This document shows positions 1-64,000 of a stretch of 64,000 nt of DNA, one piece after another (the stretch's first letter is position 1; the number at the start of each line of letters is the position of its first letter). The notes beneath the pieces were generated by a model that did no database searches, had not been told where the DNA came from, and saw only the letters and a list, made by a program, of their open reading frames with translations. The position numbers and the translations under genes are program-made. The stretch is from Palleronia pontilimi (lineage in GTDB: Bacteria > Pseudomonadota > Alphaproteobacteria > Rhodobacterales > Rhodobacteraceae), in assembly GCF_016412875.1 (NCBI RefSeq), contig NZ_JAEKPD010000005.1, positions 124,001 through 188,000 on the forward strand, written 5' to 3'.

Positions 1-502
1 GCGCGTTCGAGCCATAGGCGTGGATGATGCCGCCATTGATGACCGTCGGATCGATGCCCCCCTCGTCCAGCACGGCGGCGACCATCGTGGTCGTCGTGGT
101 CTTGCCGTGGGTGCCCGCCACGGCGATGTTGGATTTCAGCCGCATCAGCTCGGCCAGCATCTCGGCCCGCCGCACCACCGGCAACCCGCGCGCGCGGGCG
201 GCGTCAAGCTCGGGGTTGCCCGGCTTGATCGCGGACGAGATCACGACGACCTCGGCACCGTCCAGGTTCTCGGCGCTCTGGCCCTCGAACACCGTCGCGC
301 CCAGCTTTTCCAGCCGCTGGGTGATCTTGCTGGCCTTCTGGTCCGATCCCTGGATCGTGTAGCCGTGAGACAGCAGCACTTCCGCGATCCCCGACATGCC
401 GATGCCGCCGATGCCGACGAAATGGATCGGGCCCATCTGGGTGGGCAGCTTGGTCGGGCGCGGCGTCATGGCGTATCCGGGTGCGATGGTTTCGTGTTTC
501 AT
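1..502 (-). CDS. murC: UDP-N-acetylmuramate--L-alanine ligase MurC (partial, N-terminal part)
   Basis: This is the cytoplasmic ligase that adds L-alanine to UDP-MurNAc, the first step of the peptide stem of peptidoglycan. Only about the first 167 residues are present because the gene runs off the left edge. The N-terminus carries a Rossmann-type glycine-rich stretch, [11 protein letters not shown] near residue 30, followed by the ATP-binding P-loop [10 protein letters not shown] near residue 130, which is the MurC form of the Mur ligase motif. The ATG at 502 overlaps the murG stop as ATGA, so the two are translationally coupled. It is the last gene of the ftsW-murG-murC unit seen here. The family assignment is secure; the C-terminal domain cannot be inspected. 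Confidence 0.95.
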
Positions 503-1620
503 GGCTGCTCTGCCCTTTCATCGGAGTAAATGTCCAGCCCGGCAATCTGTGTCGCCAGATCCGCCAGGTCCTGCGCGGCCTCGGGGCGGCCCACGCCCTG
601 CGCGCTGCGCGCCATGCGCTGGGCGGCGTCGGGCTGGGAAAGAATGGTCTCGATCGCGTCGGCCAGCGTGGCTTCGGTCAGCTTCGATTCCGGGATCACG
701 ATGGCCGCGTCCGCACCCGACAGCGCCCGCGCGTTGGCGGTCTGGTGGTCGCCCGCGGCGGCGGCGAAGGGCACCAGGATCGACGGGCGGCCGATGATCG
801 CCAGGTCCGCCACCGACGACGCGCCCGCGCGGCTGATGACCAACTGCGCCTCGCTGATGCGGCGGGCGATGTCCTCGAAGAAGGGCGCGACCTCGGCGCT
901 GATGCCGTGCTGGTCGTAGAAGGCGCGCACACGCTCTTCGTCCTCGCCGCGGGCCTGGTGCTCGACGCGCAGGTTGCGCAGCAGGTCCTCGGGCAGGCTG
1001 GCGACCGCGCCGGGCACCACGTCCGACAGGATGCGCGCGCCCTGGCTGCCGCCGATCACCAGCAGCGCCATCGGGTAGTCGCCGGGCGGAATATAGCCCG
1101 CGCCAGCCCGCGCCAGCACCGCGCTGCGCACCGGGTTTCCGGTGAAATAGCCCTCGACGCCATCGGGCAGGTCCGTGGGCCAAACCCCGCAAGCAAAGCC
1201 GTCGACGCGGCTGGCGAAGAGCCGGTTCACCCGGCCCGGCACGCCGTTCTGCTCGTGGATCAGCGTCGGCAGCTTCAGCCGGGTGGCCGCCAGCAGCGCC
1301 GGGATCGACGGATAGCCGCCGAAGCCCACCACGATGGCGGGCCGGTCGCGTTTCATCGACGCGCGCGCGCGCCACGCCCCGGCCAGGATCTTGAAGGGCG
1401 CGGCCAGCTTGCCTTTCAGACCGCCCCGCGCCGTGGTGGCGGAGGGCACGACCTCGATCTCGACCGCATCCGGGAAGCCGCCCGCATAGCGCGCACCGCG
1501 CGCGTCGGTGCTGAGCTTCACCCGCCAGCCGCGCGCCAGAAGCTCCTCGGCCAGCGCCTGGGCGGGGAACATGTGCCCGCCGGTGCCACCCGCGGCCAGT
1601 ATGGCCAGTGGCGCGCTCAA
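499..1620 (-). CDS. murG: UDP-N-acetylglucosamine--N-acetylmuramyl-(pentapeptide) pyrophosphoryl-undecaprenol N-acetylglucosamine transferase MurG
   Basis: MurG transfers GlcNAc from UDP-GlcNAc to lipid I to make lipid II at the inner face of the membrane. The 373-residue protein has the GT28 hallmarks: [10 protein letters not shown] at residues 11-20, [12 protein letters not shown] in the middle of the N-terminal domain, GGSQGA opening the C-terminal domain, and [12 protein letters not shown] in the UDP-GlcNAc-binding region. The start chosen is TTG at 1620, whose first bases overlap the ftsW stop (TTGA); it begins translation exactly at the conserved N-terminus, and no nearer ATG precedes the glycine motif. 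It is therefore coupled to ftsW upstream and to murC downstream. The length is normal for the family. Confidence 0.95.
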
Positions 1621-2786
1621 GAAGCCCCCCGCGTCAGCAGGATATCGCGGATCTCGCCCTGGGGGCGCGTGCGCGTGAAGGCCAGCAGCATCCCCACCGC
1701 GATGCCGCCCGCGATCAGCGACGAGCCGCCGTAGCTGACGAAGGGCAGCGTCATGCCCTTCGCGGGCAGCAGCCGCACCGCGACGCCCATGTTGACCATG
1801 GCCTGCACGCCGAAGGTGCAGGCAAGCCCGGTGCCCGCCAGCCGGATGAACGGATCGCGCTCGCGCATCAGCCGGATCAGCGAGCGCACCACGATGGTGC
1901 CGTAAAGCGCGATGATGAAGAGCACCAGCAGCAGGCCGTATTCCTCGGCCGCGACGGCGATGATGAAATCGGTATGCGCATCGGGCAGCGATTGCTTCAC
2001 CTGCCCCTCGCCCACGCCCACGCCGAAAAAGCCGCCCTGCTGGATGGCGTTGGTGGCGTAGCCCAGCTGCGTGGTGGGGTCGAGATCGGGCGACAGGAAC
2101 CCGTCGATCCGGCGGGCGAAATGCTCGGAATTGGAATAGGCGATGGTCCCCGCAAAGGCGACCGCGCCCGCCAGCCCCAGCAGCAGGACGATGGGGGCGC
2201 CCGCCACGAAATACATCACACCCCAGGCGAACAGGATCAGGCAGGCCTGGCCGAAATCGGGCTGCAGCGCCAGCATCAGCACGATGGCAATGGTCAGCGC
2301 GAAGCTCAGCGACTTGCCCGGCGGGCCGCCCAGGTGCTGGCTGGCCGAGATCATCCACGCCGCCGCGACCACGAAGCCCGGCTTCAGGAATTCCGACGGC
2401 TGCAGCGATGCAAAACCCAGCGAATACCACCGCACGGCGCCCTTGCCGAAATCGGTGCCCGCGAAGGGCAGGCCCATCATCGCCACGAAAGACACCGCGA
2501 AGCCCAGCACCGCCAGGCGCCGCACCATGGTGGGCGACATCATCGTGGTGATGATCATGGCCACAAGGGCCACGCCGCCGAAGAACGCCTGCCGCTGGAC
2601 GTAGTGAAACGGCTCGAACCCGTTGCGCGCGGCCAGCGGCGGGGACGACGCAAGGCCCAGCAGCAGCCCCACGCCGAACAGCATCAGCACGCAGCTGAGC
2701 GCCCACTTGTCGATGGTGCGCCACCACCGGGGAAGGATCGGATCACCCGCGCGCGCGGGCATCGTCCCATAGACCATTTCCGTCAT
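1617..2786 (-). CDS. ftsW: Cell-division SEDS-family peptidoglycan glycosyltransferase FtsW
   Basis: FtsW is the SEDS polymerase of the divisome and works with the transpeptidase FtsI, which is encoded further upstream in the same cluster. The 389-residue protein is strongly hydrophobic, with about ten membrane segments beginning near residue 30. It carries the SEDS landmarks [10 protein letters not shown] near residue 150 and the terminal [11 protein letters not shown] motif near residue 350. The start at 2786 gives an N-terminus with a short cytoplasmic tail; the same frame stays open further upstream but runs antisense through the neighbouring flavoprotein gene, so the longer version is rejected. 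It must have its own promoter between 2787 and 2912, because the preceding gene is on the other strand. Confidence 0.95.
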
Positions 2787-2912
2787 GGATGTACCGCCAA
2801 TTGCCTCAACCGCCCGTTTTCCGGGTCTCGAAGCCGAGTCTAGCGACTGGACGCGCACCGATCCAGCCTCTTTGGCCCCTTGCGCGGGGCATCGCTGCAT
2901 GGTTTGGCCCCG

Positions 2913-4127
2913 ATGATGGCGAATTCGACACGGTATAAGACGGTGATCCTCGGCGCAGGTGCCGCCGGGATGATGTGCGCGGCCCATGCGGGCCCGGGAA
3001 CGCTGGTCTTGGACCACGCCAAGGCGCCGGGCGAGAAGATCCGCATATCCGGCGGCGGGCGCTGCAATTTCACCAATACCGGCTGCGATCCCGATGCGTT
3101 CCTGTCCGCCAACCCACATTTCGCCAAGTCGGCCCTGTCGCGCTACACGCAATGGGACTTCCTGGACCTGGTGCAGCGCCACGGCATCGCCTGGCACGAA
3201 AAGACGCTGGGCCAGCTTTTTTGCGACCGCTCGGCGAAGGACATCATCGCCATGCTGCGCGCCGAGATGGACGCGGCGACGGCCGAGCTCTGGTTGCAGA
3301 CCCGCATCGACGAGGTCGCGCACGGCCCCGACGGCTTTCTGGTCCGCGTGAGCCGCGAGGGCCGCGAAATCACCCTTGCCTGCGACCACCTGGTGCTGGC
3401 CACAGGGGGGCTTTCGATCCCCAAGATGGGCGCCACCGGCCTGGCCTATAAGCTGGCCCGCCAGTTCGGACTGGACGTGCTGGACACGCGCCCCGGGCTC
3501 GTGCCCTTCACCTTCTCGGGCACACCGCTCGACGCGCTGAAGGCGCTGGCGGGCGTCGCCACCCCGGCCCGCGTCCAGGCCGACGGCCCGGCCTTCGACG
3601 AAGCGCTGCTCTTCACCCATCGCGGCCTGTCGGGCCCGGCGGTCCTGCAAGCCTCGAGCTACTGGCACGAGGGCCAGCCGGTCACGATCGACCTCGATCC
3701 CGACGCGCGCACCCTGCCCGCGCTGAAATCCGCGCGCCAGTCCACCGGCCGCAAATCGCCCGCGACGATCCTGGGTCAGCATCTGCCCGCCCGACTGGCA
3801 ACGGCCCTGGCCGAAGAGATGTCGCTGCCCGCGAATATCGGCGATTGCGGCGACGCCGCGCTGGACCGGCTGATCGAGCGCATCCGCCGCTGGCGCATCA
3901 CGCCATCGGGCACCGAAGGCTATCGAACCGCGGAAGTCACGCTGGGCGGCATCGACACGTCAGGGCTCAACTCGACCTCCATGGAGGCCAGGTCCTGCCC
4001 CGGCCTCTTCGCCATCGGCGAGGCCGTGGACGTCACCGGCTGGCTGGGCGGCTACAACTTCCAGTGGGCCTGGTCTTCGGGCTGGGCGGCGGGCCAGGCG
4101 ATCGCGGCGCGAAAGGCCCGCGGATGA
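2913..4127 (+). CDS. BaiN/YhiN (HI0933)-family FAD-dependent oxidoreductase
   Basis: This is a flavoprotein of the HI0933/TIGR00275 family, named BaiN after one characterised member; the substrate of most members, including this one, is unknown. The 404-residue product has an N-terminal FAD-binding GAGAAGMMCA motif near residue 12, the family signature ISGGGRCNFTN near residue 45, and the C-terminal GGYNFQWAWSSGWAAG stretch that closes the flavin site. The first ATG of an ATGATG pair at 2913/2916 is used; a longer TTG start at 2880 is possible but lacks a clear ribosome binding site. It lies on the plus strand inside an otherwise minus-strand dcw cluster, divergent from ftsW and convergent with murD, so it splits the cluster into two transcription units. 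Confidence 0.85.
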   Translation: MMANSTRYKTVILGAGAAGMMCAAHAGPGTLVLDHAKAPGEKIRISGGGRCNFTNTGCDPDAFLSANPHFAKSALSRYTQWDFLDLVQRHGIAWHEKTLGQLFCDRSAKDIIAMLRAEMDAATAELWLQTRIDEVAHGPDGFLVRVSREGREITLACDHLVLATGGLSIPKMGATGLAYKLARQFGLDVLDTRPGLVPFTFSGTPLDALKALAGVATPARVQADGPAFDEALLFTHRGLSGPAVLQASSYWHEGQPVTIDLDPDARTLPALKSARQSTGRKSPATILGQHLPARLATALAEEMSLPANIGDCGDAALDRLIERIRRWRITPSGTEGYRTAEVTLGGIDTSGLNSTSMEARSCPGLFAIGEAVDVTGWLGGYNFQWAWSSGWAAGQAIAARKARG

Positions 4128-4151
4128 CGCGCGGGGCCGACGTCGCGCCGT

Positions 4152-4173
4152 GAGTATTTCCGGAACAGCGATG
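4152..4173 (+). repeat. GGATATTT-type intergenic element, copy 1
   Basis: A GAGTATTT core at 4152-4159 is followed by GGAACAGCGATGG, 25 bases after the BaiN stop and on the same strand. It is the most diverged of five copies of an intergenic element found in this window; the others are near 5650, 41100, 41260 and 56140. Its function is unknown. Its placement suggests a role in transcript 3' ends. Confidence 0.5.
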
Positions 4174-4230
4174 GAACGGCCCTCGTCAATTCATCCCTGT
4201 TCTTCATGCACTTATGGCAAACCGCCCGCC

Positions 4231-5628
4231 TCAGCCGAGCCGCGCGACGCAGGCGACGAAGTCCTCGCCGCGCTTCTCGAAGTTCGGATACTGGTCGAAA
4301 CTCGCCGCCGCGGGGGCGAGCAGCACCACGTCGCCCGGCTCGGCCTCGGCGGCGGCGCGCGCCACGGCCACGTCCATGGTCTCGCAGATCTCGACCGGGA
4401 TGCCAGGCATCTGCAACGCGAAATCCCGCGCCGAATGCCCGATCAGATAGGCCTTCGCCACCGATCCCAGCGCGCCCTGAAGCGCCGCGATCCCGCCTTC
4501 CTTGCCCAGCCCCCCCGCGATCCAGCGGATCCGGGGGAAGGCCGCCAGCGCCTGCGCCGCGGCATCCACGTTGGTGGCCTTGCTGTCGTTGACGAAGCGC
4601 ACGCCGCCGATCTCGGCCACCAGCTGGCTGCGATGGGGCAGCCCCGCGAAAGACTGCAATGCCGCCGCGATCGCCTTCGGCGCCAGCCCCATGGCGCGCG
4701 CCACGGCATAAGCCGCGCAGGCGTTCTGGTGATTGTGCGCGCCCGGCAGCCCCGGCATGTCGCGCAGATCCACGTCGGCGACCTGCCGCCCCTTGCGCCA
4801 CTCGGCAAGTAAACCCTTGCGCGCAAAGACCGACCAGCCGGGGCCCTTGATCTTGCGCGTCACCGATACCGAGATCACCCGGTCGTCCGCGCGGCCCTCG
4901 GCCATCTGCCCGGCCAGGTACAGCCCTTCGACCTCGTCCACGCCCACCACCGCGCGATCCGGTCCACCCTCGGCGAACAGCCGTCGCTTGGCCGCGAAAT
5001 ACCCGCCCATCCCGCCATGCCGGTCCAAATGGTCCGGCGTCAGGTTGGTGAAGACCGCGATATCCGGGGTCAGCGCGCGCGCCAGGTCTGTCTGGTAGCT
5101 CGACAATTCCAGCACCACGACGCCGCCATCGACGGGCGGGTCGATATCCAGCACGCCGCGCCCGATATTGCCGGCCAGCTGGGCGGCCCGCCCGCCCTCG
5201 CTCAGGATGTGATGGATCAGCGCCGAAGTGGTGGATTTCCCGTTCGAGCCGGTCACCGCCACCACGCGCGGTGCCACGTCCATCTGCTCCCATTCCTGCG
5301 TCGCGACCGAGCGGAAGAACAGCCCGATATCGTTGTCCACAGGCACGCCCGCCCGCAAGGCGCCCAGGATTGCCGGATGCGGTGCGGGATAGAGATGCGG
5401 GATCCCGGGCGACGTCACCAGAAGCGCCACGTCGTCCCACGCCCCGTCGCGCGTCAGGTCCCGCACCGCGTAGCCTTCGGTCTCGGCGCGCGCGCGGCCC
5501 TCGTCGCTGTCGTCCCAGCAGACCGGCACAGCACCGCCCGCCGCCAGCGCCCGCGCCGTCGACAGGCCCGAGCGTCCCAGCCCGAGCACTCCAACCGTGC
5601 GGCCCGCATATCCCACGACCGGGATCAC
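4231..5628 (-). CDS. murD: UDP-N-acetylmuramoyl-L-alanine--D-glutamate ligase MurD
   Basis: MurD adds D-glutamate to UDP-MurNAc-L-Ala in the cytoplasm. The 465-residue protein starts with a nucleotide-binding fold ([11 protein letters not shown] near residue 12), has the ATP-binding P-loop TGSNGKSTT near residue 115, and the substrate motifs [11 protein letters not shown] and FVNDSKATN in the central and C-terminal domains. GTG at 5628 is chosen because the protein then starts two or three residues before the conserved domain; an upstream in-frame TTG at 5658 lies within a repeated intergenic element and is unlikely to be used. It is separated from mraY by only 61 bases and ends 104 bases from the convergent BaiN gene, so it is the last gene of the mraZ-proximal dcw operon. 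Confidence 0.95.
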
Positions 5629-5640
5629 GCGCGCCCTGCC

Positions 5641-5665
5641 CCATCTTTGTTCTTGCAAATATCCC
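5641..5665 (-). repeat. GGATATTT-type intergenic element, copy 2
   Basis: On the minus strand this reads GGGATATTT, then GCAAG, then AACAAAGATGG, beginning 25 bases after the mraY stop codon. It differs at one position from the copy at 56127-56153. It lies in the mraY-murD gap, so here it sits inside an operon and not at its end, which argues against a simple terminator role. Confidence 0.6.
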
Positions 5666-5689
5666 GGTGCATCGCCCGCCCCGCGCGCA

Positions 5690-6775
5690 TCAGCGCAGCT
5701 TCAGCGTGGCCAGCCCGATCAGCGCCAGGATCAGGCTGATGATCCAGAACCGGATGACGATCTGCGGCTCGGCCCAGCCGCGCTTTTCGAAATGATGGTG
5801 GATCGGCGCCATCAGGAACACGCGCTTGCCGGTACGCTTGAAATACAGGACCTGGATGATGACGCTCAGCGCCTCCACCACGAACAGCCCGCCCACGATG
5901 CCCAGCACGAGCTCGTGCTTGATGGCCACCGCGATGGCGCCCAGCGCGCCACCCAGCGCCAGCGACCCGGTATCGCCCATGAAGACGGCGGCGGGCGGTG
6001 CGTTGTACCACAAGAACCCCAGGCCCCCGCCGATCAATCCCGCGCAGAAGATCAAAATCTCGCCCGTGCCCGGCACGTAATGCACGTCCAGGTAGTCGGT
6101 GAAGTCCACCCGCCCCACGGTATAGGCTATGATCCCCAGCGTGGCGGCAGCGATCATCACCGGCATCACGGCCAGCCCGTCCAGACCGTCCGTCAGGTTC
6201 ACCGCGTTGGCGGCCCCCACGATCACGATCATGGCGAAGGGGATGAACAGGAAACCCAGGTTCAACAGGACGTCCTTGAATACCGGGAAGGCCATCCGGT
6301 TGGTCAGGGCCTCGGGATGGGCCCAGGACGCGGCGCCCGCGGCAATGGCCGCGATGGCGAAGCCGATCAGCAGGCGCGTCCGGCCCGACAGGCCCGCATG
6401 GCTGTTGCTGGTCACCTTCGCGTAGTCGTCGGCAAACCCGATCAGGCCGAAGGACACGGTGACGAACAGCAGGATCCAGACGTATGGGTTGTCCAGCCGC
6501 GCCCAGAGCAGCGTCGACACGATCAGCGCACCCAGGATCAGCACTCCGCCCATGGTGGGCGTGCCCGCCTTGGTGACCACGTGGCTTTCGGGGCCATCGG
6601 TGCGGATCGGCTGGCCGTATCGCTGGCGGCGGCGCAGCAGGTTGATCAGCGGTTGACCGAAGATGAAGCCGAAGATGAGCGCCGTGAAGAACGCACCGCC
6701 CGAGCGGAACGTGATATACTGGAAGAGGTTGAAGATATCCCCTCCGTCCGAAAAATTCGACAACCAGTAGAACAT
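5690..6775 (-). CDS. mraY: Phospho-N-acetylmuramoyl-pentapeptide-transferase MraY
   Basis: MraY is the integral membrane enzyme that transfers phospho-MurNAc-pentapeptide to undecaprenyl phosphate, producing lipid I. The 361-residue protein has about ten membrane segments. It carries [11 protein letters not shown] near residue 75, the aspartate-rich GFADDYAKV near residue 115, the [10 protein letters not shown] motif near residue 195, [12 protein letters not shown] near residue 265, and the cytoplasmic loop [12 protein letters not shown] near residue 325, all diagnostic of MraY. It starts 14 bases downstream of the murF stop and precedes murD, the standard dcw order. Length and motif set are complete. 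Confidence 0.97.
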
Positions 6776-6789
6776 GGGTAGCGGTCCCC

Positions 6790-8202
6790 CTAGACCTCAG
6801 CGCGGGACCGGCGCGCAAGCGCGCGCAGGCCATCGACGATGCGCGCGGTCTTTGCGCCTTTCGAGCCTTTGACAAGCACGATATCGCCCGCGCCCACCAA
6901 ATCGCCCAATCGGTGTGTCAATTCCTCGGCAGTCTCGGCCCATTCGCCCCGCTGGGCGACGGGCAGCGCGTCATAGGCCGCGCGGATGCGTGGCCCGGCG
7001 CAATGGATCACGTCGACCGCGTCAAGGCCCGGATGCCGTGCGATGGCGGCGTGCAGGGCCCGTTCGTCCGGTCCCAGTTCCAGCATGTCGCCCAGGAAGG
7101 CCACGCGGCGGCCCGCGCCCTCGGGCGCGGCCGCGATAAGCGTGTCGAGCGCCGCGGCCATGGATGCGGGGTTGGCGTTGAAGGCGTCGTCGATCAGCGT
7201 CAGGTGCCGATCTGTCGCGGCATCCAGCGTCAGCGTCTCGCGCAGACCCCGGCCCGCCACTTGCCGCCAGCGGCCCAGACCCTGCGCCGACAGAGCCAGG
7301 TCCGCGCCCGCCGCGACACAGGCAGCCAGCGCGCCAAGCGCGTTCATCGCCAGGTGGCGGCCCTGCGCCTGGAGCGCGATCGCCGCCGTGCCGTCCGGCA
7401 CATCGGCGCTCAAGACCAGCGCGTCCGCCGCCTCATCGATCCGAGCCACCGACCACGCGGCGTCGCGGCTGCCGAAACGCCAGGCGCCCTCGGGGGCCAG
7501 TGCGTCGATCACCGCGCCCGCTTCGGGCGCCACGTCCACCGGCAGCACCGCGATGCCGCCGGGCTCCAGCCCGTCGACGATCGCCATCTTTTCGCGCGCG
7601 ATGCCGTCCAGCCCGGCGAAGGCTTCCAGGTGCGCGGCCGCGACCGTGGTCAGCAGCGCCACGTGGGGCCGGGCCAGCCGCGACAGGGGCGAGATCTCGC
7701 CGGGGTGGTTCATGCCGATCTCGATGATCGCGAAATCCGTCCCATGCGGCATCCGCGCCAGCGTCAGCGGGACGCCCCAGTGGTTGTTGTAGCTGGCCTC
7801 GGCCGCGTGGACATGGCCCTGCCCTTCGAGCGCCGCGCGCAGCATTTCCTTCGTCGTCGTCTTGCCGACCGAGCCTGTCACCGCGATCACCCGAGCCTGC
7901 GTTCGCGCGCGGGCATGGACGCCCAGCCGCTCCAGCCCGCCCAGCACGTCGTCCACGACCAGAAGCGGGGCCGCGTCGTCCAGACCGTCCGGCACGCGCG
8001 ACACCAAGGCAGCGGCTGCGCCCTTGTCCAGCGCCTGCGCCACGAAATCGTGCCCGTCGCGCTGGTCGGTCAGCGCGACGAACAAATCGCCCGGCCGGAT
8101 CGTGCGCGTGTCGATGGACACGCCATTCGCCTGCCAGTCCCGCGTCGTCACGCCGCCCGTCGCACGGGCCGCCTCGTCGCTGGTCCAGAGCGTCCCGGTC
8201 AT
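6790..8202 (-). CDS. murF: UDP-N-acetylmuramoyl-tripeptide--D-alanyl-D-alanine ligase MurF
   Basis: MurF adds the D-Ala-D-Ala dipeptide, completing UDP-MurNAc-pentapeptide. The 470-residue product shows the N-terminal substrate-binding motif [16 protein letters not shown] near residue 29, the Mur-ligase P-loop [12 protein letters not shown] near residue 108, [10 protein letters not shown] near residue 165 and the downstream [10 protein letters not shown] motif near residue 335. Its ATG overlaps the murE stop as ATGA (8199-8202), so the two are coupled. All three Mur-ligase domains are intact. Confidence 0.96.
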
Positions 8203-9677
8203 GCCACGCGCCCGTCCAGCGCGGCCACCGCGACGCTCGCCTGCTCGGCATCGTCGAAGGGATAGACAGTGTCGCCCACGGTCTGACCGGTCTCGTGCCC
8301 CTTGCCCGCGATCAGAAGCGTGTCGCCCGGCTCGAGCGCGTCGACGCCGCGCAGGATCGCTTCGGCGCGGTCGCCCACCTCGATCGCATCCGGGTCGGAT
8401 TTGAGGATTTGCGATCTTATCGCGCCCGGATCCTCCGATCTGGGGTTATCGTCCGTCACTATTCGAACATCGGCATGGTCGCTCGCGGCGGCGCCCATGA
8501 GCGGGCGCTTGCCCTTGTCGCGATCGCCGCCTGCCCCGTAAACGACGATCAGGCGCCCCATCGTGTGCGGGCGCAGGGCCTTCAGGGCCGTCTCGAGCGC
8601 GGCGGGCGTATGCGCGTAATCCACGAAGACCGCCGCGCCGTTCTCACGCGTGGCGACCAGCTGCATCCGGCCCCGCACGGTCGTGAGCTTCGGCAAGGTG
8701 GCGAAGACGTCGCGCGCCTCGATGCCGCTGGCGATGGCCAATCCCGCCGCCACCAGCACGTTTTCGGCCTGGAACCCGCCGATCAGGCCCAGCCGGACCT
8801 GCTGCGCGTCGCCGTTCCATTCGAAGCGCAAATCCTGCCCCGTTGGATCGAACCGCTGCGACACCACCCGCAAGGCCGCGTCGGCGCGGCGCCCGACGGT
8901 CAGGATGTCATGCCCGCGGCTTTCGGCGATCTGCAGCATGTCCGGCCCGCGCGCGTCGTCGATATTGATGACCGCCGTGCCGTCTTCGCCCAGAACCCGT
9001 CCGAACAGCCCCGCCTTGGCGGCGAAATACTCGTCCAACGAGGCGTGATAATCCAGGTGATCCTGGGTGAAATTGGTGAAGGCCGCCGCCGTCAGCGACA
9101 CGCCGTCCAGCCGCCGCTGGTCCAGCCCGTGGCTGCTGGCCTCCATCGCGGCATGGGTGATGCCGTTGCGCGCGGCCTCGGCCAGGGTGCGGTGCAGGGT
9201 GATCGGCTCGGGGGTCGTGTGGGCCAGCGGCGCTTCCCACGCGCCCTCGACGCCCGTCGTCCCCAGGTTCACCGCCTCGAGACCCAGCGCGCGCCATATC
9301 TGGCGCGTGAAGGACGCGACCGAGGTCTTGCCGTTGGTGCCGGTCACCGCGACGCAGATCTGCGGCTGAACCTCGAACCACAAGGCCGCGGCCAGCGCCA
9401 GCGTCTGGCGCGGATCCTCGGCCACGATCAGCGCCACGTCGCCCAGCTGGTCGCGGATCATGGCGGCGCCATCGCGGTCGGTCAGCACCGCCGCCGCCCC
9501 CATGCGCAGCGCGAAGGGGACGAATTCGGCGCCGTGGACCTTGCTGCCGGGAAGGGCTGCGAACAGGTGCCCGTCCTTCACGTGGCGGCTGTCCACCGAC
9601 AGGCCGGTGACGCGCACCTCGCGGCCCGATCCGGCCGTCAGGCCCAACTCGGACAGGGATTTCGACTGCTCGCCCAT
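8199..9677 (-). CDS. murE: UDP-N-acetylmuramoyl-L-alanyl-D-glutamate--2,6-diaminopimelate ligase MurE
   Basis: MurE adds the third residue of the stem peptide. The 492-residue protein has LSVDSRHVKDGHLFAAL near residue 25, the P-loop TGTNGKTSV near residue 112, and DDNPRSEDP near residue 410. In this family the DNPR motif marks the meso-diaminopimelate-specific enzymes, so the cell wall should be of the Gram-negative A1-gamma type. It starts 9 bases after ftsI and overlaps murF by 4 bases. Nothing is missing or unusual. Confidence 0.96.
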   Translation of the reverse strand: MGEQSKSLSELGLTAGSGREVRVTGLSVDSRHVKDGHLFAALPGSKVHGAEFVPFALRMGAAAVLTDRDGAAMIRDQLGDVALIVAEDPRQTLALAAALWFEVQPQICVAVTGTNGKTSVASFTRQIWRALGLEAVNLGTTGVEGAWEAPLAHTTPEPITLHRTLAEAARNGITHAAMEASSHGLDQRRLDGVSLTAAAFTNFTQDHLDYHASLDEYFAAKAGLFGRVLGEDGTAVINIDDARGPDMLQIAESRGHDILTVGRRADAALRVVSQRFDPTGQDLRFEWNGDAQQVRLGLIGGFQAENVLVAAGLAIASGIEARDVFATLPKLTTVRGRMQLVATRENGAAVFVDYAHTPAALETALKALRPHTMGRLIVVYGAGGDRDKGKRPLMGAAASDHADVRIVTDDNPRSEDPGAIRSQILKSDPDAIEVGDRAEAILRGVDALEPGDTLLIAGKGHETGQTVGDTVYPFDDAEQASVAVAALDGRVA

Positions 9678-9686
9678 GGCGGATCC

Positions 9687-11480
9687 TCACTGATTTGCGG
9701 TCAGTGTTACCTTGGTTGGGGGGAGGGGTTCAATCTCGGGTCTGAGACCCAGCAGGGGGGCGGTGCGCCGGATCAGCTCGGCGGCGACGGGGACGGCCGT
9801 CCAGCCCGCCGTGCGCCGCGGCTCCGAGCCGGAATTGTCCGACGCCTCGTCCAAGGTGACGATCAGCACGTAGGCCGGGTCGCTGGCCGGAAAGACCGTC
9901 GCGAAGGTGTTGATATTCTTGTCCTTGTGGTATCCGCGCCCGTCCGATTTGACCTTGTTGGCCGTTCCGGTCTTGCCGCCCACGTCGTAGCCGGGCACCC
10001 GCCCGAAGCTGGCCGTGCCGCGCAAGACCACGTCGCGCAGCATCTTCGCGCTGGCGGCCGAAACCTCGGGCGACACGATGCGCGGACCGGGCTCGACCCG
10101 GCCGCGCTTCAGCAGCGTGGGCTTCACCAAGGTGCCGCCGTTCAGCAGCGACGCGTAGGCGCTGGCCAAATGCAGCGGCGATGCCGAGAATCCGTGCCCG
10201 TAGGACGCGGTGATGGTGACGATGTCCGACCATTGCTTCGGCACCAGCGGTTTGGCGCCGGGCGCCTCGATCAGCTCGATGGGCGTCGGCTCGAACACGC
10301 CGAGCCGGGCCAGGAATTCCTTTTGCCGCTGGGCGCCGATCTGCAAGGCCATCTTGGCGGTGCCCACGTTCGACGATTTCACGATCACATCCGTGACCGA
10401 CAGAAGAGGTCCGTAATTCTTGTTCTGGAATTCCTTGATCTTGAACCGGCCCCACTTCATCGGCGCGTTCGCATCCACCATGGTCTGCGGCCCGACCAGC
10501 CCCAGCTCCATCGCCTGCGCGGTGGTGAAGATCTTGAAGGTCGAGCCCAGCTCATAAACCCCCTGCACCGCCCGGTTGAAGAGCGGGCTGTCGGACGCAT
10601 CACCCTGGATCAACGGGCGCGGACGGTCGTTGGGATCGAAATCGGGCAGGCTGGCCATGGCGATGACTTCGCCGGTATGCACGTCCATCAGGATGCCCGC
10701 GGCGCCCTTGGCGTTCATCAGTTTCATGCCGCCATAAAGCACCTCGCGCATGGCGCTCTGCACGGTCAGGTCCAGCGAAAGCTGCAGCGGAGCGCCGCCA
10801 TTGGCCGGATCCCGCAGATAGTCGTCGAAGGCCTTTTCCACGCCCGCCACGCCGATGACTTCCGCCGAATGGACGCCTTCGCGCCCGAAGCTGGCACCCC
10901 CCAGCACATGCGCGGCCAGCTTGCCGTTGGGATAAAGCCGCATCTCGCGTGGGCCGAACAGCAGGCCGGGATCGCCGATATCGTGGACCGCCTGGCGCTG
11001 CTCGGGGCTGAGTTTCTTCTTGATCCAGATGAACTTGCGGTCGCCCGTGAAATCCTTCAGCAGCCGCGCCTCGTCCAGATCGGGGAAGATCTCGACCAGC
11101 TTGCGCGCGGCCCCCGCCTTGTCGATCATGTGCGGCGGCTGGGCATAAAGCGCATAGGTGCTCAGGTTCGTGGCCAGAAGACGGCCCCTGCGGTCGATGA
11201 TGTCGGCCCGCTGGGCCACGATGTTCGACGCGGACACGGCGGCGCGCGGCTCCATCGGCTCGGACGCGGCCATCAGGCCCATCCGCGCGCCCACGACCGA
11301 AAAGGCGCAAAAGAAGAACAGCGCCAGCACCAGCAGCCGCCCTTCGGCCCTGAGCCGGGCGCGGTCGCGCATTTCCTCGTGGCGCAGGCGCAGGTTCTCG
11401 CGCTCGATGGCGTCGGGATTCTCGCCGCGCTCGCGGGCATCCAGGATGCGGGCAAGCGGGCGCAATGGCGTGCGGATCAT
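9687..11480 (-). CDS. ftsI: Septal peptidoglycan DD-transpeptidase FtsI (penicillin-binding protein 3)
   Basis: FtsI is the class B penicillin-binding protein that cross-links septal peptidoglycan together with FtsW. The 597-residue protein has a charged cytoplasmic tail of about 47 residues, one membrane anchor at about 48-68 and a periplasmic dimerisation domain. The transpeptidase domain follows, with the three active-site motifs in order: STFK at about 312 (the serine nucleophile), SSN at about 369 and KTGT at about 502. No PASTA repeats are seen. Its start overlaps the ftsL stop by 4 bases. The long cytoplasmic tail is a little longer than in gammaproteobacterial homologues but is otherwise normal. 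Confidence 0.96.
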   Translation of the reverse strand: MIRTPLRPLARILDARERGENPDAIERENLRLRHEEMRDRARLRAEGRLLVLALFFFCAFSVVGARMGLMAASEPMEPRAAVSASNIVAQRADIIDRRGRLLATNLSTYALYAQPPHMIDKAGAARKLVEIFPDLDEARLLKDFTGDRKFIWIKKKLSPEQRQAVHDIGDPGLLFGPREMRLYPNGKLAAHVLGGASFGREGVHSAEVIGVAGVEKAFDDYLRDPANGGAPLQLSLDLTVQSAMREVLYGGMKLMNAKGAAGILMDVHTGEVIAMASLPDFDPNDRPRPLIQGDASDSPLFNRAVQGVYELGSTFKIFTTAQAMELGLVGPQTMVDANAPMKWGRFKIKEFQNKNYGPLLSVTDVIVKSSNVGTAKMALQIGAQRQKEFLARLGVFEPTPIELIEAPGAKPLVPKQWSDIVTITASYGHGFSASPLHLASAYASLLNGGTLVKPTLLKRGRVEPGPRIVSPEVSAASAKMLRDVVLRGTASFGRVPGYDVGGKTGTANKVKSDGRGYHKDKNINTFATVFPASDPAYVLIVTLDEASDNSGSEPRRTAGWTAVPVAAELIRRTAPLLGLRPEIEPLPPTKVTLTANQ

Positions 11481-11824
11481 GGCTGACCCCCTGTGCTGTC
11501 GAGCGTGATGGGATTAATGATCGGCCCCAGCGCGCGCTGTCCGGGATAGCCGATCTGCGTCACGCGGGCGAATTGCTCGGGCGTCAGCGGCAGCAGGCCC
11601 AGCCGGTCGAAGTTCAGATCGGCAAGGTCACGCAGCCGCTCGGGACGGTTCAGATACGCCCATTCGGCGCGCAGGATGGCCAGCGTCTCGCGCTCGGTGC
11701 CGATCTGCGCCTGCAGGCGGTCCACGTCCGTCAGCACCATCTGGGTCTCGAAATTCTCGGAATAGGCCCAAAAGGCCAGCGCCATGACCGCCAGGCCCGG
11801 CAGAATGAAAAGAAGTGTGCGCAT
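11477..11824 (-). CDS. ftsL: Cell division protein FtsL
   Basis: FtsL is a small bitopic divisome protein that, with FtsB and FtsQ, activates FtsWI. The 115-residue product has one N-terminal membrane segment (about residues 4-20) followed by a periplasmic region with heptad-like spacing (VDRLQAQIGTERETLAILRA, about residues 34-53) that would form the coiled coil. FtsL is poorly conserved in sequence; the identification rests on the topology, the size and the position between rsmH and ftsI. It starts 3 bases after the rsmH stop and overlaps ftsI by 4 bases. Confidence 0.85.
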   Translation of the reverse strand: MRTLLFILPGLAVMALAFWAYSENFETQMVLTDVDRLQAQIGTERETLAILRAEWAYLNRPERLRDLADLNFDRLGLLPLTPEQFARVTQIGYPGQRALGPIINPITLDSTGGQP

Positions 11825-11827
11825 GGT

Positions 11828-12823
11828 CTAGTGTCCCCCCTCCAGGTCGATCTTCGGCAGTCCCAGCCGGGTGCGATCCACCGGCCCCGCGGGCGCGTCG
11901 GTGCGGCGCGCCATCCGCAGACGCGCCGAGCGGGCCCGCGGATTGGCGCGCAACTCGGCCTCGTCCGCGGCGATTCCCTTGCTCACATCGGTGAATTGCG
12001 GTGCGGCGTCTTCGGTCGCGGGCGCGTAGCGGTTGGCATTGCCGCCCCCGCCCGAGCGCGCCTGAAAGAAGCGTTTGACCACACGATCCTCCAGCGAATG
12101 GAAGCTGACGACCGCCAGCCAGCCGCCCGGCTCCAGCGCGCGCTCGGCGGCCTCGAGCCCCTGGACGAGCTGCCCGAACTCATCGTTCACGGCGATCCTG
12201 AGCGCCTGGAAGGTGCGGGTCGCCGGATGGCTCTGTCCCGGCTTCGGCCGCGGCAGGGCGCGCTCGACAAGGCCCGCCAGCTGCCCGGTCGTGGTGATCG
12301 GCGCCTCGGCGCGCGCACGGACAATGGCCCGCGCGATCCGGCGCGAGGCACGGTCTTCGCCGTATTGATAGATGATGTCGGCCAGCCGCGATTCCTCGAC
12401 CTGCGCCACCAGATCGGCCGCCGTGGGCCCGCTATCGCCCATCCGCATGTCGAGCGGCCCGTCGCGCAGGAACGAAAATCCGCGCTGGGGCTGGTCCAGC
12501 TGCATCGACGACACGCCAAGGTCCAGCACCACGCCCTGCACCGGTCCGCCCGCCAGCGTGTCGAGATCCGAAAACGTGCCCTGCACCAGGTGCAGCCTGT
12601 CGCCGCATTCGTCGGCCCAGGAGGCCGCCAGGGCGAACACCGACGGGTCGCGATCGATGCCGATCACGCGCGCGGCACCCGCATCCAGCAGACCGCGGGC
12701 GTAGCCCCCCGCGCCGAAGGTGCCGTCGACCCAGATGCCCGAGACGGGCGCGCAATGGCTCAGGATCGGACCAAGCAGGACGGGGGTATGCGGCGGGCGG
12801 TCGTCCATGGCGCCACCGCTCAT
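11828..12823 (-). CDS. rsmH: 16S rRNA (cytosine(1402)-N(4))-methyltransferase RsmH (MraW)
   Basis: RsmH methylates N4 of C1402 in 16S rRNA using S-adenosylmethionine. The 331-residue protein has HTPVLL at the start, the SAM-binding motif [13 protein letters not shown] near residue 32 followed by GIDRDP near residue 54, [19 protein letters not shown] near residue 96, and the C-terminal [15 protein letters not shown], all characteristic of MraW. The ATG at 12823 overlaps the mraZ stop as ATGA; a second in-frame ATG at 12808 would also precede the conserved start, but the overlap favours the first. Confidence 0.96.
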
Positions 12824-13329
12824 TCCGCAAGGTCCAGGTTTCCACCCAGGTAGACCGACGGATCCAGGTTGGGATCCAAGTCGTCCTCGGCCCGCAGATG
12901 GTCGAGCGCCGCGTTCTCGTAGGTCTCGGGTTTGTAGATCAGGAATGTATCGCTGTTGCCGACCACGATCGCGGTATCGGTCAGACCGATCTTGTTGCGC
13001 AGGGTCGCGTTCAACACGATGCGGCCGGTATCGTCCAGCGTGACGGGCTGGACCTGGTGGGCATAGAGGCGCTGCAACTCGGCGCGCTTGCGCGATCCGC
13101 GGTCCATGCGCTGGATTTGGCGGTGGATATCCATCAGGTCCTTGACGGAATGCACTTCAAGATAGTCGCGCCGCTCGTCTCCGTATACGACGACCATGCG
13201 GGCCTGCTTGCCCTCCTCCCATTCGGGATCGTTCTTTTCCAGGAGTCGGCGAAAATCAGCGGGAACCGACAGCCGCCCTTTGCTGTCGATCTTGTTCTCG
13301 TGCAGGCCGATATACATGCCGCCGAACAA
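12820..13329 (-). CDS. mraZ: Transcriptional regulator MraZ
   Basis: MraZ is the AbrB-fold regulator that heads dcw clusters; in Escherichia coli it represses its own operon by binding TGGGN repeats. The 169-residue protein contains two SpoVT/AbrB-like halves, [14 protein letters not shown] near residue 15 and [19 protein letters not shown] near residue 100, with a longer acidic C-terminal tail than in gammaproteobacteria. The proposed start is TTG at 13329: an AGGAGA ribosome binding site lies at 13337-13342 with a 7-base gap to the TTG, whereas the next ATG, at 13317, would be 19 bases away. It is followed without a gap by rsmH. A long untranslated leader precedes it. Confidence 0.9.
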
Positions 13330-13372
13330 AGTCCCGTCTCCTATACCCTATTCCGATTCAGCCTCGTGTGCT

Positions 13373-13419
13373 AAAACGGAAAACGGCGACCGGAACTGCT
13401 GCCACTGTTCCGATCGCCG
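13373..13419 (-). terminator. Intrinsic terminator/attenuator in the mraZ leader
   Basis: On the minus strand a 13-base-pair stem (13407-13419 with 13384-13396, one G-U pair, 10-base loop) is followed directly by TTTTCCGTTTT. The end of the U-rich tract lies about 45 bases before the mraZ start codon, so it should stop part of the transcription coming from upstream and leave a free leader RNA. Confidence 0.8.
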
Positions 13420-13590
13420 CCCTCGTCCCGTTTCCGGGGTGTCCGATCGCGCGCGCCACCTGGGGGGATGTCTGCTCGCCCGCGCGCCGGATCTCGATGT
13501 CACGAAGAAGTTTGCCTGTATGAAACCTAAGCCTCTGTTTTCGTTGGACCGTTCAGATCTTTGCGTCTGCCTGTGTCCTGCTCTTCGATG
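13373..13590 (-). ncRNA. UpsM-like leader RNA upstream of mraZ (5' end approximate)
   Basis: In Rhodobacter sphaeroides the dcw cluster has an unusually long leader from which an abundant RNA of about 200 bases, UpsM, is released by partial termination ahead of mraZ. This window shows the same arrangement: a long gene-free region ahead of mraZ and a strong intrinsic terminator whose U-tract ends at about 13373. The 5' end given here is inferred only by assuming a length like that of UpsM; it would place the promoter at about 13590-13625, exactly over a set of TGGGA boxes. The sequence was not compared with UpsM, so identity is by position and architecture. Confidence 0.55.
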
Positions 13591-13594
13591 AATT

Positions 13595-13619
13595 AGGGAT
13601 CGCATGGGAAACCATGGGA
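13595..13619 (+). promoter_or_regulatory. MraZ-type TGGGN box cluster, three boxes at 10-base spacing
   Basis: AGGGA at 13595, TGGGA at 13605 and TGGGA at 13615 lie on the plus strand with exact 10-base periodicity and 5-base spacers, the arrangement bound by MraZ in Escherichia coli. The boxes read on the strand opposite to mraZ and lie about 266 bases before its start, where the UpsM-like leader is expected to begin. Binding by MraZ is an inference. Confidence 0.55.
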
Positions 13620-13929
13620 GGCAACAAAAATCTGCAGCGGCAGAGCGGATCCGCGCGCGCCCGGACTGCGCCGATGGCCGCGCAAATGGCGGATTCAGCC
13701 CCGAAAGCGCCCGATGGTGAGGTGTGGTCCTGATTTCACCACTACATATGGTGTGAGATATTTTTGCCAAAGCTGGGCAAGTTTTTTGAAATCTTGCAGC
13801 CAGGCCCCGCGTCTCGGCTGAAGCGCGCGCCCTGATGCGCCGCTCCATGTGCTCACCGCCGCATCAAAGAGCCGTCTCGAACCCGAATCCCAGACGGCAG
13901 CGCGAGTCGGGCGCAGTCTCTGCACCGAT

Positions 13930-13966
13930 TCCCATGCCGGCCCAATCGCGTTCCCATGCCGTCCCA
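13930..13966 (-). promoter_or_regulatory. Second TGGGN box cluster upstream of the mraZ leader
   Basis: On the mraZ coding strand two box pairs are visible: TGGGA at 13966-13962 and 13956-13952, then TGGGC at 13944-13940 and TGGGA at 13934-13930. Within each pair the period is 10 bases and the spacer is CGGCA both times; the pairs are 12 bases apart. They could be distal MraZ sites or could serve the divergent DUF1127 gene. Confidence 0.4.
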
Positions 13967-14172
13967 AGTCGCATAGCTCTCCGCCCGGGCCGGGCTCCGC
14001 CGCGGCGAGCGAAATGGCGGCCGCACGGATCCAGGCGGGGTTCCATGCAAATGCTGCATAGCGGCATTGCCGAGACGCCCATTGTGCAGGTGCAGCAATT
14101 TCTTAGGTTTGGGTCAACGCCAGCCGGATACCGATCCGCTGGTCACCTAGATAGACGAATGAGAGGACCGTA

Positions 14173-14391
14173 ATGGCCACTTTGACCCAGACCTCACCGA
14201 TCGCCGCCCGCCCCGGCAGGCTGAACCGTATCACGTCCGACATGCGCGCACGTTTCACGCGCTGGCAGACCTACCGCCGCACGTTCAACGAGTTGCAGGC
14301 CCTCAGCGGCCGCGAGCTGAACGATCTCGGCCTGTCGCGCTCGGCGATCCGAAGCGTCGCACTGGACGCCGCCTACGGGCATCGCGACTGA
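14173..14391 (+). CDS. DUF1127 domain-containing small protein
   Basis: This 72-residue basic protein ends in the DUF1127 (YjiS-like) signature, an arginine-rich helix followed by ALSGRELNDLGLSRSAIRSV at about residues 44-63. Small DUF1127 proteins are numerous in Rhodobacteraceae and Rhizobiales; in R. sphaeroides and Agrobacterium some take part in RNA metabolism or phosphate-linked physiology, but the role of this copy is unknown. A GAGAGGA ribosome binding site 7 bases before the ATG supports the start. It stands alone, divergent from the mraZ leader. Confidence 0.85.
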   Translation: MATLTQTSPIAARPGRLNRITSDMRARFTRWQTYRRTFNELQALSGRELNDLGLSRSAIRSVALDAAYGHRD

Positions 14392-14569
14392 ACACATGCC
14401 TTCGGCGGACGCCTGTCCGCTATGGCTCAAGGCTTCCGGCACATATAGCCGGATCAGAACGCGGCCTTTCCCAGCCTCCCTGGGGTGGTCGCGCTAAGCG
14501 ACGGGGTCGACCTCCTCCCCGGCCCCGTCGCCGCATAACCTGGGCAACAGATCGTCCGGGTGCCGCCCG

Positions 14570-14947
14570 TCAGGCGGACATGCGCGTCAGTCCGATCGCG
14601 TCGTATTCCAGAACAGCCACCAATTCCGAGATCGAGACAGGCTTGCGCAGCACGGCCGCGATGTTGGGCGCCATGCAGAACAATTCGCCACGCGCGAACA
14701 GCGACGTTCCGGTCACGATCACGACCCGACATTCGGGATTGGTATAGGTGGCCAGCGCCGCGACGCTCAGGCCGCTCTCTTCGCCCAGGCAGAGGTCCAG
14801 CACCACGGCGTCGTAGGACTTGGTCATCAATTTCTTGCGGGCCGCTTCGGCGTCACGGATCACGTCGACCTCGTGGCCTTCTTCTTCCAGCACGTCGCTC
14901 CAGATACAGCAAATGGCCGGATCATCGTCCACAACCAGCATCTTCAT
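14570..14947 (-). CDS. Single-domain response regulator (CheY-like receiver)
   Basis: The 125-residue protein is a bare receiver domain with no output domain. It has the acidic cluster VVDDDP at residues 5-10, the phospho-acceptor aspartate in VVLDLCLG near residue 51, the conserved threonine in VTGTS near residue 80 and the lysine in LRKPVS near residue 102, so it should be phosphorylatable. There is no neighbouring histidine kinase. It may act by protein-protein interaction or as a phosphate sink. An inverted repeat of 9 bases with GC-rich arms (GCGACGGGG and CCCCGTCGC), about 70 bases downstream of its stop, could help end its transcript. Confidence 0.88.
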   Translation of the reverse strand: MKMLVVDDDPAICCIWSDVLEEEGHEVDVIRDAEAARKKLMTKSYDAVVLDLCLGEESGLSVAALATYTNPECRVVIVTGTSLFARGELFCMAPNIAAVLRKPVSISELVAVLEYDAIGLTRMSA

Positions 14948-15018
14948 TTTCAGGCCCCCACACTCACGTCGCGTGACCAGTATCGCGCAGAGCCGTTAAA
15001 GAAAGTTGAAAGCGGGGC

Positions 15019-17412
15019 CTAGAACGGCACGTCGTCGGCCCGGTCGGCGTCAACCAAGAACTTGCTGACAACCTTCTTCTGGCCCGCCTTGTCAAAGCGG
15101 ATATCAAGCTTGTCGCCTTCGATGCCCGTGACCGTCCCGTAGCCGAATTTCGTATGGAAAACGCGGTCTTCCACCGTGAAGGACGATATGGCCTGCGCGT
15201 CGATCACGATATTCCGGCTCTCGGTCGGCTGGCGCATGGGGCGATTGGCGCTGCGTTCCTGCAGCCGCCGCCAACCGGGCGAATTGTAGACATCGGCGCG
15301 GCTGACACGGTCGTGCAAGTCGCTGTTCTGCGCCGCCATGATCGCGGGCGACGCGCTGGCCGCCATGCCCGCCGCACCGTAGCCGCCGCCGTAAAGTCCG
15401 GGCGGCGTCAGCACTTCCACGTGCTCGGGAGGCAACTCGTCGATGAACCGCGACGGCAGCGACGATTGCCACTGGCCATAGACCCGGCGGTTGGCGGCGA
15501 AGCTGATCGTGCACAGCCGCTCGGCCCGGGTGATGCCCACATAGGCCAGTCGGCGCTCTTCCTCGAGCCCCTTCAGACCCGATTCGTCCATGCTGCGCTG
15601 CGACGGGAACAGCCCGTCTTCCCAGCCCGGAAGGAAGACCGCCGGAAATTCCAGGCCCTTGGCGGCGTGCAGCGTCATGACGCTGATCTTCGCGCCGCCC
15701 TCTTCCGTCTCGTTGTCCATGATCAGCGCGACGTGTTCCAGGAAGCCCTGCAGGTTCTCGAACTGCTCCAGCGCCTTCACCAGTTCCTTCAGGTTTTCCA
15801 GCCGTCCCGGCGCCTCAGGCGTCTTGTCGTTCTGCCAATGCGCGGTGTAGCCAGACTCTTCCAAAATGATCTCGGCCAGCTCGATATGGCTCTGGCCGTC
15901 CTTGCGGGTCAGCTCGTGCCAGCGCGCCAGGTTGTCCACCAGCACCCGCAGCTCGGCCGCGCCCTTGCCGCCGATCCCCTTGTCGGCCAGCAGGATTCGC
16001 GCCCCGTCGATCAGCGTGGCACCATGGCTGCGCGCGGTGCGCTGGATGTTCTGCTGCGCCTTGTCGCCAAGGCCCCGCTTGGGAGTATTAACGATGCGCT
16101 CGAAGGCAAGGTCGTCATCCGGCGACACGGCGCAGCGGAAATAGGCCATGGCATCGCGGATCTCGAGCCGCTCGTAGAAACGCGGGCCCCCGATCACGCG
16201 ATAGGGCAGTCCGATGGTCAGGAACCGGTCCTCGAAGGCGCGCATCTGGTGGGACGCGCGCACCAGGATCGCCATGTCGTCCAGCGACACCGGGTCAAGC
16301 CCGCGGGTGCCGCGTTGCAGCGCCTCGACCTCTTCGCCGATCCAGCGGGCTTCTTCCTCGCCGTCCCAATGGCCGATCAGGCGCACCTTTTCGCCCTTGC
16401 TCAGATCCGTGAACAGCGTCTTGCCCAGCCGCCCCTTGTTGGCGTCGATGACACCGGCGGCGGCCGCCAGGATATGGGGGGTCGAGCGATAGTTCTGTTC
16501 CAGCCGCACCACCTTGGCGCCGGGAAAGTCCTTTTCGAACCGCAGGATGTTGCCCACCTCGGCGCCGCGCCAGCCATAGATCGACTGGTCGTCGTCGCCC
16601 ACGCAGCAGATGTTCTTGTGGCCCTGGGCCAGCAACCGCAGCCACAGGTACTGGGCCACGTTCGTGTCCTGGTATTCGTCCACCAGGATATAGCGGAACC
16701 AACGCTGGTATTGCGCCAGCACGTCCGGGTGGTCCTGGAAGATCGTCACCATGTGCAGCAGCAGGTCGCCGAAATCCACGGCGTTCAGGGTCTTCAGCCG
16801 CTCCTGGTAATAGTCGTAAAGCTCGGTGCCGCGGTGGTTGAACGCGCCCGCCTCGGCTGCGGGTACCTTGTCCGGCGTCCAGGCACGGTTCTTCCACTGG
16901 TCGATATGACCGGCCAGTTGCCGCGCGGGCCAGCGTTTTTCGTCGATGTTCTCGGCCACGATCAACTGCTTCAGCAGCCGGATTTGGTCGTCGGTGTCCA
17001 GGATGGTGAAGTTCGACTTCAGCCCCACCAGTTCGGCGTGACGGCGCAGCAGCTTCACGCAGATCGCGTGGAAGGTGCCAAGCCACGGCATCCCCTCGAC
17101 CGTCTGGCCCAACAGGTGCCCGACGCGGTTCTTCATCTCGCGCGCCGCCTTGTTGGTGAAGGTCACTGCCAGGATCTCGTTCGGGCGCGCCTTGCCCTGC
17201 GTCATCAGGTGCGCGATCCGCGCGGTCAGCGCGCGGGTCTTGCCGGTGCCCGCCCCCGCCAGCATCAGCACTGGGCCATCCAGCGTCTCGACGGCTTCGC
17301 GCTGGGCGGGGTTCAGGCCGTCCAGATAGGGCGCCGGACGCGCCGCCATGGCCTGCTGCGACAGCGGCGTGGCCGCCGCCTCGAAGGCGTCGTGTTCGTC
17401 GAAACTGCTCAT
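15019..17412 (-). CDS. uvrD: ATP-dependent 3'-5' DNA helicase UvrD/PcrA
   Basis: This superfamily 1A helicase acts in mismatch and nucleotide-excision repair and in clearing RecA or RNA polymerase from DNA. The 797-residue protein has the Walker A motif GAGTGKT near residue 53, motif Ia TFTNKAAREM near residue 85, Walker B VDEYQDTN near residue 245, motif III GDDDQSIYGWRGA near residue 270, motif IV LEQNYRST near residue 300, motif V MTLHAAKGLE near residue 575 and motif VI EEERRLAYVGITRA near residue 610. The C-terminal 60 residues form the Tudor-like segment (VFHTKFGYGTV) typical of PcrA/UvrD. It stands alone on the minus strand between the receiver gene and the divergent membrane protein gene. 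Confidence 0.96.
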   Translation of the reverse strand: MSSFDEHDAFEAAATPLSQQAMAARPAPYLDGLNPAQREAVETLDGPVLMLAGAGTGKTRALTARIAHLMTQGKARPNEILAVTFTNKAAREMKNRVGHLLGQTVEGMPWLGTFHAICVKLLRRHAELVGLKSNFTILDTDDQIRLLKQLIVAENIDEKRWPARQLAGHIDQWKNRAWTPDKVPAAEAGAFNHRGTELYDYYQERLKTLNAVDFGDLLLHMVTIFQDHPDVLAQYQRWFRYILVDEYQDTNVAQYLWLRLLAQGHKNICCVGDDDQSIYGWRGAEVGNILRFEKDFPGAKVVRLEQNYRSTPHILAAAAGVIDANKGRLGKTLFTDLSKGEKVRLIGHWDGEEEARWIGEEVEALQRGTRGLDPVSLDDMAILVRASHQMRAFEDRFLTIGLPYRVIGGPRFYERLEIRDAMAYFRCAVSPDDDLAFERIVNTPKRGLGDKAQQNIQRTARSHGATLIDGARILLADKGIGGKGAAELRVLVDNLARWHELTRKDGQSHIELAEIILEESGYTAHWQNDKTPEAPGRLENLKELVKALEQFENLQGFLEHVALIMDNETEEGGAKISVMTLHAAKGLEFPAVFLPGWEDGLFPSQRSMDESGLKGLEEERRLAYVGITRAERLCTISFAANRRVYGQWQSSLPSRFIDELPPEHVEVLTPPGLYGGGYGAAGMAASASPAIMAAQNSDLHDRVSRADVYNSPGWRRLQERSANRPMRQPTESRNIVIDAQAISSFTVEDRVFHTKFGYGTVTGIEGDKLDIRFDKAGQKKVVSKFLVDADRADDVPF

Positions 17413-17509
17413 GGGTCCCTTCTAGCGCGATCCCGGCCCCTTGGGAAGCCGGGTGTTCCACCTTCGTTCCGGTCTGTTCGCGGCGAAATGGTCGCGCTAG
17501 GGTCGCGCC

Positions 17510-17899
17510 ATGATCGATGCGCTGATCTTTGCCGCGGTAGGCGGGCTGGCGATCCCCCTGGGCGGGGCGCTGGCGCTGGCGCTCGACCGGACGGCTGACC
17601 CAATGGAGCCGTGGGGGTACGGCGCCGTGGCGCTCGGCGGCGTTGCGCTGCTGGCAATCTTCGCGGCCATTGCCCCGCCGGGCCCGTTGGCCGCGGCCAT
17701 CGGCCACGTGCTGCTGGCCGGGCGCGACGTGATCCTCGGCCTGCTCATGCTCTTCGCCGCGGGCGGGATCCTGTACCTGGTGTTCGAAGACGTGGCACCC
17801 GGCGCACCCGCGCGGGGGTCGGTCCTGCCGCCCTTGGGCGCGGTCGCGGGGTTCGGGCTGAGCCTTGCGGGCCACCTGGCACGACGAGGTGCGGGATGA
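17510..17899 (+). CDS. Small integral membrane protein, function unknown
   Basis: The 129-residue protein is made of four hydrophobic segments (about residues 5-25, 37-58, 63-88 and 104-122) separated by short loops, with several conserved-looking glycines (VGGLAIPLGGALAL). The overall style resembles part of a ZIP-type metal transporter, but it is far shorter and lacks the histidine-rich loop, so no function is assigned. Its stop overlaps the start of the following hydroxy-acid oxidase gene as ATGA, so the two are co-translated. Confidence 0.7.
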   Translation: MIDALIFAAVGGLAIPLGGALALALDRTADPMEPWGYGAVALGGVALLAIFAAIAPPGPLAAAIGHVLLAGRDVILGLLMLFAAGGILYLVFEDVAPGAPARGSVLPPLGAVAGFGLSLAGHLARRGAG

Positions 17900-19032
17900 G
17901 CGATCTCGACGACCGATTCCCGGCGCTGTCGGATCTTGCCGCGCGCGCGCGCCGCAGGGTGCCGCACTTCATCTGGGAATACCTCGATTCGGCGACCGGC
18001 AACGAAGCCGCCGCCCACCGCGCCGAGGCGGCGCTGGACGCCATCGCGCTGACCCCGCGCGCCTTGGTGAAATCGACGCCGGACCTCGCAACCACCCTGG
18101 TGGGTCAGCGCTTCGATCTGCCGGTGGGCATCGCGCCCGTGGGCATGTCCGGCTCGGTCTGGCCGGGGGCCGAAGCCGCCATGGCCCGCTCGGCCGCGCG
18201 GAACTGCGCGCCCTTCTGCCTGAGCACCGTCGCCGCCGCCACGCCCGAAGAGGTCGGTCCGCATCTGGGCGGCGGCACCGGCTGGTTCCAGCTCTACGCC
18301 CCCGCCGATCCCGAGATCCGCCGCGACATGCTGGCCCGCGCCCGCGACGCGGGCTTCACCGGGCTGATCCTGACCGTCGATCTGCAGGCAACGTCGCGGC
18401 GCGAACGGCAACGGCGCGCGCGGCTGACCAACCCCATGCGACTGACGCCGCGCATCGCGTGGCAGGCGGCGCTGGCGCCGCTCTGGGCCGCCGGGACGCT
18501 GCGCCACGGCACGCCCCGCTTGAAAACGCTCGAGAAATACGCCGATCCCAACTCGGCCACGGGTGCCACCGCGCATATCGGCTACCGGCTGCGCACGGCG
18601 CCCGACTGGGACTACCTGCGGGCGCTGCGCGACGAATGGGACGGCGCGCTGATGGTCAAGGGCGTGCTGCACCCCGATGACGCGGCCCGCGCGGCGCGGA
18701 TCACCGACGCGGTCTGGGTGTCGAACCACGGTGGCCGCCAGTTCGAAGCCGCGCCCGCCCCCGCCGACGCCCTGCCCGCGATCCGCCAGGCCGTGGGACC
18801 GGACTATCCGCTGATCGCCGACGGGGCCGTGCGCTCGGGCACCGACGTGCTGCGGCTGCTCGCGCGCGGCGCCGATTTCGTCATGCTGGGCCGCGCGTTC
18901 CACCACGGCATGGCGGCGTTGGGCGAGCGTGGGGTGGACCACGTCTTTCACATCCTGCGCGAAGGACTGATCGCGGATTTGGGGCAGCTGGGTCTCGATC
19001 GGCCCACCCAGGCCCGCGATCTGGATGCTTAA
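17896..19032 (+). CDS. FMN-dependent alpha-hydroxy-acid oxidase/dehydrogenase (LldD-like)
   Basis: This is a member of the lactate oxidase, glycolate oxidase and L-lactate dehydrogenase family, which oxidises L-2-hydroxy acids with FMN. The 378-residue protein has RALVKSTPDLATTL near residue 55, GIAPVGMSG near residue 78, FQLYAP near residue 133, the FMN-phosphate region TVDLQATSRRE, and the catalytic VSNHGGRQF near residue 275, where the histidine is the base, followed by IADGAVRSGTDVLRLLARGAD and MLGR. ATG at 17896 is used because it overlaps the upstream stop; longer forms would run through the membrane-protein gene. The true substrate, whether lactate, glycolate or mandelate, cannot be told from sequence; the D-lactate enzyme near 32 kb would be complementary. 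Confidence 0.85.
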   Translation: MSDLDDRFPALSDLAARARRRVPHFIWEYLDSATGNEAAAHRAEAALDAIALTPRALVKSTPDLATTLVGQRFDLPVGIAPVGMSGSVWPGAEAAMARSAARNCAPFCLSTVAAATPEEVGPHLGGGTGWFQLYAPADPEIRRDMLARARDAGFTGLILTVDLQATSRRERQRRARLTNPMRLTPRIAWQAALAPLWAAGTLRHGTPRLKTLEKYADPNSATGATAHIGYRLRTAPDWDYLRALRDEWDGALMVKGVLHPDDAARAARITDAVWVSNHGGRQFEAAPAPADALPAIRQAVGPDYPLIADGAVRSGTDVLRLLARGADFVMLGRAFHHGMAALGERGVDHVFHILREGLIADLGQLGLDRPTQARDLDA

Positions 19033-19124
19033 AGTTTTCAGTGCATTCCCGTTTTTGTGGTAACCGGGCTTTAAGATTGGTTGCCTAAGCTTTGAGAAGT
19101 TACTTCGAAAGCTACAGGGACACT

Positions 19125-19844
19125 ATGTTCACATCCGACGATACAGGGACGCTCGAAACACTCATCGATTCCTTCCAAGTGCCGATGTTCATCGCCGACG
19201 CCCATTCCGACCGCCACGACCGTTTCACCCTGCGCGCGATCAACGATGCGCACACCCAGGCCAGCAAGATGGAGCGCGCTCAGGTGCGCGACATGGAAAT
19301 CTTTTCACTCCTGCCCCGCGCCGACGCGGAAGCGATCAACGACAACTACGCCCGCTGTCTTCAACGCGGCCGCCCGATGGAATACAGCGAAGAGCTGACG
19401 ATCAACGGCGCGATCACCCGTTGGCACACGACCCTGGTGCCCACCCGGTCCGAAACCGGCCGGTCCCGCGTGGTCGGCAACGCCGTGCTGGTCGAACGCC
19501 AGCCCGCCCGGAACGGGCACCGCCGCGTGTTCGAAGACATCAATTACTTCTCGGTCCAGTCGCAGTTCCAGCTCAGCCGCGTGTCCGCCTACCTCGATGC
19601 GCTGGAACATCGCTGCGCACAGGATGTCAGTTGCACCGACCTGAGCATCCTGTCCGCGCTGTGCCGGACGGTGGACCGGACCCTGCAGGACATCCGCAAA
19701 TTGGCCGAGCCGCGCGCGGTCGACACCATCGACGCCAAGCCGACCTATCTCATGGATGCCCAAAACCTGAGCAGCCGTCCCAGCGCCGACCCGGTGCGCC
19801 GCTCGCTGGAGCGGTTGTCGTCGATCATGTCCCAGGCGCATTAA
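19125..19844 (+). CDS. PAS-domain-containing protein
   Basis: The 239-residue protein has a PAS-like sensor fold at about residues 8-115 (FQVPMFIADAHSD, then RAINDAHTQASKM, then EIFSLLPRADAEAIND), with the typical pattern ending in HTTLVPTRSETGRSRVVGNAVLV. The remaining 120 residues are largely helical and show no kinase, GGDEF or HTH signature. It may therefore be a sensor partner acting through protein contacts. The ATG at 19125 is preceded by AGGGA; an in-frame TTG 33 bases upstream is less likely. An 11-base palindrome GAAGTTACTTC lies about 20 bases before the start and could be a control site. Confidence 0.7.
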   Translation: MFTSDDTGTLETLIDSFQVPMFIADAHSDRHDRFTLRAINDAHTQASKMERAQVRDMEIFSLLPRADAEAINDNYARCLQRGRPMEYSEELTINGAITRWHTTLVPTRSETGRSRVVGNAVLVERQPARNGHRRVFEDINYFSVQSQFQLSRVSAYLDALEHRCAQDVSCTDLSILSALCRTVDRTLQDIRKLAEPRAVDTIDAKPTYLMDAQNLSSRPSADPVRRSLERLSSIMSQAH

Positions 19845-19919
19845 CGAATGCGGCTCTGACCCCTTTCAAGTCGTCCAAGGCACGCTAAGCTGCACCCGCA
19901 GCAACAGGAGAGCGTCGCC

Positions 19920-22900
19920 ATGGCCGATTTCAAGAAGATCCTGATCGCCAATCGCGGCGAGATCGCAATCCGCGTGATGCGGGCCGCCAACGAGCTGGGC
20001 AAACGCACCGTCGCCGTCTACGCCGACGAGGACAAGCTCAGCCTGCACCGCTTCAAGGCGGACGAAGCCTACCTGATCGGCGAAGGCCTGGGTCCCGTCG
20101 CGGCCTATCTCTCGATCGAAGAAATCATCCGCGTGGCCCGGAAATGCGGCGCCGACGCGATCCATCCCGGCTACGGGCTGCTGTCGGAAAACCCCGATTT
20201 CGTCGACGCCTGCGCCGCCGCGGGCATCACCTTCATCGGCCCCAAGGCCGAAACCATGCGCCAGCTCGGCGACAAGGCCAGCGCCCGGCGCGTGGCAATC
20301 GAGGCCGGCGTGCCGGTGATCCCCGCCACCGAGGTCCTGGGCGACGACATGGACGCGATCCGCGCCGAGGCGGCCGAGATCGGCTATCCGCTGATGCTGA
20401 AGGCCAGCTGGGGCGGCGGCGGACGCGGCATGCGCCCCATCGCCAACGAGAAGGAGCTGGAAGAAAAGGTGCGCGAAGGCCGTCGCGAAGCCGAAGCCGC
20501 CTTCGGCAACGGCGAAGGCTACCTGGAAAAGATGATCCTGCGCGCCCGCCACGTGGAAGTGCAGATCCTGGGCGACCAGTACGGCGCCATCTACCACCTG
20601 TGGGAACGCGACTGCTCGGTCCAGCGCCGCAACCAGAAGGTCGTCGAACGCGCGCCCGCCCCTTACCTGTCGGGCGCCCAGCGCGAAAAGCTCTGCAACC
20701 TGGGCAAGAAGATCGCCGAACACGTGGGCTACGAATGCGCGGGCACCATCGAGTTCCTGATGGACATGGAAACCGGTGATTTCTTCTTCATCGAAGTGAA
20801 CCCGCGCGTGCAGGTCGAACACACCGTGACCGAGGAGGTCACCGGCATCGACATCGTGCGCGCCCAGATCCTGATCGCCGAGGGCAAGTCCCTGGTCGAA
20901 GCCACCGGCACCGCGTCGCAATACGACGTGCAGCTCGACGGCCACGCCATCCAGTGCCGCATCACCACCGAGGATCCGACCAACAACTTCATCCCCGATT
21001 ACGGCCGCATCACCGCCTATCGCGGCGCCACCGGCATGGGCATCCGGCTGGACGGCGGCACCGCCTATTCGGGCGCGGTCATCACGCGCTACTACGACAG
21101 CCTGCTGGAAAAGGTCACCGCCTGGGCCCCCACGCCCGAAGCCGCGATCGCCCGCATGGACCGCGCCCTGCGCGAGTTCCGCATCCGCGGCGTCAGCACC
21201 AACATCGCCTTCGTCGAGAACCTGCTGAAGCACCCGACCTTCCTGAACTACGAATACCACACCAAGTTCATCGACCAGACGCCCGAGCTCTTCGACTTCG
21301 CCCCGCGCCGCGACCGCGCCACGAAGATCCTGCGCTACATCGCCGACATCAGCGTCAACGGCCACCCCGAGACCGAGGGCCGCGCCCTGCCCCGCGCCGA
21401 TCTGGGCATCCCCAAGCCGCCCGCGCCGCGCACCGACGGCATCCCCCACGGCACGCGCCACATCCTCGACGAATTCGGCCCCCAGGCCGTCGCCGACTGG
21501 ATGGCCGAACAGCCGCACCTGCTGATCACCGACACCACCATGCGGGACGGCCACCAGTCGCTGCTGGCCACCCGCATGCGCTCGATCGACATGATCCGCG
21601 TGGCGCCCGCCTACGCCGCCAACATGAGCGGGCTCTACTCGATGGAATGCTGGGGCGGCGCGACCTTCGACGTGGCCTACCGGTTCCTGCAGGAATGCCC
21701 GTGGCAGCGCCTGCGCGACCTGCGTGCGGCCATGCCCAACCTGATGACCCAGATGCTGCTGCGCGCCAGCAACGGCGTGGGCTACACCAACTACCCCGAC
21801 AACGTGGTGCAGGCCTTCATCAAGCAGGCGGCCACCAGCGGTGTCGACGTGTTCCGGGTGTTCGACAGTCTCAACTGGGTAGAAAACATGCGCGTCGCCA
21901 TGGACGCCGTGATCGCGCAGAACAAGGTCTGCGAAGGCACGATCTGCTACACCGGCGACATGATGGACCCCGATCAGAACAAGTACGACCGGGCCTATTA
22001 CGTGCAGATGGGCAAGGACCTGAAGGCCGCGGGCGCGCATATCCTGGGCCTGAAGGACATGGCGGGGCTGCTGAAGCCGGGCGCAGCGCGGGTGCTCATC
22101 GAGGCGCTGAAGGAAGAAGTCGGCCTGCCGATCCACTTCCACACCCACGACACGGCCGGCATCGCCAGCGGCACGATCCTGGCGGCTAGCGAGGCGGGCG
22201 TGGACGCCGTCGATTGCGCCATGGACGCGCTGTCCGGCAACACCAGCCAGGCCACCATGGGCACCGTGGTCGAGGCGCTGCGCCACACCGAGCGCGACAC
22301 GGGCCTCGACATTGGCGCCATCCGCGAAATCAGCAATTACTGGGAAGCGGTGCGCGACCACTACGCCGCGTTCGAATCCGGCATGCAGGCCCCCGCCTCT
22401 GAAGTTTACCTGCACGAAATGCCCGGCGGCCAGTTCACCAACCTCAAGGCGCAGGCGCGGTCCATGGGGCTCGAGCATCGCTGGCACGAGGTCGCGCAGA
22501 CCTACGCGGACGTGAACGACATGTTCGGCGATATCGTGAAGGTCACGCCCAGCTCGAAGGTCGTGGGCGACATGGCCCTGATGATGGTGAGCCAAGGTCT
22601 GACCCGGGCCGAGGTGGAAAACCCGAAAAAGGACGTGTCCTTCCCGGATTCGGTGGTCGAGATGATGAAGGGCGCGCTCGGCCAGCCCCCCGGCGGCTGG
22701 CCCGACGCCATCCAGAAGAAGGTGCTGAAGGGCGAAAAGCCCCTGCAGGACCGCCCCGGCAAGCACCTGAAGCCAGTCGATCTGGAGGCCGCGCGCGCAC
22801 AGGCGTCGAAAGCCGCGGGCGGTGTCGAAATCGACGACGAGGACCTGATGGGCTACCTGATGTATCCCAAGGTCTTCACCGATTACCGCCTGCGCCACGA

Positions 22901-23363
22901 GGATTACGGCCCCGTGCGCACCCTGCCCACCCAGACCTTCTTCTACGGGATGGAGCCCGGCGACCAGATCTCGGCCGAGATCGATCCGGGCAAGACGCTG
23001 GAAATCCGCCTGCAAGCCATGGGCGAGACCAACGACGCGGGCGAGGTGAAGGTCTTCTTCGAGCTCAACGGCCAGCCCCGCACCGTGCGCATCCCCAACC
23101 GCAAGCTCGCGGGCAGCGCCAAGGTCCGGCTCAAGGCCGAACTGGGCAATCCCAAGCATGTGGGCGCGCCCATGCCCGGGGTCGTCGGCTCGATCGCGAT
23201 CGAGCCCGGCAAGGCCGTGAAGCAGGGCGACATGCTGCTGACCATCGAGGCCATGAAGATGGAGACGGGCCTGCACGCCGAAAACGACGGCATCGTGAAA
23301 GCCGTGCACGTCACGGCCGGCGCCCAGATCGACGCCAAGGACCTGTTGGTCGAGTTGGAATGA
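19920..23363 (+). CDS. pyc: Pyruvate carboxylase
   Basis: Pyruvate carboxylase makes oxaloacetate from pyruvate, bicarbonate and ATP and is the anaplerotic enzyme for growth on pyruvate, lactate or sugars. The 1147-residue single-chain enzyme has a biotin carboxylase domain at about 1-460 (ILIANRGEIAIRVMRAA; KASWGGGGRGMRPI; EVNPRVQVEHTVTEE), a carboxyltransferase TIM barrel at about 535-810 (TTMRDGHQSLLATR; ECWGGATFDVAYRF) and a C-terminal biotin carrier domain whose biotinylated lysine lies in EAMKMET near residue 1112. An AGGAGAG site lies 10 bases before the ATG. It is monocistronic, with a convergent LysR gene 6 bases after its stop. Length and domain order are normal for the alphaproteobacterial enzyme. 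Confidence 0.97.
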   Translation: MADFKKILIANRGEIAIRVMRAANELGKRTVAVYADEDKLSLHRFKADEAYLIGEGLGPVAAYLSIEEIIRVARKCGADAIHPGYGLLSENPDFVDACAAAGITFIGPKAETMRQLGDKASARRVAIEAGVPVIPATEVLGDDMDAIRAEAAEIGYPLMLKASWGGGGRGMRPIANEKELEEKVREGRREAEAAFGNGEGYLEKMILRARHVEVQILGDQYGAIYHLWERDCSVQRRNQKVVERAPAPYLSGAQREKLCNLGKKIAEHVGYECAGTIEFLMDMETGDFFFIEVNPRVQVEHTVTEEVTGIDIVRAQILIAEGKSLVEATGTASQYDVQLDGHAIQCRITTEDPTNNFIPDYGRITAYRGATGMGIRLDGGTAYSGAVITRYYDSLLEKVTAWAPTPEAAIARMDRALREFRIRGVSTNIAFVENLLKHPTFLNYEYHTKFIDQTPELFDFAPRRDRATKILRYIADISVNGHPETEGRALPRADLGIPKPPAPRTDGIPHGTRHILDEFGPQAVADWMAEQPHLLITDTTMRDGHQSLLATRMRSIDMIRVAPAYAANMSGLYSMECWGGATFDVAYRFLQECPWQRLRDLRAAMPNLMTQMLLRASNGVGYTNYPDNVVQAFIKQAATSGVDVFRVFDSLNWVENMRVAMDAVIAQNKVCEGTICYTGDMMDPDQNKYDRAYYVQMGKDLKAAGAHILGLKDMAGLLKPGAARVLIEALKEEVGLPIHFHTHDTAGIASGTILAASEAGVDAVDCAMDALSGNTSQATMGTVVEALRHTERDTGLDIGAIREISNYWEAVRDHYAAFESGMQAPASEVYLHEMPGGQFTNLKAQARSMGLEHRWHEVAQTYADVNDMFGDIVKVTPSSKVVGDMALMMVSQGLTRAEVENPKKDVSFPDSVVEMMKGALGQPPGGWPDAIQKKVLKGEKPLQDRPGKHLKPVDLEAARAQASKAAGGVEIDDEDLMGYLMYPKVFTDYRLRHEDYGPVRTLPTQTFFYGMEPGDQISAEIDPGKTLEIRLQAMGETNDAGEVKVFFELNGQPRTVRIPNRKLAGSAKVRLKAELGNPKHVGAPMPGVVGSIAIEPGKAVKQGDMLLTIEAMKMETGLHAENDGIVKAVHVTAGAQIDAKDLLVELE

Positions 23364-23369
23364 GGCCGC

Positions 23370-24206
23370 TCAGCCGGGCCTGAGCGTGCGATCCGACAGC
23401 AGCGCGGCCAGCGCGTCCAGCGCGGGCCGGATGCCGGGGTCGTTGCGGGCCGCATGGTGGGCGACCAGCCATTCCTCGTGGGCGAGGTCATCGATCTCGG
23501 GGCCGATGCGGGCCATCGGCTCGGCATCGCCCACGAAGGTCGGCAGCACGATCCGCGCCACCCCGGCGCGCGCCAGATCCAGCGCGGCGCGCGGGGTGCT
23601 GGCAGTGGTCACGACCCGCGCGCCCGGCTGCGCGTGCACCCATCGCGACGACGGTGGCGCGTCCGGCCCTTCGGGCAGGGTGACGAAGCCCTCGATCGCC
23701 TCCGACACCGCGTAGATGCCGTAAGTCACCCGTGCGGTGCGCCGCCCGGCCAGCCAGTCCTGCGTCGGCCTGCGGTTGCGGATCCCGATATCGGCAGCGC
23801 GCCGGGCGATATCCAGGTCCGCCGTCGACGGGACGAAGGCGGGCACCCAATCCGCCCCGGGCGACCACCAGCGTGATAGGTGACGGGCCAGATACCGGCA
23901 GGTCCAGTCGCCCCCCGTGATCCGCACGCCGAGCGGCCCGTTGCCGTCGGCCAGCGCCGCCGCGCGCTGCGACACGGCGCGCAGATCCGCCATCTCGCGG
24001 GCAAGCGCGTGCCCCTCGGCCGTCAGGTCGTATCCCCGCGCGCCCCTGTCGAACAGGCGGCGGCCCAGCTGGGTCTCAAGCGCGCCCATGCGGCGGCTGA
24101 GCGTCGGGACGCTCGCACCCGTCTGACGCGCGGCACGGGCCAGTGACCCCGTATCGGCCACCGCAAGGAACAATGCCAGGTCGTCGAGGGAGGGCGTGTC
24201 TTTCAT
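23370..24206 (-). CDS. LysR-family transcriptional regulator
   Basis: The 278-residue protein has an N-terminal winged HTH (DDLALFLAVADTGSLARAARQ, then TGASVPTLSRRMGALETQLG at about residues 28-47) and a shorter-than-usual effector domain with features of the LysR substrate-binding fold. The ATG at 24206 starts right before the HTH; the frame remains open further but is antisense to the tRNA genes and a small gene, so it is not used. LysR proteins often regulate the divergent neighbour, which here is a small basic protein gene at 24297. The effector is unknown. Confidence 0.88.
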   Translation of the reverse strand: MKDTPSLDDLALFLAVADTGSLARAARQTGASVPTLSRRMGALETQLGRRLFDRGARGYDLTAEGHALAREMADLRAVSQRAAALADGNGPLGVRITGGDWTCRYLARHLSRWWSPGADWVPAFVPSTADLDIARRAADIGIRNRRPTQDWLAGRRTARVTYGIYAVSEAIEGFVTLPEGPDAPPSSRWVHAQPGARVVTTASTPRAALDLARAGVARIVLPTFVGDAEPMARIGPEIDDLAHEEWLVAHHAARNDPGIRPALDALAALLSDRTLRPG

Positions 24207-24296
24207 TTCTGAAAGGTAACTTGCGAACTGCAGGCCTGCCAAGGCCCGTCTGCGCCGGTTTACCCTGACTTCGTTACTCAACAGAAAGGATATGCC

Positions 24297-24527
24297 ATGT
24301 TCGTCCAGCATCGCAGCCACCTGAACCCGGATGCCGACAGCCCGGTGACGGGATACGAGGCGGAACGCCTGATCTGGTCCAAGCGCATCGCCGAAGCCCG
24401 CCGCGTCGCGCGCGCCGAACGGCGCGCCCGGCGGCGCGACGCCATCCGGAGGCTGGTCCGCCTGCCCATCCGATCGCGGTGGATCGCGCCGAAATTTCCC
24501 CTTGCGACGCGCCCCCGGCGGCGGTAA
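24297..24527 (+). CDS. Small arginine-rich hypothetical protein
   Basis: A 76-residue open frame begins 13 bases after an AGAAAGGA ribosome-binding-like stretch, divergent from the LysR gene. The product is very basic in its C-terminal half (RVARAERRARRRDAIRRL, about residues 37-54) and has a more ordinary N-terminus (NPDADSPVTGYEAERLIWSK, about residues 10-29). No family is recognised. Codon use is ordinary for this genome. Its last bases overlap the likely tRNA promoter. It could be a real small DNA- or RNA-binding protein, or a chance frame in GC-rich sequence. Confidence 0.5.
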   Translation: MFVQHRSHLNPDADSPVTGYEAERLIWSKRIAEARRVARAERRARRRDAIRRLVRLPIRSRWIAPKFPLATRPRRR

Positions 24528-24530
24528 AGC
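24502..24530 (+). promoter_or_regulatory. Possible promoter of the tRNA-Gly cluster
   Basis: A TTGCGA -35-like hexamer (24502-24507) and a weak TAAAGC -10-like hexamer (24525-24530) are separated by exactly 17 bases. They would start transcription about 10 bases before the first tRNA. The -10 match is poor, so this is tentative. Confidence 0.35.
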
Positions 24531-24547
24531 CTGCCACACTCGATGAT

Positions 24548-24622
24548 GCGGGCGTAGCTCAGGGGTAGAGCATAACCTTGCCAAGGTTAGGGTCGGGCGT
24601 TCGAATCGCCTCGCCCGCTCCA
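24548..24622 (+). tRNA. tRNA-Gly(GCC), copy 1, variant T-stem
   Basis: The cloverleaf folds with a GCGGGCG/CGCCCGC acceptor stem, anticodon loop TTGCCAA (anticodon GCC) and an encoded CCA end. Its T-stem is GGGCG/CGCCT, unlike copy 4. It is identical to copies 2 and 3. Confidence 0.95.
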
Positions 24623-24647
24623 TCGAGACAACGGACCGGTCTGGCGC

Positions 24648-24722
24648 GCGGGCGTAGCTCAGGGGTAGAGCATAACCTTGCCAAGGTTAGGGTCGGGCGT
24701 TCGAATCGCCTCGCCCGCTCCA
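24648..24722 (+). tRNA. tRNA-Gly(GCC), copy 2, variant T-stem
   Basis: The sequence is identical to copy 1, displaced by exactly 100 bases, with anticodon GCC and an encoded CCA. The preceding 25-base spacer is the same as the other two spacers. Confidence 0.95.
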
Positions 24723-24747
24723 TCGAGACAACGGACCGGTCTGGCGC

Positions 24748-24822
24748 GCGGGCGTAGCTCAGGGGTAGAGCATAACCTTGCCAAGGTTAGGGTCGGGCGT
24801 TCGAATCGCCTCGCCCGCTCCA
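24748..24822 (+). tRNA. tRNA-Gly(GCC), copy 3, variant T-stem
   Basis: This is the third identical copy of the 100-base unit, with anticodon GCC, T-stem GGGCG/CGCCT and an encoded CCA. Confidence 0.95.
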
Positions 24823-24847
24823 TCGAGACAACGGACCGGTCTGGCGC

Positions 24848-24922
24848 GCGGGCGTAGCTCAGGGGTAGAGCATAACCTTGCCAAGGTTAGGGTCGTGAGT
24901 TCGAATCTCATCGCCCGCTCCA
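24848..24922 (+). tRNA. tRNA-Gly(GCC), copy 4, ordinary T-stem
   Basis: The same tRNA as the preceding three apart from its T-stem, GTGAG/CTCAT, which I recall as the common form in this order. Four bases differ from copies 1-3 and all four keep the stem paired. Confidence 0.95.
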
Positions 24923-25202
24923 GACGGTTTCTTCCCCCGACTTATCCACACCCCTCGACACTCGCATAGCCAGCTTTAACTGTGCCTTTCCTTTACGTAG
25001 GGTCATCCGACCCCGCGCGATCCGGCAGGCCGCATTCTCGTTATCCACCGAGCGGAGAAGTTGTGACCGGCGGTCGGCACACAACCCCGACAGGCCCGGA
25101 TCGATCACGGCACCCCGGGAGCGCGGCCCGTGACCCGAAGGTCAAAACCAGATGCCGCCCGCGCCGATCCGAAGCTCGTCCGAAACCGTCAACGCCGCCG
25201 CG
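24923..25202. other. Gene-free region between tRNA-Gly cluster and lolD, with two DnaA-box-like 9-mers
   Basis: No convincing gene is seen in these 280 bases. TTATCCACA at 24942-24950 matches the consensus DnaA box exactly, and TTATCCACC at 25041-25049 differs by one base; both are on the plus strand. There is no AT-rich unwinding region, so this is not a convincing origin. No U-tract terminator follows the last tRNA. Confidence 0.45.
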
Positions 25203-25883
25203 CTAACCTGCCACCAGGTCACCGTCGCTCAGGCGCACGGAACGGTCCATCCGCGCGGCCAGTTCCAGGTTATGGGTCGCGATCAGCGCAGACAGGCCTG
25301 TATCGCGCACCAGCGCCATCAGCGCGGCGAACACCTTTTCGGACGTCTCGGGGTCCAGGTTGCCCGTGGGCTCGTCGGCCAGCAACAGGCGCGGCTGGTT
25401 GGCCAGCGCGCGACAGACCGCGACGCGCTGCTGCTCGCCGCCCGACATGGCCGACGGGCGGTGACCCGCGCGATGCTTCACGCCCACGCTGTCGAGCAGC
25501 GCCATGGCGCGCTGTTCCGCGTCCGCCTGACCGACCCCATCCGCAAGCTGCGGAAGGACGATGTTCTCGGCGGCGGTGAACTCGGGCAGCAGGTGGTGGA
25601 ACTGGTAGACGAAGCCCACATCCGCGCGCCGCGCGCGGGTGCGCTTGCGGTCGGAAAGACCTGTCATGTCCTGCCCACCCAAAATCACGCGGCCCGCATC
25701 CGCGGTGTCCAGCAGCCCCGCGATATGCAGCAGCGTGGACTTGCCCGCGCCCGAAGGTGCCACCAGCGCCACGACCTCGCCCGCCTGAACCGACAGCGAA
25801 CAGCCGCGCAGCACCCGCACCTCGCTGGGCAGGCCGCGGTTATAGGTCTTCTCGATGCCGTCCAGGCGCAACGTCTCACTCAT
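25203..25883 (-). CDS. lolD: Lipoprotein-releasing ABC transporter ATP-binding protein LolD
   Basis: LolD powers extraction of outer-membrane lipoproteins from the inner membrane together with the LolC/E membrane subunit. The 226-residue ATPase has a P-loop APSGAGKST near residue 42, whose first glycine is alanine, Q-loop [13 protein letters not shown] near residue 92, the ABC signature MSGGEQQR near residue 143 and Walker [13 protein letters not shown] near residue 165, with the H-loop ATHN near residue 202. Its ATG overlaps the end of the lolC gene by 8 bases, so the two form an operon. The length and the [10 protein letters not shown] segment fit LolD and not other MacB-type ATPases. Confidence 0.92.
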
Positions 25884-27168
25884 AGCGCAATGCCTCGACC
25901 GGGCTCATCCGCGCTGCGCGGCGGGCCGGAAAGATCGTCACGATGAACGACAGCCCCAGCGACAAAGCCACCGCCGACAGCACGTCGCCCAGCTGCAGCT
26001 TGGCTGGCAGAGCATAGATGCCCCGGATCGACGGATCCCACGCCTGCCCGCCCGAGAAATAGTTGATGGCCGAGAAGATCGGATCGATCCAGATCGCGAA
26101 GGCGCAGCCCAGGATCACCCCGAACACCGTTCCCAGGATCCCCGTCATCGCGCCGCAGATGAAAAACACCCGCAGCACCGACCCCTCGGTCAGCCCGATC
26201 GTGCGCAGGATGCCGATGTCGCGGCCCTTGTTCTTCACCAGCATGATCAGCCCCGAAATGATGTTCATCGCCGCGATCAGCACCAGCACCGACAGGATCA
26301 CGAACATCACGTTGTCCTCGATGTCGAGCGCCCGCAGGAACGCCCCCGACGCGTCGCGCCAGGTCCAGGTCAGCATGTTGGCGCCGGCCGCGTCCATCAG
26401 CGTGGGCGCCAACGCGTCCACCGCCTCGGGCTCTTCGACCATCACCTCGAGCTCGTCGGCCACGCCTTCGGAGTTGAAATAGATCTGCGCCTCGTCGAAG
26501 GGCATGTAGACCCGCGTGCGGTCGATGTCGTAGCGCCCGGCGGTGAAGACATAGACCACTTCGTAGTTCGATACGCGCGGCGACGTGCCGAACGCGGTCT
26601 GCACGCCGTTGGGCGAAATCAGCTGGATCGTGTCGCCCAGGCTGACCTGCAATTCGCGGCTGACGCCCGATCCGATGGCGATGCCCGGCACGCCCTCGGC
26701 GCCGAAGCGCGACAGATCGCCCCACGATTCCACCGGATCGGCGATCCGCGGGATGGTGTTCAGGTCGTCGGGGCGGATGCCGAACACCTCGACCCCGCTG
26801 GTATTGCCCCGCGCGCTGGCCATGACCTGGCCCTTGACCAGTGGCGCCACCCGCGTGACGCCCGGCACCTGCGCCACCCTAGCGGCGACCGCGTCGAAGT
26901 CTTCCAAATCGCGGCTCTGGTTGCCGTTCTCGTCCGCATAGACGCCCGAATAGACAGTGATATGCGCGTTCGCCCCCAGGATCGTATCCACGAACTCGTC
27001 GCGAAACCCCGAGCGAACGGCCAGCGTGGCGATCAGCGCGAAGACCGCCAGCGTGATGCCGATCAGCGAAATCCAGGTCATCACGCTGACGCCACCTTCG
27101 GCCCGCTTGGCCCTGAGATAGCGCCAGGCGATCATCCATTCGAAACGGGAAAACGGCGCGGTCTGCAT
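25876..27168 (-). CDS. lolC: Lipoprotein-releasing ABC transporter permease LolC/LolE
   Basis: This is the membrane subunit of the Lol transporter, which hands lipoproteins to LolA in the periplasm. The 430-residue protein has an N-terminal membrane segment after [19 protein letters not shown] (about residues 16-34), a periplasmic domain of about 200 residues, and three C-terminal membrane segments with the coupling motif [17 protein letters not shown] near residue 300. It ends in [16 protein letters not shown] as FtsX-like permeases do. The ATG at 27168 is used; the longer open frame upstream has no membrane-protein character. Alphaproteobacteria usually have one LolC/E-type subunit (sometimes called LolF), consistent with a single copy here. 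Confidence 0.92.
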
Positions 27169-27245
27169 GGGTCTGCGTCCTTGGATCGGGCTGGGGCGAC
27201 ACTTCGGCCTTCGCGCCTGCGGGGTCAAGCATGTGTGACGGGGAA

Positions 27246-27273
27246 TTGACCCGCACCGATGCACGGCTAGGCT
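27246..27273 (+). promoter_or_regulatory. Possible sigma-70-type promoter of the binding-protein gene
   Basis: TTGACC at 27246-27251 and TAGGCT at 27268-27273 are 16 bases apart in the 182-base divergent gap between lolC and the substrate-binding protein gene. The -35 match is good and the -10 match is weak. Confidence 0.35.
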
Positions 27274-27350
27274 TAGGGGCATCATTCACGGTCGGCAAAG
27301 CGGTATCATCCCCCGACCCCGGCTCCCCAAAAGCACGAAGGGCTTTCCCC

Positions 27351-29012
27351 ATGACCACATCCGGTATTCGCTATCCCTCCTTTCACCCCGGCCTCGAGGG
27401 CGCCGCGTCCGAAGTGGCCGACGGCACCCTGTCGCGCCGCGAGTTCCTGTCCCGCGCCACCGCGCTCGGCTTGAGCAGCACCGCCGCCTACGGCCTGCTC
27501 GGGGCCGCGGCCCCCAAGGCCCACGCGCAGGACCGCGCCGAGGGCGGCACGTTGCGCATCCAGATGGACGTGCGCGCGCTGAAGGACCCGCGAACCTATG
27601 ACTGGCCGCAAATGGCGAACGTGACGCGCGGCTGGCTGGAATACCTGGCCGAATACCAGCGCGACGGCACGATCACCCCCATGCTGCTCGAGTCGTGGGA
27701 GGTCAGCGACGACGCCACCGAATACACGCTGAACGTCCGCCCGGGCATCACCTGGTGGAACGGCGACGCCTTCACTGCCGAACACGTGGCCCACAATATC
27801 GAGCGGTGGTGCGAGCGTGACGTGGAAGGCAACGCAATGGCCGCGCGCTTCGGCTCGCTGATCGACGACGACACCGGCAAGATCCGCGACGGCGCGATCG
27901 AGATCGTGGACGACACCACGCTGAAACTGACGCTTGGCGATGCCGATATCACCATCATCCCCAGCTTCACCGATTACCCGGCGGCCGTGGTCCACCCCGA
28001 CTTCGACGGCGATCCGCTGACCGCCATCGGCACCGGCCCCTACATGTCCGACAGCTACGAGGTCGGCGTCGAAGCCGTGCTGGTCCCCAAACCCGACTTC
28101 ACCTGGTGGGGCGCCGAGGTGTTCGGCCCCGCCCCTCTGGACGAGATCCGCTTCATCGACCTGGGCACAGATGCCTCGGCAGTCTTCGCGGCGGCGGATT
28201 CGGGCGAGGTCGACATGGTTTACGAATCGGTGGGCGATTTCGTGGACCTGATGGACACGCTGGGCTGGGTGCAGTCCGAAACCCCCACCAATGGCACGGT
28301 CGTCATTCGCCCCAACCAGAAGGCCGAGGTGAACGGTCAGACGCCCTATGCCGACGCGCGCGTGCGCCGCGCGCTGTCGCTGGCCTCCGACAACGCCACG
28401 CTGCTGCAGCTGGGCTATGGCGGGCGCGGCACGCTGGCCGCGAACCACCATGTCAGTCCGCTGCACCCCGAGTACGCCGATATCGGCCCGTCCCAATACG
28501 ACCCCGAGCAGGCCATGGCGCTGATGGAAGAGGCCGGGATGGCCGATTACGAGCACGAGCTGATCTCGATCGACGACGACTGGCGCCGCAACACCTGCGA
28601 CGCCATGGCCGCGCAACTGCGCGATGCGGGCATCAACGTGAAACGCACGGTGCTGCCGGGGGCGACGTTCTGGAACGACTGGGTGCAATACCCATTCTCG
28701 GCCACCGATTGGGGCGGGCGCCCCCTGGGCGTGCAGACGCTGTCATTGGCCTATCGCTCGGGCGTGCCGTGGAACGAAAGCGGGTTCTCGAACGATGAAT
28801 TCGACGCGCTGCTGGACCGCGCCAAGGGCATCCCCGATCCCGACGAGCGCCGCGTGTTGATGGAGCAGATCGAGACGATCCTGCGCGAAGAAGGCGTGAT
28901 CACGCAGCCCTACTGGCGGTCGATCTACCGTCACTATCGCGAGGACGTGGTCGGCGCCGAGATGCACCCGGTCTTCGAGATCCATCTCTACAAGCTGGGC
29001 CGCGCCGCCTGA
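27351..29012 (+). CDS. ABC transporter substrate-binding protein, family 5 (peptide/opine/nickel type), Tat-exported
   Basis: This is a periplasmic solute-binding protein of the DppA/OppA family. The 553-residue product has a 28-residue leader before a twin-arginine motif, SRREFLSRA, then a hydrophobic stretch and a cleavage site after AHAQ near residue 60, so it should be exported folded by the Tat system. Family hallmarks include PMLLESWEVSDDATEYTLNV and RPGITWWNGDAFTAEHV in the N-terminal lobe. No permease or ATPase gene lies beside it, so it is an orphan here; its partners must be elsewhere. A strong terminator follows. The substrate cannot be predicted. Confidence 0.9.
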   Translation: MTTSGIRYPSFHPGLEGAASEVADGTLSRREFLSRATALGLSSTAAYGLLGAAAPKAHAQDRAEGGTLRIQMDVRALKDPRTYDWPQMANVTRGWLEYLAEYQRDGTITPMLLESWEVSDDATEYTLNVRPGITWWNGDAFTAEHVAHNIERWCERDVEGNAMAARFGSLIDDDTGKIRDGAIEIVDDTTLKLTLGDADITIIPSFTDYPAAVVHPDFDGDPLTAIGTGPYMSDSYEVGVEAVLVPKPDFTWWGAEVFGPAPLDEIRFIDLGTDASAVFAAADSGEVDMVYESVGDFVDLMDTLGWVQSETPTNGTVVIRPNQKAEVNGQTPYADARVRRALSLASDNATLLQLGYGGRGTLAANHHVSPLHPEYADIGPSQYDPEQAMALMEEAGMADYEHELISIDDDWRRNTCDAMAAQLRDAGINVKRTVLPGATFWNDWVQYPFSATDWGGRPLGVQTLSLAYRSGVPWNESGFSNDEFDALLDRAKGIPDPDERRVLMEQIETILREEGVITQPYWRSIYRHYREDVVGAEMHPVFEIHLYKLGRAA

Positions 29013-29016
29013 AGGA

Positions 29017-29048
29017 ACGGCCCCCGGTGCTCGCCGGGGGCCGTTTTT
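29017..29048 (+). terminator. Rho-independent terminator after the substrate-binding protein gene
   Basis: An 11-base-pair perfect stem (29017-29027 with 29034-29044) with a 6-base loop is followed by TTTTT. It begins 5 bases after the stop codon of the binding-protein gene. Confidence 0.95.
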
Positions 29049-29090
29049 CTCAAGAAAAACGTGACGGATTTCTCACGAAATCCGCGCCCC

Positions 29091-30305
29091 TCACGACCCG
29101 CTGCCCTCGGGCGTCAGGCGCAGCACCTTGCCGTTATCGGCATCCACCAGCACCAGGATCGCCCCGTCGGCGTCGATCTCGACATCGCGGATGCGGCCCT
29201 GGTCGGGGATGAACCGCTCTTCGCCGCTGATCCGGTCCCCGTCCAGCGTCAGCCGCACCAGGCCGCCGGGTGCCAGCGAGCTGGCCAGCACGTTGCCGTT
29301 CCACTCGGCGAACATCTCGCCCTCGTAGAACGCGAAGCCGCCGGGCGCGATGACCGGGTCCCAGTAATATTGCGGCTCGGCGAAGCCTTCCCTGCGCGGC
29401 TCACCGATGCCGATGGGACCGCCCGAATATTGCTCGCCGTAGCTGACCACCGGCCAGCCGTAATTTTCGCCCTTCAAGATCTTGTTCAGCTCGTCGCCGC
29501 CCGCGGGGCCATGCTCCAGCGTCCAGAGCTCGCCCGTGTCGGGCCGGATATCCGCGCCCTGCACGTTGCGGTGTCCCAGCGTCCAGATCAGCGCCGCCGT
29601 CTCACCATCCGCGACGTAGGGGTTGTCGTCGGGCACCGTGCCGTCCAGCCCCACGCGGATCACCTTGCCGTAGGTCTTGTCGAAATCCTGGGCGTAGTCG
29701 CGCTCCTGCATCGACGAATGTTCGCCCGTGGTGATGTAGGCAAAGTCACCGTCCAGCACCACGCGGCTGCCGTAATGCTTGGCCGTGGGCGACGGCGGCG
29801 ACTGCACGAAGATGTCGGTCACGTCCGTCAGCTGCGTCATGTCCTCGCTCAGCGTCCCGCGGGCGGCGGCGGTGGCGGACATGCCGTCCTCCATGGGCTT
29901 GGAATAGGTCAGGAACACCGTGCGGCTGGTGTCGAAATCCTGCGCCAGCGCCACGTCCAGCAGGCCGCCCTGCCCCTGGGCGAAGACCTCGGGCAATCCG
30001 GCGATGGGATCGTGCACCTCGCCCGCGCGGCTCACGTGGCGCAGTCGCCCGGCGCGCTCGGTCACGAGGTAGCTGCCATCGGGCAGCACCTCGATCCCCC
30101 AGGGATGCACAAGGCCGGTCGCGACCTCTTGCACCGCCAGGTCGATCCCGCTGTCCAGCGCGGGCGCGCGGGTCTGGTTGGGCCAGGCGGGCTCGAACTC
30201 GGGCACGTTCTTGGCGCCCTGCTCGACCGGCTCGGCGTGTTGCTCGGCCATGGCGGGGACCGCCAGGGCGGTTGAAAGAAGCAGCGTCGGAATGATGCGT
30301 TTCAT
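29091..30305 (-). CDS. PQQ-dependent sugar dehydrogenase family protein (periplasmic beta-propeller)
   Basis: The 404-residue protein belongs to the soluble aldose sugar dehydrogenase/YliI group, which binds PQQ and oxidises sugars in the periplasm. It begins with a clear signal peptide (MKRIIPTLLLSTALAVPAMA) and continues with the family pattern: GLVHPWGIEVLPDGSYLVTE, EVFAQGQGGLLDVALAQDF, KPMEDG, GHRNVQGADI, LWTLEHGPAGGDELN and YGWPVVSYG. The histidine and arginine residues that contact PQQ in relatives appear retained. A GGAGGTTATTCCC ribosome binding site directly precedes the ATG at 30305. It is monocistronic. The true sugar is unknown. Confidence 0.88.
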   Translation of the reverse strand: MKRIIPTLLLSTALAVPAMAEQHAEPVEQGAKNVPEFEPAWPNQTRAPALDSGIDLAVQEVATGLVHPWGIEVLPDGSYLVTERAGRLRHVSRAGEVHDPIAGLPEVFAQGQGGLLDVALAQDFDTSRTVFLTYSKPMEDGMSATAAARGTLSEDMTQLTDVTDIFVQSPPSPTAKHYGSRVVLDGDFAYITTGEHSSMQERDYAQDFDKTYGKVIRVGLDGTVPDDNPYVADGETAALIWTLGHRNVQGADIRPDTGELWTLEHGPAGGDELNKILKGENYGWPVVSYGEQYSGGPIGIGEPRREGFAEPQYYWDPVIAPGGFAFYEGEMFAEWNGNVLASSLAPGGLVRLTLDGDRISGEERFIPDQGRIRDVEIDADGAILVLVDADNGKVLRLTPEGSGS

Positions 30306-30435
30306 GGGAATAACCTCCGTTTGCGGGATCAACGCGACCCCGCGCAGACCCGTTCCGGACGGCACGATTTGCCGCAGCGGGAACCCGCCCGGCAGGGCGC
30401 GGCGTTTCCCGGTCGACAGCTGAAGGAGAGCCCCG

Positions 30436-31080
30436 ATGGCCGACGCCAAGAAGACCGACCCCGAATTGTGGGAAACGGTGAAAGACGAGATCATGCAATC
30501 CGACAAGGGCGGCGATCCCGGCCAATGGTCGGCGCGCGCGGCCCAGATGGCGGTGCAGGAATACAAGCGACGCGGCGGCGGCTACGCCGATGACGGGCCG
30601 GACCAGGAAGACACCGACCTGCACGAGTGGACCGAACAGGATTGGGGCACCAAGTCGGGCGAAGAGGCGCTGGAAACCGGCGAGCGCTACCTGCCCCGCA
30701 AGGTCCGGATGCTGCTGACCGAGGATGAATACGCGCGATCGACCCAAGTGAAGAAGGACGGATCGGGGCAATATGTCGACCAGCCCGACGACGTGAAGGA
30801 CAAGGTGTCGAAGATCAAGGCGGACGGCCCCACCAAGGACATGCTGATGGAGCGGGCGCAGGACCTCGACATCACCGGCCGGTCCGACATGACCAAGGAC
30901 GAGCTGCTGGACGCCATCGACAAGGCCACCGACGAAAACGGGCGCGGCAAGGGCTCGAAGGCGTCGCTGGAGGCCAAGACCAAGGACGAGCTCTACGACA
31001 TGGCGCAGGAGCACGAGATCGACGGCCGCTCGGACATGACCAAGGACGAGCTGGTGGAGGCATTGAAGGATGCCGGTTGA
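30436..31080 (+). CDS. DUF5872 protein with two Rho-N-like repeats
   Basis: The 214-residue hydrophilic protein starts with a DUF5872-type segment (about residues 8-125; WTEQDWGTKSGEEA is its most conserved part) and ends with two near-identical Rho-N/SAP-like helical repeats, TKDMLMERAQDLDITGRSDM and TKDELYDMAQEHEIDGRSDM, each followed by TKDEL. Such repeats bind nucleic acid in Rho factor and in related stress proteins. A GGAGAG site lies 6 bases before the ATG. It overlaps the following small gene by 11 bases, and that gene carries a third repeat, so the two act together or were once one gene. The function is unknown; a nucleoid or RNA-associated role is a guess. Confidence 0.75.
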   Translation: MADAKKTDPELWETVKDEIMQSDKGGDPGQWSARAAQMAVQEYKRRGGGYADDGPDQEDTDLHEWTEQDWGTKSGEEALETGERYLPRKVRMLLTEDEYARSTQVKKDGSGQYVDQPDDVKDKVSKIKADGPTKDMLMERAQDLDITGRSDMTKDELLDAIDKATDENGRGKGSKASLEAKTKDELYDMAQEHEIDGRSDMTKDELVEALKDAG

Positions 31081-31330
31081 GCTGTCGGACCTCACGAAGG
31101 ACGCGCTGCGCGATCTCGCCTCGGTGCGGCAGGTCGGCGGGCACAACGACATGACCAAGGACGAGCTGATCGCGGCCATGGACGACCCGGCCGAAGACGA
31201 CATCGCCGAATGGCTGGGGATGACCCGGCAGGAAGTTTACGCCGCCGCCAAGGATGCCGGGATCGACAACCCCATGGACAAGGACAAGCGCACGCTGATC
31301 CTTGAGCTGGCGGGCCGCGATCCGGACTAG
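31070..31330 (+). CDS. Small protein with one Rho-N-like repeat
   Basis: The 86-residue protein opens with a Rho-N-like unit, LTKDALRDLASVRQVGGHND followed by MTKDELIAAM, the same repeat found twice at the end of the preceding gene. A second acidic helical half (DIAEWLGMTRQEVYAAAKDA) follows. The ATG lies inside the last codons of the preceding gene in another frame, so it is translated by re-initiation or results from an old frameshift that split a three-repeat protein. Its stop codon overlaps the stop of the convergent dld gene (31327-31330). Confidence 0.7.
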   Translation: MPVELSDLTKDALRDLASVRQVGGHNDMTKDELIAAMDDPAEDDIAEWLGMTRQEVYAAAKDAGIDNPMDKDKRTLILELAGRDPD

Positions 31331-33009
31331 GCCGCCCAGTTCTTCTTGCGCGAGGTCTTGCCGATGCCGGGGTTGAACGAATTGGTCGGATCGCAGCGCT
31401 TGTAATGGTCGCACAGCGCCTCTTTCGCCTCGTAAAGGTGGCCGACATTGTGCTCGGCCGGGTATTCCGCGCCGCGCGCGTCCAGCAGTTCCAGCATCCG
31501 CGCCTTCACGGCCTTCGTATCCGTGCCCGCCTTCAGCACGTAATCCTGGTGCAGGACGTGGCACAGGAAATGGCCGTAATAGATCTTCGCCGCGATCTGG
31601 TCGTCCAGGTCCTTCGGCAGCACCTCGAACCAGTCCGCGTCGTTGCGCCGTAGCGCGATGTCCAGCGGCAGCAGATCGCCCGCGTCCTTGCCCAGCATCA
31701 CCTGGTAGCGGGCCGCCGCCCCCGCCGCGGCGAAGCGGTTCAGCGTGGCCTTCGCCGCCTCGTCCTTGTCGCACAGGAACCAGCCATCCGAGCCCACCGT
31801 GCGGTTCAGGATCGCCTCGGCCCGATCGGCCGACGTGCCCGCGACCTTCAGGATCAGGTGGTGCTCGAACCGGTCGCGATAGCGCAGCAGCCGCTTCGGC
31901 AGCGCCTCGGGAAACAGCCGCGACAGCCCCTGCATCACCCGGTCCAGCAGGTTGCCCGGCAGCAGACCGATCTTGTGCAGCCGCGCGTCCAACGCCTCCT
32001 TGATTCCGAACAGCATGGGCATCCGTGACGTGCCCAGCCAGTGGATCATCAGCAGCGTGTCCTTGCCGTATTTGCGCGAGATCTCGAAACACTCGCGATG
32101 CACATATTCGCCGCTGATCGGCAGTTCGTCCAGTTCGCTCAGCAGCGCACGGCGCAGCGCGGTCAGCTGCGCCGTGTCGTTGGTGCCCACGTAGTAGGTC
32201 TTGGCGCCCTCGACCGTCGGGAAGGTGTCCAGGCGCACCGCGAAGACCGCCAGCTTGCCCGCGGATCCCGACGCCTCGTGCAGCCCGCGCGGATCGGCGT
32301 TGAACCGGCCGGGCGTGGCCGCGTCGACCTCGCGTACGCGCGACGCGTAATCGTCGTCCGACGCGCGGCCCGCATCGTCGTGGATATCTTCCGCGCGGAA
32401 ATCGCCACGCTCCAGCTTGGCCAGCATCTCCTCGGGGTCGTTGCCCAGGTCGATGCCCAGGTTGTTGACCAGCTCCAGCGTGCCGTCGGCGTTCAGCCGC
32501 GCGTGCAGCGACAGCTCGGTAAAGGCCGGTCCGCGCCGCACCAGCGCGCCGCCCGAATTGTTGCAGATGCCGCCGACGATCGACGCGCCCACGCAGGACG
32601 ACCCGATCACGCTGTGCGGCTCGCGGCCCAGCGGGTCCAGCAATTCTTCCAGCTTGTAAAGCGTGCTACCCGGCAGCCCCACGATCTGTCGCCCGTCGCG
32701 GATCAGGTGGATGCCGTCCATCCGCAGGGTCGAGATCACCACCACGTCCCGGTCGTAGCTGCCCTTGGGCGTCGACCCCTCGGTCAGCCCGGTATTGGCC
32801 GCCTGCATGATGACGATCTTGTCGGCCGCGACGCAGGCCTGCAGGACCTTCCACTGCTCGACCAGCGATCCGGGCCGCACCACCGCGATCGCCTCGCCCT
32901 GCCCCGAGCGCCAGCCCTTGCGGAACCGCTCGGTCTGGCTTGGATCGGTCAGGCAATGTTTCGCGCCGACGATCCGGCGCAAACGGTCGATCAGGGCGTC
33001 GTTGTCCAT
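31327..33009 (-). CDS. dld: Quinone-dependent D-lactate dehydrogenase
   Basis: This FAD-dependent, membrane-associated enzyme oxidises D-lactate to pyruvate and feeds electrons to quinone. The 560-residue protein has the FAD-binding PCMH fold with MQAANTGLTEGSTPKG near residue 68, IGSSCVGASIVGGICNNSGG near residue 135, and the long Dld-specific C-terminal membrane-binding and cap region, ending in CDPTNSFNPGIGKTSRKKNW. Length and motifs match Escherichia coli Dld and not the GlcD group. With pyruvate carboxylase and the L-hydroxy-acid oxidase in this window it suggests use of both lactate isomers. It is monocistronic. Confidence 0.92.
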   Translation of the reverse strand: MDNDALIDRLRRIVGAKHCLTDPSQTERFRKGWRSGQGEAIAVVRPGSLVEQWKVLQACVAADKIVIMQAANTGLTEGSTPKGSYDRDVVVISTLRMDGIHLIRDGRQIVGLPGSTLYKLEELLDPLGREPHSVIGSSCVGASIVGGICNNSGGALVRRGPAFTELSLHARLNADGTLELVNNLGIDLGNDPEEMLAKLERGDFRAEDIHDDAGRASDDDYASRVREVDAATPGRFNADPRGLHEASGSAGKLAVFAVRLDTFPTVEGAKTYYVGTNDTAQLTALRRALLSELDELPISGEYVHRECFEISRKYGKDTLLMIHWLGTSRMPMLFGIKEALDARLHKIGLLPGNLLDRVMQGLSRLFPEALPKRLLRYRDRFEHHLILKVAGTSADRAEAILNRTVGSDGWFLCDKDEAAKATLNRFAAAGAAARYQVMLGKDAGDLLPLDIALRRNDADWFEVLPKDLDDQIAAKIYYGHFLCHVLHQDYVLKAGTDTKAVKARMLELLDARGAEYPAEHNVGHLYEAKEALCDHYKRCDPTNSFNPGIGKTSRKKNWAA

Positions 33010-33068
33010 GGTGCGGCTCCCGGCGTGGCTGATGCGTCACCGAAAACCTAGCACAATCGCGGCCCGGG

Positions 33069-34406
33069 TCAGCCCCGCGGGTAAATCTGCCCCACCCGGT
33101 CGATGGCGGCCTCGACCGTCATCTCCTCGCTTTCGCCGGTGCGGCGGCTGGTCAGCTCGACCAGGCCGTTCTTCAGACCGCGCGGCCCCACGGTGATGCG
33201 CCACGGCAGGCCGATCAGGTCCATGGTGGCGAATTTCGCGCCCGCGCGCTCGTCGCGGTCGTCGTAAAGCGGGTCCAGCCCCTTGGCGATCAGCGAGCCC
33301 TCGATCAGCGCGCAGGCCGCGTCGCAATCGGTATCGCCCTGGCGCAGATTGACGATGCCGCAATGGAACGGAGTGACCCCTTCGGGCCAGATGATGCCGT
33401 TGTCGTCGTGGCTGGCCTCGATGATGGCGCCCACCAGCCGCGACACGCCGATGCCGTGCGATCCCATGTGGACCGGCACGACCTCGCCGTCCTTGTTGGT
33501 GACGGTCGCGCCCATGGCGTCGGAATACTTGGTCCCGAAATAGAAGATCTGCCCGACCTCGATCCCGCGTGACGTGCGGCGGCGGTCCTCGGGCACCGCG
33601 TCGAACTTGGCCGCGTCGTGGGTCTCGTCGGTGCGCGCATAGGGCGCGGTCCACTCGTCCACGATGGCCCGGCAGGCGTCGACATCGTCGTAATCCACCA
33701 CCCTGTCGCCGAATTTCAGCTCGGTAATGGCGGCGTCATAGAACACTTCGGACTCGCCCGTATCGGCCAGCACCAGGAATTCATGCGTGTCGTCGCCGCC
33801 GATGGGCCCCGAATCCGCGCGCATGGGGATCGCCTGAAGCCCCATCCGCTCGTAGGTCTTCAGGTAGCTGACCATGTGGCGGTTATAGGCATGCAGCGCC
33901 GCGTCGCGGTCCACGTCGAAATTGTAGCCGTCCTTCATGTAGAATTCGCGCCCGCGCATGACGCCAAAGCGGGGCCGCATCTCGTCGCGGAACTTCCACT
34001 GGACATGATACAGCGTCAGCGGCAGGTCGCGGTAGCTGCTGACATGGCTGCGGAAGATGTCGGTAATCATCTCTTCGTTGGTGGGACCATAGAGCATATC
34101 CCGGTCCTGCCGGTCGCGGATGCGCAGCATCTCGGGGCCGTAAGCATCATAGCGGCCAGATTCCTTCCACAGGTCGGCCGGCTGCAGCGTCGGCATCAGC
34201 ATCGGGATATGGCCCGCCGCCTGCTGTTCCTCGTGGACGATCCGCTCGATGTTCTTCAGCACGCGAAAGCCCAGGGGCAGCCACGAATAGATGCCCGCAC
34301 TGGCCTGCTTGATCATGCCCGCGCGCAGCATCAGGCGGTGCGACGCGATCTGCGCCTCGGCGGGCGTTTCCTTGAGCACCGGCAGGAAATAGCGGCTGAG
34401 ACGCAT
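33069..34406 (-). CDS. proS: Prolyl-tRNA synthetase ProS, short alphaproteobacterial type
   Basis: ProS charges tRNA-Pro. The 445-residue protein has class II motif 2 ([22 protein letters not shown], in two halves near residue 140) and motif 3 ([14 protein letters not shown] near residue 325), and the C-terminal anticodon-binding domain. The editing domain (INS) that bacterial-type enzymes carry between motifs 2 and 3 is absent, which is the known shortened architecture of alphaproteobacterial ProS; free-standing editing factors usually compensate. Its start at 34406 gives [20 protein letters not shown], the family's usual N-terminus. The upstream gene ends 64 bases earlier. Confidence 0.95.
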
Positions 34407-34469
34407 GGGATCGGACCTTTCGTTGACTGTCGCGCCAATCGCTAGGGCAAACGCCGCGCGGCGACAAGT

Positions 34470-35276
34470 TCACTCGCGCCAGTGGTCGGCCACCCAGGGC
34501 GCCGGCAACAGGAAATGGCGCAGGTACTTGTCGATCCGCTCGGGGCGGTCGTCGTCGAACGCGCCCTTCAGGTAGTCCAGCGGCGGGACGTGCTGCGCGT
34601 AGCGGTCGCCGTAGCGCCCTTCGATCGCGTGGGGCGGGTGCACGCCGCCGGGAAAGATCACGATCTTGGCGCTGTCGGGCAGCTTGGGCGGCAGCACGAA
34701 GTTCAGCGGAAAGGGCCGCGTGCAGTCCTGCCGGTAATGCAGCACCCAGCTGCGCGGAAACAGCTTGATCCCGCCCGGCGCGTTGCGGGTGACGAATCTT
34801 TGCTCGAATTTGTGTTCTGTAGCAAGGCGTTGCGGGTCGGACTTCAGGTAATCCTGCATCGGCTTCAGCGCGCCCACCGGAAAGCGAAAGCAGGACGTCT
34901 GGCCCAGACGCTCGAATGGCGTGGACTGGTTGCGCGACAGGATCACGTCGCCCGGATCGCCATACTCGAAAAACGGATCGAGCGAGCCCGTGATCACCAG
35001 GTCGAGGTCCAGGAACAGCACCGGCCCCTCCAGGTCGCCCAGCCGCTCGCCCCAAAGTCGCGACTTCGGCCAGATGCCGTATTGCGTCTTGGGGATCTCG
35101 AAGTCGATTTCGGGCAGCGGAAAGGTCCGCACCTCGTCGCGGATGCCGGTGGGATCGTCGCAGAAACAGGTGAAGCTGAACGGCGGCGTGATGTTGCGGG
35201 CCACCATCGCGTAGAGGCGGTTGATGAAGGGGGGTCCGTATTTCGTGCCCCAGTTGATGCAGATGACCTGTTTCAT
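34470..35276 (-). CDS. Glycosyltransferase-like protein (GT-A fold, DxD motif)
   Basis: The 268-residue protein starts with VICINWGTKYGPPFINRLYA and carries FLDLDLVITGSLDPFF near residue 88, the DxD metal/nucleotide-sugar site of GT-A enzymes such as the GT8 group. Later motifs (HYRQDCTRPFPLN and FPGGVHPPHAI) match a family of short transferases common in Rhodobacteraceae. It has no signal or membrane segment, so it should be cytosolic. The acceptor is unknown; there are no polysaccharide genes nearby. Confidence 0.7.
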   Translation of the reverse strand: MKQVICINWGTKYGPPFINRLYAMVARNITPPFSFTCFCDDPTGIRDEVRTFPLPEIDFEIPKTQYGIWPKSRLWGERLGDLEGPVLFLDLDLVITGSLDPFFEYGDPGDVILSRNQSTPFERLGQTSCFRFPVGALKPMQDYLKSDPQRLATEHKFEQRFVTRNAPGGIKLFPRSWVLHYRQDCTRPFPLNFVLPPKLPDSAKIVIFPGGVHPPHAIEGRYGDRYAQHVPPLDYLKGAFDDDRPERIDKYLRHFLLPAPWVADHWRE

Positions 35277-35441
35277 GCTATTCCCGGCGATCGCTTCCGC
35301 TTCCTAACCCGCCCGCTCCCCGAGCGACACCCCCGCGCTGGGTCGAAGATCGTCCCGGACGCGCGTACGACGCGCCGACACCCCCGGCCCGACCACTTGC
35401 GCTGCGGGCGGGATCGGTGGACAAGGATGGGACTTCAATGA

Positions 35442-36569
35442 ATGTCCGGGACCCCAATGGCCCTCACGGTGCGCGATCAGCTGAAATATTGGGGCATCGC
35501 CCTGATCGTCTTCCTGTTCCTGCTGTGGTGGCTGGGCGACGTGATCCTGCCCTTCGTGCTGGGCGCTGCGGTCTCGTACCTGCTGGACCCGATCGCGGAC
35601 TGGTTCGAACGGCTGGGCCTGTCGCGCGTGGCCTCGGTCGCGATCATGACCGTGATCGGCCTGATCCTCTTCGTCGCCCTCATCCTGCTGGTCATCCCCA
35701 CGCTGGTCACGCAGGCGGCCAGCCTGAGCGACCGCATCGCCGCCATCTTCGAGGCGGCGCCCATGAACATCGCCCGCTTCCAGGAATGGCTGGCCACCAA
35801 CTACCCGGCCTTGACCGATCGCCTGCCCAATGCGGGCGATCTGGAAAAGACCCTGAACGACGTCATCACCAGCCTGTCGGGCGCGATCCGCGAGCGTTCG
35901 GGCACCCTGCTCGAAGGGCTGCTGGCCAGCTTCTCGGGCGTGGTGAACGCGCTGATCCTGTTCGTGATCGTTCCGGTGGTGGCGTTCTACCTGCTGCTGG
36001 ACTGGGACAACATGGTCGCCCGCATCGACCAGCTGCTGCCGCGCGAGCACCAGCCGACGATCCGCCGCCTCGCCCGCGACATGGACAACACGCTGGCGTC
36101 CTTCATCCGCGGGCAAGGGACGGTCTGCCTGATCCTGGGCATCTACTACGCGCTGGCGCTGGCGCTGGTGGGGCTGCAATTCGGCTTCGTCGTGGGGGCC
36201 ATCGCGGGCTTCCTGACCTTCATTCCCTACGTGGGCGCGCTGGTGGGCGGGCTTCTGGCCATCGGCCTTGCGCTCTTCCAGTTCTGGGGCGACTGGATCT
36301 GGATCATCGCGGTCTGGGCGATCTTTCAGTCCGGTCAGTTCATCGAAGGCAACATCCTGACGCCGAAGCTGGTGGGCGACAGCGTGGGGCTGCATCCCGT
36401 GTGGCTGCTCTTCGCGCTGTCGGCCTTCGGCGCGATCTTCGGCTTCGTCGGCCTTCTCGTCGCCGTGCCGGTGGCCGCGATCCTGGGCGTGCTGGCCCGT
36501 TTCGGCGTCGAGCAATACACCCAGTCGGCCCTTTACCGAGGTGCCGAACCCGACAACGACCCCGAGTGA
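35442..36569 (+). CDS. AI-2E (PerM/UPF0118)-family membrane transporter
   Basis: The 375-residue protein has about eight membrane segments in the PerM arrangement: two at the N-terminus (after DQLKYWGIALIVFLFLLWW), a long soluble stretch at about 90-150, then the conserved GFLTFIPYVGALVGGLLA near residue 260 and the terminal segments with EGNILTPKLVGDSVGLHPVW. Members have been linked to export of small molecules or to ion antiport; the substrate is not known here. Its stop overlaps the hdaA start as TGATG, and it begins an operon with hdaA, ppk1 and ppx. The ATG at 35457 is an alternative start. Confidence 0.85.
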   Translation: MSGTPMALTVRDQLKYWGIALIVFLFLLWWLGDVILPFVLGAAVSYLLDPIADWFERLGLSRVASVAIMTVIGLILFVALILLVIPTLVTQAASLSDRIAAIFEAAPMNIARFQEWLATNYPALTDRLPNAGDLEKTLNDVITSLSGAIRERSGTLLEGLLASFSGVVNALILFVIVPVVAFYLLLDWDNMVARIDQLLPREHQPTIRRLARDMDNTLASFIRGQGTVCLILGIYYALALALVGLQFGFVVGAIAGFLTFIPYVGALVGGLLAIGLALFQFWGDWIWIIAVWAIFQSGQFIEGNILTPKLVGDSVGLHPVWLLFALSAFGAIFGFVGLLVAVPVAAILGVLARFGVEQYTQSALYRGAEPDNDPE

Positions 36570-37279
36570 TGGCCGAGCAACTGCCCTTCGAGCTGCCCGT
36601 GCGCCCCGCGCTGGGGCGCGAGGATTTCTTCGTGTCCTCGGCCAACGCCGCCGCGGTCGGACTGATCGACGGCGACGCGCGCTGGCCCGGGGGCAAGCTG
36701 GCGCTCGCGGGTCCCGAGGCGTCCGGCAAGACCCACCTCGCCCATGTCTGGGCCGACCGCGTGGACGGGGTGGTCGTGGCAGCCGATCACCTGGCCCGGC
36801 TCAACATTCCCACGCTGGCGGGCGCGCGCCACGTCGCGGTCGAGGACGTGCCACGCATCGCCGGTCAGCGCAAAGAGGAAGCCGCGCTTTTCCACCTGCA
36901 CAACCTGCTGCTGGGCGACGGCGGGCGGCTTCTGTTCACCGGCCGCGACGCCCCAACGCGCTGGAGCATCCGCTTGCCCGACCTGCGCTCGCGCCTGGTC
37001 GGCACCACGCTCGTCACGCTCGAATTGCCCGACGACGCCCTGCTCGCCGCGCTGTTGCGCAAGCAGTTCCACGACCGCCAGCTCGACCCGTCCCAGAAGC
37101 TGATCGACTACATCGTGCCGCGCATGACCCGCTCGGGCGCCGAGGCGCGGCGCCTGGTGCATCTCATGGACCGCCTGTCGCTGAACGAACGGCGGCCCCT
37201 GTCGACCGGCCTCGCCCGCCGCGCCCTCCAGATGGCCGATCCGTCGCGGCAGGGCTACACTGAGGACCCGGAAGGATAG
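36569..37279 (+). CDS. hdaA: DnaA-related regulatory inactivator HdaA
   Basis: HdaA is the alphaproteobacterial counterpart of Hda, which with the sliding clamp stimulates ATP hydrolysis by DnaA and prevents re-initiation. The 236-residue AAA+ protein lacks DnaA's DNA-binding domain. It begins with MAEQLPFELPV, whose QLPFEL matches the clamp-binding QxxLF-type motif of Hda proteins, and has Walker A GPEASGKT at residues 48-55, Walker B-like HVAVEDV near residue 90, and the sensor 2 region RMTRSGAEARRLV near residue 187. Position between a PerM gene and ppk1 is typical of this order. Translation is coupled to the upstream gene. Confidence 0.9.
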   Translation: MAEQLPFELPVRPALGREDFFVSSANAAAVGLIDGDARWPGGKLALAGPEASGKTHLAHVWADRVDGVVVAADHLARLNIPTLAGARHVAVEDVPRIAGQRKEEAALFHLHNLLLGDGGRLLFTGRDAPTRWSIRLPDLRSRLVGTTLVTLELPDDALLAALLRKQFHDRQLDPSQKLIDYIVPRMTRSGAEARRLVHLMDRLSLNERRPLSTGLARRALQMADPSRQGYTEDPEG

Positions 37280-37282
37280 CCC

Positions 37283-39460
37283 ATGACCATCGCCGATTTC
37301 CTGACCGAACCGCTTCCCAAACCCATGGACCCGCCCGAGGGCATGGATTTCCACGGCCCCGACCGGTTCTTCAACCGCGAATTGTCCTGGCTCGCCTTCA
37401 ACTGGCGCGTGGTCGAGGAAGCCGAGAACCCGCGCGTCCCGCTGCTGGAACGGCTGCGCTTCCTGTCGATCAGCGCCACCAACCTGGACGAATTCTACAC
37501 GGTGCGGGTCGCGGGCCTGCGCGAGCTGGCCCATGCGGGCAACACCACGCCCGCCGCCGATGGCCGCACGCCCGCCGAGCAGTTGCGCCTGATCAACCGC
37601 GACGCCCGCGCGCTTCTGGCCCATCAGCAGGTCGTCTATCGCCAGCTCTGCCGCGAAATGGCTGCCTCCGGCATCCATATCCTGGCCAATGACGACCTGT
37701 CCCAGGCGGACACGAAATTCCTGAAGGATGTCTTCCTCAGCAAGGTGTTCCCGGTCCTGTCGCCCCTGGCCATCGACCCCGCGCATCCGTTCCCGTTCAT
37801 CCCCAACACCGGCTACTCGCTGGCGCTGCAGCTCGAACGCACGTCCGACAAGCGCACCCTGCGCGCGCTGCTGCCGATCCCGCACCAGATCGACCGCTTC
37901 ATCGCCCTGCCCGCCGACGAGGGCCAGAGCCGCTTCCTGCCCCTCGAAGAGATGCTGCTGCTGCACCTGGGCACGCTCTACCCGGGCTACACCGTGAAAG
38001 GGCACTGCAATTTCCGCGTCCTGCGCGACAGCGACCTGGAAGTCGAGGACGAGGCCGAAGACCTGGTGCGCGAATTCGAAGTGGCGCTGAAACGTCGCCG
38101 CCGCGGCGAGGTCGTGCGCCTGACCATCAGCACCGGCGCGCCCGCGGGGCTGAAGAAGATCATCATGTCCGAACTGCCCGTGACCGAGGAAGAAGTGGTC
38201 GAGATGGAAGGCATCATCGGCCTTGCGGACCTGTCCGAACTGGTCCTGCCCGAGCGGCCCGACCTGCTCTGGCCCGCCTTCACCCCCCGCGTCCCCGAGC
38301 GCGTGCAGGACCACGAAGGCGATATGTTCGCGGCCATCCGCCAGAAGGACATGCTGCTGCACCACCCCTATGAAACCTTCGACATGGTCGTGCGCTTCCT
38401 GGCGCAGGCGGCCAACGACCGCGACGTGGTGGCGATCAAGCAGACGCTCTACCGCACGTCCTACGACAGCCCCATCGTCGACGCGCTCTGCGAGGCCGCC
38501 GAACAGGGCAAGTCCGTCACCGCGCTGGTCGAGCTGAAGGCCCGCTTCGACGAGGCCGCCAATATCCGCCAGTCGCGCAAGCTGGAACGCGCGGGCGTCC
38601 ACGTGGTCTACGGGTTCCTGAACCTCAAGACCCACGCGAAGATCAGCACCGTGGTGCGCCGCGAAGGCGACAAGATGGTGACCTACTCGCATTTCGGCAC
38701 CGGCAATTACCACCACATCACCGCGCGCATCTATACCGATCTGTCGCTCTTCACCTGCGACCCGGCGCTGGGGCGCGACGGCACGCGACTGTTCAACTAC
38801 CTGTCGGGCTATGCCCAGCCGGGATCCCTGGAAAACCTGTCGATCTCGCCGCTGGACCTGAAATCCACCCTGCTGAAGCGCATCGCGGAGGAAGCCGCGC
38901 ACGCGGCGGACGGCAAGCCCGCCGTCATCTGGGCCAAGATGAACGCGCTGGTGGAAATCGACGTGATCGACGCGCTCTACGCCGCCAGCCAGGCCGGGGT
39001 CGAGATCAGCCTGGTGATCCGCGGCATCTGCGGCCTGCGCCCCGGCATCAAGGGGCTTAGCGACAATATCCGCGTGAAATCCATCGTCGGCCGCTTCCTC
39101 GAGCATTCCCGCATCGTCTGCTTCGGCAACGGCCACGACCTGCCGTCGAAAAAGGCGCGCGTCTATATCTCGAGCGCCGACTGGATGGGCCGGAACCTGA
39201 ACCGCCGGGTGGAAACGCTGGTGGAATGCACCAACAACACCGTGAAGGCCCAGATCGTCAGCCAGATCATGGCCGCCAACATGGCCGACGAGGCGCAGTC
39301 CTGGGTGCTCTACGGCGACGGCACCTTCACCCGCCCGGAAGGCGACGAGGGCGCGCGGCTTTTCAACTGCCACCGCTTCTTCATGGAAAACCCGTCCCTG
39401 TCCGGGCGCGGCACGGCAGGCGCCAGCGACGTGCCGGAACTGACCCATTCAGACGATTGA
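37283..39460 (+). CDS. ppk1: Polyphosphate kinase 1
   Basis: Ppk1 reversibly polymerises the gamma-phosphate of ATP into polyphosphate. The 725-residue protein has the N-terminal FFNRELSWLAFNWRV and FLSISATNLDEFYTVRVAG segments, the active-site region SHFGTGNYHHITARIYTD near residue 470, where the phosphorylated histidine resides, and the second phospholipase-D-like site FLEHSRIVCFGNG near residue 610. It starts 3 bases after hdaA and precedes ppx by 49 bases, so synthesis and breakdown of polyphosphate are co-transcribed. Confidence 0.97.
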   Translation: MTIADFLTEPLPKPMDPPEGMDFHGPDRFFNRELSWLAFNWRVVEEAENPRVPLLERLRFLSISATNLDEFYTVRVAGLRELAHAGNTTPAADGRTPAEQLRLINRDARALLAHQQVVYRQLCREMAASGIHILANDDLSQADTKFLKDVFLSKVFPVLSPLAIDPAHPFPFIPNTGYSLALQLERTSDKRTLRALLPIPHQIDRFIALPADEGQSRFLPLEEMLLLHLGTLYPGYTVKGHCNFRVLRDSDLEVEDEAEDLVREFEVALKRRRRGEVVRLTISTGAPAGLKKIIMSELPVTEEEVVEMEGIIGLADLSELVLPERPDLLWPAFTPRVPERVQDHEGDMFAAIRQKDMLLHHPYETFDMVVRFLAQAANDRDVVAIKQTLYRTSYDSPIVDALCEAAEQGKSVTALVELKARFDEAANIRQSRKLERAGVHVVYGFLNLKTHAKISTVVRREGDKMVTYSHFGTGNYHHITARIYTDLSLFTCDPALGRDGTRLFNYLSGYAQPGSLENLSISPLDLKSTLLKRIAEEAAHAADGKPAVIWAKMNALVEIDVIDALYAASQAGVEISLVIRGICGLRPGIKGLSDNIRVKSIVGRFLEHSRIVCFGNGHDLPSKKARVYISSADWMGRNLNRRVETLVECTNNTVKAQIVSQIMAANMADEAQSWVLYGDGTFTRPEGDEGARLFNCHRFFMENPSLSGRGTAGASDVPELTHSDD

Positions 39461-39509
39461 CGCGTGATTGCAGGGCGTTAAACCTGACATCCAAGTCCAG
39501 GGGGAACCG

Positions 39510-41084
39510 ATGACCGACGCGACCGGGGAAACCCACGACGATTACAGCCCCTTCGGCAAGCCGCTGTTCGACGATCCACTGGCCCGCGCGCTGTCACGCG
39601 TGGGCGTGATCGACGTCGGCTCGAACTCGGTCCGTCTGGTGGTCTTCGACGGGGCCGCGCGCTCGCCCGCGTATTTCTTCAACGAAAAGGTCATGTGCGG
39701 ATTGGGGCGCGATTTTTCCCAGACCGGGCGCCTGCACCCCGAAGGCCGCGTCCGCGCGCTGTCGGCCATGAAGCGCTTCGCGGCACTGGCCCGCGGCATG
39801 GGCGCGTCGCCCGTCGTGACCGTCGCCACGGCCGCCATGCGCGAGGCCGAGGACGGCCCGGACTTCCGCGCCGAGGTCGAGGCCGCGACCGGCCTGCGCA
39901 TGTGGGTCGTCGACGGGCGCGAGGAAGCCCGCCTTTCGGCCCAGGGCGTGCTCTTGGGCTGGCCCGGAGCCGAAGGCCTGGTCTGCGATATCGGCGGCTC
40001 GTCCATGGAACTCGCCCGCATCGCCGATGGCCGCGTCGGCAAGCGGGTCACATCCGCCCTGGGGCCGCTGCGTCTGCAAGGCGTGAAGGGCGGCCGCAAG
40101 GGCATGAAGGCCGAGATAAAGCGCGTCCTGGCGGAACTGGTCGACACGGTCGGCACCGACCACAAGCGCCTGTTCCTGGTGGGCGGGTCGTGGCGCGCCA
40201 TCGCCCGGATCGACATGGAGCGGCGGGGCTACCCGCTGCACGTGCTGCACGAATACCGCATGACCACGAAGGCGGTGCAGGAAACCCTGAAATACATCGA
40301 ATCCCACGACGTCGCGGACCTTCGCGCGCAGACCGGCATCGGCGAATCGCGCATGTCGCTGGTGCCCCTGGCGGCGCTGGTGCTGCGCCAGCTGGTCCGC
40401 GCCGTGCAACCGCGCGAGATCGCGATCTCGAGCTACGGCATCCGCGAGGGCATGCTCTACGAGCAGATGCCGGGCCGCCTGCGCGACCGCGACCCGCTGA
40501 TCGAATCCTGCCGTTTCGTCGAACAGAAGGACGCGCGGCTGCCGGGCTTCGGGCGGGCGCTCTACCATTTCATCCTGCCGATCTTCAAAGGCGAGCGCGA
40601 GTCGCGCCGCCGGATCATCCGCGCCGCCTGCCTGCTGCACGACGTGAGCTGGCGCGCCCATCCCGACTACCGCCACGAGGCCTGCTTCGACAACGCGACC
40701 CGCGCCAACCTGGGCGGCCTCACCCATCCCGAACGCGTCTTTTTGGGGCTGTCGCTCATGCACCGCTACAAGAATTCGCGCACCGGCACGCGCTTCGAAG
40801 AGCTGATCGGCATCCTCGATGCGGGCCAGATCGCGCAGGCCGAGGTGCTGGGCCGGGCCATGCGCTTCGGCGCGATGTTCTCCGCCGAAACGCCCAACGA
40901 CCTGGGCAAGCTCGACTGGTTTCCGAAGAAGAAACACCTCGAGCTGCGCCTGACCGACACGGCGCAGGACCTCTTCGGCGAAGTGGCGCAGGCCCGCTTC
41001 GACTCGCTCGTCTCCGCTCTTGGTGCCACGTCCGAGATCAAGCGCCTGCGCCCCAAAGCCCGGGACGACGCCCCCCAGGTCTGA
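39510..41084 (+). CDS. ppx: Exopolyphosphatase / guanosine pentaphosphate phosphohydrolase family protein
   Basis: Ppx releases phosphate from polyphosphate ends and belongs to the ASKHA fold. The 524-residue protein has the phosphate-1 motif VGVIDVGSNSVRLVVFDG near residue 30, VATAAMREAEDGP near residue 108, the phosphate-2 motif CDIGGSSMELA near residue 160, and a C-terminal HD-like domain (LLHDVSWRAHPDYRHEA near residue 380). ATG at 39510 follows a GGGGGAA ribosome binding site. It closes the perM-hdaA-ppk1-ppx operon and is followed by a GGATATTT element and a terminator. Confidence 0.93.
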   Translation: MTDATGETHDDYSPFGKPLFDDPLARALSRVGVIDVGSNSVRLVVFDGAARSPAYFFNEKVMCGLGRDFSQTGRLHPEGRVRALSAMKRFAALARGMGASPVVTVATAAMREAEDGPDFRAEVEAATGLRMWVVDGREEARLSAQGVLLGWPGAEGLVCDIGGSSMELARIADGRVGKRVTSALGPLRLQGVKGGRKGMKAEIKRVLAELVDTVGTDHKRLFLVGGSWRAIARIDMERRGYPLHVLHEYRMTTKAVQETLKYIESHDVADLRAQTGIGESRMSLVPLAALVLRQLVRAVQPREIAISSYGIREGMLYEQMPGRLRDRDPLIESCRFVEQKDARLPGFGRALYHFILPIFKGERESRRRIIRAACLLHDVSWRAHPDYRHEACFDNATRANLGGLTHPERVFLGLSLMHRYKNSRTGTRFEELIGILDAGQIAQAEVLGRAMRFGAMFSAETPNDLGKLDWFPKKKHLELRLTDTAQDLFGEVAQARFDSLVSALGATSEIKRLRPKARDDAPQV

Positions 41085-41095
41085 CGCCGCGCCGC

Positions 41096-41120
41096 GGATA
41101 TTTGGAAAAAGGTGAAGATG
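41096..41120 (+). repeat. GGATATTT-type intergenic element, copy 3
   Basis: GGATATTTGG at 41096 followed by AAAAAGGTGAAGATG lies 12 bases after the ppx stop and on its sense strand. Confidence 0.6.
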
Positions 41121-41143
41121 ACGGATGGGGTGCCAGGCGGTCA

Positions 41144-41182
41144 CCCCCGGCGCTATGGACCGCCGGGGGCTTCACCTTTTGC
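41144..41182 (+). terminator. Terminator of the perM-hdaA-ppk1-ppx operon
   Basis: A 9-base-pair GC stem (41144-41152 with 41161-41169) with an 8-base loop is followed by the pyrimidine-rich CTTCACCTTTT. It lies 60 bases after the ppx stop. The U-tract is interrupted, so efficiency is uncertain. Confidence 0.65.
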
Positions 41183-41253
41183 GGTCATCGGCGTCCCCGC
41201 CTGTACCGCGTCTCCAGTGTCGCCAAACAGGGTTAACAGGGCGTTACCCTGTC

Positions 41254-41274
41254 TTCATCTTCTCGAAAATATCC
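41254..41274 (-). repeat. GGATATTT-type intergenic element, copy 4
   Basis: On the minus strand GGATATTTTCGAGAAGATGA begins 63 bases after the stop of the small exported protein gene (41338). Two hairpins lie between stop and element, GGGGG/CCCCC at 41301-41317 and an 8-base GCGC repeat at 41283-41300. Confidence 0.6.
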
Positions 41275-41337
41275 TGCGGGGGGCGCGCGCCTGCGCGCGC
41301 GGGGGTGCAAAACCCCCTCGGCGTCGGCCGGACGCGG

Positions 41338-41655
41338 CTAGATCTCGATCTCGTCGTCCATGGGGACATCCAGCGGCGTCTTGCGGCGGATGATGATATC
41401 GCCGTTGGGCAGCTTTTCGGGCGGGTGATACTGGCCCAGATCGTCGATGCCGATGCCGTTGAAGTTCCATTCCTTCAGCGCCTCGGCCATCTCCTGCATT
41501 TGCGGCTCGACCTCGCCCATCAGCCCGCGCAGCAAGCGCCGCGCGCCTTCCGACAGCAGATCGACGCCCTCTTCGATATCTTCCGGCGTGCCGGTCTGCT
41601 GCGCGGCCAGCGGCGTCATGGCGAGGCAAAGAACCAGGATCAGCGCGTGTCTCAT
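41338..41655 (-). CDS. Small exported protein of unknown function
   Basis: The 105-residue protein has a typical signal peptide, MRHALILVLCLAMTPLAAQQ, with cleavage expected after AAQ or nearby. The mature part is acidic and helical (DIEEGVDLLSEGARRLLRGL, then MGEVEPQMQEMAEALKEW) and ends in a short segment with IIIRRKTPLDVP. I recall similar proteins as common in Rhodobacteraceae; no function is known. It is separated by 31 bases from the endonuclease-like gene upstream and is followed by hairpins and a GGATATTT element. Confidence 0.75.
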   Translation of the reverse strand: MRHALILVLCLAMTPLAAQQTGTPEDIEEGVDLLSEGARRLLRGLMGEVEPQMQEMAEALKEWNFNGIGIDDLGQYHPPEKLPNGDIIIRRKTPLDVPMDDEIEI

Positions 41656-41686
41656 GGCAATACCCTAGCGGCAACGGCTGCTTCGA

Positions 41687-42676
41687 TCAAAGCGCGACGT
41701 CCAATGTGACCGGAAAGTGATCCGACGCCGTCAGCAGCGCATCGGCCAGCACGGCATCGGCCCGGATCGTCCGATCGCGCAACGGATGCCACACCCGCCA
41801 GTCCGGATGCCGCGCGGCCAGGTCGGGCGAGACCATGATGAAATCCAGCATCTCTTCCAGCCACTGCCGCTGCACCGTCAGCCAGAAGCGCGCGCTGGTC
41901 GCATCCCCGTCCGCATCGGCATGCGGGTCGTAAAGCTGCACCTCGTCCGCCGCGCCGCGCACGATCTCGACGCCCGAGCGGCCGAACAGTTCCTCGAACC
42001 GGTCCAGCCCCGGCCCGTCGTTGAAATCGCCCGCCACGATCAGCGAAACGCCTTCTTCCAGATGCGCCTCGACCCGGCGGCGCAGCCAGATGCATTGGGC
42101 CAGCTGCTTGCGGCGATTGGCGATGGACAGCCGCAGAATCTCGTCGGGATCGGTCGCCCCCCGGGGCGATTTCGACTTCGCGTGCACGCCGATCAGGCGC
42201 AGGTCGGTCCCGCTGGGCCGGTGATGCAGCGCCGCTTCCAGCGGTGGTTTCGACCACTCCACCCGATCGGTGCGCGCGTCGATATCCAGATCGATGCGGA
42301 ACGTGCCGTCGAAGCGCGGCGCGCCACCGTGGGTTTGCGGGTCATGGCGCGCCTCGAAGATATCCGGATCGTAGAGCAGCGTGATTTCCTGCTGCGTGTG
42401 GTTCGCGAACCCCTGCAGGGCGGCGCGCGCCCGGATACCCGCATATGCCGCGAAGCTTTCCAGCGCCAGCAGCCCGTCGCGGCGACGGGACGTGTCCGGC
42501 GCTTCGATCACCAGCACCGCGTCGGCATCGAGCGCGGCGAACACCCGCACCAGCGCGTCCGTTTGCATCGCGCGGGTCACGTCCCAGCGCGCCGACCAGC
42601 CGCTGTCATTGCGCAGACGCCCCTCGTCGTCGAACAGACGATCGAACCATTCGACATTGTAGGTGGCGATCCGCAT
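41687..42676 (-). CDS. Endonuclease/exonuclease/phosphatase (EEP) fold protein
   Basis: The 329-residue protein has the metal-dependent EEP pattern: MRIATYNVEWFDRL at the start (the metal-coordinating asparagine), VLVIEAPD near residue 54 (glutamate ligand), LIGVHAKSKS near residue 160, VAGDFNDGPG near residue 215 (catalytic aspartate and asparagine) and the final ASDHFPVTLDV (aspartate-histidine pair). It has no signal peptide. Substrates in this family range from DNA to phosphoinositides, so a more exact function cannot be given. The ATG at 42676 overlaps the upstream DjlA-like gene stop by one base (TGATG). Confidence 0.85.
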   Translation of the reverse strand: MRIATYNVEWFDRLFDDEGRLRNDSGWSARWDVTRAMQTDALVRVFAALDADAVLVIEAPDTSRRRDGLLALESFAAYAGIRARAALQGFANHTQQEITLLYDPDIFEARHDPQTHGGAPRFDGTFRIDLDIDARTDRVEWSKPPLEAALHHRPSGTDLRLIGVHAKSKSPRGATDPDEILRLSIANRRKQLAQCIWLRRRVEAHLEEGVSLIVAGDFNDGPGLDRFEELFGRSGVEIVRGAADEVQLYDPHADADGDATSARFWLTVQRQWLEEMLDFIMVSPDLAARHPDWRVWHPLRDRTIRADAVLADALLTASDHFPVTLDVAL

Positions 42677-43356
42677 CAGGCGGCCTGATCCGTGATCTCC
42701 TCGTAGGCGCGGTTGATCGCGATCATGCGCCGCTCGGCCATGCGCACCGCTTCCTCGGGCACGCCGCGGGCGATCACGCGGTCGGGATGCGTCTCGCGCA
42801 CCAGCTTGCGCCACTGCGCCTTGACCTCGCGCAGATCGGCGCCCGGCTCCAGCCCCAGCACGTCCCACGGATCGGGGTCCGCGTCGGGCACGAAGCGGGT
42901 GCGCAGCGCGCGATATTGCCGCTCGTCCAGCTCGAAGATCGCGTGCACCCGGCGCAGGAACGCTTCCTCGTCGGGATGAAGCTCGCCGTCGGCCACGGCG
43001 ATGTGGAACAGCCCCTCCATCAGGTCGCACAGCGCCCTGTCGCCCGCCGAGAACATGGCGCGGATGCGGGTGGCGTATTCCTCGAACCCCGCTACGTCGG
43101 TGCGCGCCAGGTTGAAGACGCGCGCGGCGGCGGCCTCGTCCTTCTTCGGGATGTGAAACACCTCGCGGAAGGCCGCCACCTCGTCGCGCGTCACCTGACC
43201 GTCGGCCTTGGCCATCTTCGCGCCCAGACCGATCACCGCGATGGTGAAGGCGACCGAGCGTTCGGGCGGCGCATTCAGCCGCTCGAACACCGCCGCCAAC
43301 CCCTGCCCCGAGGTAAGCGCCGAGATCGCGTCCGAGATGCGCTGCCAGATCGACAT
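42676..43356 (-). CDS. DjlA-like TerB/J-domain protein
   Basis: The 226-residue protein joins a TerB-like helical domain (about residues 35-150; AKADGQVTRDEVAAFREVF and GELHPDEEAFLRRVHAIFEL are its metal-site-like acidic repeats) to a C-terminal J domain (about 160-226) with the essential HPD tripeptide in RETHPDRVIARG. This is the DjlA arrangement, but the N-terminal membrane anchor of Escherichia coli DjlA is missing, as in many alphaproteobacteria. It should recruit DnaK. It forms an operon with the EEP protein. Confidence 0.85.
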   Translation of the reverse strand: MSIWQRISDAISALTSGQGLAAVFERLNAPPERSVAFTIAVIGLGAKMAKADGQVTRDEVAAFREVFHIPKKDEAAAARVFNLARTDVAGFEEYATRIRAMFSAGDRALCDLMEGLFHIAVADGELHPDEEAFLRRVHAIFELDERQYRALRTRFVPDADPDPWDVLGLEPGADLREVKAQWRKLVRETHPDRVIARGVPEEAVRMAERRMIAINRAYEEITDQAA

Positions 43357-43365
43357 AGCGCCAGC

Positions 43366-43995
43366 CTACGCGGTTTCCGTCAGGCTGGACAGCGCGACCA
43401 GACCGCGCGGCGTGATGATCTCGGCCTCGAGCGCGGGCAACGGGCCCACTTCCAGCGCCACCTTGTCCATCTGCGCCAGAGCCGGCCATTCCGCCGACAG
43501 CCGGTCCATTTCGGGATGGCGCAGCACGATCCGCTTCATCTTGCAGCTGCTTTCGGGCAGCTTGGCATGGGCGCGGGGCCCTTTCCACTGCATCAGCGCG
43601 GGCAACACGTTGTCACCGGGCAGCGCGCCCGAGCGCGGCACCGCCATGGACCACGCCAAGTCGCCGCGCTGGAAATTCAGGATCTCGCCCATCCCCATGG
43701 GCGCCTGGCCCAGGGCGCCGGCCAGGTCGGCGGTGCTGGCGATCCAGTTGCCCAGGCGCGGCGGGCCGCTGAACGTGTCCAGCCCGAACCACCGCTTGCG
43801 GTCGGGCTTCGGCGCCTTCGGGTCAACCGCGATCACTTCCAGGTAGCAATCGGGCCCCAGCGACAGCAGCCGGTTGTGGGTGCCCATCAGCGTGTGCTGG
43901 CCGCCGGGCACCAGCTTTTCGCCCAGCATCTCGGACACGATCCGGGCGCCCTCATCCAGGTTTTCGGCCAGAATGGCCAAGTGATCCAGTTGCAT
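43366..43995 (-). CDS. VOC-family (glyoxalase-like) protein
   Basis: The 209-residue protein starts with LDHLAILAENLDEGARIVSE, whose HLAI and later YLEVIAVDP supply the beta-alpha-beta-beta-beta pattern and metal-ligand positions of vicinal oxygen chelate proteins of the glyoxalase_3 type. The histidine in LDHLAI and the glutamate in YLEVIA could be metal ligands. No enzyme activity can be named from sequence. It starts 76 bases from the end of methylmalonyl-CoA mutase and lies 9 bases ahead of djlA, so it may be part of either unit. It could be mistaken for methylmalonyl-CoA epimerase, but that enzyme is shorter, about 135-150 residues, and differs in sequence. Confidence 0.7.
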   Translation of the reverse strand: MQLDHLAILAENLDEGARIVSEMLGEKLVPGGQHTLMGTHNRLLSLGPDCYLEVIAVDPKAPKPDRKRWFGLDTFSGPPRLGNWIASTADLAGALGQAPMGMGEILNFQRGDLAWSMAVPRSGALPGDNVLPALMQWKGPRAHAKLPESSCKMKRIVLRHPEMDRLSAEWPALAQMDKVALEVGPLPALEAEIITPRGLVALSSLTETA

Positions 43996-44071
43996 GTCGC
44001 ATTTCCCCTTGGCGCGCCCGGCATGCCGGACGGTGTCCCGCGCCTCTAAGGGTTTGCTGTCACAGGGTCAA

Positions 44072-46189
44072 TCAGGCGGCCTGCCGCGCCCTGCGGATCA
44101 GGCCAAGGATATCCTGCGCGGCCTTGGGGATATTGGTGCCCGGACCGAAGATGGCGGCCACGCCCGCATCCTGCAGCGCCTGGTAATCCTGCGCCGGGAT
44201 CACGCCGCCGCAGATCACCAGGATATCGCCGGCACCCTGCGCCTTCAGCGCCGCGATCAGCTTCGGGGCCAGCGTCATGTGCCCCGCCGCCTGGGACGAG
44301 ATGCCGATCACGTGCACGTCGTTGTCCACCGCATCCTGCGCGGCCTCCTCGGGGGTCTGGAACAGGGGGCCCACATCCACGTCGAAGCCGATATCGGCGA
44401 AGGCGGTGGCGATCACCTTGGCGCCCCGGTCGTGGCCGTCCTGGCCCATCTTGACGACCAACATGCGCGGGCGGCGGCCTTCTTCCTCGGCGAAGGCTTC
44501 CACGTCGCGCTGGATCTGCGCGAAACCTGCGTCGCCCTCGTAGGCGGCGCCATAGACACCCGCCAGCGTCTTCACCTCGGCCCGGTGGCGGCCGAAGGCG
44601 CGCTCCATGGCGTCCGAGATCTCGCCCACCGTGGCGCGGGCGCGGGCGGCGGTCACGGCCAGCTCCAGCAGGTTGCCGTCGCCCCGCGCGCCCTCTTCCA
44701 GCGCGGCCAGCGCCGCGTCGCAGGCGGCCTGGTCGCGGCTGGCGCGCACCTGCTCGAGCCGTTTCATCTGGCTCGTCCGCACGCCCGCATTGTCGATGGT
44801 GCGGATGTCCAGGTCGTCTTCCTTTTCCAGCCGGAACTTGTTGACGCCGACGATCACCTCCTCGCCCCGGTCGATCCGCGCCTGCTTGCGCGCTGCCGCT
44901 TCCTCGATCCGAAGCTTCGGCATGCCCGATTCCACCGCCTTGGTCATGCCGCCCAGCTCGTCCACTTCGGCGATCAGGGTGCGCGCGGCATCGATCAGGT
45001 CGGCGGTCAGCTTTTCGACGTAGTAAGACCCCGCGAGCGGGTCGACCACGTTGGTGATGCCGGTCTCGTTCTGCAGGATCAGCTGCGTGTTGCGCGCGAT
45101 GCGGGACGAGAAATCCGTAGGCAGGGCAATGGCCTCGTCGAAAGAGTTCGTGTGAAGCGACTGGGTGCCGCCCAGCACCGCGCTCATCGCTTCATAGGCG
45201 GTGCGCACGATGTTGTTGTAAGGGTCCTGCTCGGCCAGGCTGACACCGGAGGTCTGGCAATGGGTCCGCAGCATCTTCGAGCGGTCGTCCTCGGCCCCCA
45301 TCTCGGTCATGATCTCGTGCCACAGGAACCGCGCGGCGCGCAGCTTGGCGGCCTCCATGAAGAAATTCATGCCGATGGCGAAGAAGAAACTCAGACGCCC
45401 GGCGAACTTGTCCACGTCCATGCCGCGGTCCTTGGCGACGCGGACATATTCCTTCCCGTCGGCAAGCGTGAAGGCCAGCTCCTGCACCAGGTTCGCGCCC
45501 GCTTCCTGCATGTGGTAGCCCGAGATGCTGATCGAATTGAACTTCGGCATCTCTTTGCTTGTATAATCAATGATATCCGCCACGATCCTCATGCTGGGCG
45601 CGGGCGGATAGATATAGGTGTTGCGGACCATGAACTCCTTCAGGATGTCGTTCTGGATGGTGCCTGACAGCTTGGCGCGGTCCACGCCCTGCTCTTCGCC
45701 CGCGACGATGAAGCTGGCCAGCACCGGGATCACCGCGCCGTTCATGGTCATGCTCACCGACACGTCGCCCAGGGGGATGCCGTCGAACAGCACCTTCATG
45801 TCCTCGACGGTGTCGATGGCGACGCCCGCCTTGCCCACGTCGCCCTCGACCCGGGGGTGATCGCTGTCATAGCCGCGGTGGGTGGCCAGGTCGAAGGCGA
45901 CCGACACGCCCTGTTGGCCCGCATCCAGCGCGCGCCGGTAGAAGGCGTTGCTTTCCTCGGCGGTGGAAAAGCCCGCATATTGCCGGATCGTCCAGGGACG
46001 GCCCGCATACATCGTGGCCTTGGGCCCGCGCGTGAACGGCGGCTCGCCCGGCATCGAGCCCATATGCTCGAAACTTTCGCCCGGGCCATGGACCGGCGCG
46101 ATGTCGATCCCTTCGGCGGTCGCCCATGTCAGATCGTCGACGCTGCGGCCCCGAAGCTCCTTTTCGGCGCGCTTCTTCCAATCGTCCAT
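44072..46189 (-). CDS. mcm: Methylmalonyl-CoA mutase
   Basis: This adenosylcobalamin enzyme converts (R)-methylmalonyl-CoA to succinyl-CoA, the last step of propionyl-CoA assimilation. The 705-residue single chain has the substrate TIM barrel at about 1-550 ([54 protein letters not shown]) and a C-terminal B12-binding domain with the base-off motif QDGHDRG near residue 585 and ISSQAAGH further on. A GGGAGATC site precedes the ATG. It lies on the same strand as pccA and pccB, with one opposed gene between. Confidence 0.96.
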
Positions 46190-46284
46190 GGCGGATCTCC
46201 CTTCACGTCTGCTGCGGCATCACGGCAGCGTGCATCGTCGCCGCAGGTCTTCGTTTTCGCGTCGGCCCATCCTATATCCAAGCC

Positions 46285-46803
46285 ATGGAAAAGAACACGC
46301 GCCGAACATTTCTCGTTTCCTTATCCGGCCTTGTGGCCGCTGTCCCGCTGTTAGCGCAAGAATCCGCGCAACCGGCGGCCCAGAACGTCGAGGTGCCCGT
46401 GCTGACCAGTCCGGTGGACCGCTGGCGCGAGGATCCGAAGGTGCAATTCAGGTCCGCCGACGTGTCGCTCGAGGACTTCAAGTGGATCGCCCGGCCCGTC
46501 GTCGTCTTCGCGGACAGCGAATTCGACCCGGCCTTCCAGGAACAGATCGACCTGCTCGCGGGCCGCGCCGACGACCTGGCCCGGCGCGACGTGGTCGTCA
46601 TCACCGATACCGATCCGTCCACGCTGTCGGACCTGCGGCGCAAGCTGCGCCCGCGCGGCTTCATGCTGGTGCTGATCGGCAAAGACGGCGACGTGAAGCT
46701 GCGCAAGCCCTTCCCGTGGGACGTGCGCGAGCTCACCCGCTCGATCGACAAGATGCCCATGCGCCGCCAGGAAATCCGCGAACGGCAGAACGCGAACCAG
46801 TAG
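46285..46803 (+). CDS. DUF4174 exported protein
   Basis: The 172-residue protein has an N-terminal export signal with twin arginines (NTRRTFLVSLSGLVAAVP, about residues 4-21) that may be Tat- or Sec-dependent. The rest is a DUF4174 domain with thioredoxin-like alternation: RPVVVFADSEFDPAFQEQID, DVVVITDTDPS and FMLVLIGKDGDVKLRKPFPW. No cysteine pair is present, so it is not a redox protein. ATG at 46285 is preferred because longer forms would lack a signal. It lies alone on the plus strand between mcm and pccA, its stop 3 bases from the pccA stop. Confidence 0.75.
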   Translation: MEKNTRRTFLVSLSGLVAAVPLLAQESAQPAAQNVEVPVLTSPVDRWREDPKVQFRSADVSLEDFKWIARPVVVFADSEFDPAFQEQIDLLAGRADDLARRDVVVITDTDPSTLSDLRRKLRPRGFMLVLIGKDGDVKLRKPFPWDVRELTRSIDKMPMRRQEIRERQNANQ

Positions 46804-46806
46804 CCC

Positions 46807-48807
46807 CTATTCGAACTCAAGGATCACTTCGTCCACCGCCAGGCTGTCCCCGGCGGCAGCGTTGATCTTGCTGACCACGCCCTTCCTCTCGGCGCGCAGG
46901 ATGTTTTCCATCTTCATCGCCTCGATGGTGCACAGCGCCTGCCCCGCCTCGACGGCTTCGCCTTCTTCCACGTCCATCTTCACCATCAGGCCGGGCATGG
47001 GGCAGAGCAGCAGCTTCGAGGTGTCAGCCTCTGCCTTTTCGGGGATGTGGTGCGCCATTTCGGCCTGGCGCGGGGTATAGACCATCACCTTCAGATCCGC
47101 GCCGCGCGTCCGGATGCGGTAGCCGCCCGTGGCGCGCCCGATCTTCAGGATCAACGGCGATCCGTCCACGTCCAGCTTCGCCAGCGCCTGTCCCGGCAGC
47201 CAGTCCGAGCTCACGCGCATCTCGGTCCCGTCCGCGTGGCGCACGGTCGCTCCCTCGCGGTCGGCCTGGATCGTGACGGGCATCTCGACGCCCTGCGCCA
47301 CCACCACCCAGTCGGTGCCGACCTTGCGCTCGTGGTTGTCCATGCGGCCCGACACGCGGGTGCGCCGGATCTCGGCCACCCGGTTCATGGCCGCGGCGGC
47401 CGACGCCACCCGGCGCAACGCCGTCTCGTCCAGCTCGACCCCGGCGAAGCCGCCGGGATATTCTTCCTCGATAAAGGCCGTGGTCATGTCGCCGCTGACG
47501 AATTTCGGATGATCCATCACCGCCGACAGGAACGGCAGGTTGTGGCCGATGCCCTCGATCTCGAAGCTGTCCAGCGCCACGCGCATCGCCTCGATCGCCT
47601 GCGCGCGGTCGGGCGCCCAGGTGCAGAGCTTGGCGATCATCGGGTCGTAATACATGCTGATCTCGCCGCCCTCGTAGACGCCGGTATCGTTGCGCACGAT
47701 ATGCTTGTCGGACAAAAGCTCGGCGGGCGGGCGATAGCGGGTCAGCCGCCCGATGGACGGCAAAAACCCGCGATACGGGTCTTCGGCGTAAAGCCGCGAT
47801 TCGATGGACCAGCCGTTGATCCCGATATCGTCCTGGGTCATCGACAGCTTTTCGCCCGCCGCCACGCGGATCATCTGCTCGACGATGTCGATCCCGGTAA
47901 TCAGCTCGGTCACGGGGTGTTCCACCTGCAGGCGGGTGTTCATTTCCAGGAAATAGAAGTTCTTGTCGCCGTCGACGATGAACTCCACCGTTCCCGCGCT
48001 GGAATAGTCCACCGCGGCGGCCAGGGCGCAGGCCTGCTCGCCCATGGCCTTGCGGGTGGCCTCGTCCAGGAAGGGCGACGGCGCTTCCTCGATGACCTTC
48101 TGGTTGCGGCGCTGGATCGAGCATTCGCGCTCGTTCAGATACAGCGTGTTGCCGTGCTTGTCGGCCAGCACCTGGATCTCGATATGGCGCGGCTGGGTGA
48201 CGAATTTCTCGATGAAGATGCGGTCGTCGCCGAAGCTGCTGGCCGCCTCGTTCTTCGAGGACTGGAAGCCCTCGCGCGCCTCGGCGTCGTTCCAGGCGAT
48301 GCGCATCCCCTTTCCGCCGCCACCGGCGCTGGCCTTGATCATCACCGGATAGCCGATCTCGGTGCTGATCTTCACCGCCTCGTCCGCGTCCTCGATCAGG
48401 CCCATATGGCCGGGCACGGTGCTGACGCCCGCCTCGTCGGCCAGTTTCTTGGACGTGATCTTGTCGCCCATCGCCTCGATCGCGCCCACGGGCGGGCCGA
48501 TGAAGACGATGCCTTCCTTGCGCAGGGCTTCGGCGAATCTGGGGTTTTCCGACAGGAAGCCGTAGCCGGGATGCACCGCTTCCGCGCCGGTCTTGCGGAT
48601 CGCCTCCATCACCTTGTCGATCACGATATAGGACTGGTTTGCCTGCGGCGGGCCGATCCGGACGGCTTCGTCGGCCATGCGCACGTGCAGCGCGTTGCGG
48701 TCGGCGTCGGAATAGATGGCGACCGTCTTGATCCCCATTTTCTGGGCCGACTTGATGACGCGGCAGGCGATTTCGCCGCGATTGGCGATCAGGATCTTCT
48801 TGAACAT
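46807..48807 (-). CDS. pccA: Propionyl-CoA carboxylase alpha subunit (biotin carboxylase and carrier)
   Basis: PccA carboxylates its own biotin for transfer to propionyl-CoA by PccB. The 666-residue protein has a biotin carboxylase domain at about 1-445 (KKILIANRGEIACRVIKSA; KASAGGGGKGMRIAW; EMNTRLQVEHPVTELITGID), a linker BT domain, and a carrier domain with biotin lysine in EAMKMEN near residue 632. The start at 48807 gives the usual MFKKILIANRGEI. The length and the BT domain distinguish it from the shorter AccC. It is followed, toward its 5' side, by a tiny lipoprotein gene 14 bases away. Confidence 0.95.
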   Translation of the reverse strand: MFKKILIANRGEIACRVIKSAQKMGIKTVAIYSDADRNALHVRMADEAVRIGPPQANQSYIVIDKVMEAIRKTGAEAVHPGYGFLSENPRFAEALRKEGIVFIGPPVGAIEAMGDKITSKKLADEAGVSTVPGHMGLIEDADEAVKISTEIGYPVMIKASAGGGGKGMRIAWNDAEAREGFQSSKNEAASSFGDDRIFIEKFVTQPRHIEIQVLADKHGNTLYLNERECSIQRRNQKVIEEAPSPFLDEATRKAMGEQACALAAAVDYSSAGTVEFIVDGDKNFYFLEMNTRLQVEHPVTELITGIDIVEQMIRVAAGEKLSMTQDDIGINGWSIESRLYAEDPYRGFLPSIGRLTRYRPPAELLSDKHIVRNDTGVYEGGEISMYYDPMIAKLCTWAPDRAQAIEAMRVALDSFEIEGIGHNLPFLSAVMDHPKFVSGDMTTAFIEEEYPGGFAGVELDETALRRVASAAAAMNRVAEIRRTRVSGRMDNHERKVGTDWVVVAQGVEMPVTIQADREGATVRHADGTEMRVSSDWLPGQALAKLDVDGSPLILKIGRATGGYRIRTRGADLKVMVYTPRQAEMAHHIPEKAEADTSKLLLCPMPGLMVKMDVEEGEAVEAGQALCTIEAMKMENILRAERKGVVSKINAAAGDSLAVDEVILEFE

Positions 48808-48821
48808 GGGGCCGCTCCCGC

Positions 48822-48974
48822 TCAGTACGCGCAAAGTTCGGGCACGACGCCCTGGCAGGGATCACCGGGCTCGTATTGCGGGCCTGTGGCACCCGGTATG
48901 ATCATGTCCGTTGTTTGCGGCGCGCACGCTGCCAGCCCCAAAACCAAAAGACCCAGTCCGATGAAGTGCCGCAT
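48822..48974 (-). CDS. Tiny lipoprotein upstream of pccA
   Basis: The 50-residue product has a lipoprotein signal ending in LGLAAC (lipobox with cysteine at about 17) followed by a short mature part ending in DPCQGVVPELCAY with two cysteines. It ends 14 bases before pccA, so it is probably co-transcribed. The ATG at 48974 is the only start that gives a proper lipoprotein signal. The function is unknown. Confidence 0.65.
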   Translation of the reverse strand: MRHFIGLGLLVLGLAACAPQTTDMIIPGATGPQYEPGDPCQGVVPELCAY

Positions 48975-49319
48975 CCCATGCGCCCCTGAATTTTTTTCGT
49001 TGCAAATCAGATGCCATGCGAGGCGGCGAAAGGACAACTGCCTATCGCAGGGAATCGACCGAATGCCCGCGGATAGCGACGAAATTGCGCCGCCGCCGGT
49101 GGGTCCACGCAGAAAAGCGGCCCGACCGTGAAAGGTCGGGCCGTAGGGGAAGGGTAACGGTATTGACAACTCGACCCGTTGCCGTGCTGAAGCTCGGGGT
49201 CAAAGGGACCCTGCACCGCGAATCCCCGCCCGCAAAGCCCCCTATCCAAATGGATGGGTTTTTGCGCTTAATCCCGCCGATCGCCGCGAAATCCCGGCGG
49301 AAAACCGCTTAACGTAACG
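48975..49319. other. Gene-free 345-base region with three hairpins, possible small RNA on the minus strand
   Basis: No convincing protein-coding frame is seen. On the minus strand the segment from about 49270 to 49112 contains ATCCA/TGGAT and GGGTC/GACCC hairpins ahead of the terminator at 49112-49143, a layout compatible with a structured RNA of about 150 bases. A TTGACA hexamer at about 49173 on the plus strand has no good -10 partner. No known RNA family is recognised. Confidence 0.35.
49112..49143 (-). terminator. Minus-strand intrinsic terminator upstream of the pccA-proximal lipoprotein
   Basis: A perfect 10-base-pair stem (49134-49143 with 49118-49127) with a 6-base loop is followed on the minus strand by CTTTTCT. 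It lies 177 bases after the stop of the preceding minus-strand gene, so it ends either that transcript or a separate small RNA. Confidence 0.7.
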
Positions 49320-49679
49320 TCAATCGAGCAATCCCGGGAAGCTCGCCTGCGCCCGGGCCAGGTCCACGCGCAAAAGCGCCTCGTAGCTTTCGGGGTCGAA
49401 CGGGTCTTCCGCGGGCACCACTTCGCGCCCGAACAGCCAACTCAGCCGTCCCGCGTCCAGGTTGCCGCGCTCGAACGGCTGATCGCCGAAATGCTGCCAC
49501 AACGCCCACAGGAACCCTTCGTCCGCGGCCCGGTCGGCGGGACGGCGATCGCCGTAGCGCGCGCGGGCGACCAGCTTGGTGGCCCCCTTGGGACTGGCGC
49601 GGCGCAGGGTGAACTGGAAATCGGTGCCCGGCAGGCGGCCCGGAAAGCCGCGATGCTTGGTCATGGGGGGCAATGCCAT
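49320..49679 (-). CDS. Conserved-looking hypothetical protein in the pcc locus
   Basis: The 119-residue protein is soluble, with features GFPGRLPGTDFQFTLRRASP near the N-terminus, a central DEGFLWALWQHFGDQPFERG and the end DLARAQASFPGLLD. The sequence reads as a compact folded domain and not as a GC-rich artefact, but no family is recognised. AAGGA 10 bases before the ATG at 49679 supports this start over an in-frame ATG at 49664. It lies 68 bases after the tiny lipoprotein gene at 49748. Confidence 0.65.
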   Translation of the reverse strand: MALPPMTKHRGFPGRLPGTDFQFTLRRASPKGATKLVARARYGDRRPADRAADEGFLWALWQHFGDQPFERGNLDAGRLSWLFGREVVPAEDPFDPESYEALLRVDLARAQASFPGLLD

Positions 49680-49747
49680 TGCGGTTCGGTCCTTCAAACG
49701 CAAACGGGCGGGCCTGATGCCCGCCCGTTCGAACGATCCCGGCGGGA

Positions 49748-49882
49748 TCAGTACTTGGTGTAGCTCGGCTCAGCCACGATGGGCGCGGGCTCGATGAAGA
49801 CGGGCTCGGGCTCGGGCTGGCTGCAGGCGCCGACAAAGGCGGCCAGGCACAGGCCGAGGGTAATCTTGATGGTTTGCGACAT
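49748..49882 (-). CDS. Tiny Glu-Pro-rich lipoprotein (44 residues)
   Basis: Reading the minus strand from ATG at 49882 gives 44 codons: a hydrophobic signal ending in the lipobox VGAC (cysteine at 20) followed by SQPEPEPVFIEPAPIVAEP and a final SYTKY. An AGGAGA ribosome binding site stands 5 bases before the ATG. The mature peptide of 25 residues is almost entirely Glu/Pro/Val. It is easily missed because of its size. It lies within the pccB-to-pccA interval with genes of the same orientation. The function is unknown. Confidence 0.7.
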   Translation of the reverse strand: MSQTIKITLGLCLAAFVGACSQPEPEPVFIEPAPIVAEPSYTKY

Positions 49883-50014
49883 CACTGTCTCCTGTTGATC
49901 TTGCTTCTAGGCCGCGGACGGCTTCTTGCCGCACGGCCCTTCGCTATATATCACGACTTGCCCGGTCGGCGAGGTCTGGGGCGCAACGCGATCAAAAACA
50001 AGCAAAACCGTGCC

Positions 50015-50398
50015 TTAATAGTCGTCCCAGACGCAGGTCTCGCCCTCGGGGCGGTAGATCTCGAAATACTGGATGGCATCGGGCACCACTTCGCCGAACG
50101 TGATGACGCGGTCCGACAGGCTGATGACCACGCGGCCGGGCGCCGGGCCCAGGTTCGGGAGCTTCGGCAGGGCGTAGGACTGGCACAGATGCAGCATGTC
50201 GCCCTCAGCGGTGGCGAAATCCAATCCCTCGGCAAGCTGCGGCGCGATGAAGCGGAAGCGGTACGCCAGGCCCAGGCCCGGTGCATCGCGGATGACCTCG
50301 TGGAACTCGACGGTCTGGCCCGACGGAACGGCCACCGGCTCGCCCGCCCGGGCGGGCAGTGCGGCCATCACGAACAGGAAGCAACCAACAAAACGCAT
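50015..50398 (-). CDS. DUF6497-type exported protein
   Basis: From ATG at 50398 the 127-residue protein has a signal peptide, MRFVGCFLFVMAALPARA, and a mature domain with VPSGQTVEFHEVIRD, YRFRFIAPQL, DMLHLCQSYALPKL, VVISLSDRV and a terminal ETCVWDDY, the features of a Rhodobacteraceae family annotated DUF6497. An upstream GTG at 50443 would add 15 residues ahead of the signal and is less likely. Two cysteines could form a disulfide. It lies 83 bases after pccB on the same strand. The function is unknown. Confidence 0.7.
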   Translation of the reverse strand: MRFVGCFLFVMAALPARAGEPVAVPSGQTVEFHEVIRDAPGLGLAYRFRFIAPQLAEGLDFATAEGDMLHLCQSYALPKLPNLGPAPGRVVISLSDRVITFGEVVPDAIQYFEIYRPEGETCVWDDY

Positions 50399-50481
50399 CG
50401 CGAAACCGGAGAGAAACAGCAATTCCCGAAGCCTAAGCCGCACGCCCCGTCCCGATCAAGAGGCGCGTTCTGACACTTGCG

Positions 50482-52014
50482 TCAGAGCGGGATATTGTCG
50501 TGCTTTTTCCACGGATTGGTCAGCCGTTTTCCGCGCAGGCTGGCGAAGGCGCGGCAGATGCGGCGCCGGGTCGAATGGGGCTGGATCACCTCGTCGATGA
50601 AACCCCGCTCGGCCGCCTTGAAGGGGTTGGCGAAGTTCTTTTCGTAATCGGCCACCCGGTCCGCGATCTTGTCCTTGTCGCCCAATTCGCTGCGATAGAG
50701 GATCTCGACCGCGCCCTTGGCCCCCATCACCGCGATTTCCGCCGTGGGCCAAGCATAGTTCAAATCGCCCCGCAGGTGCTTGGACGACATCACGTCATAG
50801 GCCCCTCCATAGGCCTTGCGGGTGATGACCGTGACCTTGGGCACCGTCGCCTCGCCATAGGCAAACAGCAGCTTGGCGCCGTGCTTGATGACGCCGCCGA
50901 ATTCCTGGGATGTGCCCGGCAGGAAGCCCGGCACGTCGACCAGCGTCAGGATCGGGATCTCGAACGCGTCGCAGAACCGCACGAAACGCGCGGCCTTGCG
51001 CGAGCTGTCGATATCCAGGCAGCCCGCCAGCACCATCGGCTGGTTGGCCACCACGCCCACGGTCGAGCCTTCCAGCCGGATGAAGCCGGTCAGGATGTTC
51101 TTGGCGAAGTCTTCCTGGATCTCGTAGAAATCGCCCTCGTCCGCGATCTTGTGGATCAGCTCCTTCATGTCGTAGGGCGTGTTGGCGTTGTCGGGCACCA
51201 GCGTGTCCAGGCTGTCGTCCAGCCGCGCGGGATCGTCGAAGAACGGGCGCCGCGGCGGCATCGCGCGGTTGTTGAGCGGCAGGAAATCCACCAGCCGCCG
51301 CACTTCGATCAGCGCGTCGATATCGGTCTCGAACGCACCATCGGCCACCGAGGATTTGCGGGTATGGGTCGACGCCCCGCCCAGCTCCTCGGCGGTGACG
51401 ACCTCGTTGGTGACGGTCTTCACCACGTCTGGGCCGGTCACGAACATGTAGCTGCTGTCCTTCACCATGAAGATGAAGTCGGTCATCGCGGGGCTATAGA
51501 CGGCGCCGCCCGCGCAGGGACCCATGATGACGCTGATCTGCGGGATCACGCCCGATGCCAGCACGTTGCGCTGGAACACCTCGGCATAGCCCGCCAGCGA
51601 CGCCACACCTTCCTGGATGCGCGCACCGCCCGAATCGTTCAGCCCGATGATCGGCGCGCCGTTCTGCATCGCCATGTCCATGACCTTGCAGATCTTCTGC
51701 GCGTGGGTTTCCGAAAGCGACCCGCCCAGCACGGTGAAATCCTGGCTATAGACATAGACCTGCCGCCCGTTGATCGTGCCCCAGCCGGTCACCACGCCGT
51801 CGCCCGCCACCTTGTTGTCGGCCATGCCGAAATCGGTGCAGCGATGGGTGACGAACATGTCGAATTCCTCGAAACTGTCGTCGTCCAGCAGCAGGTCGAT
51901 CCGCTCGCGCGCGGTCAGCTTGCCCTTCTGGTGCTGCGCCTCGACACGCTTCTCGCCACCGCCCGCGCGGGCCTGGGCGCGGCGCGCCGTGAGCTGGTCA
52001 AGAATATCGGTCAT
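50482..52014 (-). CDS. pccB: Propionyl-CoA carboxylase beta subunit (carboxyltransferase)
   Basis: PccB transfers carboxyl from biotin to propionyl-CoA, giving (S)-methylmalonyl-CoA. The 510-residue protein has the two crotonase-like halves: [20 protein letters not shown] and the oxyanion region [11 protein letters not shown] with [18 protein letters not shown] in the N-terminal half, and [20 protein letters not shown] with [13 protein letters not shown] in the C-terminal half. Together with pccA and mcm this makes a complete route to succinyl-CoA except for an epimerase, which is not visible here. A palindrome 36 bases upstream may be an operator. Confidence 0.96.
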
Positions 52015-52049
52015 CTGGGGCCCTCGCTGCGCGATTATTGTCTTGTTTC

Positions 52050-52068
52050 GCGCACATTAGGTGTGCGC
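52050..52068. promoter_or_regulatory. Palindrome in the pccB/MFS divergent region, possible operator
   Basis: GCGCACA and TGTGCGC form a perfect 7-base inverted repeat with a 5-base spacer (TTAGG), 36 bases before pccB and 92 bases before the MFS gene. It does not match the TTTGCAA-type site that I recall for PccR, so any regulator is unknown. Confidence 0.4.
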
Positions 52069-52159
52069 TGCCCGGTTTGGAAGGCAAATTCAGGGCCTTG
52101 GCGCGAAAGTGGGCTCGGCACCGATGGACGAAGGCCCAGGCGCGGACTAGATCAGCCCG

Positions 52160-53410
52160 ATGAGCGCCACCGTCAAAGCCCGTTTCCTCGACCCCAGCAC
52201 GCCGCCCCACGTGGCGACGATGATCGCGCTCACCTCGCTGGGCGCGCTGGCGATGAACCTGTTCCTGCCGTCGCTGCCCAACATGACCGCGTATTTCGAC
52301 ACCGAATACCGCATCATGCAGATCGCGGTGGCGGGCTACCTGGGCGTAACCGGCGTGATGCAGCTTATCATCGGCCCCATCTCGGACCGCTACGGGCGGC
52401 GCAACACGCTGATGGGTGCCACGGTGGTGTTCATCCTGGCGTCCATCGGCTGCATCCTGGCCACCACGATCGAGGTCTTCCTGGCCTTCCGGCTGATGCA
52501 GGGCGCGATCGTGGCGGGCATGATCCTGCCCCGCGCCGCCCTGCGCGACATGTACGACACCGACAAGGCCGCGTCGATGATGGGCTGGGTCACCATGGGC
52601 ATGGCCGTGGCCCCCATGGTCGCCCCCGCGCTCGGCGGCGTGCTGGACGGGCTGTTCGGCTGGCAGGCCAATTTCGTCGCCCTGCTGCTCATGGGCATCG
52701 CGGGCCTCGCGCTGACCTGGGCCGACATGGGCGAGACCGCGGCGCCCAGCACCGAATCCATGTTCCAGCAGATCGCCCACTACCCCGAGCTTCTGACCGC
52801 GCCCCGCTTCTGGGGCTACGCGCTGACCGCCGCCTTCGCGTCCGGCGCGTTCTTCGCCTATCTCGGCGGCGCGCCTTACGTCGGCTCCGAAGTTTACGGC
52901 ATGACGCCAGAACGCCTGGGCATCTATTTCGGCGCGCCCGCCATCGGCTACATGGTCGGCAACGGCATCTCGGGGCGCTATTCCAACCGCTTCGGCATCC
53001 AGCGCATGATCGCCACGGGCACCGGGGTCACCGTCATCGGCCTGCTGGCGGGTCTGCTGGTCGACATGGGCGGCATCCGCACCCCCGAGACCTTCTTCGC
53101 CTTCATGGTCTTCGTGGGCCTGGGCAACGGGCTGGTGATCCCGAACTCCATGGCCGGGATGCTGTCGGTCCGACCGCGCCTGGCCGGCACCGCGTCGGGC
53201 CTGGGCGGCGCGCTCATGGTCGGCGGCGGCGCGGGCCTGTCTGCGCTGGCGGGCATCCTGCTCGAACGCGGCACGGGCGCGGCGCCGCTGCTGTGGCTGA
53301 TGACGCTGACCTCGGTCGCCTCCGTGGCCGCGATCTGGTTCACCATCTGGCGCGAGCACCGCGTCGCCGGTCGCCCCCTGCCCAAGGCCGACTACGAGCC
53401 GGCCGAGTAG
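52160..53410 (+). CDS. Bcr/CflA-family MFS drug exporter
   Basis: The 416-residue protein has twelve predicted membrane segments and the 12-TM drug:H+ antiporter motifs: MNLFLPSLPNMTAYFD in TM1, the loop 2-3 motif GPISDRYGRRNTLM near residue 74, and RLMQGAIVAGMILPRAALRD near residue 115, which is typical of Bcr/CflA. It probably exports a toxic or signalling metabolite; the substrate is unknown. It is divergent from pccB and ends 3 bases before the convergent hemerythrin-like gene. Confidence 0.87.
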   Translation: MSATVKARFLDPSTPPHVATMIALTSLGALAMNLFLPSLPNMTAYFDTEYRIMQIAVAGYLGVTGVMQLIIGPISDRYGRRNTLMGATVVFILASIGCILATTIEVFLAFRLMQGAIVAGMILPRAALRDMYDTDKAASMMGWVTMGMAVAPMVAPALGGVLDGLFGWQANFVALLLMGIAGLALTWADMGETAAPSTESMFQQIAHYPELLTAPRFWGYALTAAFASGAFFAYLGGAPYVGSEVYGMTPERLGIYFGAPAIGYMVGNGISGRYSNRFGIQRMIATGTGVTVIGLLAGLLVDMGGIRTPETFFAFMVFVGLGNGLVIPNSMAGMLSVRPRLAGTASGLGGALMVGGGAGLSALAGILLERGTGAAPLLWLMTLTSVASVAAIWFTIWREHRVAGRPLPKADYEPAE

Positions 53411-53413
53411 AGC

Positions 53414-53974
53414 TCAGCCGATCTCGGGCGCGTAGGTCAGGATGACCGGCACGACCAGATCCTCCTCGTCGACCAGGTGACGGTCCAGGAACTGCTGGAA
53501 CCCGTCCAGCCGCGCCTCCAACGCGCCCGCCCCGGCGCGCGGGTCGTCGCCCGCAAGCCCCGTCAGCATGGCGTTGGTGCCTTCGGCCAGGCCGTTCAGG
53601 TGCCCGTCCAGCGCGTGGTGATCGGCATCGAGCAACGCGAAGCCCCGCTCCAGCCGCCCGTCCAACCCCTGCAGCACCGGGAAGTAATGGTGATCCTCGA
53701 TCCCGTGATGGGCGTGCAGCTCCTGCAGGAAGAACTGCGCCATCCGCGCCGTCTCGCGGCCGTAGCGCTGCGCGTCCGCGTCGCCGTCCAGGAACTGCCG
53801 CGTGCCGTCCTGCAAGCGGCCCAGCACGTCGCGGAACATCAGGTGCCGGTCCAGCCAGAACCGCGTCAGCGGCGAGAAGTTGGGATGCGCCTCCCACGTG
53901 CCGCGCGGCAGCTGTTCCACCAGCACCCGCAGCGCGTCGGGCAAGCCCTCGCGGTCTTCCAGCGCGACGCTCAC
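53414..53974 (-). CDS. Hemerythrin-domain protein
   Basis: The 186-residue helical protein has the metal-ligand spacing of hemerythrin-like domains: DRHLMFRDVL near residue 42, LQELHAHHGIEDHHYFPVL near residue 83, DADHHALDGHL near residue 115 and DRHLVDEEDLVVPV near residue 163. It should bind a di-iron centre and could sense or carry oxygen or nitric oxide. It overlaps the betI gene as ATGA, so the two form an operon, which is an unusual pairing. The start is fixed by the overlap. Confidence 0.82.
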   Translation of the reverse strand: MSVALEDREGLPDALRVLVEQLPRGTWEAHPNFSPLTRFWLDRHLMFRDVLGRLQDGTRQFLDGDADAQRYGRETARMAQFFLQELHAHHGIEDHHYFPVLQGLDGRLERGFALLDADHHALDGHLNGLAEGTNAMLTGLAGDDPRAGAGALEARLDGFQQFLDRHLVDEEDLVVPVILTYAPEIG

Positions 53975-54516
53975 TCGAGCACCCGCAGCACTTGCGCACA
54001 GGCCGCCGCGGGCCCGATCCGGCCGCCCAGCGCCACCCGCAGGTACACCCCGTCGATCAGCGCGGCCAGCGTCTCGGCCATGCCCTCAGGGTCGGCATGT
54101 CCGCGCGTCCGCAGCCCCGCCCGCAGGTTCGACCGCACCCGCTGCTGATAGACCCGCAAAAGCCGCGCGGCGGTGTCGGATTTCTGCGCCCGGGTATAGA
54201 AGGTCAGCCAGGCCGCCACCACGTCGCGCCGGAAGTTGCCGGGCGCGAAACTGGCGCGCACCACCGCCTCGACCCGGTCGCCGCCTTTCGCAAGCTCGGC
54301 GCGCACCGCCGCGCCGTAATCGCGCAGGATCGCCCGCATGGCGTGGTCCATCAGGTCGGCCTTGCCGTCGAAATAATGATGCGCCAGCGCCGGGCTGATC
54401 CCCGCCTGCCGGGCGATCTGCGCGACGGTCACATCGGGGCCATGCGCGCCCACCTGTGCGATGGCCGCGTTGACCAGAGCGTCCCGCCTGATAGGTTGCA
54501 TCCCGAGCTTTGGCAT
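53971..54516 (-). CDS. betI: TetR-family choline-responsive repressor BetI
   Basis: BetI represses choline uptake and glycine-betaine synthesis genes until choline binds. The 181-residue protein has the N-terminal PIRRDALVNAAIAQVGAHG and the TetR HTH VAQIARQAGISPALAHHYF at about residues 31-49, followed by the BetI-type ligand domain with WLTFYTRAQ. It is divergent from choX with an 89-base gap that contains a palindrome, consistent with control of choX and of itself. The betA/betB enzymes are not in the window. Confidence 0.82.
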   Translation of the reverse strand: MPKLGMQPIRRDALVNAAIAQVGAHGPDVTVAQIARQAGISPALAHHYFDGKADLMDHAMRAILRDYGAAVRAELAKGGDRVEAVVRASFAPGNFRRDVVAAWLTFYTRAQKSDTAARLLRVYQQRVRSNLRAGLRTRGHADPEGMAETLAALIDGVYLRVALGGRIGPAAACAQVLRVLE

Positions 54517-54556
54517 CTATACCCCGCCATACGCGACTGAAATCGCTTAGCTTTTC

Positions 54557-54572
54557 TTGACCGGCCGATCAA
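54557..54572. promoter_or_regulatory. Candidate BetI operator between betI and choX
   Basis: TTGACCGG and CCGATCAA make a 16-base near-perfect palindrome (one mismatch) 33 bases before choX and 40 bases before betI. TetR-type repressors bind such sites in divergent promoters. The TTGACC half could also serve as a -35 hexamer for choX. Confidence 0.5.
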
Positions 54573-54605
54573 TGACCCGCGCCGGTCCACCAAGGGAGAT
54601 ATACA

Positions 54606-55526
54606 ATGAAAACCGGACTTTCCATCCTTGCCCTGACCGCCAGCGCCGGCATGGCGCTTGCCGATTGCGAAACCATCACCTTCTCGGATGTCGGCTGGAC
54701 CGACATCACCGCCACCACCGCCGCCACGACCGTGGTGCTGGACGCGCTGGGATATGACACCGAAATCAAGGTGTTGTCGGTGCCCGTCACCTATACCTCC
54801 ATGGCCGAAGGCGACATCGACGTGTTCCTGGGCAACTGGATGCCCACCATGGAAAACGACATCGCCCCCTACCGCGAAGCGGGCACCGTCGACACCGTGC
54901 GCGCCAACCTCGAAGGCGCCAAGTACACGCTGGCCGTGAACAAGGCCGCCGCCGACATGGGCATCGCCAGCTTCGAAGATATCGCCCCCAACCGCGACGC
55001 GCTGGACGGCGAGATCTACGGCATCGAGCCCGGCAATGACGGCAACCGCCTGATCCAGTCGATGATCGACGAAGGCGCCTTCGGGCTGGACGGCTTCGAA
55101 GTGGTCGAATCGTCCGAGCAGGGGATGCTCGCGCAGGTCGAACGCTCGAACCGCCGCGACCAGCCCATCGTCTTCCTGGGATGGGAGCCGCATCCCATGA
55201 ACGCCCAGTTCGAGATGTCGTACCTGACCGGCGGCGACGACTATTTCGGCCCCAACCTGGGCGGCGCCACGGTCTATACCAACACCGCCGCGGGCTTCGC
55301 GGAATCCTGCCCGAACATCGGCACGCTCCTGAACAACCTCGAGTTCACGCTCGAGATGGAAAACCAGATCATGGGCGCGATCCTGAACGACGGCACCGAA
55401 GCCTCCGAGGCCGCAACCGCCTGGCTGAAGGAAAACCCGGGCGCCCTCGACGGCTGGCTCGACGGGGTCGAGACCGCGTCGGGCGAGCCCGGCCTTCCGG
55501 CCGTCAAATCCGCGCTCGGCCTCTAA
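54606..55526 (+). CDS. choX: Choline ABC transporter substrate-binding protein ChoX
   Basis: ChoX is the periplasmic choline/acetylcholine-binding protein. The 306-residue protein has a signal peptide (MKTGLSILALTASAGMALA) and the OpuAC-type fold with DVGWTDITATTAATTVVLDA near residue 28, VDVFLGNW-like IDVFLGNWMPTMENDIAPYR near residue 73 and VFLGWEPHPMNAQFEM near residue 190; tryptophans and acidic residues of the aromatic cage are present. AGGGAGA lies 9 bases before the ATG. No choW permease or choV ATPase follows; thpR comes next, so the transporter is incomplete at this locus. Confidence 0.9.
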   Translation: MKTGLSILALTASAGMALADCETITFSDVGWTDITATTAATTVVLDALGYDTEIKVLSVPVTYTSMAEGDIDVFLGNWMPTMENDIAPYREAGTVDTVRANLEGAKYTLAVNKAAADMGIASFEDIAPNRDALDGEIYGIEPGNDGNRLIQSMIDEGAFGLDGFEVVESSEQGMLAQVERSNRRDQPIVFLGWEPHPMNAQFEMSYLTGGDDYFGPNLGGATVYTNTAAGFAESCPNIGTLLNNLEFTLEMENQIMGAILNDGTEASEAATAWLKENPGALDGWLDGVETASGEPGLPAVKSALGL

Positions 55527-55549
55527 GACGATCCGGTCGGGGGCCACGC

Positions 55550-56092
55550 ATGCGCATCTTCGTGGCCCTCGACCTGTCGGACGACCTGATCGACGCCCTG
55601 TCGCGGCTGCAGGACCACCTGAAGACCGGCCGCCTCGTCCCCGAAGACGACCTGCACCTGACGCTCGCCTTCGTGCCGGACATCAAGCCGCAGCCGCTCG
55701 ACGACCTGGCGCTCGACCTGGAAATGCTGCGCACAGCACCCCTCGCGCTGGACGCGCGGGGCGTGGCCACCTTCGGCAGCGCAAGGCCCCGCAGCCTGCG
55801 TGCGGCGATCATGCCCAACCCGGCCCTCAACTACCTGCAGTCGAAGGTCACGACGCTGATCCGGCGCGCGGGCGTCATCCTGCCCCATCGCCGTTTCGTC
55901 CCCCACATCACGCTGGCGCGATTCCCCAACACCATGGCCCCCGACGAGCACGCCCGGCTCGGGCGCTTCCTGCAGGCCCATGGCGACTGGTCCCACCCGC
56001 CGACGCCCGCCACCAAGCTGACGCTCTACCAGTCCACGCTCACGCCGGACGGACCGCGATACGACGCGCTGCAAAGCCACGACCTGATCTGA
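55550..56092 (+). CDS. thpR: RNA 2',3'-cyclic phosphodiesterase ThpR
   Basis: ThpR belongs to the 2H phosphoesterase (LigT) family and opens RNA 2',3'-cyclic phosphates. The 180-residue protein begins MRIFVALDLSDDL and carries both catalytic HxTx motifs, HLTLAF near residue 36 and HITLAR near residue 123, with ALDARGVATFGSARPR between. The ATG at 55550 matches the family N-terminus. It lies 23 bases after choX and may be read through from it, though the functions are unrelated. Confidence 0.9.
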   Translation: MRIFVALDLSDDLIDALSRLQDHLKTGRLVPEDDLHLTLAFVPDIKPQPLDDLALDLEMLRTAPLALDARGVATFGSARPRSLRAAIMPNPALNYLQSKVTTLIRRAGVILPHRRFVPHITLARFPNTMAPDEHARLGRFLQAHGDWSHPPTPATKLTLYQSTLTPDGPRYDALQSHDLI

Positions 56093-56126
56093 CCCGCCCG
56101 CGGCACCTCCGGCCCGCACCCGCGTT

Positions 56127-56153
56127 CCCCATCTTTGTTCTTCCAAATATCCC
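56127..56153 (-). repeat. GGATATTT-type intergenic element, copy 5
   Basis: On the minus strand GGGATATTTGG is followed by AAGAACAAAGATGGGG, 44 bases after the GntR gene stop. It is nearly identical to the copy at 5641-5665. Confidence 0.6.
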
Positions 56154-56197
56154 GGCACGCCGCCTGCCCCGGGCGCGACGATACCTGCCAAAGCGGC

Positions 56198-56902
56198 TCA
56201 GTCGCCTGCCAGGATCATCCGCAGCCCGTGGGTCACGTCGCTGCGCACCGCTAGGCGCAGACCCGGCTCGTCGCCGGCCTCGAGCGCCGCGATGATCCCC
56301 ACATGGCCCCGCGGCGGCGCGGTGCGGTTCATCCGCCCATAAAGCGCCCGCATGGTGGGTCCCAGCTGCAGCCAGACCGTCTCGGCCATGGCCAGCATCG
56401 CCGGGGCCTGCGCGCGCAGGTACAGCATCCGGTGGAATTCCAGGTTGCGGCGCAGGTATTCCACCGCGTCACCCTTCGCCACCGCTTCCGCGATCAGCGT
56501 GTTCACGGCGCGCATCCGCTCGATCATCGCCCCGTGGGCGCGCGGCAGGGCGCGGCTGGCCAGCTCGACCTCGATCAGCGCGCGCAAGGCCGCCAGCTCC
56601 TCGATCCGGTCGGGCGACAGGTCCGGCGTCGTCACCCGGCCCGACGGCGACAGGGTCAGCGCCCCTTCGGCCACCAGCCGCCGCGCCGCCTCGCGCGCGG
56701 GGGTCATCGACACGCCGAACTGCCGCCCGATGCCGCGCAGCGTCAGCGCCGCACCCGGCGCCAGCTCGCCATGCATGATCTGGGTCCGCAGCACGCGGTA
56801 GACCCGGTCATGGGCCGCCTGGCCCTGGCCCGCCTCGGGGCGGCTCTGGATCAGCACCGCGCCACTTTCAGCCGAACTGCCAGGCGTGCAGATCACCGCC
56901 AT
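56198..56902 (-). CDS. GntR-family (FadR/FCD) transcriptional regulator
   Basis: The 234-residue protein has a GntR winged HTH (RVYRVLRTQIMHGELAPGAA, then LRGIGRQFGVSMTPAREAAR at about residues 55-74) and a helical FCD ligand domain with ELAALRALIEVELASRALPR and the metal-site-like YLRRNLEFHRMLY and DVTHGLRMIL. The ATG at 56902 overlaps the end of the YgjP gene by 35 bases; GTG at 56857 would avoid the overlap and still include the whole HTH, so the exact start is open. The effector is unknown; FCD ligands are usually small organic acids. Confidence 0.85.
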   Translation of the reverse strand: MAVICTPGSSAESGAVLIQSRPEAGQGQAAHDRVYRVLRTQIMHGELAPGAALTLRGIGRQFGVSMTPAREAARRLVAEGALTLSPSGRVTTPDLSPDRIEELAALRALIEVELASRALPRAHGAMIERMRAVNTLIAEAVAKGDAVEYLRRNLEFHRMLYLRAQAPAMLAMAETVWLQLGPTMRALYGRMNRTAPPRGHVGIIAALEAGDEPGLRLAVRSDVTHGLRMILAGD

Positions 56903-57560
56903 GGGTGCGCAGCCAGGCCCGGTGGGCCTTCCAGTCGGGACAAAGCCGCGTCACCACCGACCAGAAGGCGGGCGAATGGTCCATATGCGCCAGGTGCGCG
57001 ACCTCGTGCGCCGCCACGTAATCCAGCACGTCGAACGGGGCCAGCGCCAGGCGCCACGAATAGTTGAGGTTGCCCTGCCACGAACACGAGCCCCAGCGCG
57101 AACGCGTGTCGCGCAGGGTGATCCGCCCCGGCACCCGCCCGATCGCGGCGGCATACCGACCCGAGGCGGCGACCAGCGCCCCGCGCGCCGCCTCTTTCAC
57201 CACGGCCTGGACCTGGGGGCCGACGGGGCGGGCGGCCCGCACCCGCAGGACATCCGGCCCCAGTCCGGGCGCGCCCTCGACGACCTCGCGCGGCGCCCCC
57301 AGGACCGGTACCACGCCGCCCAGCGCGACGCCCCGCCCGGGCGCCCGTTTCGACAGATGTGACCGGATCCAGTCCGAGCGTTCTTCGGCGAAGGCCAGCC
57401 CCGCCCGCTCGGACACGCCGCGCGGCAAGGACAGCGTCACCCGGCCGTCCAGCGACGACACCCGCAGCGTGATCCGCCGCGCCCGCGCCGACCGGCGCAA
57501 CACCAGCTCCACCGGCGGATCGCCGGGCAAGGTCTTGCAGCTTTCGCGCGCCTGTCCCAT
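56868..57560 (-). CDS. YgjP/DUF45 (M48-like, SprT-type) metallopeptidase
   Basis: The 230-residue protein has the YgjP-like zinc-peptidase core: RDTRSRWGSCSWQGNLNYSW near residue 152, and the zinc motif AAHEVAHLAHMDHSPAFW near residue 185, where the HExxH-type site reads HEVAH and the third ligand is the downstream histidine in MDHSPAFW. The N-terminal part (VELVLRRSARARRITLRVSS) is the typical beta-rich lead-in. It has no signal peptide and should be cytosolic. The substrate is unknown. It is divergent from the TIGR02300 gene. Confidence 0.85.
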   Translation of the reverse strand: MGQARESCKTLPGDPPVELVLRRSARARRITLRVSSLDGRVTLSLPRGVSERAGLAFAEERSDWIRSHLSKRAPGRGVALGGVVPVLGAPREVVEGAPGLGPDVLRVRAARPVGPQVQAVVKEAARGALVAASGRYAAAIGRVPGRITLRDTRSRWGSCSWQGNLNYSWRLALAPFDVLDYVAAHEVAHLAHMDHSPAFWSVVTRLCPDWKAHRAWLRTHGGDLHAWQFG

Positions 57561-57681
57561 ATGCCATCCCTAGCCAATCGCACCCGCCCGCACCAGTCCG
57601 CGAAAGCCTTTGACACCCATCGCGGCCTGTGGCAGGTGGCAGCCTGTTTTCACGATACCAGACCAGACGAAAGGGTCATCC

Positions 57682-58014
57682 ATGCCCAAGGAAGAATGGG
57701 GAACCAAGCGCGTCTGCCCGACCACCGGCAAGCGCTTCTACGACCTCAACGCCGATCCGGTCGTCAGCCCCTATACCGGCGAGGTCGTGCAACTCGACAC
57801 CGGCAAAGGCAGCCGCACCATGGTGGCCGACAAGGCCGACAAGGAATCCGCCAAGAAGGATCAGACCGACGAAGAGGAAGACGTCATCCTGGACGATGAC
57901 GACGACTCGACCGACGTGGATCTGGGCGACGACGTGCTGGAAGACGATGACGACGACGACAACGTGTCGCTCGACGATATCGCCGACGTGCCGTCCGAAG
58001 ACGACGACAGCTGA
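57682..58014 (+). CDS. TIGR02300-family acidic protein
   Basis: The 110-residue protein starts KEEWGTKRVCPTTGKRFYDL, the TIGR02300 signature, then SPYTGEVVQL, and continues into a long, almost purely acidic tail with runs of up to six aspartates. The lone cysteine near the start suggests a degenerate zinc-ribbon. Such proteins occur in most alphaproteobacteria; the function is unknown. AAAGGGTC precedes the ATG, and a TTGACA hexamer lies 67 bases upstream. It is followed by tRNA-Ala. Confidence 0.82.
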   Translation: MPKEEWGTKRVCPTTGKRFYDLNADPVVSPYTGEVVQLDTGKGSRTMVADKADKESAKKDQTDEEEDVILDDDDDSTDVDLGDDVLEDDDDDDNVSLDDIADVPSEDDDS

Positions 58015-58111
58015 CGGATCGCGGCGGCGCGCGGGGCGGGCGTTTTTCCGCTTGAACCCCGCGCAGACGCCGATTAGAGACGCGGCACATCGCGCGGGCC
58101 TCCCGCGCCAC

Positions 58112-58187
58112 GGGCCCTTAGCTCAGATGGTAGAGCGCCTGCATGGCATGCAGGAGGTCAGCGGTTCGATCCCGCTAGGGTCCACCA
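58112..58187 (+). tRNA. tRNA-Ala(GGC)
   Basis: The 76-base cloverleaf has acceptor stem GGGCCCT/AGGGTCC (with one G-U pair), anticodon stem CCTGC/GCAGG enclosing the loop ATGGCAT (anticodon GGC), T-loop TTCGATC and an encoded CCA. It stands alone. Confidence 0.96.
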
Positions 58188-58368
58188 ATCTCCCCGTTTG
58201 ATGATCTGCACCGCCGACGCGGCCCTTCCGCGCCATGGCGAAGATCCGCGCGGATGGCGCCGATATCTCCACACCCGACACCGTTCCATCCCCCCGGCCA
58301 CACGCGGGCGCGTTCGCAGAGGCGCGCCCCGCTTGCACTTTCCGCGCCCGCCGCGATAGGCAGACGAG

Positions 58369-59046
58369 ATGCTTCCCTGGATCCCCCTCGCCGATGGGCG
58401 AACGCCCGATGGCGACACGCTGCGCCTGTTGCGCCGCGGCGACGAGTTCTCGATCCGCCTGACCGGCGGGAACGAGCTGATGAACTCCCGCCTCGGCGGC
58501 TCGGAAGAAGCGCTGGCCACCCGCAGCATCGCCACGCTGGACGGACGGGCCGCGCCCCACCTGCTGATCGGCGGCCTCGGGATGGGCTTCACCCTGCGCG
58601 CCGCGCAGGATGCTCTGGGCCCCGACGCCACGCTGACCGTCGCCGAGATCGTGGGCGAGCTTGCCGACTGGGCGCGCGGCCCCCTGGCCCCCGTGTTCGG
58701 CGACTGCCTTGACGATCCGCGCGTGGATCTTCGGATCGACGATGTGGCGCGCATCATCCGGGCGGCGGATGCGGCGTTCGACGCCATCCTGCTCGACGTG
58801 GACAACGGGCCCGACGGCCTGACGCGGGCGGGCAACGACGCGCTTTATTCCGATGCGGGGCTCGGTGCCGCCCGCCGCGCGCTGCGCCCGGGCGGCGTGC
58901 TTGCCATCTGATCGGCCCATCCCGCGCCGTCCTTCACCGCGCGCCTTCGGGCTGCGAAATTCGACGTGCAGGTGGAAACCCACCGCGCGGGGCGCAGCAA
59001 GCGCGGGGCGAAACACACGATCTGGCTTGCAAAACGCGCGGCGTAA
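58369..59046 (+). pseudogene. Spermidine-synthase-like methyltransferase-fold gene interrupted by one in-frame TGA
   Basis: Reading from ATG 58369, 180 codons encode a Rossmann-fold protein with LLIGGLGMGFTLRAAQDAL near residue 65, LTVAEIVGELADWARG, FDAILLDVDNGPDGLT near residue 138 and ARRALRPGGVLAI. Codon 181 (58909-58911) is TGA; the same frame then continues for 44 sense codons, ending HTIWLAKRAA before TAA at 59044-59046. The continuation reads as the natural C-terminus of this spermidine-synthase-like family, where I expect a tryptophan (TGG) at the stop position. The likely explanation is a single-base nonsense change or a sequencing error. If real, the product is a 180-residue truncated protein missing the last strands. 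A TTGCAC/GATAGG promoter-like pair lies just upstream. Confidence 0.75.
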
Positions 59047-59065
59047 GGCTCGATTCCGCGCGGAT

Positions 59066-59083
59066 ACGTTGATAAGTTATCAG
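59066..59083. promoter_or_regulatory. Operator-like motif upstream of the MarR-like gene
   Basis: ACGTTGATAAGTTATCAG lies 32 bases before the start of the regulator gene. Its core TGATAA-G-TTATCA is a perfect palindrome, and 15 of 18 bases match a site in the dctP/pxpB divergent promoter. It may be an autoregulatory operator. Confidence 0.55.
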
Positions 59084-59115
59084 TAATTCGTCAGTCAAAG
59101 GTTGTAGAGGTTGTC

Positions 59116-59631
59116 ATGTCCGAACCCGACACGCGCCGCATCGTCTCGTCCCGCCACCTGGCCGAGGGCGAGATGTGGGAGATGTCCGAGCTGGAATACG
59201 GGCTGATTGTCGCCCACAACGCCTTTTATCGCTGGATGACGAAATGCATGGCCGCGGCGGGCCAGCCGGACCTGAGCGCGCTGGAAATCCTGGTGCTGCA
59301 CAACGCCAACCACCGCGACCGGGCCAAGCGCGTGTCCGATATCTGCTTCCTTCTGAATATCGAGGACACCCACACCGTCACCTACGCGCTGCGCAAGCTG
59401 GTGAAGCTCGCGCTTCTGACGGCCGAGAAACGCGGCAAGGAAGTCTTCTACACGACCTCGGATACGGGCCGCGATCTGTGCGCCCGCTACCGCACGCTGC
59501 GCCAGCAATGCTTGCTGCAGGCCTTGCCCGGCGGCGGGGTGGACGGCGCCGCCCTGCGCGACGCCGCGGCCCTTCTGCGCAGCCTGTCGGGCCAGTTCGA
59601 CCAGGCCAGCCGCGCGGCCGCGTCCCTCTAG
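59116..59631 (+). CDS. MarR-like winged-helix regulator next to a TRAP transporter
   Basis: The 171-residue protein has a winged-helix domain at about residues 30-125: LIVAHNAFYRWMTKCMAA, LSALEILVLHNANH, the recognition segment VSDICFLLNIEDTHTVTYAL, and the wing KLALLTAEKRGKEVFYTTSD, with helices for dimerisation at both ends. It resembles MarR/PF13463-type regulators found beside TRAP transporters in roseobacters. It is convergent with dctM. The shared motif upstream of its own gene and of dctP/pxpB suggests that it controls the whole cluster. Confidence 0.82.
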   Translation: MSEPDTRRIVSSRHLAEGEMWEMSELEYGLIVAHNAFYRWMTKCMAAAGQPDLSALEILVLHNANHRDRAKRVSDICFLLNIEDTHTVTYALRKLVKLALLTAEKRGKEVFYTTSDTGRDLCARYRTLRQQCLLQALPGGGVDGAALRDAAALLRSLSGQFDQASRAAASL

Positions 59632-59635
59632 GCAC

Positions 59636-59679
59636 AGAAAATCGGGGATTTTCTGGCAAAGATTATCAGGGATAATCTT
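59636..59679. terminator. Two tandem perfect hairpins between the convergent regulator and dctM genes
   Basis: AGAAAATC/GATTTTCT (59636-59643 with 59647-59654, 3-base loop) is followed by AAGATTATC/GATAATCTT (59659-59667 with 59671-59679, 3-base loop). Both are perfect and AU-rich, unlike the surroundings, and lie 5 bases after one stop and 6 bases before the other. A bidirectional terminator role is likely, though there is no classical GC stem. Confidence 0.55.
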
Positions 59680-59685
59680 GCCCGC

Positions 59686-60987
59686 TCAATTGCCCATGGC
59701 GTTCGGTAACACCGTGACGATGCCCGGGAACACCGTGATCAGGGCAGCCCCCAGCACCAGCAGCGCAAAGAACGGCAGCGCCGCTTTCGCCACCCGCAGG
59801 ATGTCGATCCCGGTCAGCCCCTGGATGACGAACAGGTTGAAGCCCACCGGCGGCGTGATCTGGCTCATCTCGACCACCAGCACCAGGTAGATGCCGAACC
59901 ACAGCCGGTCGATCCCCGCCGCCTCGACCATGGGCAGGATGATCGACGTGGTCAGCACCACGATGGAAATCCCGTCCAGAAAACAGCCCAGCACGATGAA
60001 GAACACCGTCAGTGCCGCCAGCAGCGCATAGGGCGACAGCTCGAACGCGCCGATCCACGCCGCCAGGTTGCGCGGGATGCCCGTGAACCCCATCGAGATC
60101 GACAGGAACGCCGCCCCCAGCAGGATGAAGGCGATCATGCACGACGTGCGCGTGGCCCCCATCAGCGCATCCTTGAACTCGGACCACCCGAAGCTCGACG
60201 TCATGGACGCCAGCACCAACGCCAGGAACACGCCCACCGCCGCGGCGTCCGTGGGCGACGCGATGCCGGTATAGATCGACCCGATGACGCCCGCGATCAG
60301 CAGCACCACCGGCACCAGCCGCCGCGACGCGCGCAGCTTTTCCATCAGCGAGAAATCCGTCGCCTCGACCGGAATCAGGTCGCGGTCCAGCAGCGCCCGC
60401 ACCGCGACGTAGCCCGCGAACAAGCCCACCAGCATCAGCCCCGGCAGGATCCCCGCCACGAACAGCCGCGCGATGCTCTGCTCGGTCGCCACGCCATAGA
60501 CGATCAGGATGATCGACGGCGGGATCAGCAGGCCCAGCGTGGCGCTGCCCGCCAGCGTGCCCAGGATCAGGCTTTCGGGATAACCGCGGCCCTTCAGCTC
60601 GGGCACGCTCATCTTGCCGATGGTCGCCGCCGTCGCCGCGGACGAGCCCGACACGGCGGCGAAGATCGCGCAGCCCAGGATGTTGACATGCAGCAGCCGC
60701 CCCGGCGCGCGGCCCAGCCACGGGGCCAAGCCGGAAAACATATCCTCGGACAGCCTAGATCGCAGCAGGATCTCGCCCATCAGAATGAACAGCGGCAGGG
60801 CCGCCAGCGGCCAACTGTGCGAATGGCCCCACAGCGTCGTGGCCAGCACCAGCCCCTCGGGCGCGTTGGTGAAAAAGGCCATGGCGACGAAGGCCATGAC
60901 CATCAGCGCCAGCGCGACCCACAGGCCCATGGCCAGCAGACCGATCAACAGGCCGAAGAGCAGCGCGAAGATGGCGGGATCGGACAT
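59686..60987 (-). CDS. dctM: TRAP transporter large membrane subunit DctM
   Basis: DctM is the 12-segment ion-coupled translocation subunit of a tripartite TRAP transporter. The 433-residue protein carries the DctM family features: PLAALPLFILMGEILLRS near residue 62, ILGCAIFAAVSGSSAATAAT near residue 102, GSATLGLLIPPSIILIVYG near residue 145, and the late PVGFNLFVIQGLTGID. The start at 60987 shares one base with the dctQ stop (TGATG). The sequence alone does not tell the substrate; the pxpBC neighbours suggest 5-oxoproline. Confidence 0.93.
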   Translation of the reverse strand: MSDPAIFALLFGLLIGLLAMGLWVALALMVMAFVAMAFFTNAPEGLVLATTLWGHSHSWPLAALPLFILMGEILLRSRLSEDMFSGLAPWLGRAPGRLLHVNILGCAIFAAVSGSSAATAATIGKMSVPELKGRGYPESLILGTLAGSATLGLLIPPSIILIVYGVATEQSIARLFVAGILPGLMLVGLFAGYVAVRALLDRDLIPVEATDFSLMEKLRASRRLVPVVLLIAGVIGSIYTGIASPTDAAAVGVFLALVLASMTSSFGWSEFKDALMGATRTSCMIAFILLGAAFLSISMGFTGIPRNLAAWIGAFELSPYALLAALTVFFIVLGCFLDGISIVVLTTSIILPMVEAAGIDRLWFGIYLVLVVEMSQITPPVGFNLFVIQGLTGIDILRVAKAALPFFALLVLGAALITVFPGIVTVLPNAMGN

Positions 60988-61511
60988 CAGGCTTCTCCCG
61001 CGTCGATCAGGACGGGACGCCGCGTGCGCAGCGCCTCGACCAGGGTGTCGATCAGCGCCACCAGCAGCAGCCCCAGCCCCGCCACCATGGGCACCTGCGG
61101 GATCCACAGCGGGATCGCGATGATGCCGGTGGACTGGTCGCCGTAATGCCAGCTTTCGCCCACCAGCATAGCGGTCCAGTAGGTCGCGATCCCGACCATG
61201 CCGATGCCCACGACCAGCACCAGGATCTCGCTGACCCACATCATGGCCCGGGGGAACCGCTGCACCAGCAGGTTCACGCGGATATGCACCCCGTGGCGCA
61301 GGGTCGACGCGGCCGCCAGGAAGGTGGCGGCCGCCAGCGCGAAGCCCGCGAAATCGGCGTAGGACGGGATCGTCAGGTTCGCCTGCGGCCCGCCCAGGCG
61401 CGACGCGATGTTCAGGCCCACCTGCGCCGTGACCACCGCGCAAATGCTCAGGATCGACAGCGCCGCCAGCCATCCGGCGCCGCTGTAAAGACTATCCAGA
61501 AACCGCCGCAT
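60987..61511 (-). CDS. dctQ: TRAP transporter small membrane subunit DctQ
   Basis: The 174-residue protein has four membrane segments (about residues 12-35, 50-70, 90-115 and 135-160) and the DctQ-type patterns FAGFALAAATFLAAASTLRH and GVHIRVNLLVQRFP, where the conserved arginine-rich loop lies between the second and third segments. It is coupled to dctM. A hairpin between dctP and dctQ should lower its expression relative to the binding protein. Confidence 0.9.
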   Translation of the reverse strand: MRRFLDSLYSGAGWLAALSILSICAVVTAQVGLNIASRLGGPQANLTIPSYADFAGFALAAATFLAAASTLRHGVHIRVNLLVQRFPRAMMWVSEILVLVVGIGMVGIATYWTAMLVGESWHYGDQSTGIIAIPLWIPQVPMVAGLGLLLVALIDTLVEALRTRRPVLIDAGEA

Positions 61512-61529
61512 CGCCCTGCCCCTTCATAG

Positions 61530-61560
61530 TAAAAAGCCCCGCGCAAGACCTGCACGGGGC
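61530..61560 (-). terminator. Intercistronic hairpin between dctP and dctQ
   Basis: On the minus strand a 10-base-pair stem (61551-61560 with 61536-61545, one G-U pair, 5-base loop) is followed by TTTTTA. It lies 18 bases after the dctP stop. Such partial terminators favour surplus binding protein over membrane subunits. Confidence 0.8.
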
Positions 61561-61578
61561 GGTGTTTGATGGAAAGCC

Positions 61579-62547
61579 TCAGCCCCGGAAATCGCTCAGG
61601 ATCTGCTTGGCCTCGTCGCTGGCGCTGGCATTCCAGCTTTCCAGCATGTCGTCACCGATCGCCTGCAGGCCGCTGATCAGCTCGTCGCTGGGCTCGTAGA
61701 CGATGATGCCGTTATCGGCCATCTCCTTAGTCTTCGCCTCCGCCTCGGCCATGGACATTTCCCAGCCGCGCGTCTCAGCGGCGGCAGCGGCGTCCAGGAC
61801 GGCCTGCTGCTGATCCTCGGGCAGCCGGTCGAAGGCGCGCTGGTTCACCACGACGATGTTCTTCGGGATCCAGGCGTTGATCGGCGAATAATGGGTCAGG
61901 AAATCCCATGCCTTCGAATCCGCCCCGGTGGACGGCGACGTGATCATCGCTTCGACCTGGCCCGTGCTGAAGGCCTGCGGAATGTCGGGCGCCTCGACCT
62001 GCACGGGGGCGGCACCGGCCAGCTGCGCGAACTCTTCCAGCTGCGCGTTGTAGGCGCGGAAACGCAGGCCGTTCAGGTCGTCCACGGTCGCGATCTCGCC
62101 GTTGGTGTAAAGCCCCTGCGCGGGCCACGGCACGGAAAAGAGCGGCATCAGGTTCTCGGCGGCCAGAAGCTCGGTGATGACGGGCTCTTGCGCTTCCCAC
62201 AGCGCCTGCGCCTGCTCGTAGGACGTGGCGACGAAGGGCTGCGAATCAAGGCCATAGGCCGCGTCTTCGTTCGACAGGCGCGACAGGAAGAACTCGCCGA
62301 TGGGCACCTGCATCGAGCGCACGGCGCCCTTGATCTCGGCATGGGGGAACAGCGAGCCGGCCGAATGGATGGTGAACTCCAGCCCGCCATCGGTGGCCGC
62401 CGTGACCTCTTCGGTGAACTGGCGGATGTTGTCGGTGTGGAAGATGCCGTCGCCGTAGGGCGTGGCGAAATCCCAGGTCTCGGCCAGTGCGGGCGTGGCG
62501 GCGACGGCCAGCCCGGTGGCGAAAACGACGTTGCGGATATGGGTCAT
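61579..62547 (-). CDS. dctP: TRAP transporter substrate-binding protein DctP
   Basis: The 322-residue periplasmic protein starts with a signal peptide (MTHIRNVVFATGLAVAATPALA) and has the DctP layout: AETWDFATPYGDGIFHTDNI, AEIKGAVRSMQVPIGEFF, LFSVPWPAQGLYTNGEI, and the carboxylate-anchoring region LNGLRFRAYNAQLEEFAQLA, whose conserved arginine in RFRAYN normally salt-bridges the substrate carboxylate. AGGAGA precedes the ATG at 62547; a longer frame upstream would have no signal peptide at its start. It is the first gene of dctPQM, divergent from pxpB. Confidence 0.92.
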   Translation of the reverse strand: MTHIRNVVFATGLAVAATPALAETWDFATPYGDGIFHTDNIRQFTEEVTAATDGGLEFTIHSAGSLFPHAEIKGAVRSMQVPIGEFFLSRLSNEDAAYGLDSQPFVATSYEQAQALWEAQEPVITELLAAENLMPLFSVPWPAQGLYTNGEIATVDDLNGLRFRAYNAQLEEFAQLAGAAPVQVEAPDIPQAFSTGQVEAMITSPSTGADSKAWDFLTHYSPINAWIPKNIVVVNQRAFDRLPEDQQQAVLDAAAAAETRGWEMSMAEAEAKTKEMADNGIIVYEPSDELISGLQAIGDDMLESWNASASDEAKQILSDFRG

Positions 62548-62596
62548 TTGGTCTCTCCTGATGGTGTCATCGATTTTCATGATCGTTATTTCAGAC

Positions 62597-62628
62597 ACGT
62601 TGACAATTTATCGGTGTTTTGTCAACGT
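62597..62628. promoter_or_regulatory. Inverted-repeat operator in the dctP/pxpB divergent promoter
   Basis: ACGTTGACA (62597-62605) and TGTCAACGT (62620-62628) form a perfect 9-base inverted repeat with a 14-base spacer. The left half extends to ACGTTGACAATTTATCGG, which matches the site before the MarR-like gene. It lies 50 bases before dctP and 27 bases before pxpB, and its TTGACA arms could double as -35 elements. Confidence 0.65.
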
Positions 62629-62655
62629 AACTCATCGCATCCGAAAGGCACTGCC

Positions 62656-63414
62656 ATGCCCCTTGCCGCCTCCAGCTTCGAGCGTCCCGATCCGCCCCGC
62701 CTGACACCCCTTGGCCTCGACGGCATGCTCGTCACCTTCGGCGACGCCATGGACGACGCCGCCAACCGCGCCGCGCTGGCCTTCCGCGCCGCCATCGACG
62801 CGGAAAACTGGCAAGGCGTGACCGAAACGGCAAGCTCGCTCTGCTCGGCCTTCGTGTCCTTCGAGCCCGGCCAGCTGTCGCCGTCCGATTTGCAGGCACG
62901 CCTGCGCGAAATTCTGGCGGATCGCGACTGGCTGGCCGAAGACCTGCCCGCGAACCGCACGCTCTGGACCATTCCGGCGTCCTTCGAAGGCGACCATGCC
63001 CCGCAACTGGCCGACGCGGCCGAGCTTGCGGGCGTCAGCGTCGAGCAGGCCGTGAAGCAGATCTGCGCCGAACCGCTGCGCGCCTACGCGCTGGGCTACG
63101 CGCCCGGGCAGGCCTATCTGGGCGCCCTGCCCGAGCACTGGGACCTGGCGCGCCAGAAGGACCTGACCCCGACCGTGAAGGAAGGCGCGGTCGTCACCGC
63201 CGTGCGCCAAGTCATCGTCTTCGCCACCTCCGGGCCCACGGGCTGGCGGCAGATCGGCATGTCGCGCTTCAAGGCCTTCCGCCCCGACGACCCCGACCGC
63301 CCCATAGCCCTCGCCCCCGGCGACGAGGTGCAGCTGCGCCCCGTCTCGCGCGACGAGCTCGACCGGCTGGCCGCCGAGCCCCTGGCGGGCGCCACCGCGG
63401 AGGACATCCGATGA
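62656..63414 (+). CDS. pxpB: 5-oxoprolinase subunit PxpB (KipI family)
   Basis: PxpB with PxpC and PxpA makes the ATP-dependent bacterial 5-oxoprolinase, which opens 5-oxoproline to glutamate. The 252-residue protein has the allophanate-hydrolase subunit 1/KipI features: DGMLVTFGDAMDDAANRAAL near the start, LWTIPASFEGDHAPQLADAA near residue 110, AYALGYAPGQAYLGALPEHW near residue 145, and the C-terminal TGWRQIGMSRFKAFRPDDPD. AAAGG precedes the ATG. It overlaps pxpC as ATGA. The same fold occurs in urea-amidolyase-type enzymes, so a related carboxylase role remains possible. Confidence 0.88.
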   Translation: MPLAASSFERPDPPRLTPLGLDGMLVTFGDAMDDAANRAALAFRAAIDAENWQGVTETASSLCSAFVSFEPGQLSPSDLQARLREILADRDWLAEDLPANRTLWTIPASFEGDHAPQLADAAELAGVSVEQAVKQICAEPLRAYALGYAPGQAYLGALPEHWDLARQKDLTPTVKEGAVVTAVRQVIVFATSGPTGWRQIGMSRFKAFRPDDPDRPIALAPGDEVQLRPVSRDELDRLAAEPLAGATAEDIR

Positions 63415-64000
63415 CCACGCTCACCATCAAGAAGATCGGCCCCGGCGCGTCCATTCAGGACTTGGGCCGCCGCGGGCTCCTGGCCCAGGGCCTGTCGCGC
63501 GGCGGCGCCGCGGACCGGCTGGCGCTGCTGGAAGGGGCCGCCCTGCTGGACCAGTCGCCCGATTGCGCCGCGCTCGAGATGACCGCCATGGGCGGCACCT
63601 TCAACGTCGACGCGCCCAGCCGCATCGCGCTGACCGGCGCGCCCCTGCGCGCCCAGATCGACGGCGAAAGCGTCACCTGGCACGCCTCGCACCGCCTGAA
63701 GCCGGGCCAGACCCTGACCCTTGGTCCCGGCAAGGGCGGCGTCTGGTCCTACCTGCACCTGGGCGGCGGTATCCAGACCGATCCGATCATGGGCAGCCGC
63801 GCCACCCACCTGTCGCTGAAGCTCGGCCTGATCCCCGAAACGGGCACCGAGCTGCCGCTGAAAGACGACCAGTCCGGCCCGGTCGAACGGGTCGTCGACG
63901 TGGCGGACCGGTTCAAGGGCGGCCAGGTCCGCGTCTTGGCCTCGACCCATACCGCGCTGTTCTCGCAGGACGATATCGACCGGTTCGAGACGACGACCTT
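63411..64000 (+). CDS. pxpC: 5-oxoprolinase subunit PxpC (KipA family), partial
   Basis: The first 196 residues of PxpC are present before the window ends. They have the allophanate-hydrolase subunit 2 pattern: IKKIGPGASIQDLGRRG near the start, GLSRGGAADRLALLEGAALL, LEMTAMGGTF, IALTGAPLRAQIDG and WSYLHLGGGIQTDPIMGSRA. It is coupled to pxpB by ATGA. The C-terminal half and any pxpA gene lie outside the window. Confidence 0.88.
   Translation, partial: MTTLTIKKIGPGASIQDLGRRGLLAQGLSRGGAADRLALLEGAALLDQSPDCAALEMTAMGGTFNVDAPSRIALTGAPLRAQIDGESVTWHASHRLKPGQTLTLGPGKGGVWSYLHLGGGIQTDPIMGSRATHLSLKLGLIPETGTELPLKDDQSGPVERVVDVADRFKGGQVRVLASTHTALFSQDDIDRFETTT

Follow-up and report, generated by a model that had tools for sequence, protein, structure and literature searches.

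A MarR-family repressor very probably governs the uptake and hydrolysis of 5-oxoproline (pyroglutamate, glutamate in cyclised form) through a conserved operator, two copies of which lie in the window, the whole 64-kb stretch of DNA analysed here. The first-pass annotation had read this region as a regulon in which a MarR-like protein controls dctPQM and pxpBC, and this reading is supported by the conservation of the motif, its co-occurrence with the regulator, and the presence of a full PxpBCA set. Sequence shows the operator, how it is conserved and how it is tied to the regulator, as well as which genes are present and a predicted MarR fold; the features are collected in Table 1.

Table 1. 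Features of the regulator, transporter and 5-oxoprolinase region, in window coordinates.
Feature	Position	Strand	Details
Operator of the regulator's own gene (first site)	59066..59083	+	ACGTTGATAAGTTATCAG; second-best PWM match in the window, score 10.9
Core of the first site	59069-59083		Ends 32 nt upstream of the regulator ATG
Palindrome TGATAA-G-TTATCA	59070-59082		Perfect; inside the first site
Weak second operator unit	59080..59094	+	TCAGTAATTCGTCAG; downstream of the core by exactly 11 bp; 12th-ranked match in the window (score 2.5)
MarR-family regulator, 171 aa	59116..59631	+	Pfam HTH_27 1.1e-16; AlphaFold pLDDT 85.6; MarR folds in PDB
dctM, TRAP large permease	59686..60987	-	Domain/family matches
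dctQ, TRAP small permease	60987..61511	-	Domain match
dctP, TRAP binding protein	61579..62547	-	Best PDB matches 2PFY (268 bits) and 2PFZ (243 bits)
Operator region, divergent dctP/pxpB promoter	62597..62628	.	Core and overlapping unit
dctP/pxpB operator core	62600-62614		TTGACAATTTATCGG; PWM score 16.2, rank 1 in the window
Overlapping operator unit	62611-62625		11 bp on from the 62600-62614 core; score 7.9, rank 3 in the window
pxpB, 5-oxoprolinase subunit	62656..63414	+	Pfam CT_C_D 9.8e-45; TIGR00370 match below cutoff
pxpC, 5-oxoprolinase subunit, gene start	63411..64000	+	CT_A_B; gene ends 433 bases beyond the window

Both 18-mers pointed out in the first-pass annotation lie on the + strand, the second (ACGTTGACAATTTATCGG) at 62597-62614, and they agree at 15 of 18 positions, differing at three. 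The perfect inverted repeat described at the second site is present, with a length of 10 nt and not 9; it is formed by the outer halves of the dctP/pxpB operator (ACGTTGACAA at 62597-62606 and TTGTCAACGT at 62619-62628). A family PWM trained without the window places the two reported sites at ranks 1 and 2 within it, and the 11-bp register of the operator units is also present in relatives; the predicted operator is a 15-bp palindromic core within a longer operator with 11-bp phasing. The shared AT-rich word is rare, as had been proposed. When up to 3 mismatches are allowed, a degenerate 18-mer pattern is matched twice in the window (0.04 expected from shuffles) and three times in the entire genome of 3,724,089 bases, where the additional match lies elsewhere and has 3 mismatches; apart from the reported sites, nothing in 3.72 Mb matches with fewer than 3 mismatches, and the motif is not frequent at unrelated places. 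Rarity alone proves little, because the degenerate pattern was derived from the two sites themselves; compared with the family consensus TTGACAAWTTGTCAR, the first site has 3 mismatches and the second 2, and 11 of 100 shuffled versions of the window contain at least 3 matches of this kind. The comparative evidence therefore carries the weight. Across 20 genomes, 8 of the 17 sites with at most one mismatch are located away from TRAP, 5-oxoprolinase and regulator genes, and no 5-oxoproline gene was seen near these eight when their contexts were read by eye.

Motif discovery in 67 dctP promoters of relatives yields the palindrome TTGACAAATTGTCAA. The total score is 1309, taken from the best of 120 random starts, and 20 shuffled sets, each run from 6 starts, reach 499 at most; since the procedure forces palindromic symmetry and assigns one site to every promoter, the 67 sites do not amount to 67 tests. 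The actual test of conservation is a cross-layout matrix, trained only on other gene layouts, which finds a site at the same place in 66 of the 67 dctP promoters at p 0.05 (the failure being L049) and in 60 at p 0.01; C and C? count as separate layouts here, so that training for C included the two C? loci and training for C? included those of C. The search upstream of orthologous clusters, which the first-pass annotation had named as a check, thus finds the motif conserved. At the linked loci L156 and L160, no operator was found in place in the stretches examined. In layout C the core is nearly invariant in its second half as well; in layouts A and B that half is partly conserved, clearly less so than TTGACA. 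Where a D-amino-acid-dehydrogenase-like gene heads the TRAP operon (10 loci), the best upstream site always lies 73-95 nt before that gene and reaches p 0.05 in nine cases (L184, 0.073); eight of these loci have no regulator in the stretch examined. In Pseudaestuariivita, a perfect operator core is found upstream of a lone 5-oxoprolinase gene.

In these comparisons, regulator and operator occur together or are both missing, tending toward joint loss. Among 100 relatives searched, the dctP counts cover 30 of 47 matches; within these 30, the 17 loci of regulator-positive genomes score 5.8 to 24.0 and the 13 of regulator-less genomes at most 3.6, and relative to composition-matched shuffles p 0.05 is reached by 16/17 regulator-positive promoters as against 1/13 regulator-less ones. 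The exceptions are the regulator-positive L209, which misses p 0.05, and the regulator-less L204, which just reaches it. Five of the 17 (L192, L193, L194, L198 and L199) were also in the training set of the matrix; outside that set the count is 11/12 at p 0.05. There are 20 regulator-positive genomes, those absent from the 17 being G044 and G051, with dehydrogenase-headed operons, and G085. The p values for the association overstate the case, because related genomes were treated as independent. Two congeners keep the TRAP and pxp genes, with both regulator and operator absent; the operator is kept where the regulator gene is unlinked; and every one of the 20 genomes that match the regulator strongly has a TRAP or 5-oxoprolinase gene within the stretch examined. 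The flanks examined around lower-scoring regulator homologues (29-37% identity or partial; L026-L032, L166) contain no TRAP or 5-oxoprolinase genes.

The regulator combines a winged-helix DNA-binding domain (HTH_27, a member of the MarR clan) with an overall MarR fold that has helical dimerisation ends in the predicted structure. HTH_27 is its only Pfam match at E 0.001, GntR and FCD domains giving none, and MarR_2 matches two orthologues just below its cutoff. A phmmer search of PDB sequences gave no usable match (best E 0.98); the fold matches in PDB, SlyA, AbfR, FabT, HpaR and other MarR factors, have 10-25% identity to the regulator. In an alignment of 35 sequences (34 of 80 from relatives, plus the window protein), the recognition helix is predicted at about residues 85-97 and the wing at about 101-114, and Cys44 and Cys132 are invariant in all 35. 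That the regulator also controls itself, as had been suggested, is well supported in the window's layout, where the own-gene site is significant in 12/17 promoters, and weak in layouts B (6/29), C (5/21) and D (4/13); support for autoregulation thus extends to the window's layout, not to all of them.

DctP matches 2PFY and 2PFZ, which we take to be DctP6 and DctP7 of Bordetella pertussis and which are its closest solved relatives, over nearly its full length, above all other TRAP receptors, which score at most 60 bits except for 6WGM with 214. It is closest to the pyroglutamate-binding DctP type and a candidate 5-oxoproline receptor. Excerpts of a review describe the two Bordetella receptors as crystallised with pyroglutamate; the first-pass annotation had also mentioned TRAP binding proteins for pyroglutamate in Bordetella. 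On the enzyme side, pxpA (251 aa) follows pxpC just beyond the window end (L004:5412-6434 and 6431-7186), and pxpB, pxpC and pxpA stand together as a complete set; pxpA, of LamB/YcsF type, was named from reading its translation, and its relatives adjoin pxpB/C in other loci. The TIGR00370 and NF045499 matches fall below their equivalog cutoffs, and the PxpC sequence used is truncated where the window stops. PxpABC is a bacterial 5-oxoprolinase according to a published abstract.

In layout C, pxpBCA is replaced by a gene of the hydantoinase (eukaryote) type of 5-oxoprolinase, while regulator, TRAP transporter and operator are all kept. The L084 gene (1194 aa) carries Hydant_A_N, Hydantoinase_A and Hydantoinase_B on a single polypeptide, and ORFs of 1157-1257 aa with the word GGTFTD occur at 19 of the 21 layout-C/C? 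loci, the contigs of the other two ending less than 2 kb from dctP; by family, the gene of these relatives would be a 5-oxoprolinase. A single control circuit has probably been kept across Alphaproteobacteria through the exchange of two non-homologous 5-oxoprolinases and the relocation of the regulator gene, with a so far undescribed MarR-family 5-oxoproline sensor and half-sites one helical turn apart.

For this circuit we infer direct binding, repression instead of activation, and the ligand. A MarR-family dimer would occupy the 15-bp palindromic operator TTGACAAWTTGTCAA in the dctPQM/pxpBCA promoter, and weaker operator units would lie beside it at a distance of one helical turn (11 bp). 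The left operator half, TTGACA, coincides with a -35-like hexamer, and the bound dimer should therefore exclude RNA polymerase. Release of the dimer by 5-oxoproline, or by a close product, would turn on import through dctPQM and ATP-dependent hydrolysis to glutamate through pxpBCA; the second, weaker site at the regulator gene would add negative feedback in the window's lineage. CATAAA occurs at 18 bp in 13/21 layout-C promoters. In the window's layout no convincing -10 hexamer was found, TATAAT being matched at 2-3 of 6 positions in 17/17 layout-A promoters; repression by covering the -35 is for this reason the weaker proposition there.

As no clear -10 is seen in the window's layout, the operator may be placed differently relative to the start site, and the regulator might work from it as an activator; most MarR proteins are repressors, however, and with TTGACA in the core and the CATAAA of layout C, activation seems unlikely. 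That the shared word represents a conserved promoter element or another regulator's binding site, with the MarR-like gene a mere neighbour, is very improbable. TTGACA is the -35 consensus and the better-conserved half in layouts A and B, and some genomes have the regulator gene far from the operator; but the operator persists in genomes with an unlinked regulator, and it is missing from regulator-less genomes, including the two congeners with the same TRAP and pxp genes. A mere -35 word is rejected because conservation extends to the second half and genomes without the regulator lack the site. Ownership of the site by a LacI-type gluconate regulator, whose gene lies close to one unlinked operon, is rejected because the site accompanies the MarR-like gene in other layouts. 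Control of eda/edd, which lie beside the unlinked regulator in 5/13 layout-D loci, is likewise rejected: in 4/5 of these loci none of the four best-scoring sites lies before edd, with one reservation, a site of score 9.0 about 80 bp upstream of edd in L069.

The signal leaves more room. The MarR-like protein could act through the operator and sense something else, such as glutamate, or redox state through the invariant cysteines, and ligands across the MarR family are diverse; but the regulator accompanies two enzymes that are unrelated and yet, judged by family, both act on 5-oxoproline, which indicates 5-oxoproline as the signal and makes another one a tentative possibility. That transporter and enzyme serve a different small carboxylate (another lactam or a D-amino acid product) is distinctly improbable: the layout-C hydantoinase-type gene matches caprolactamase subunits best in NCBIfam, far below cutoff, and the D-amino-acid-dehydrogenase-like gene lies within the operon in some genomes, but PxpABC is a 5-oxoprolinase and DctP is nearest to two receptors reported with bound pyroglutamate.

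Among the closest known systems is PxpR-pxpTABC of Corynebacterium glutamicum (PMC13274462), where the uptake of 5-oxoproline and its hydrolysis by PxpABC are likewise under a dedicated local regulator that acts on a palindromic sequence of the operon promoter. PxpR, however, is of GntR type, with the palindrome agattgttcaacaatct, in contrast to a MarR-family protein and TTGACAAWTTGTCAA; transport is by an APC-type carrier instead of a TRAP transporter; and its authors deem autoregulation unlikely, whereas the window regulator has a site at its own gene (PMC13274462). The window regulator is thus similar to PxpR in role and unrelated in family. Calorimetry has shown tight, specific binding of 5-oxoproline by PxpR, and the paper states that, to its authors' knowledge, bacterial regulation of 5-oxoproline metabolism had not been studied before (PMC13274462, 2026). 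For Bordetella DctP6/DctP7, the excerpts of the literature examined describe no MarR regulator or operator, and no description of the regulator, the operator or such targets of a MarR protein was found in the open-access literature.

In a large, mostly marine group of bacteria, the system makes a regulator, its operator, a transporter and two alternative enzymes accessible to testing. It provides a clean natural case of the joint loss of a regulator and its operator, and of a control circuit outlasting an enzyme swap, and the regulator is a candidate 5-oxoproline biosensor.

The 5-oxoproline locus runs past the end of the window; its elements, together with those lying upstream, are collected in the table.

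Features of the 5-oxoproline locus and its upstream surroundings (window coordinates)
Feature	Position	Strand	Remark
Genes for a choline ABC transporter binding protein and a GntR/FCD regulator	54606-56902		upstream; apparently unrelated
tRNA-Ala gene	58112-58187		anticodon ggc
First 18-mer	59066-59083		before the regulator gene
MarR-family regulator gene	59116-59631	+	
dctM, dctQ, dctP	59686-62547	-	in that order after the regulator gene
Second 18-mer	62597-62614		dctP/pxpB promoter
Overlapping operator unit	62611		
pxpB, pxpC, pxpA			divergent from dctP; pxpA past window end

The two 18-mers lie where the first-pass annotation placed them and are the sole close matches in the 3.72-Mb genome, where the motif is rare. 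The first contains the perfect palindrome TGATAA-G-TTATCA; at the second, the inverted repeat that had been reported is present, with a length of 10 nt rather than 9.

The best 80 of 210 regulator-homologue loci from a scan of genome contigs show four layouts. Layout A (17 loci) has the arrangement of the window; in layout B (29 loci, one on a contig cut after dctP), dctP-Q-M-pxpB-C-A is divergent from the regulator gene; in layout C (19 loci, and two extra ones whose contigs end less than 2 kb from dctP), dctPQM is accompanied by a divergent hydantoinase-type 5-oxoprolinase that replaces pxpBCA (in locus L084 an enzyme of 1194 aa with Hydant_A_N, Hydantoinase_A and Hydantoinase_B); and in layout D (13 loci, including L046, L078, L082 and L083, which are short or stop close to the regulator), there is no dctP in the locus. 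Two loci look like ordinary Rhodobacteraceae in records titled Nocardioides marinus (L103, JAHVJD010000006.1; regulator 71% identical) and Sedimenticola (L100, JAMOMH010000265.1; 68%), which may be mislabelled or misassembled. A distant hydantoinase-type homologue (32%; L153, G102:C10:48260-51868) has one in-frame TAA, and its contig carries a second pxpA-like gene (39%) about 4 kb away.

When the dctP promoters of layouts A, B and C, 67 in all, are searched for a palindromic motif, the consensus is TTGACAAATTGTCAA, mostly 40-60 bp upstream of the dctP start; the total score is 1309, and shuffled sets reach no more than 499. Since such a search assigns a site to every promoter by design, we added a stricter test, in which the matrix is trained only on the other layouts and judged against shuffles: it recovers the same place in 67/67 promoters, significantly at 0.05 in 66 (L049 fails) and at 0.01 in 60. 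The motif is conserved upstream of orthologous clusters. The TTGACA half hardly varies; the other half is nearly fixed in layout C and partly retained in A and B. In a scan of the whole window, with a matrix whose training set did not include it, the dctP/pxpB site ranks first (16.2), the site before the regulator gene second (10.9), and an overlapping unit exactly 11 bp from the core third (7.9). When five genomes of the genus are compared, conservation between dctP and pxpB is concentrated in the operator block, and the site before the regulator gene keeps its palindromy while its letters vary (TTGATAAGTTATCAG, TTGATAACTTATCGT, CCGGTAAATTACCGG, TCGATAAAATATCGT).

Regulator homologues near dctM, dctP or a hydantoinase-type gene also occur in six other alphaproteobacterial families (51-57% identical) and, within the same family, in five further genera (45-50%). 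In loci L155, L158, L159, L163, L164 and L165, the gap between dctP and the enzyme gene holds the matrix's top match within 12-13 kb; in L157 the second-best match is in the regulator-dctP gap, and in L161 and L162 the best adjoins the regulator. The matrix scan finds no site in place within the stretch fetched for L156 and L160; the full dctP upstream region of the L160 genome (L213) has one (score 8.1, p 0.02).

With its flanks, the core lengthens towards CATAACG-TTGACAAWTTGTCAA-CGTTATG. For a secondary unit, layouts A and B favour offsets of +11 and -11, and layout C those of -11, +22 and +11, all within 0.04 z units; in 16 of 19 further promoters, none from the training set, the best is 11 or 22 bp to either side. 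The inverted repeat at the second 18-mer thus arises from the joined outer halves of two overlapping units.

The AlphaFold model of the regulator (35 sequences, pLDDT 85.6) combines a winged helix and long terminal helices, and MarR structures are matched throughout the structure match lists. In all 35 aligned regulators, six of the 13 residues of the predicted recognition helix are invariant, with four more nearly so, as is the wing stretch KRGKEVFY; this is expected if all regulators read one operator. Cys44 and Cys132 are also invariant in these 35 homologues. We infer that a MarR-type dimer would act as a repressor, covering TTGACA in the divergent promoter, and that 5-oxoproline would release it from the operator. 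In layout C, CATAAA stands 18 bp after TTGACA in 13/21 promoters; among layout A promoters no convincing -10 turns up, so that for the window itself this start-site arrangement is tentative. Sites that would serve autoregulation, significant by the matrix and upstream of the regulator gene, occur in 12/17 loci of layout A, 6/29 of B (shared site excluded), 5/21 of C and 4/13 of D.

With at most one mismatch, TTGACAAWTTGTCAR has matches in 15 of the 20 genomes searched; nine of these 17 distinct sites, and all six exact ones, are at 5-oxoproline genes, and the reversed control pattern has one match. A strong matrix match (16.2) also lies about 200 bp upstream of a distant regulator homologue (34%; L166:5935-6617) with no 5-oxoproline genes nearby.

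Regulator and operator occur together. Among 100 genomes, that of the window included, the regulator is found in 20 at E <=1e-40 (any match in 24), always with a TRAP or 5-oxoprolinase gene within the stretch fetched (20/20). We compared 30 of 47 dctP matches, 17 from regulator-positive genomes and 13 from others: the best matrix site in the 300 bp upstream of dctP scores 5.8 to 24.0 with the regulator and -13.6 to 3.6 without it, reaching p 0.05 against dinucleotide shuffles in 16/17 and 1/13, and p 0.01 in 13/17 and 0/13, respectively. The exceptions are L209 (regulator-positive, p 0.086) and L204 (regulator-less, p 0.0498); five of the 17 regulator-positive loci were shared with the training set, and 11 of the remaining 12 are significant. 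A DctP at least 50% identical is present in 20 genomes, 15 with the regulator and five without (G004, G009, G012, G048, G086). Two of the latter, G004 and G009, belong to the same genus and keep TRAP and pxpBCA genes (DctP 75-77%); the regulator search and the matrix scan before dctP find both regulator and operator absent. In G009 another gene, by eye for an NAD(P)-binding protein, stands between dctM and the neighbouring gene, which in the window has a weak spermidine-synthase match.

According to PMC13274462, PxpR of Corynebacterium is GntR-type, its palindrome differs from the operator found here, and the transporter there is APC-type; Bordetella TRAP receptors are named as another uptake type, and a TRAP review reports crystal structures of the Bordetella receptors with pyroglutamate. 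Our search of the open-access literature found no report of a MarR-type 5-oxoproline regulon.

The operator also occurs in trans (ARRANGEMENTS), at unlinked genes. In Pseudaestuariivita, the regulator (L070) is apart from the 5-oxoproline genes, and on another contig a hydantoinase-type gene that has no dctP next to it is preceded, at 40 nt, by a perfect core. Seven further layout-D genomes have a TRAP/pxp operon elsewhere, with a D-amino-acid-dehydrogenase-like gene (so named from L181 only) first; it is spread over two contigs in G107, and some such operons have a gap of about 0.9 kb before pxpB. In all ten loci with this head gene (L180-L185, L188, L190, L161, L162), the best site in 300 bp is 73-95 nt upstream of it, reaching p 0.05 in nine (L184 misses; 8.5, p 0.073). 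Entner-Doudoroff genes eda and edd adjoin the unlinked regulator in L062, L069, L096, L099 and L109, with a moderate site (9.0) before edd in L069 only. The dehydrogenase-headed operons suggest that the oxidation of D-amino acids is linked to the use of 5-oxoproline. With pxpBCA in some layouts and the hydantoinase-type gene in another, one regulator and transporter thus accompany two enzymes of unrelated sequence, whose common substrate, judged by family, would be 5-oxoproline.
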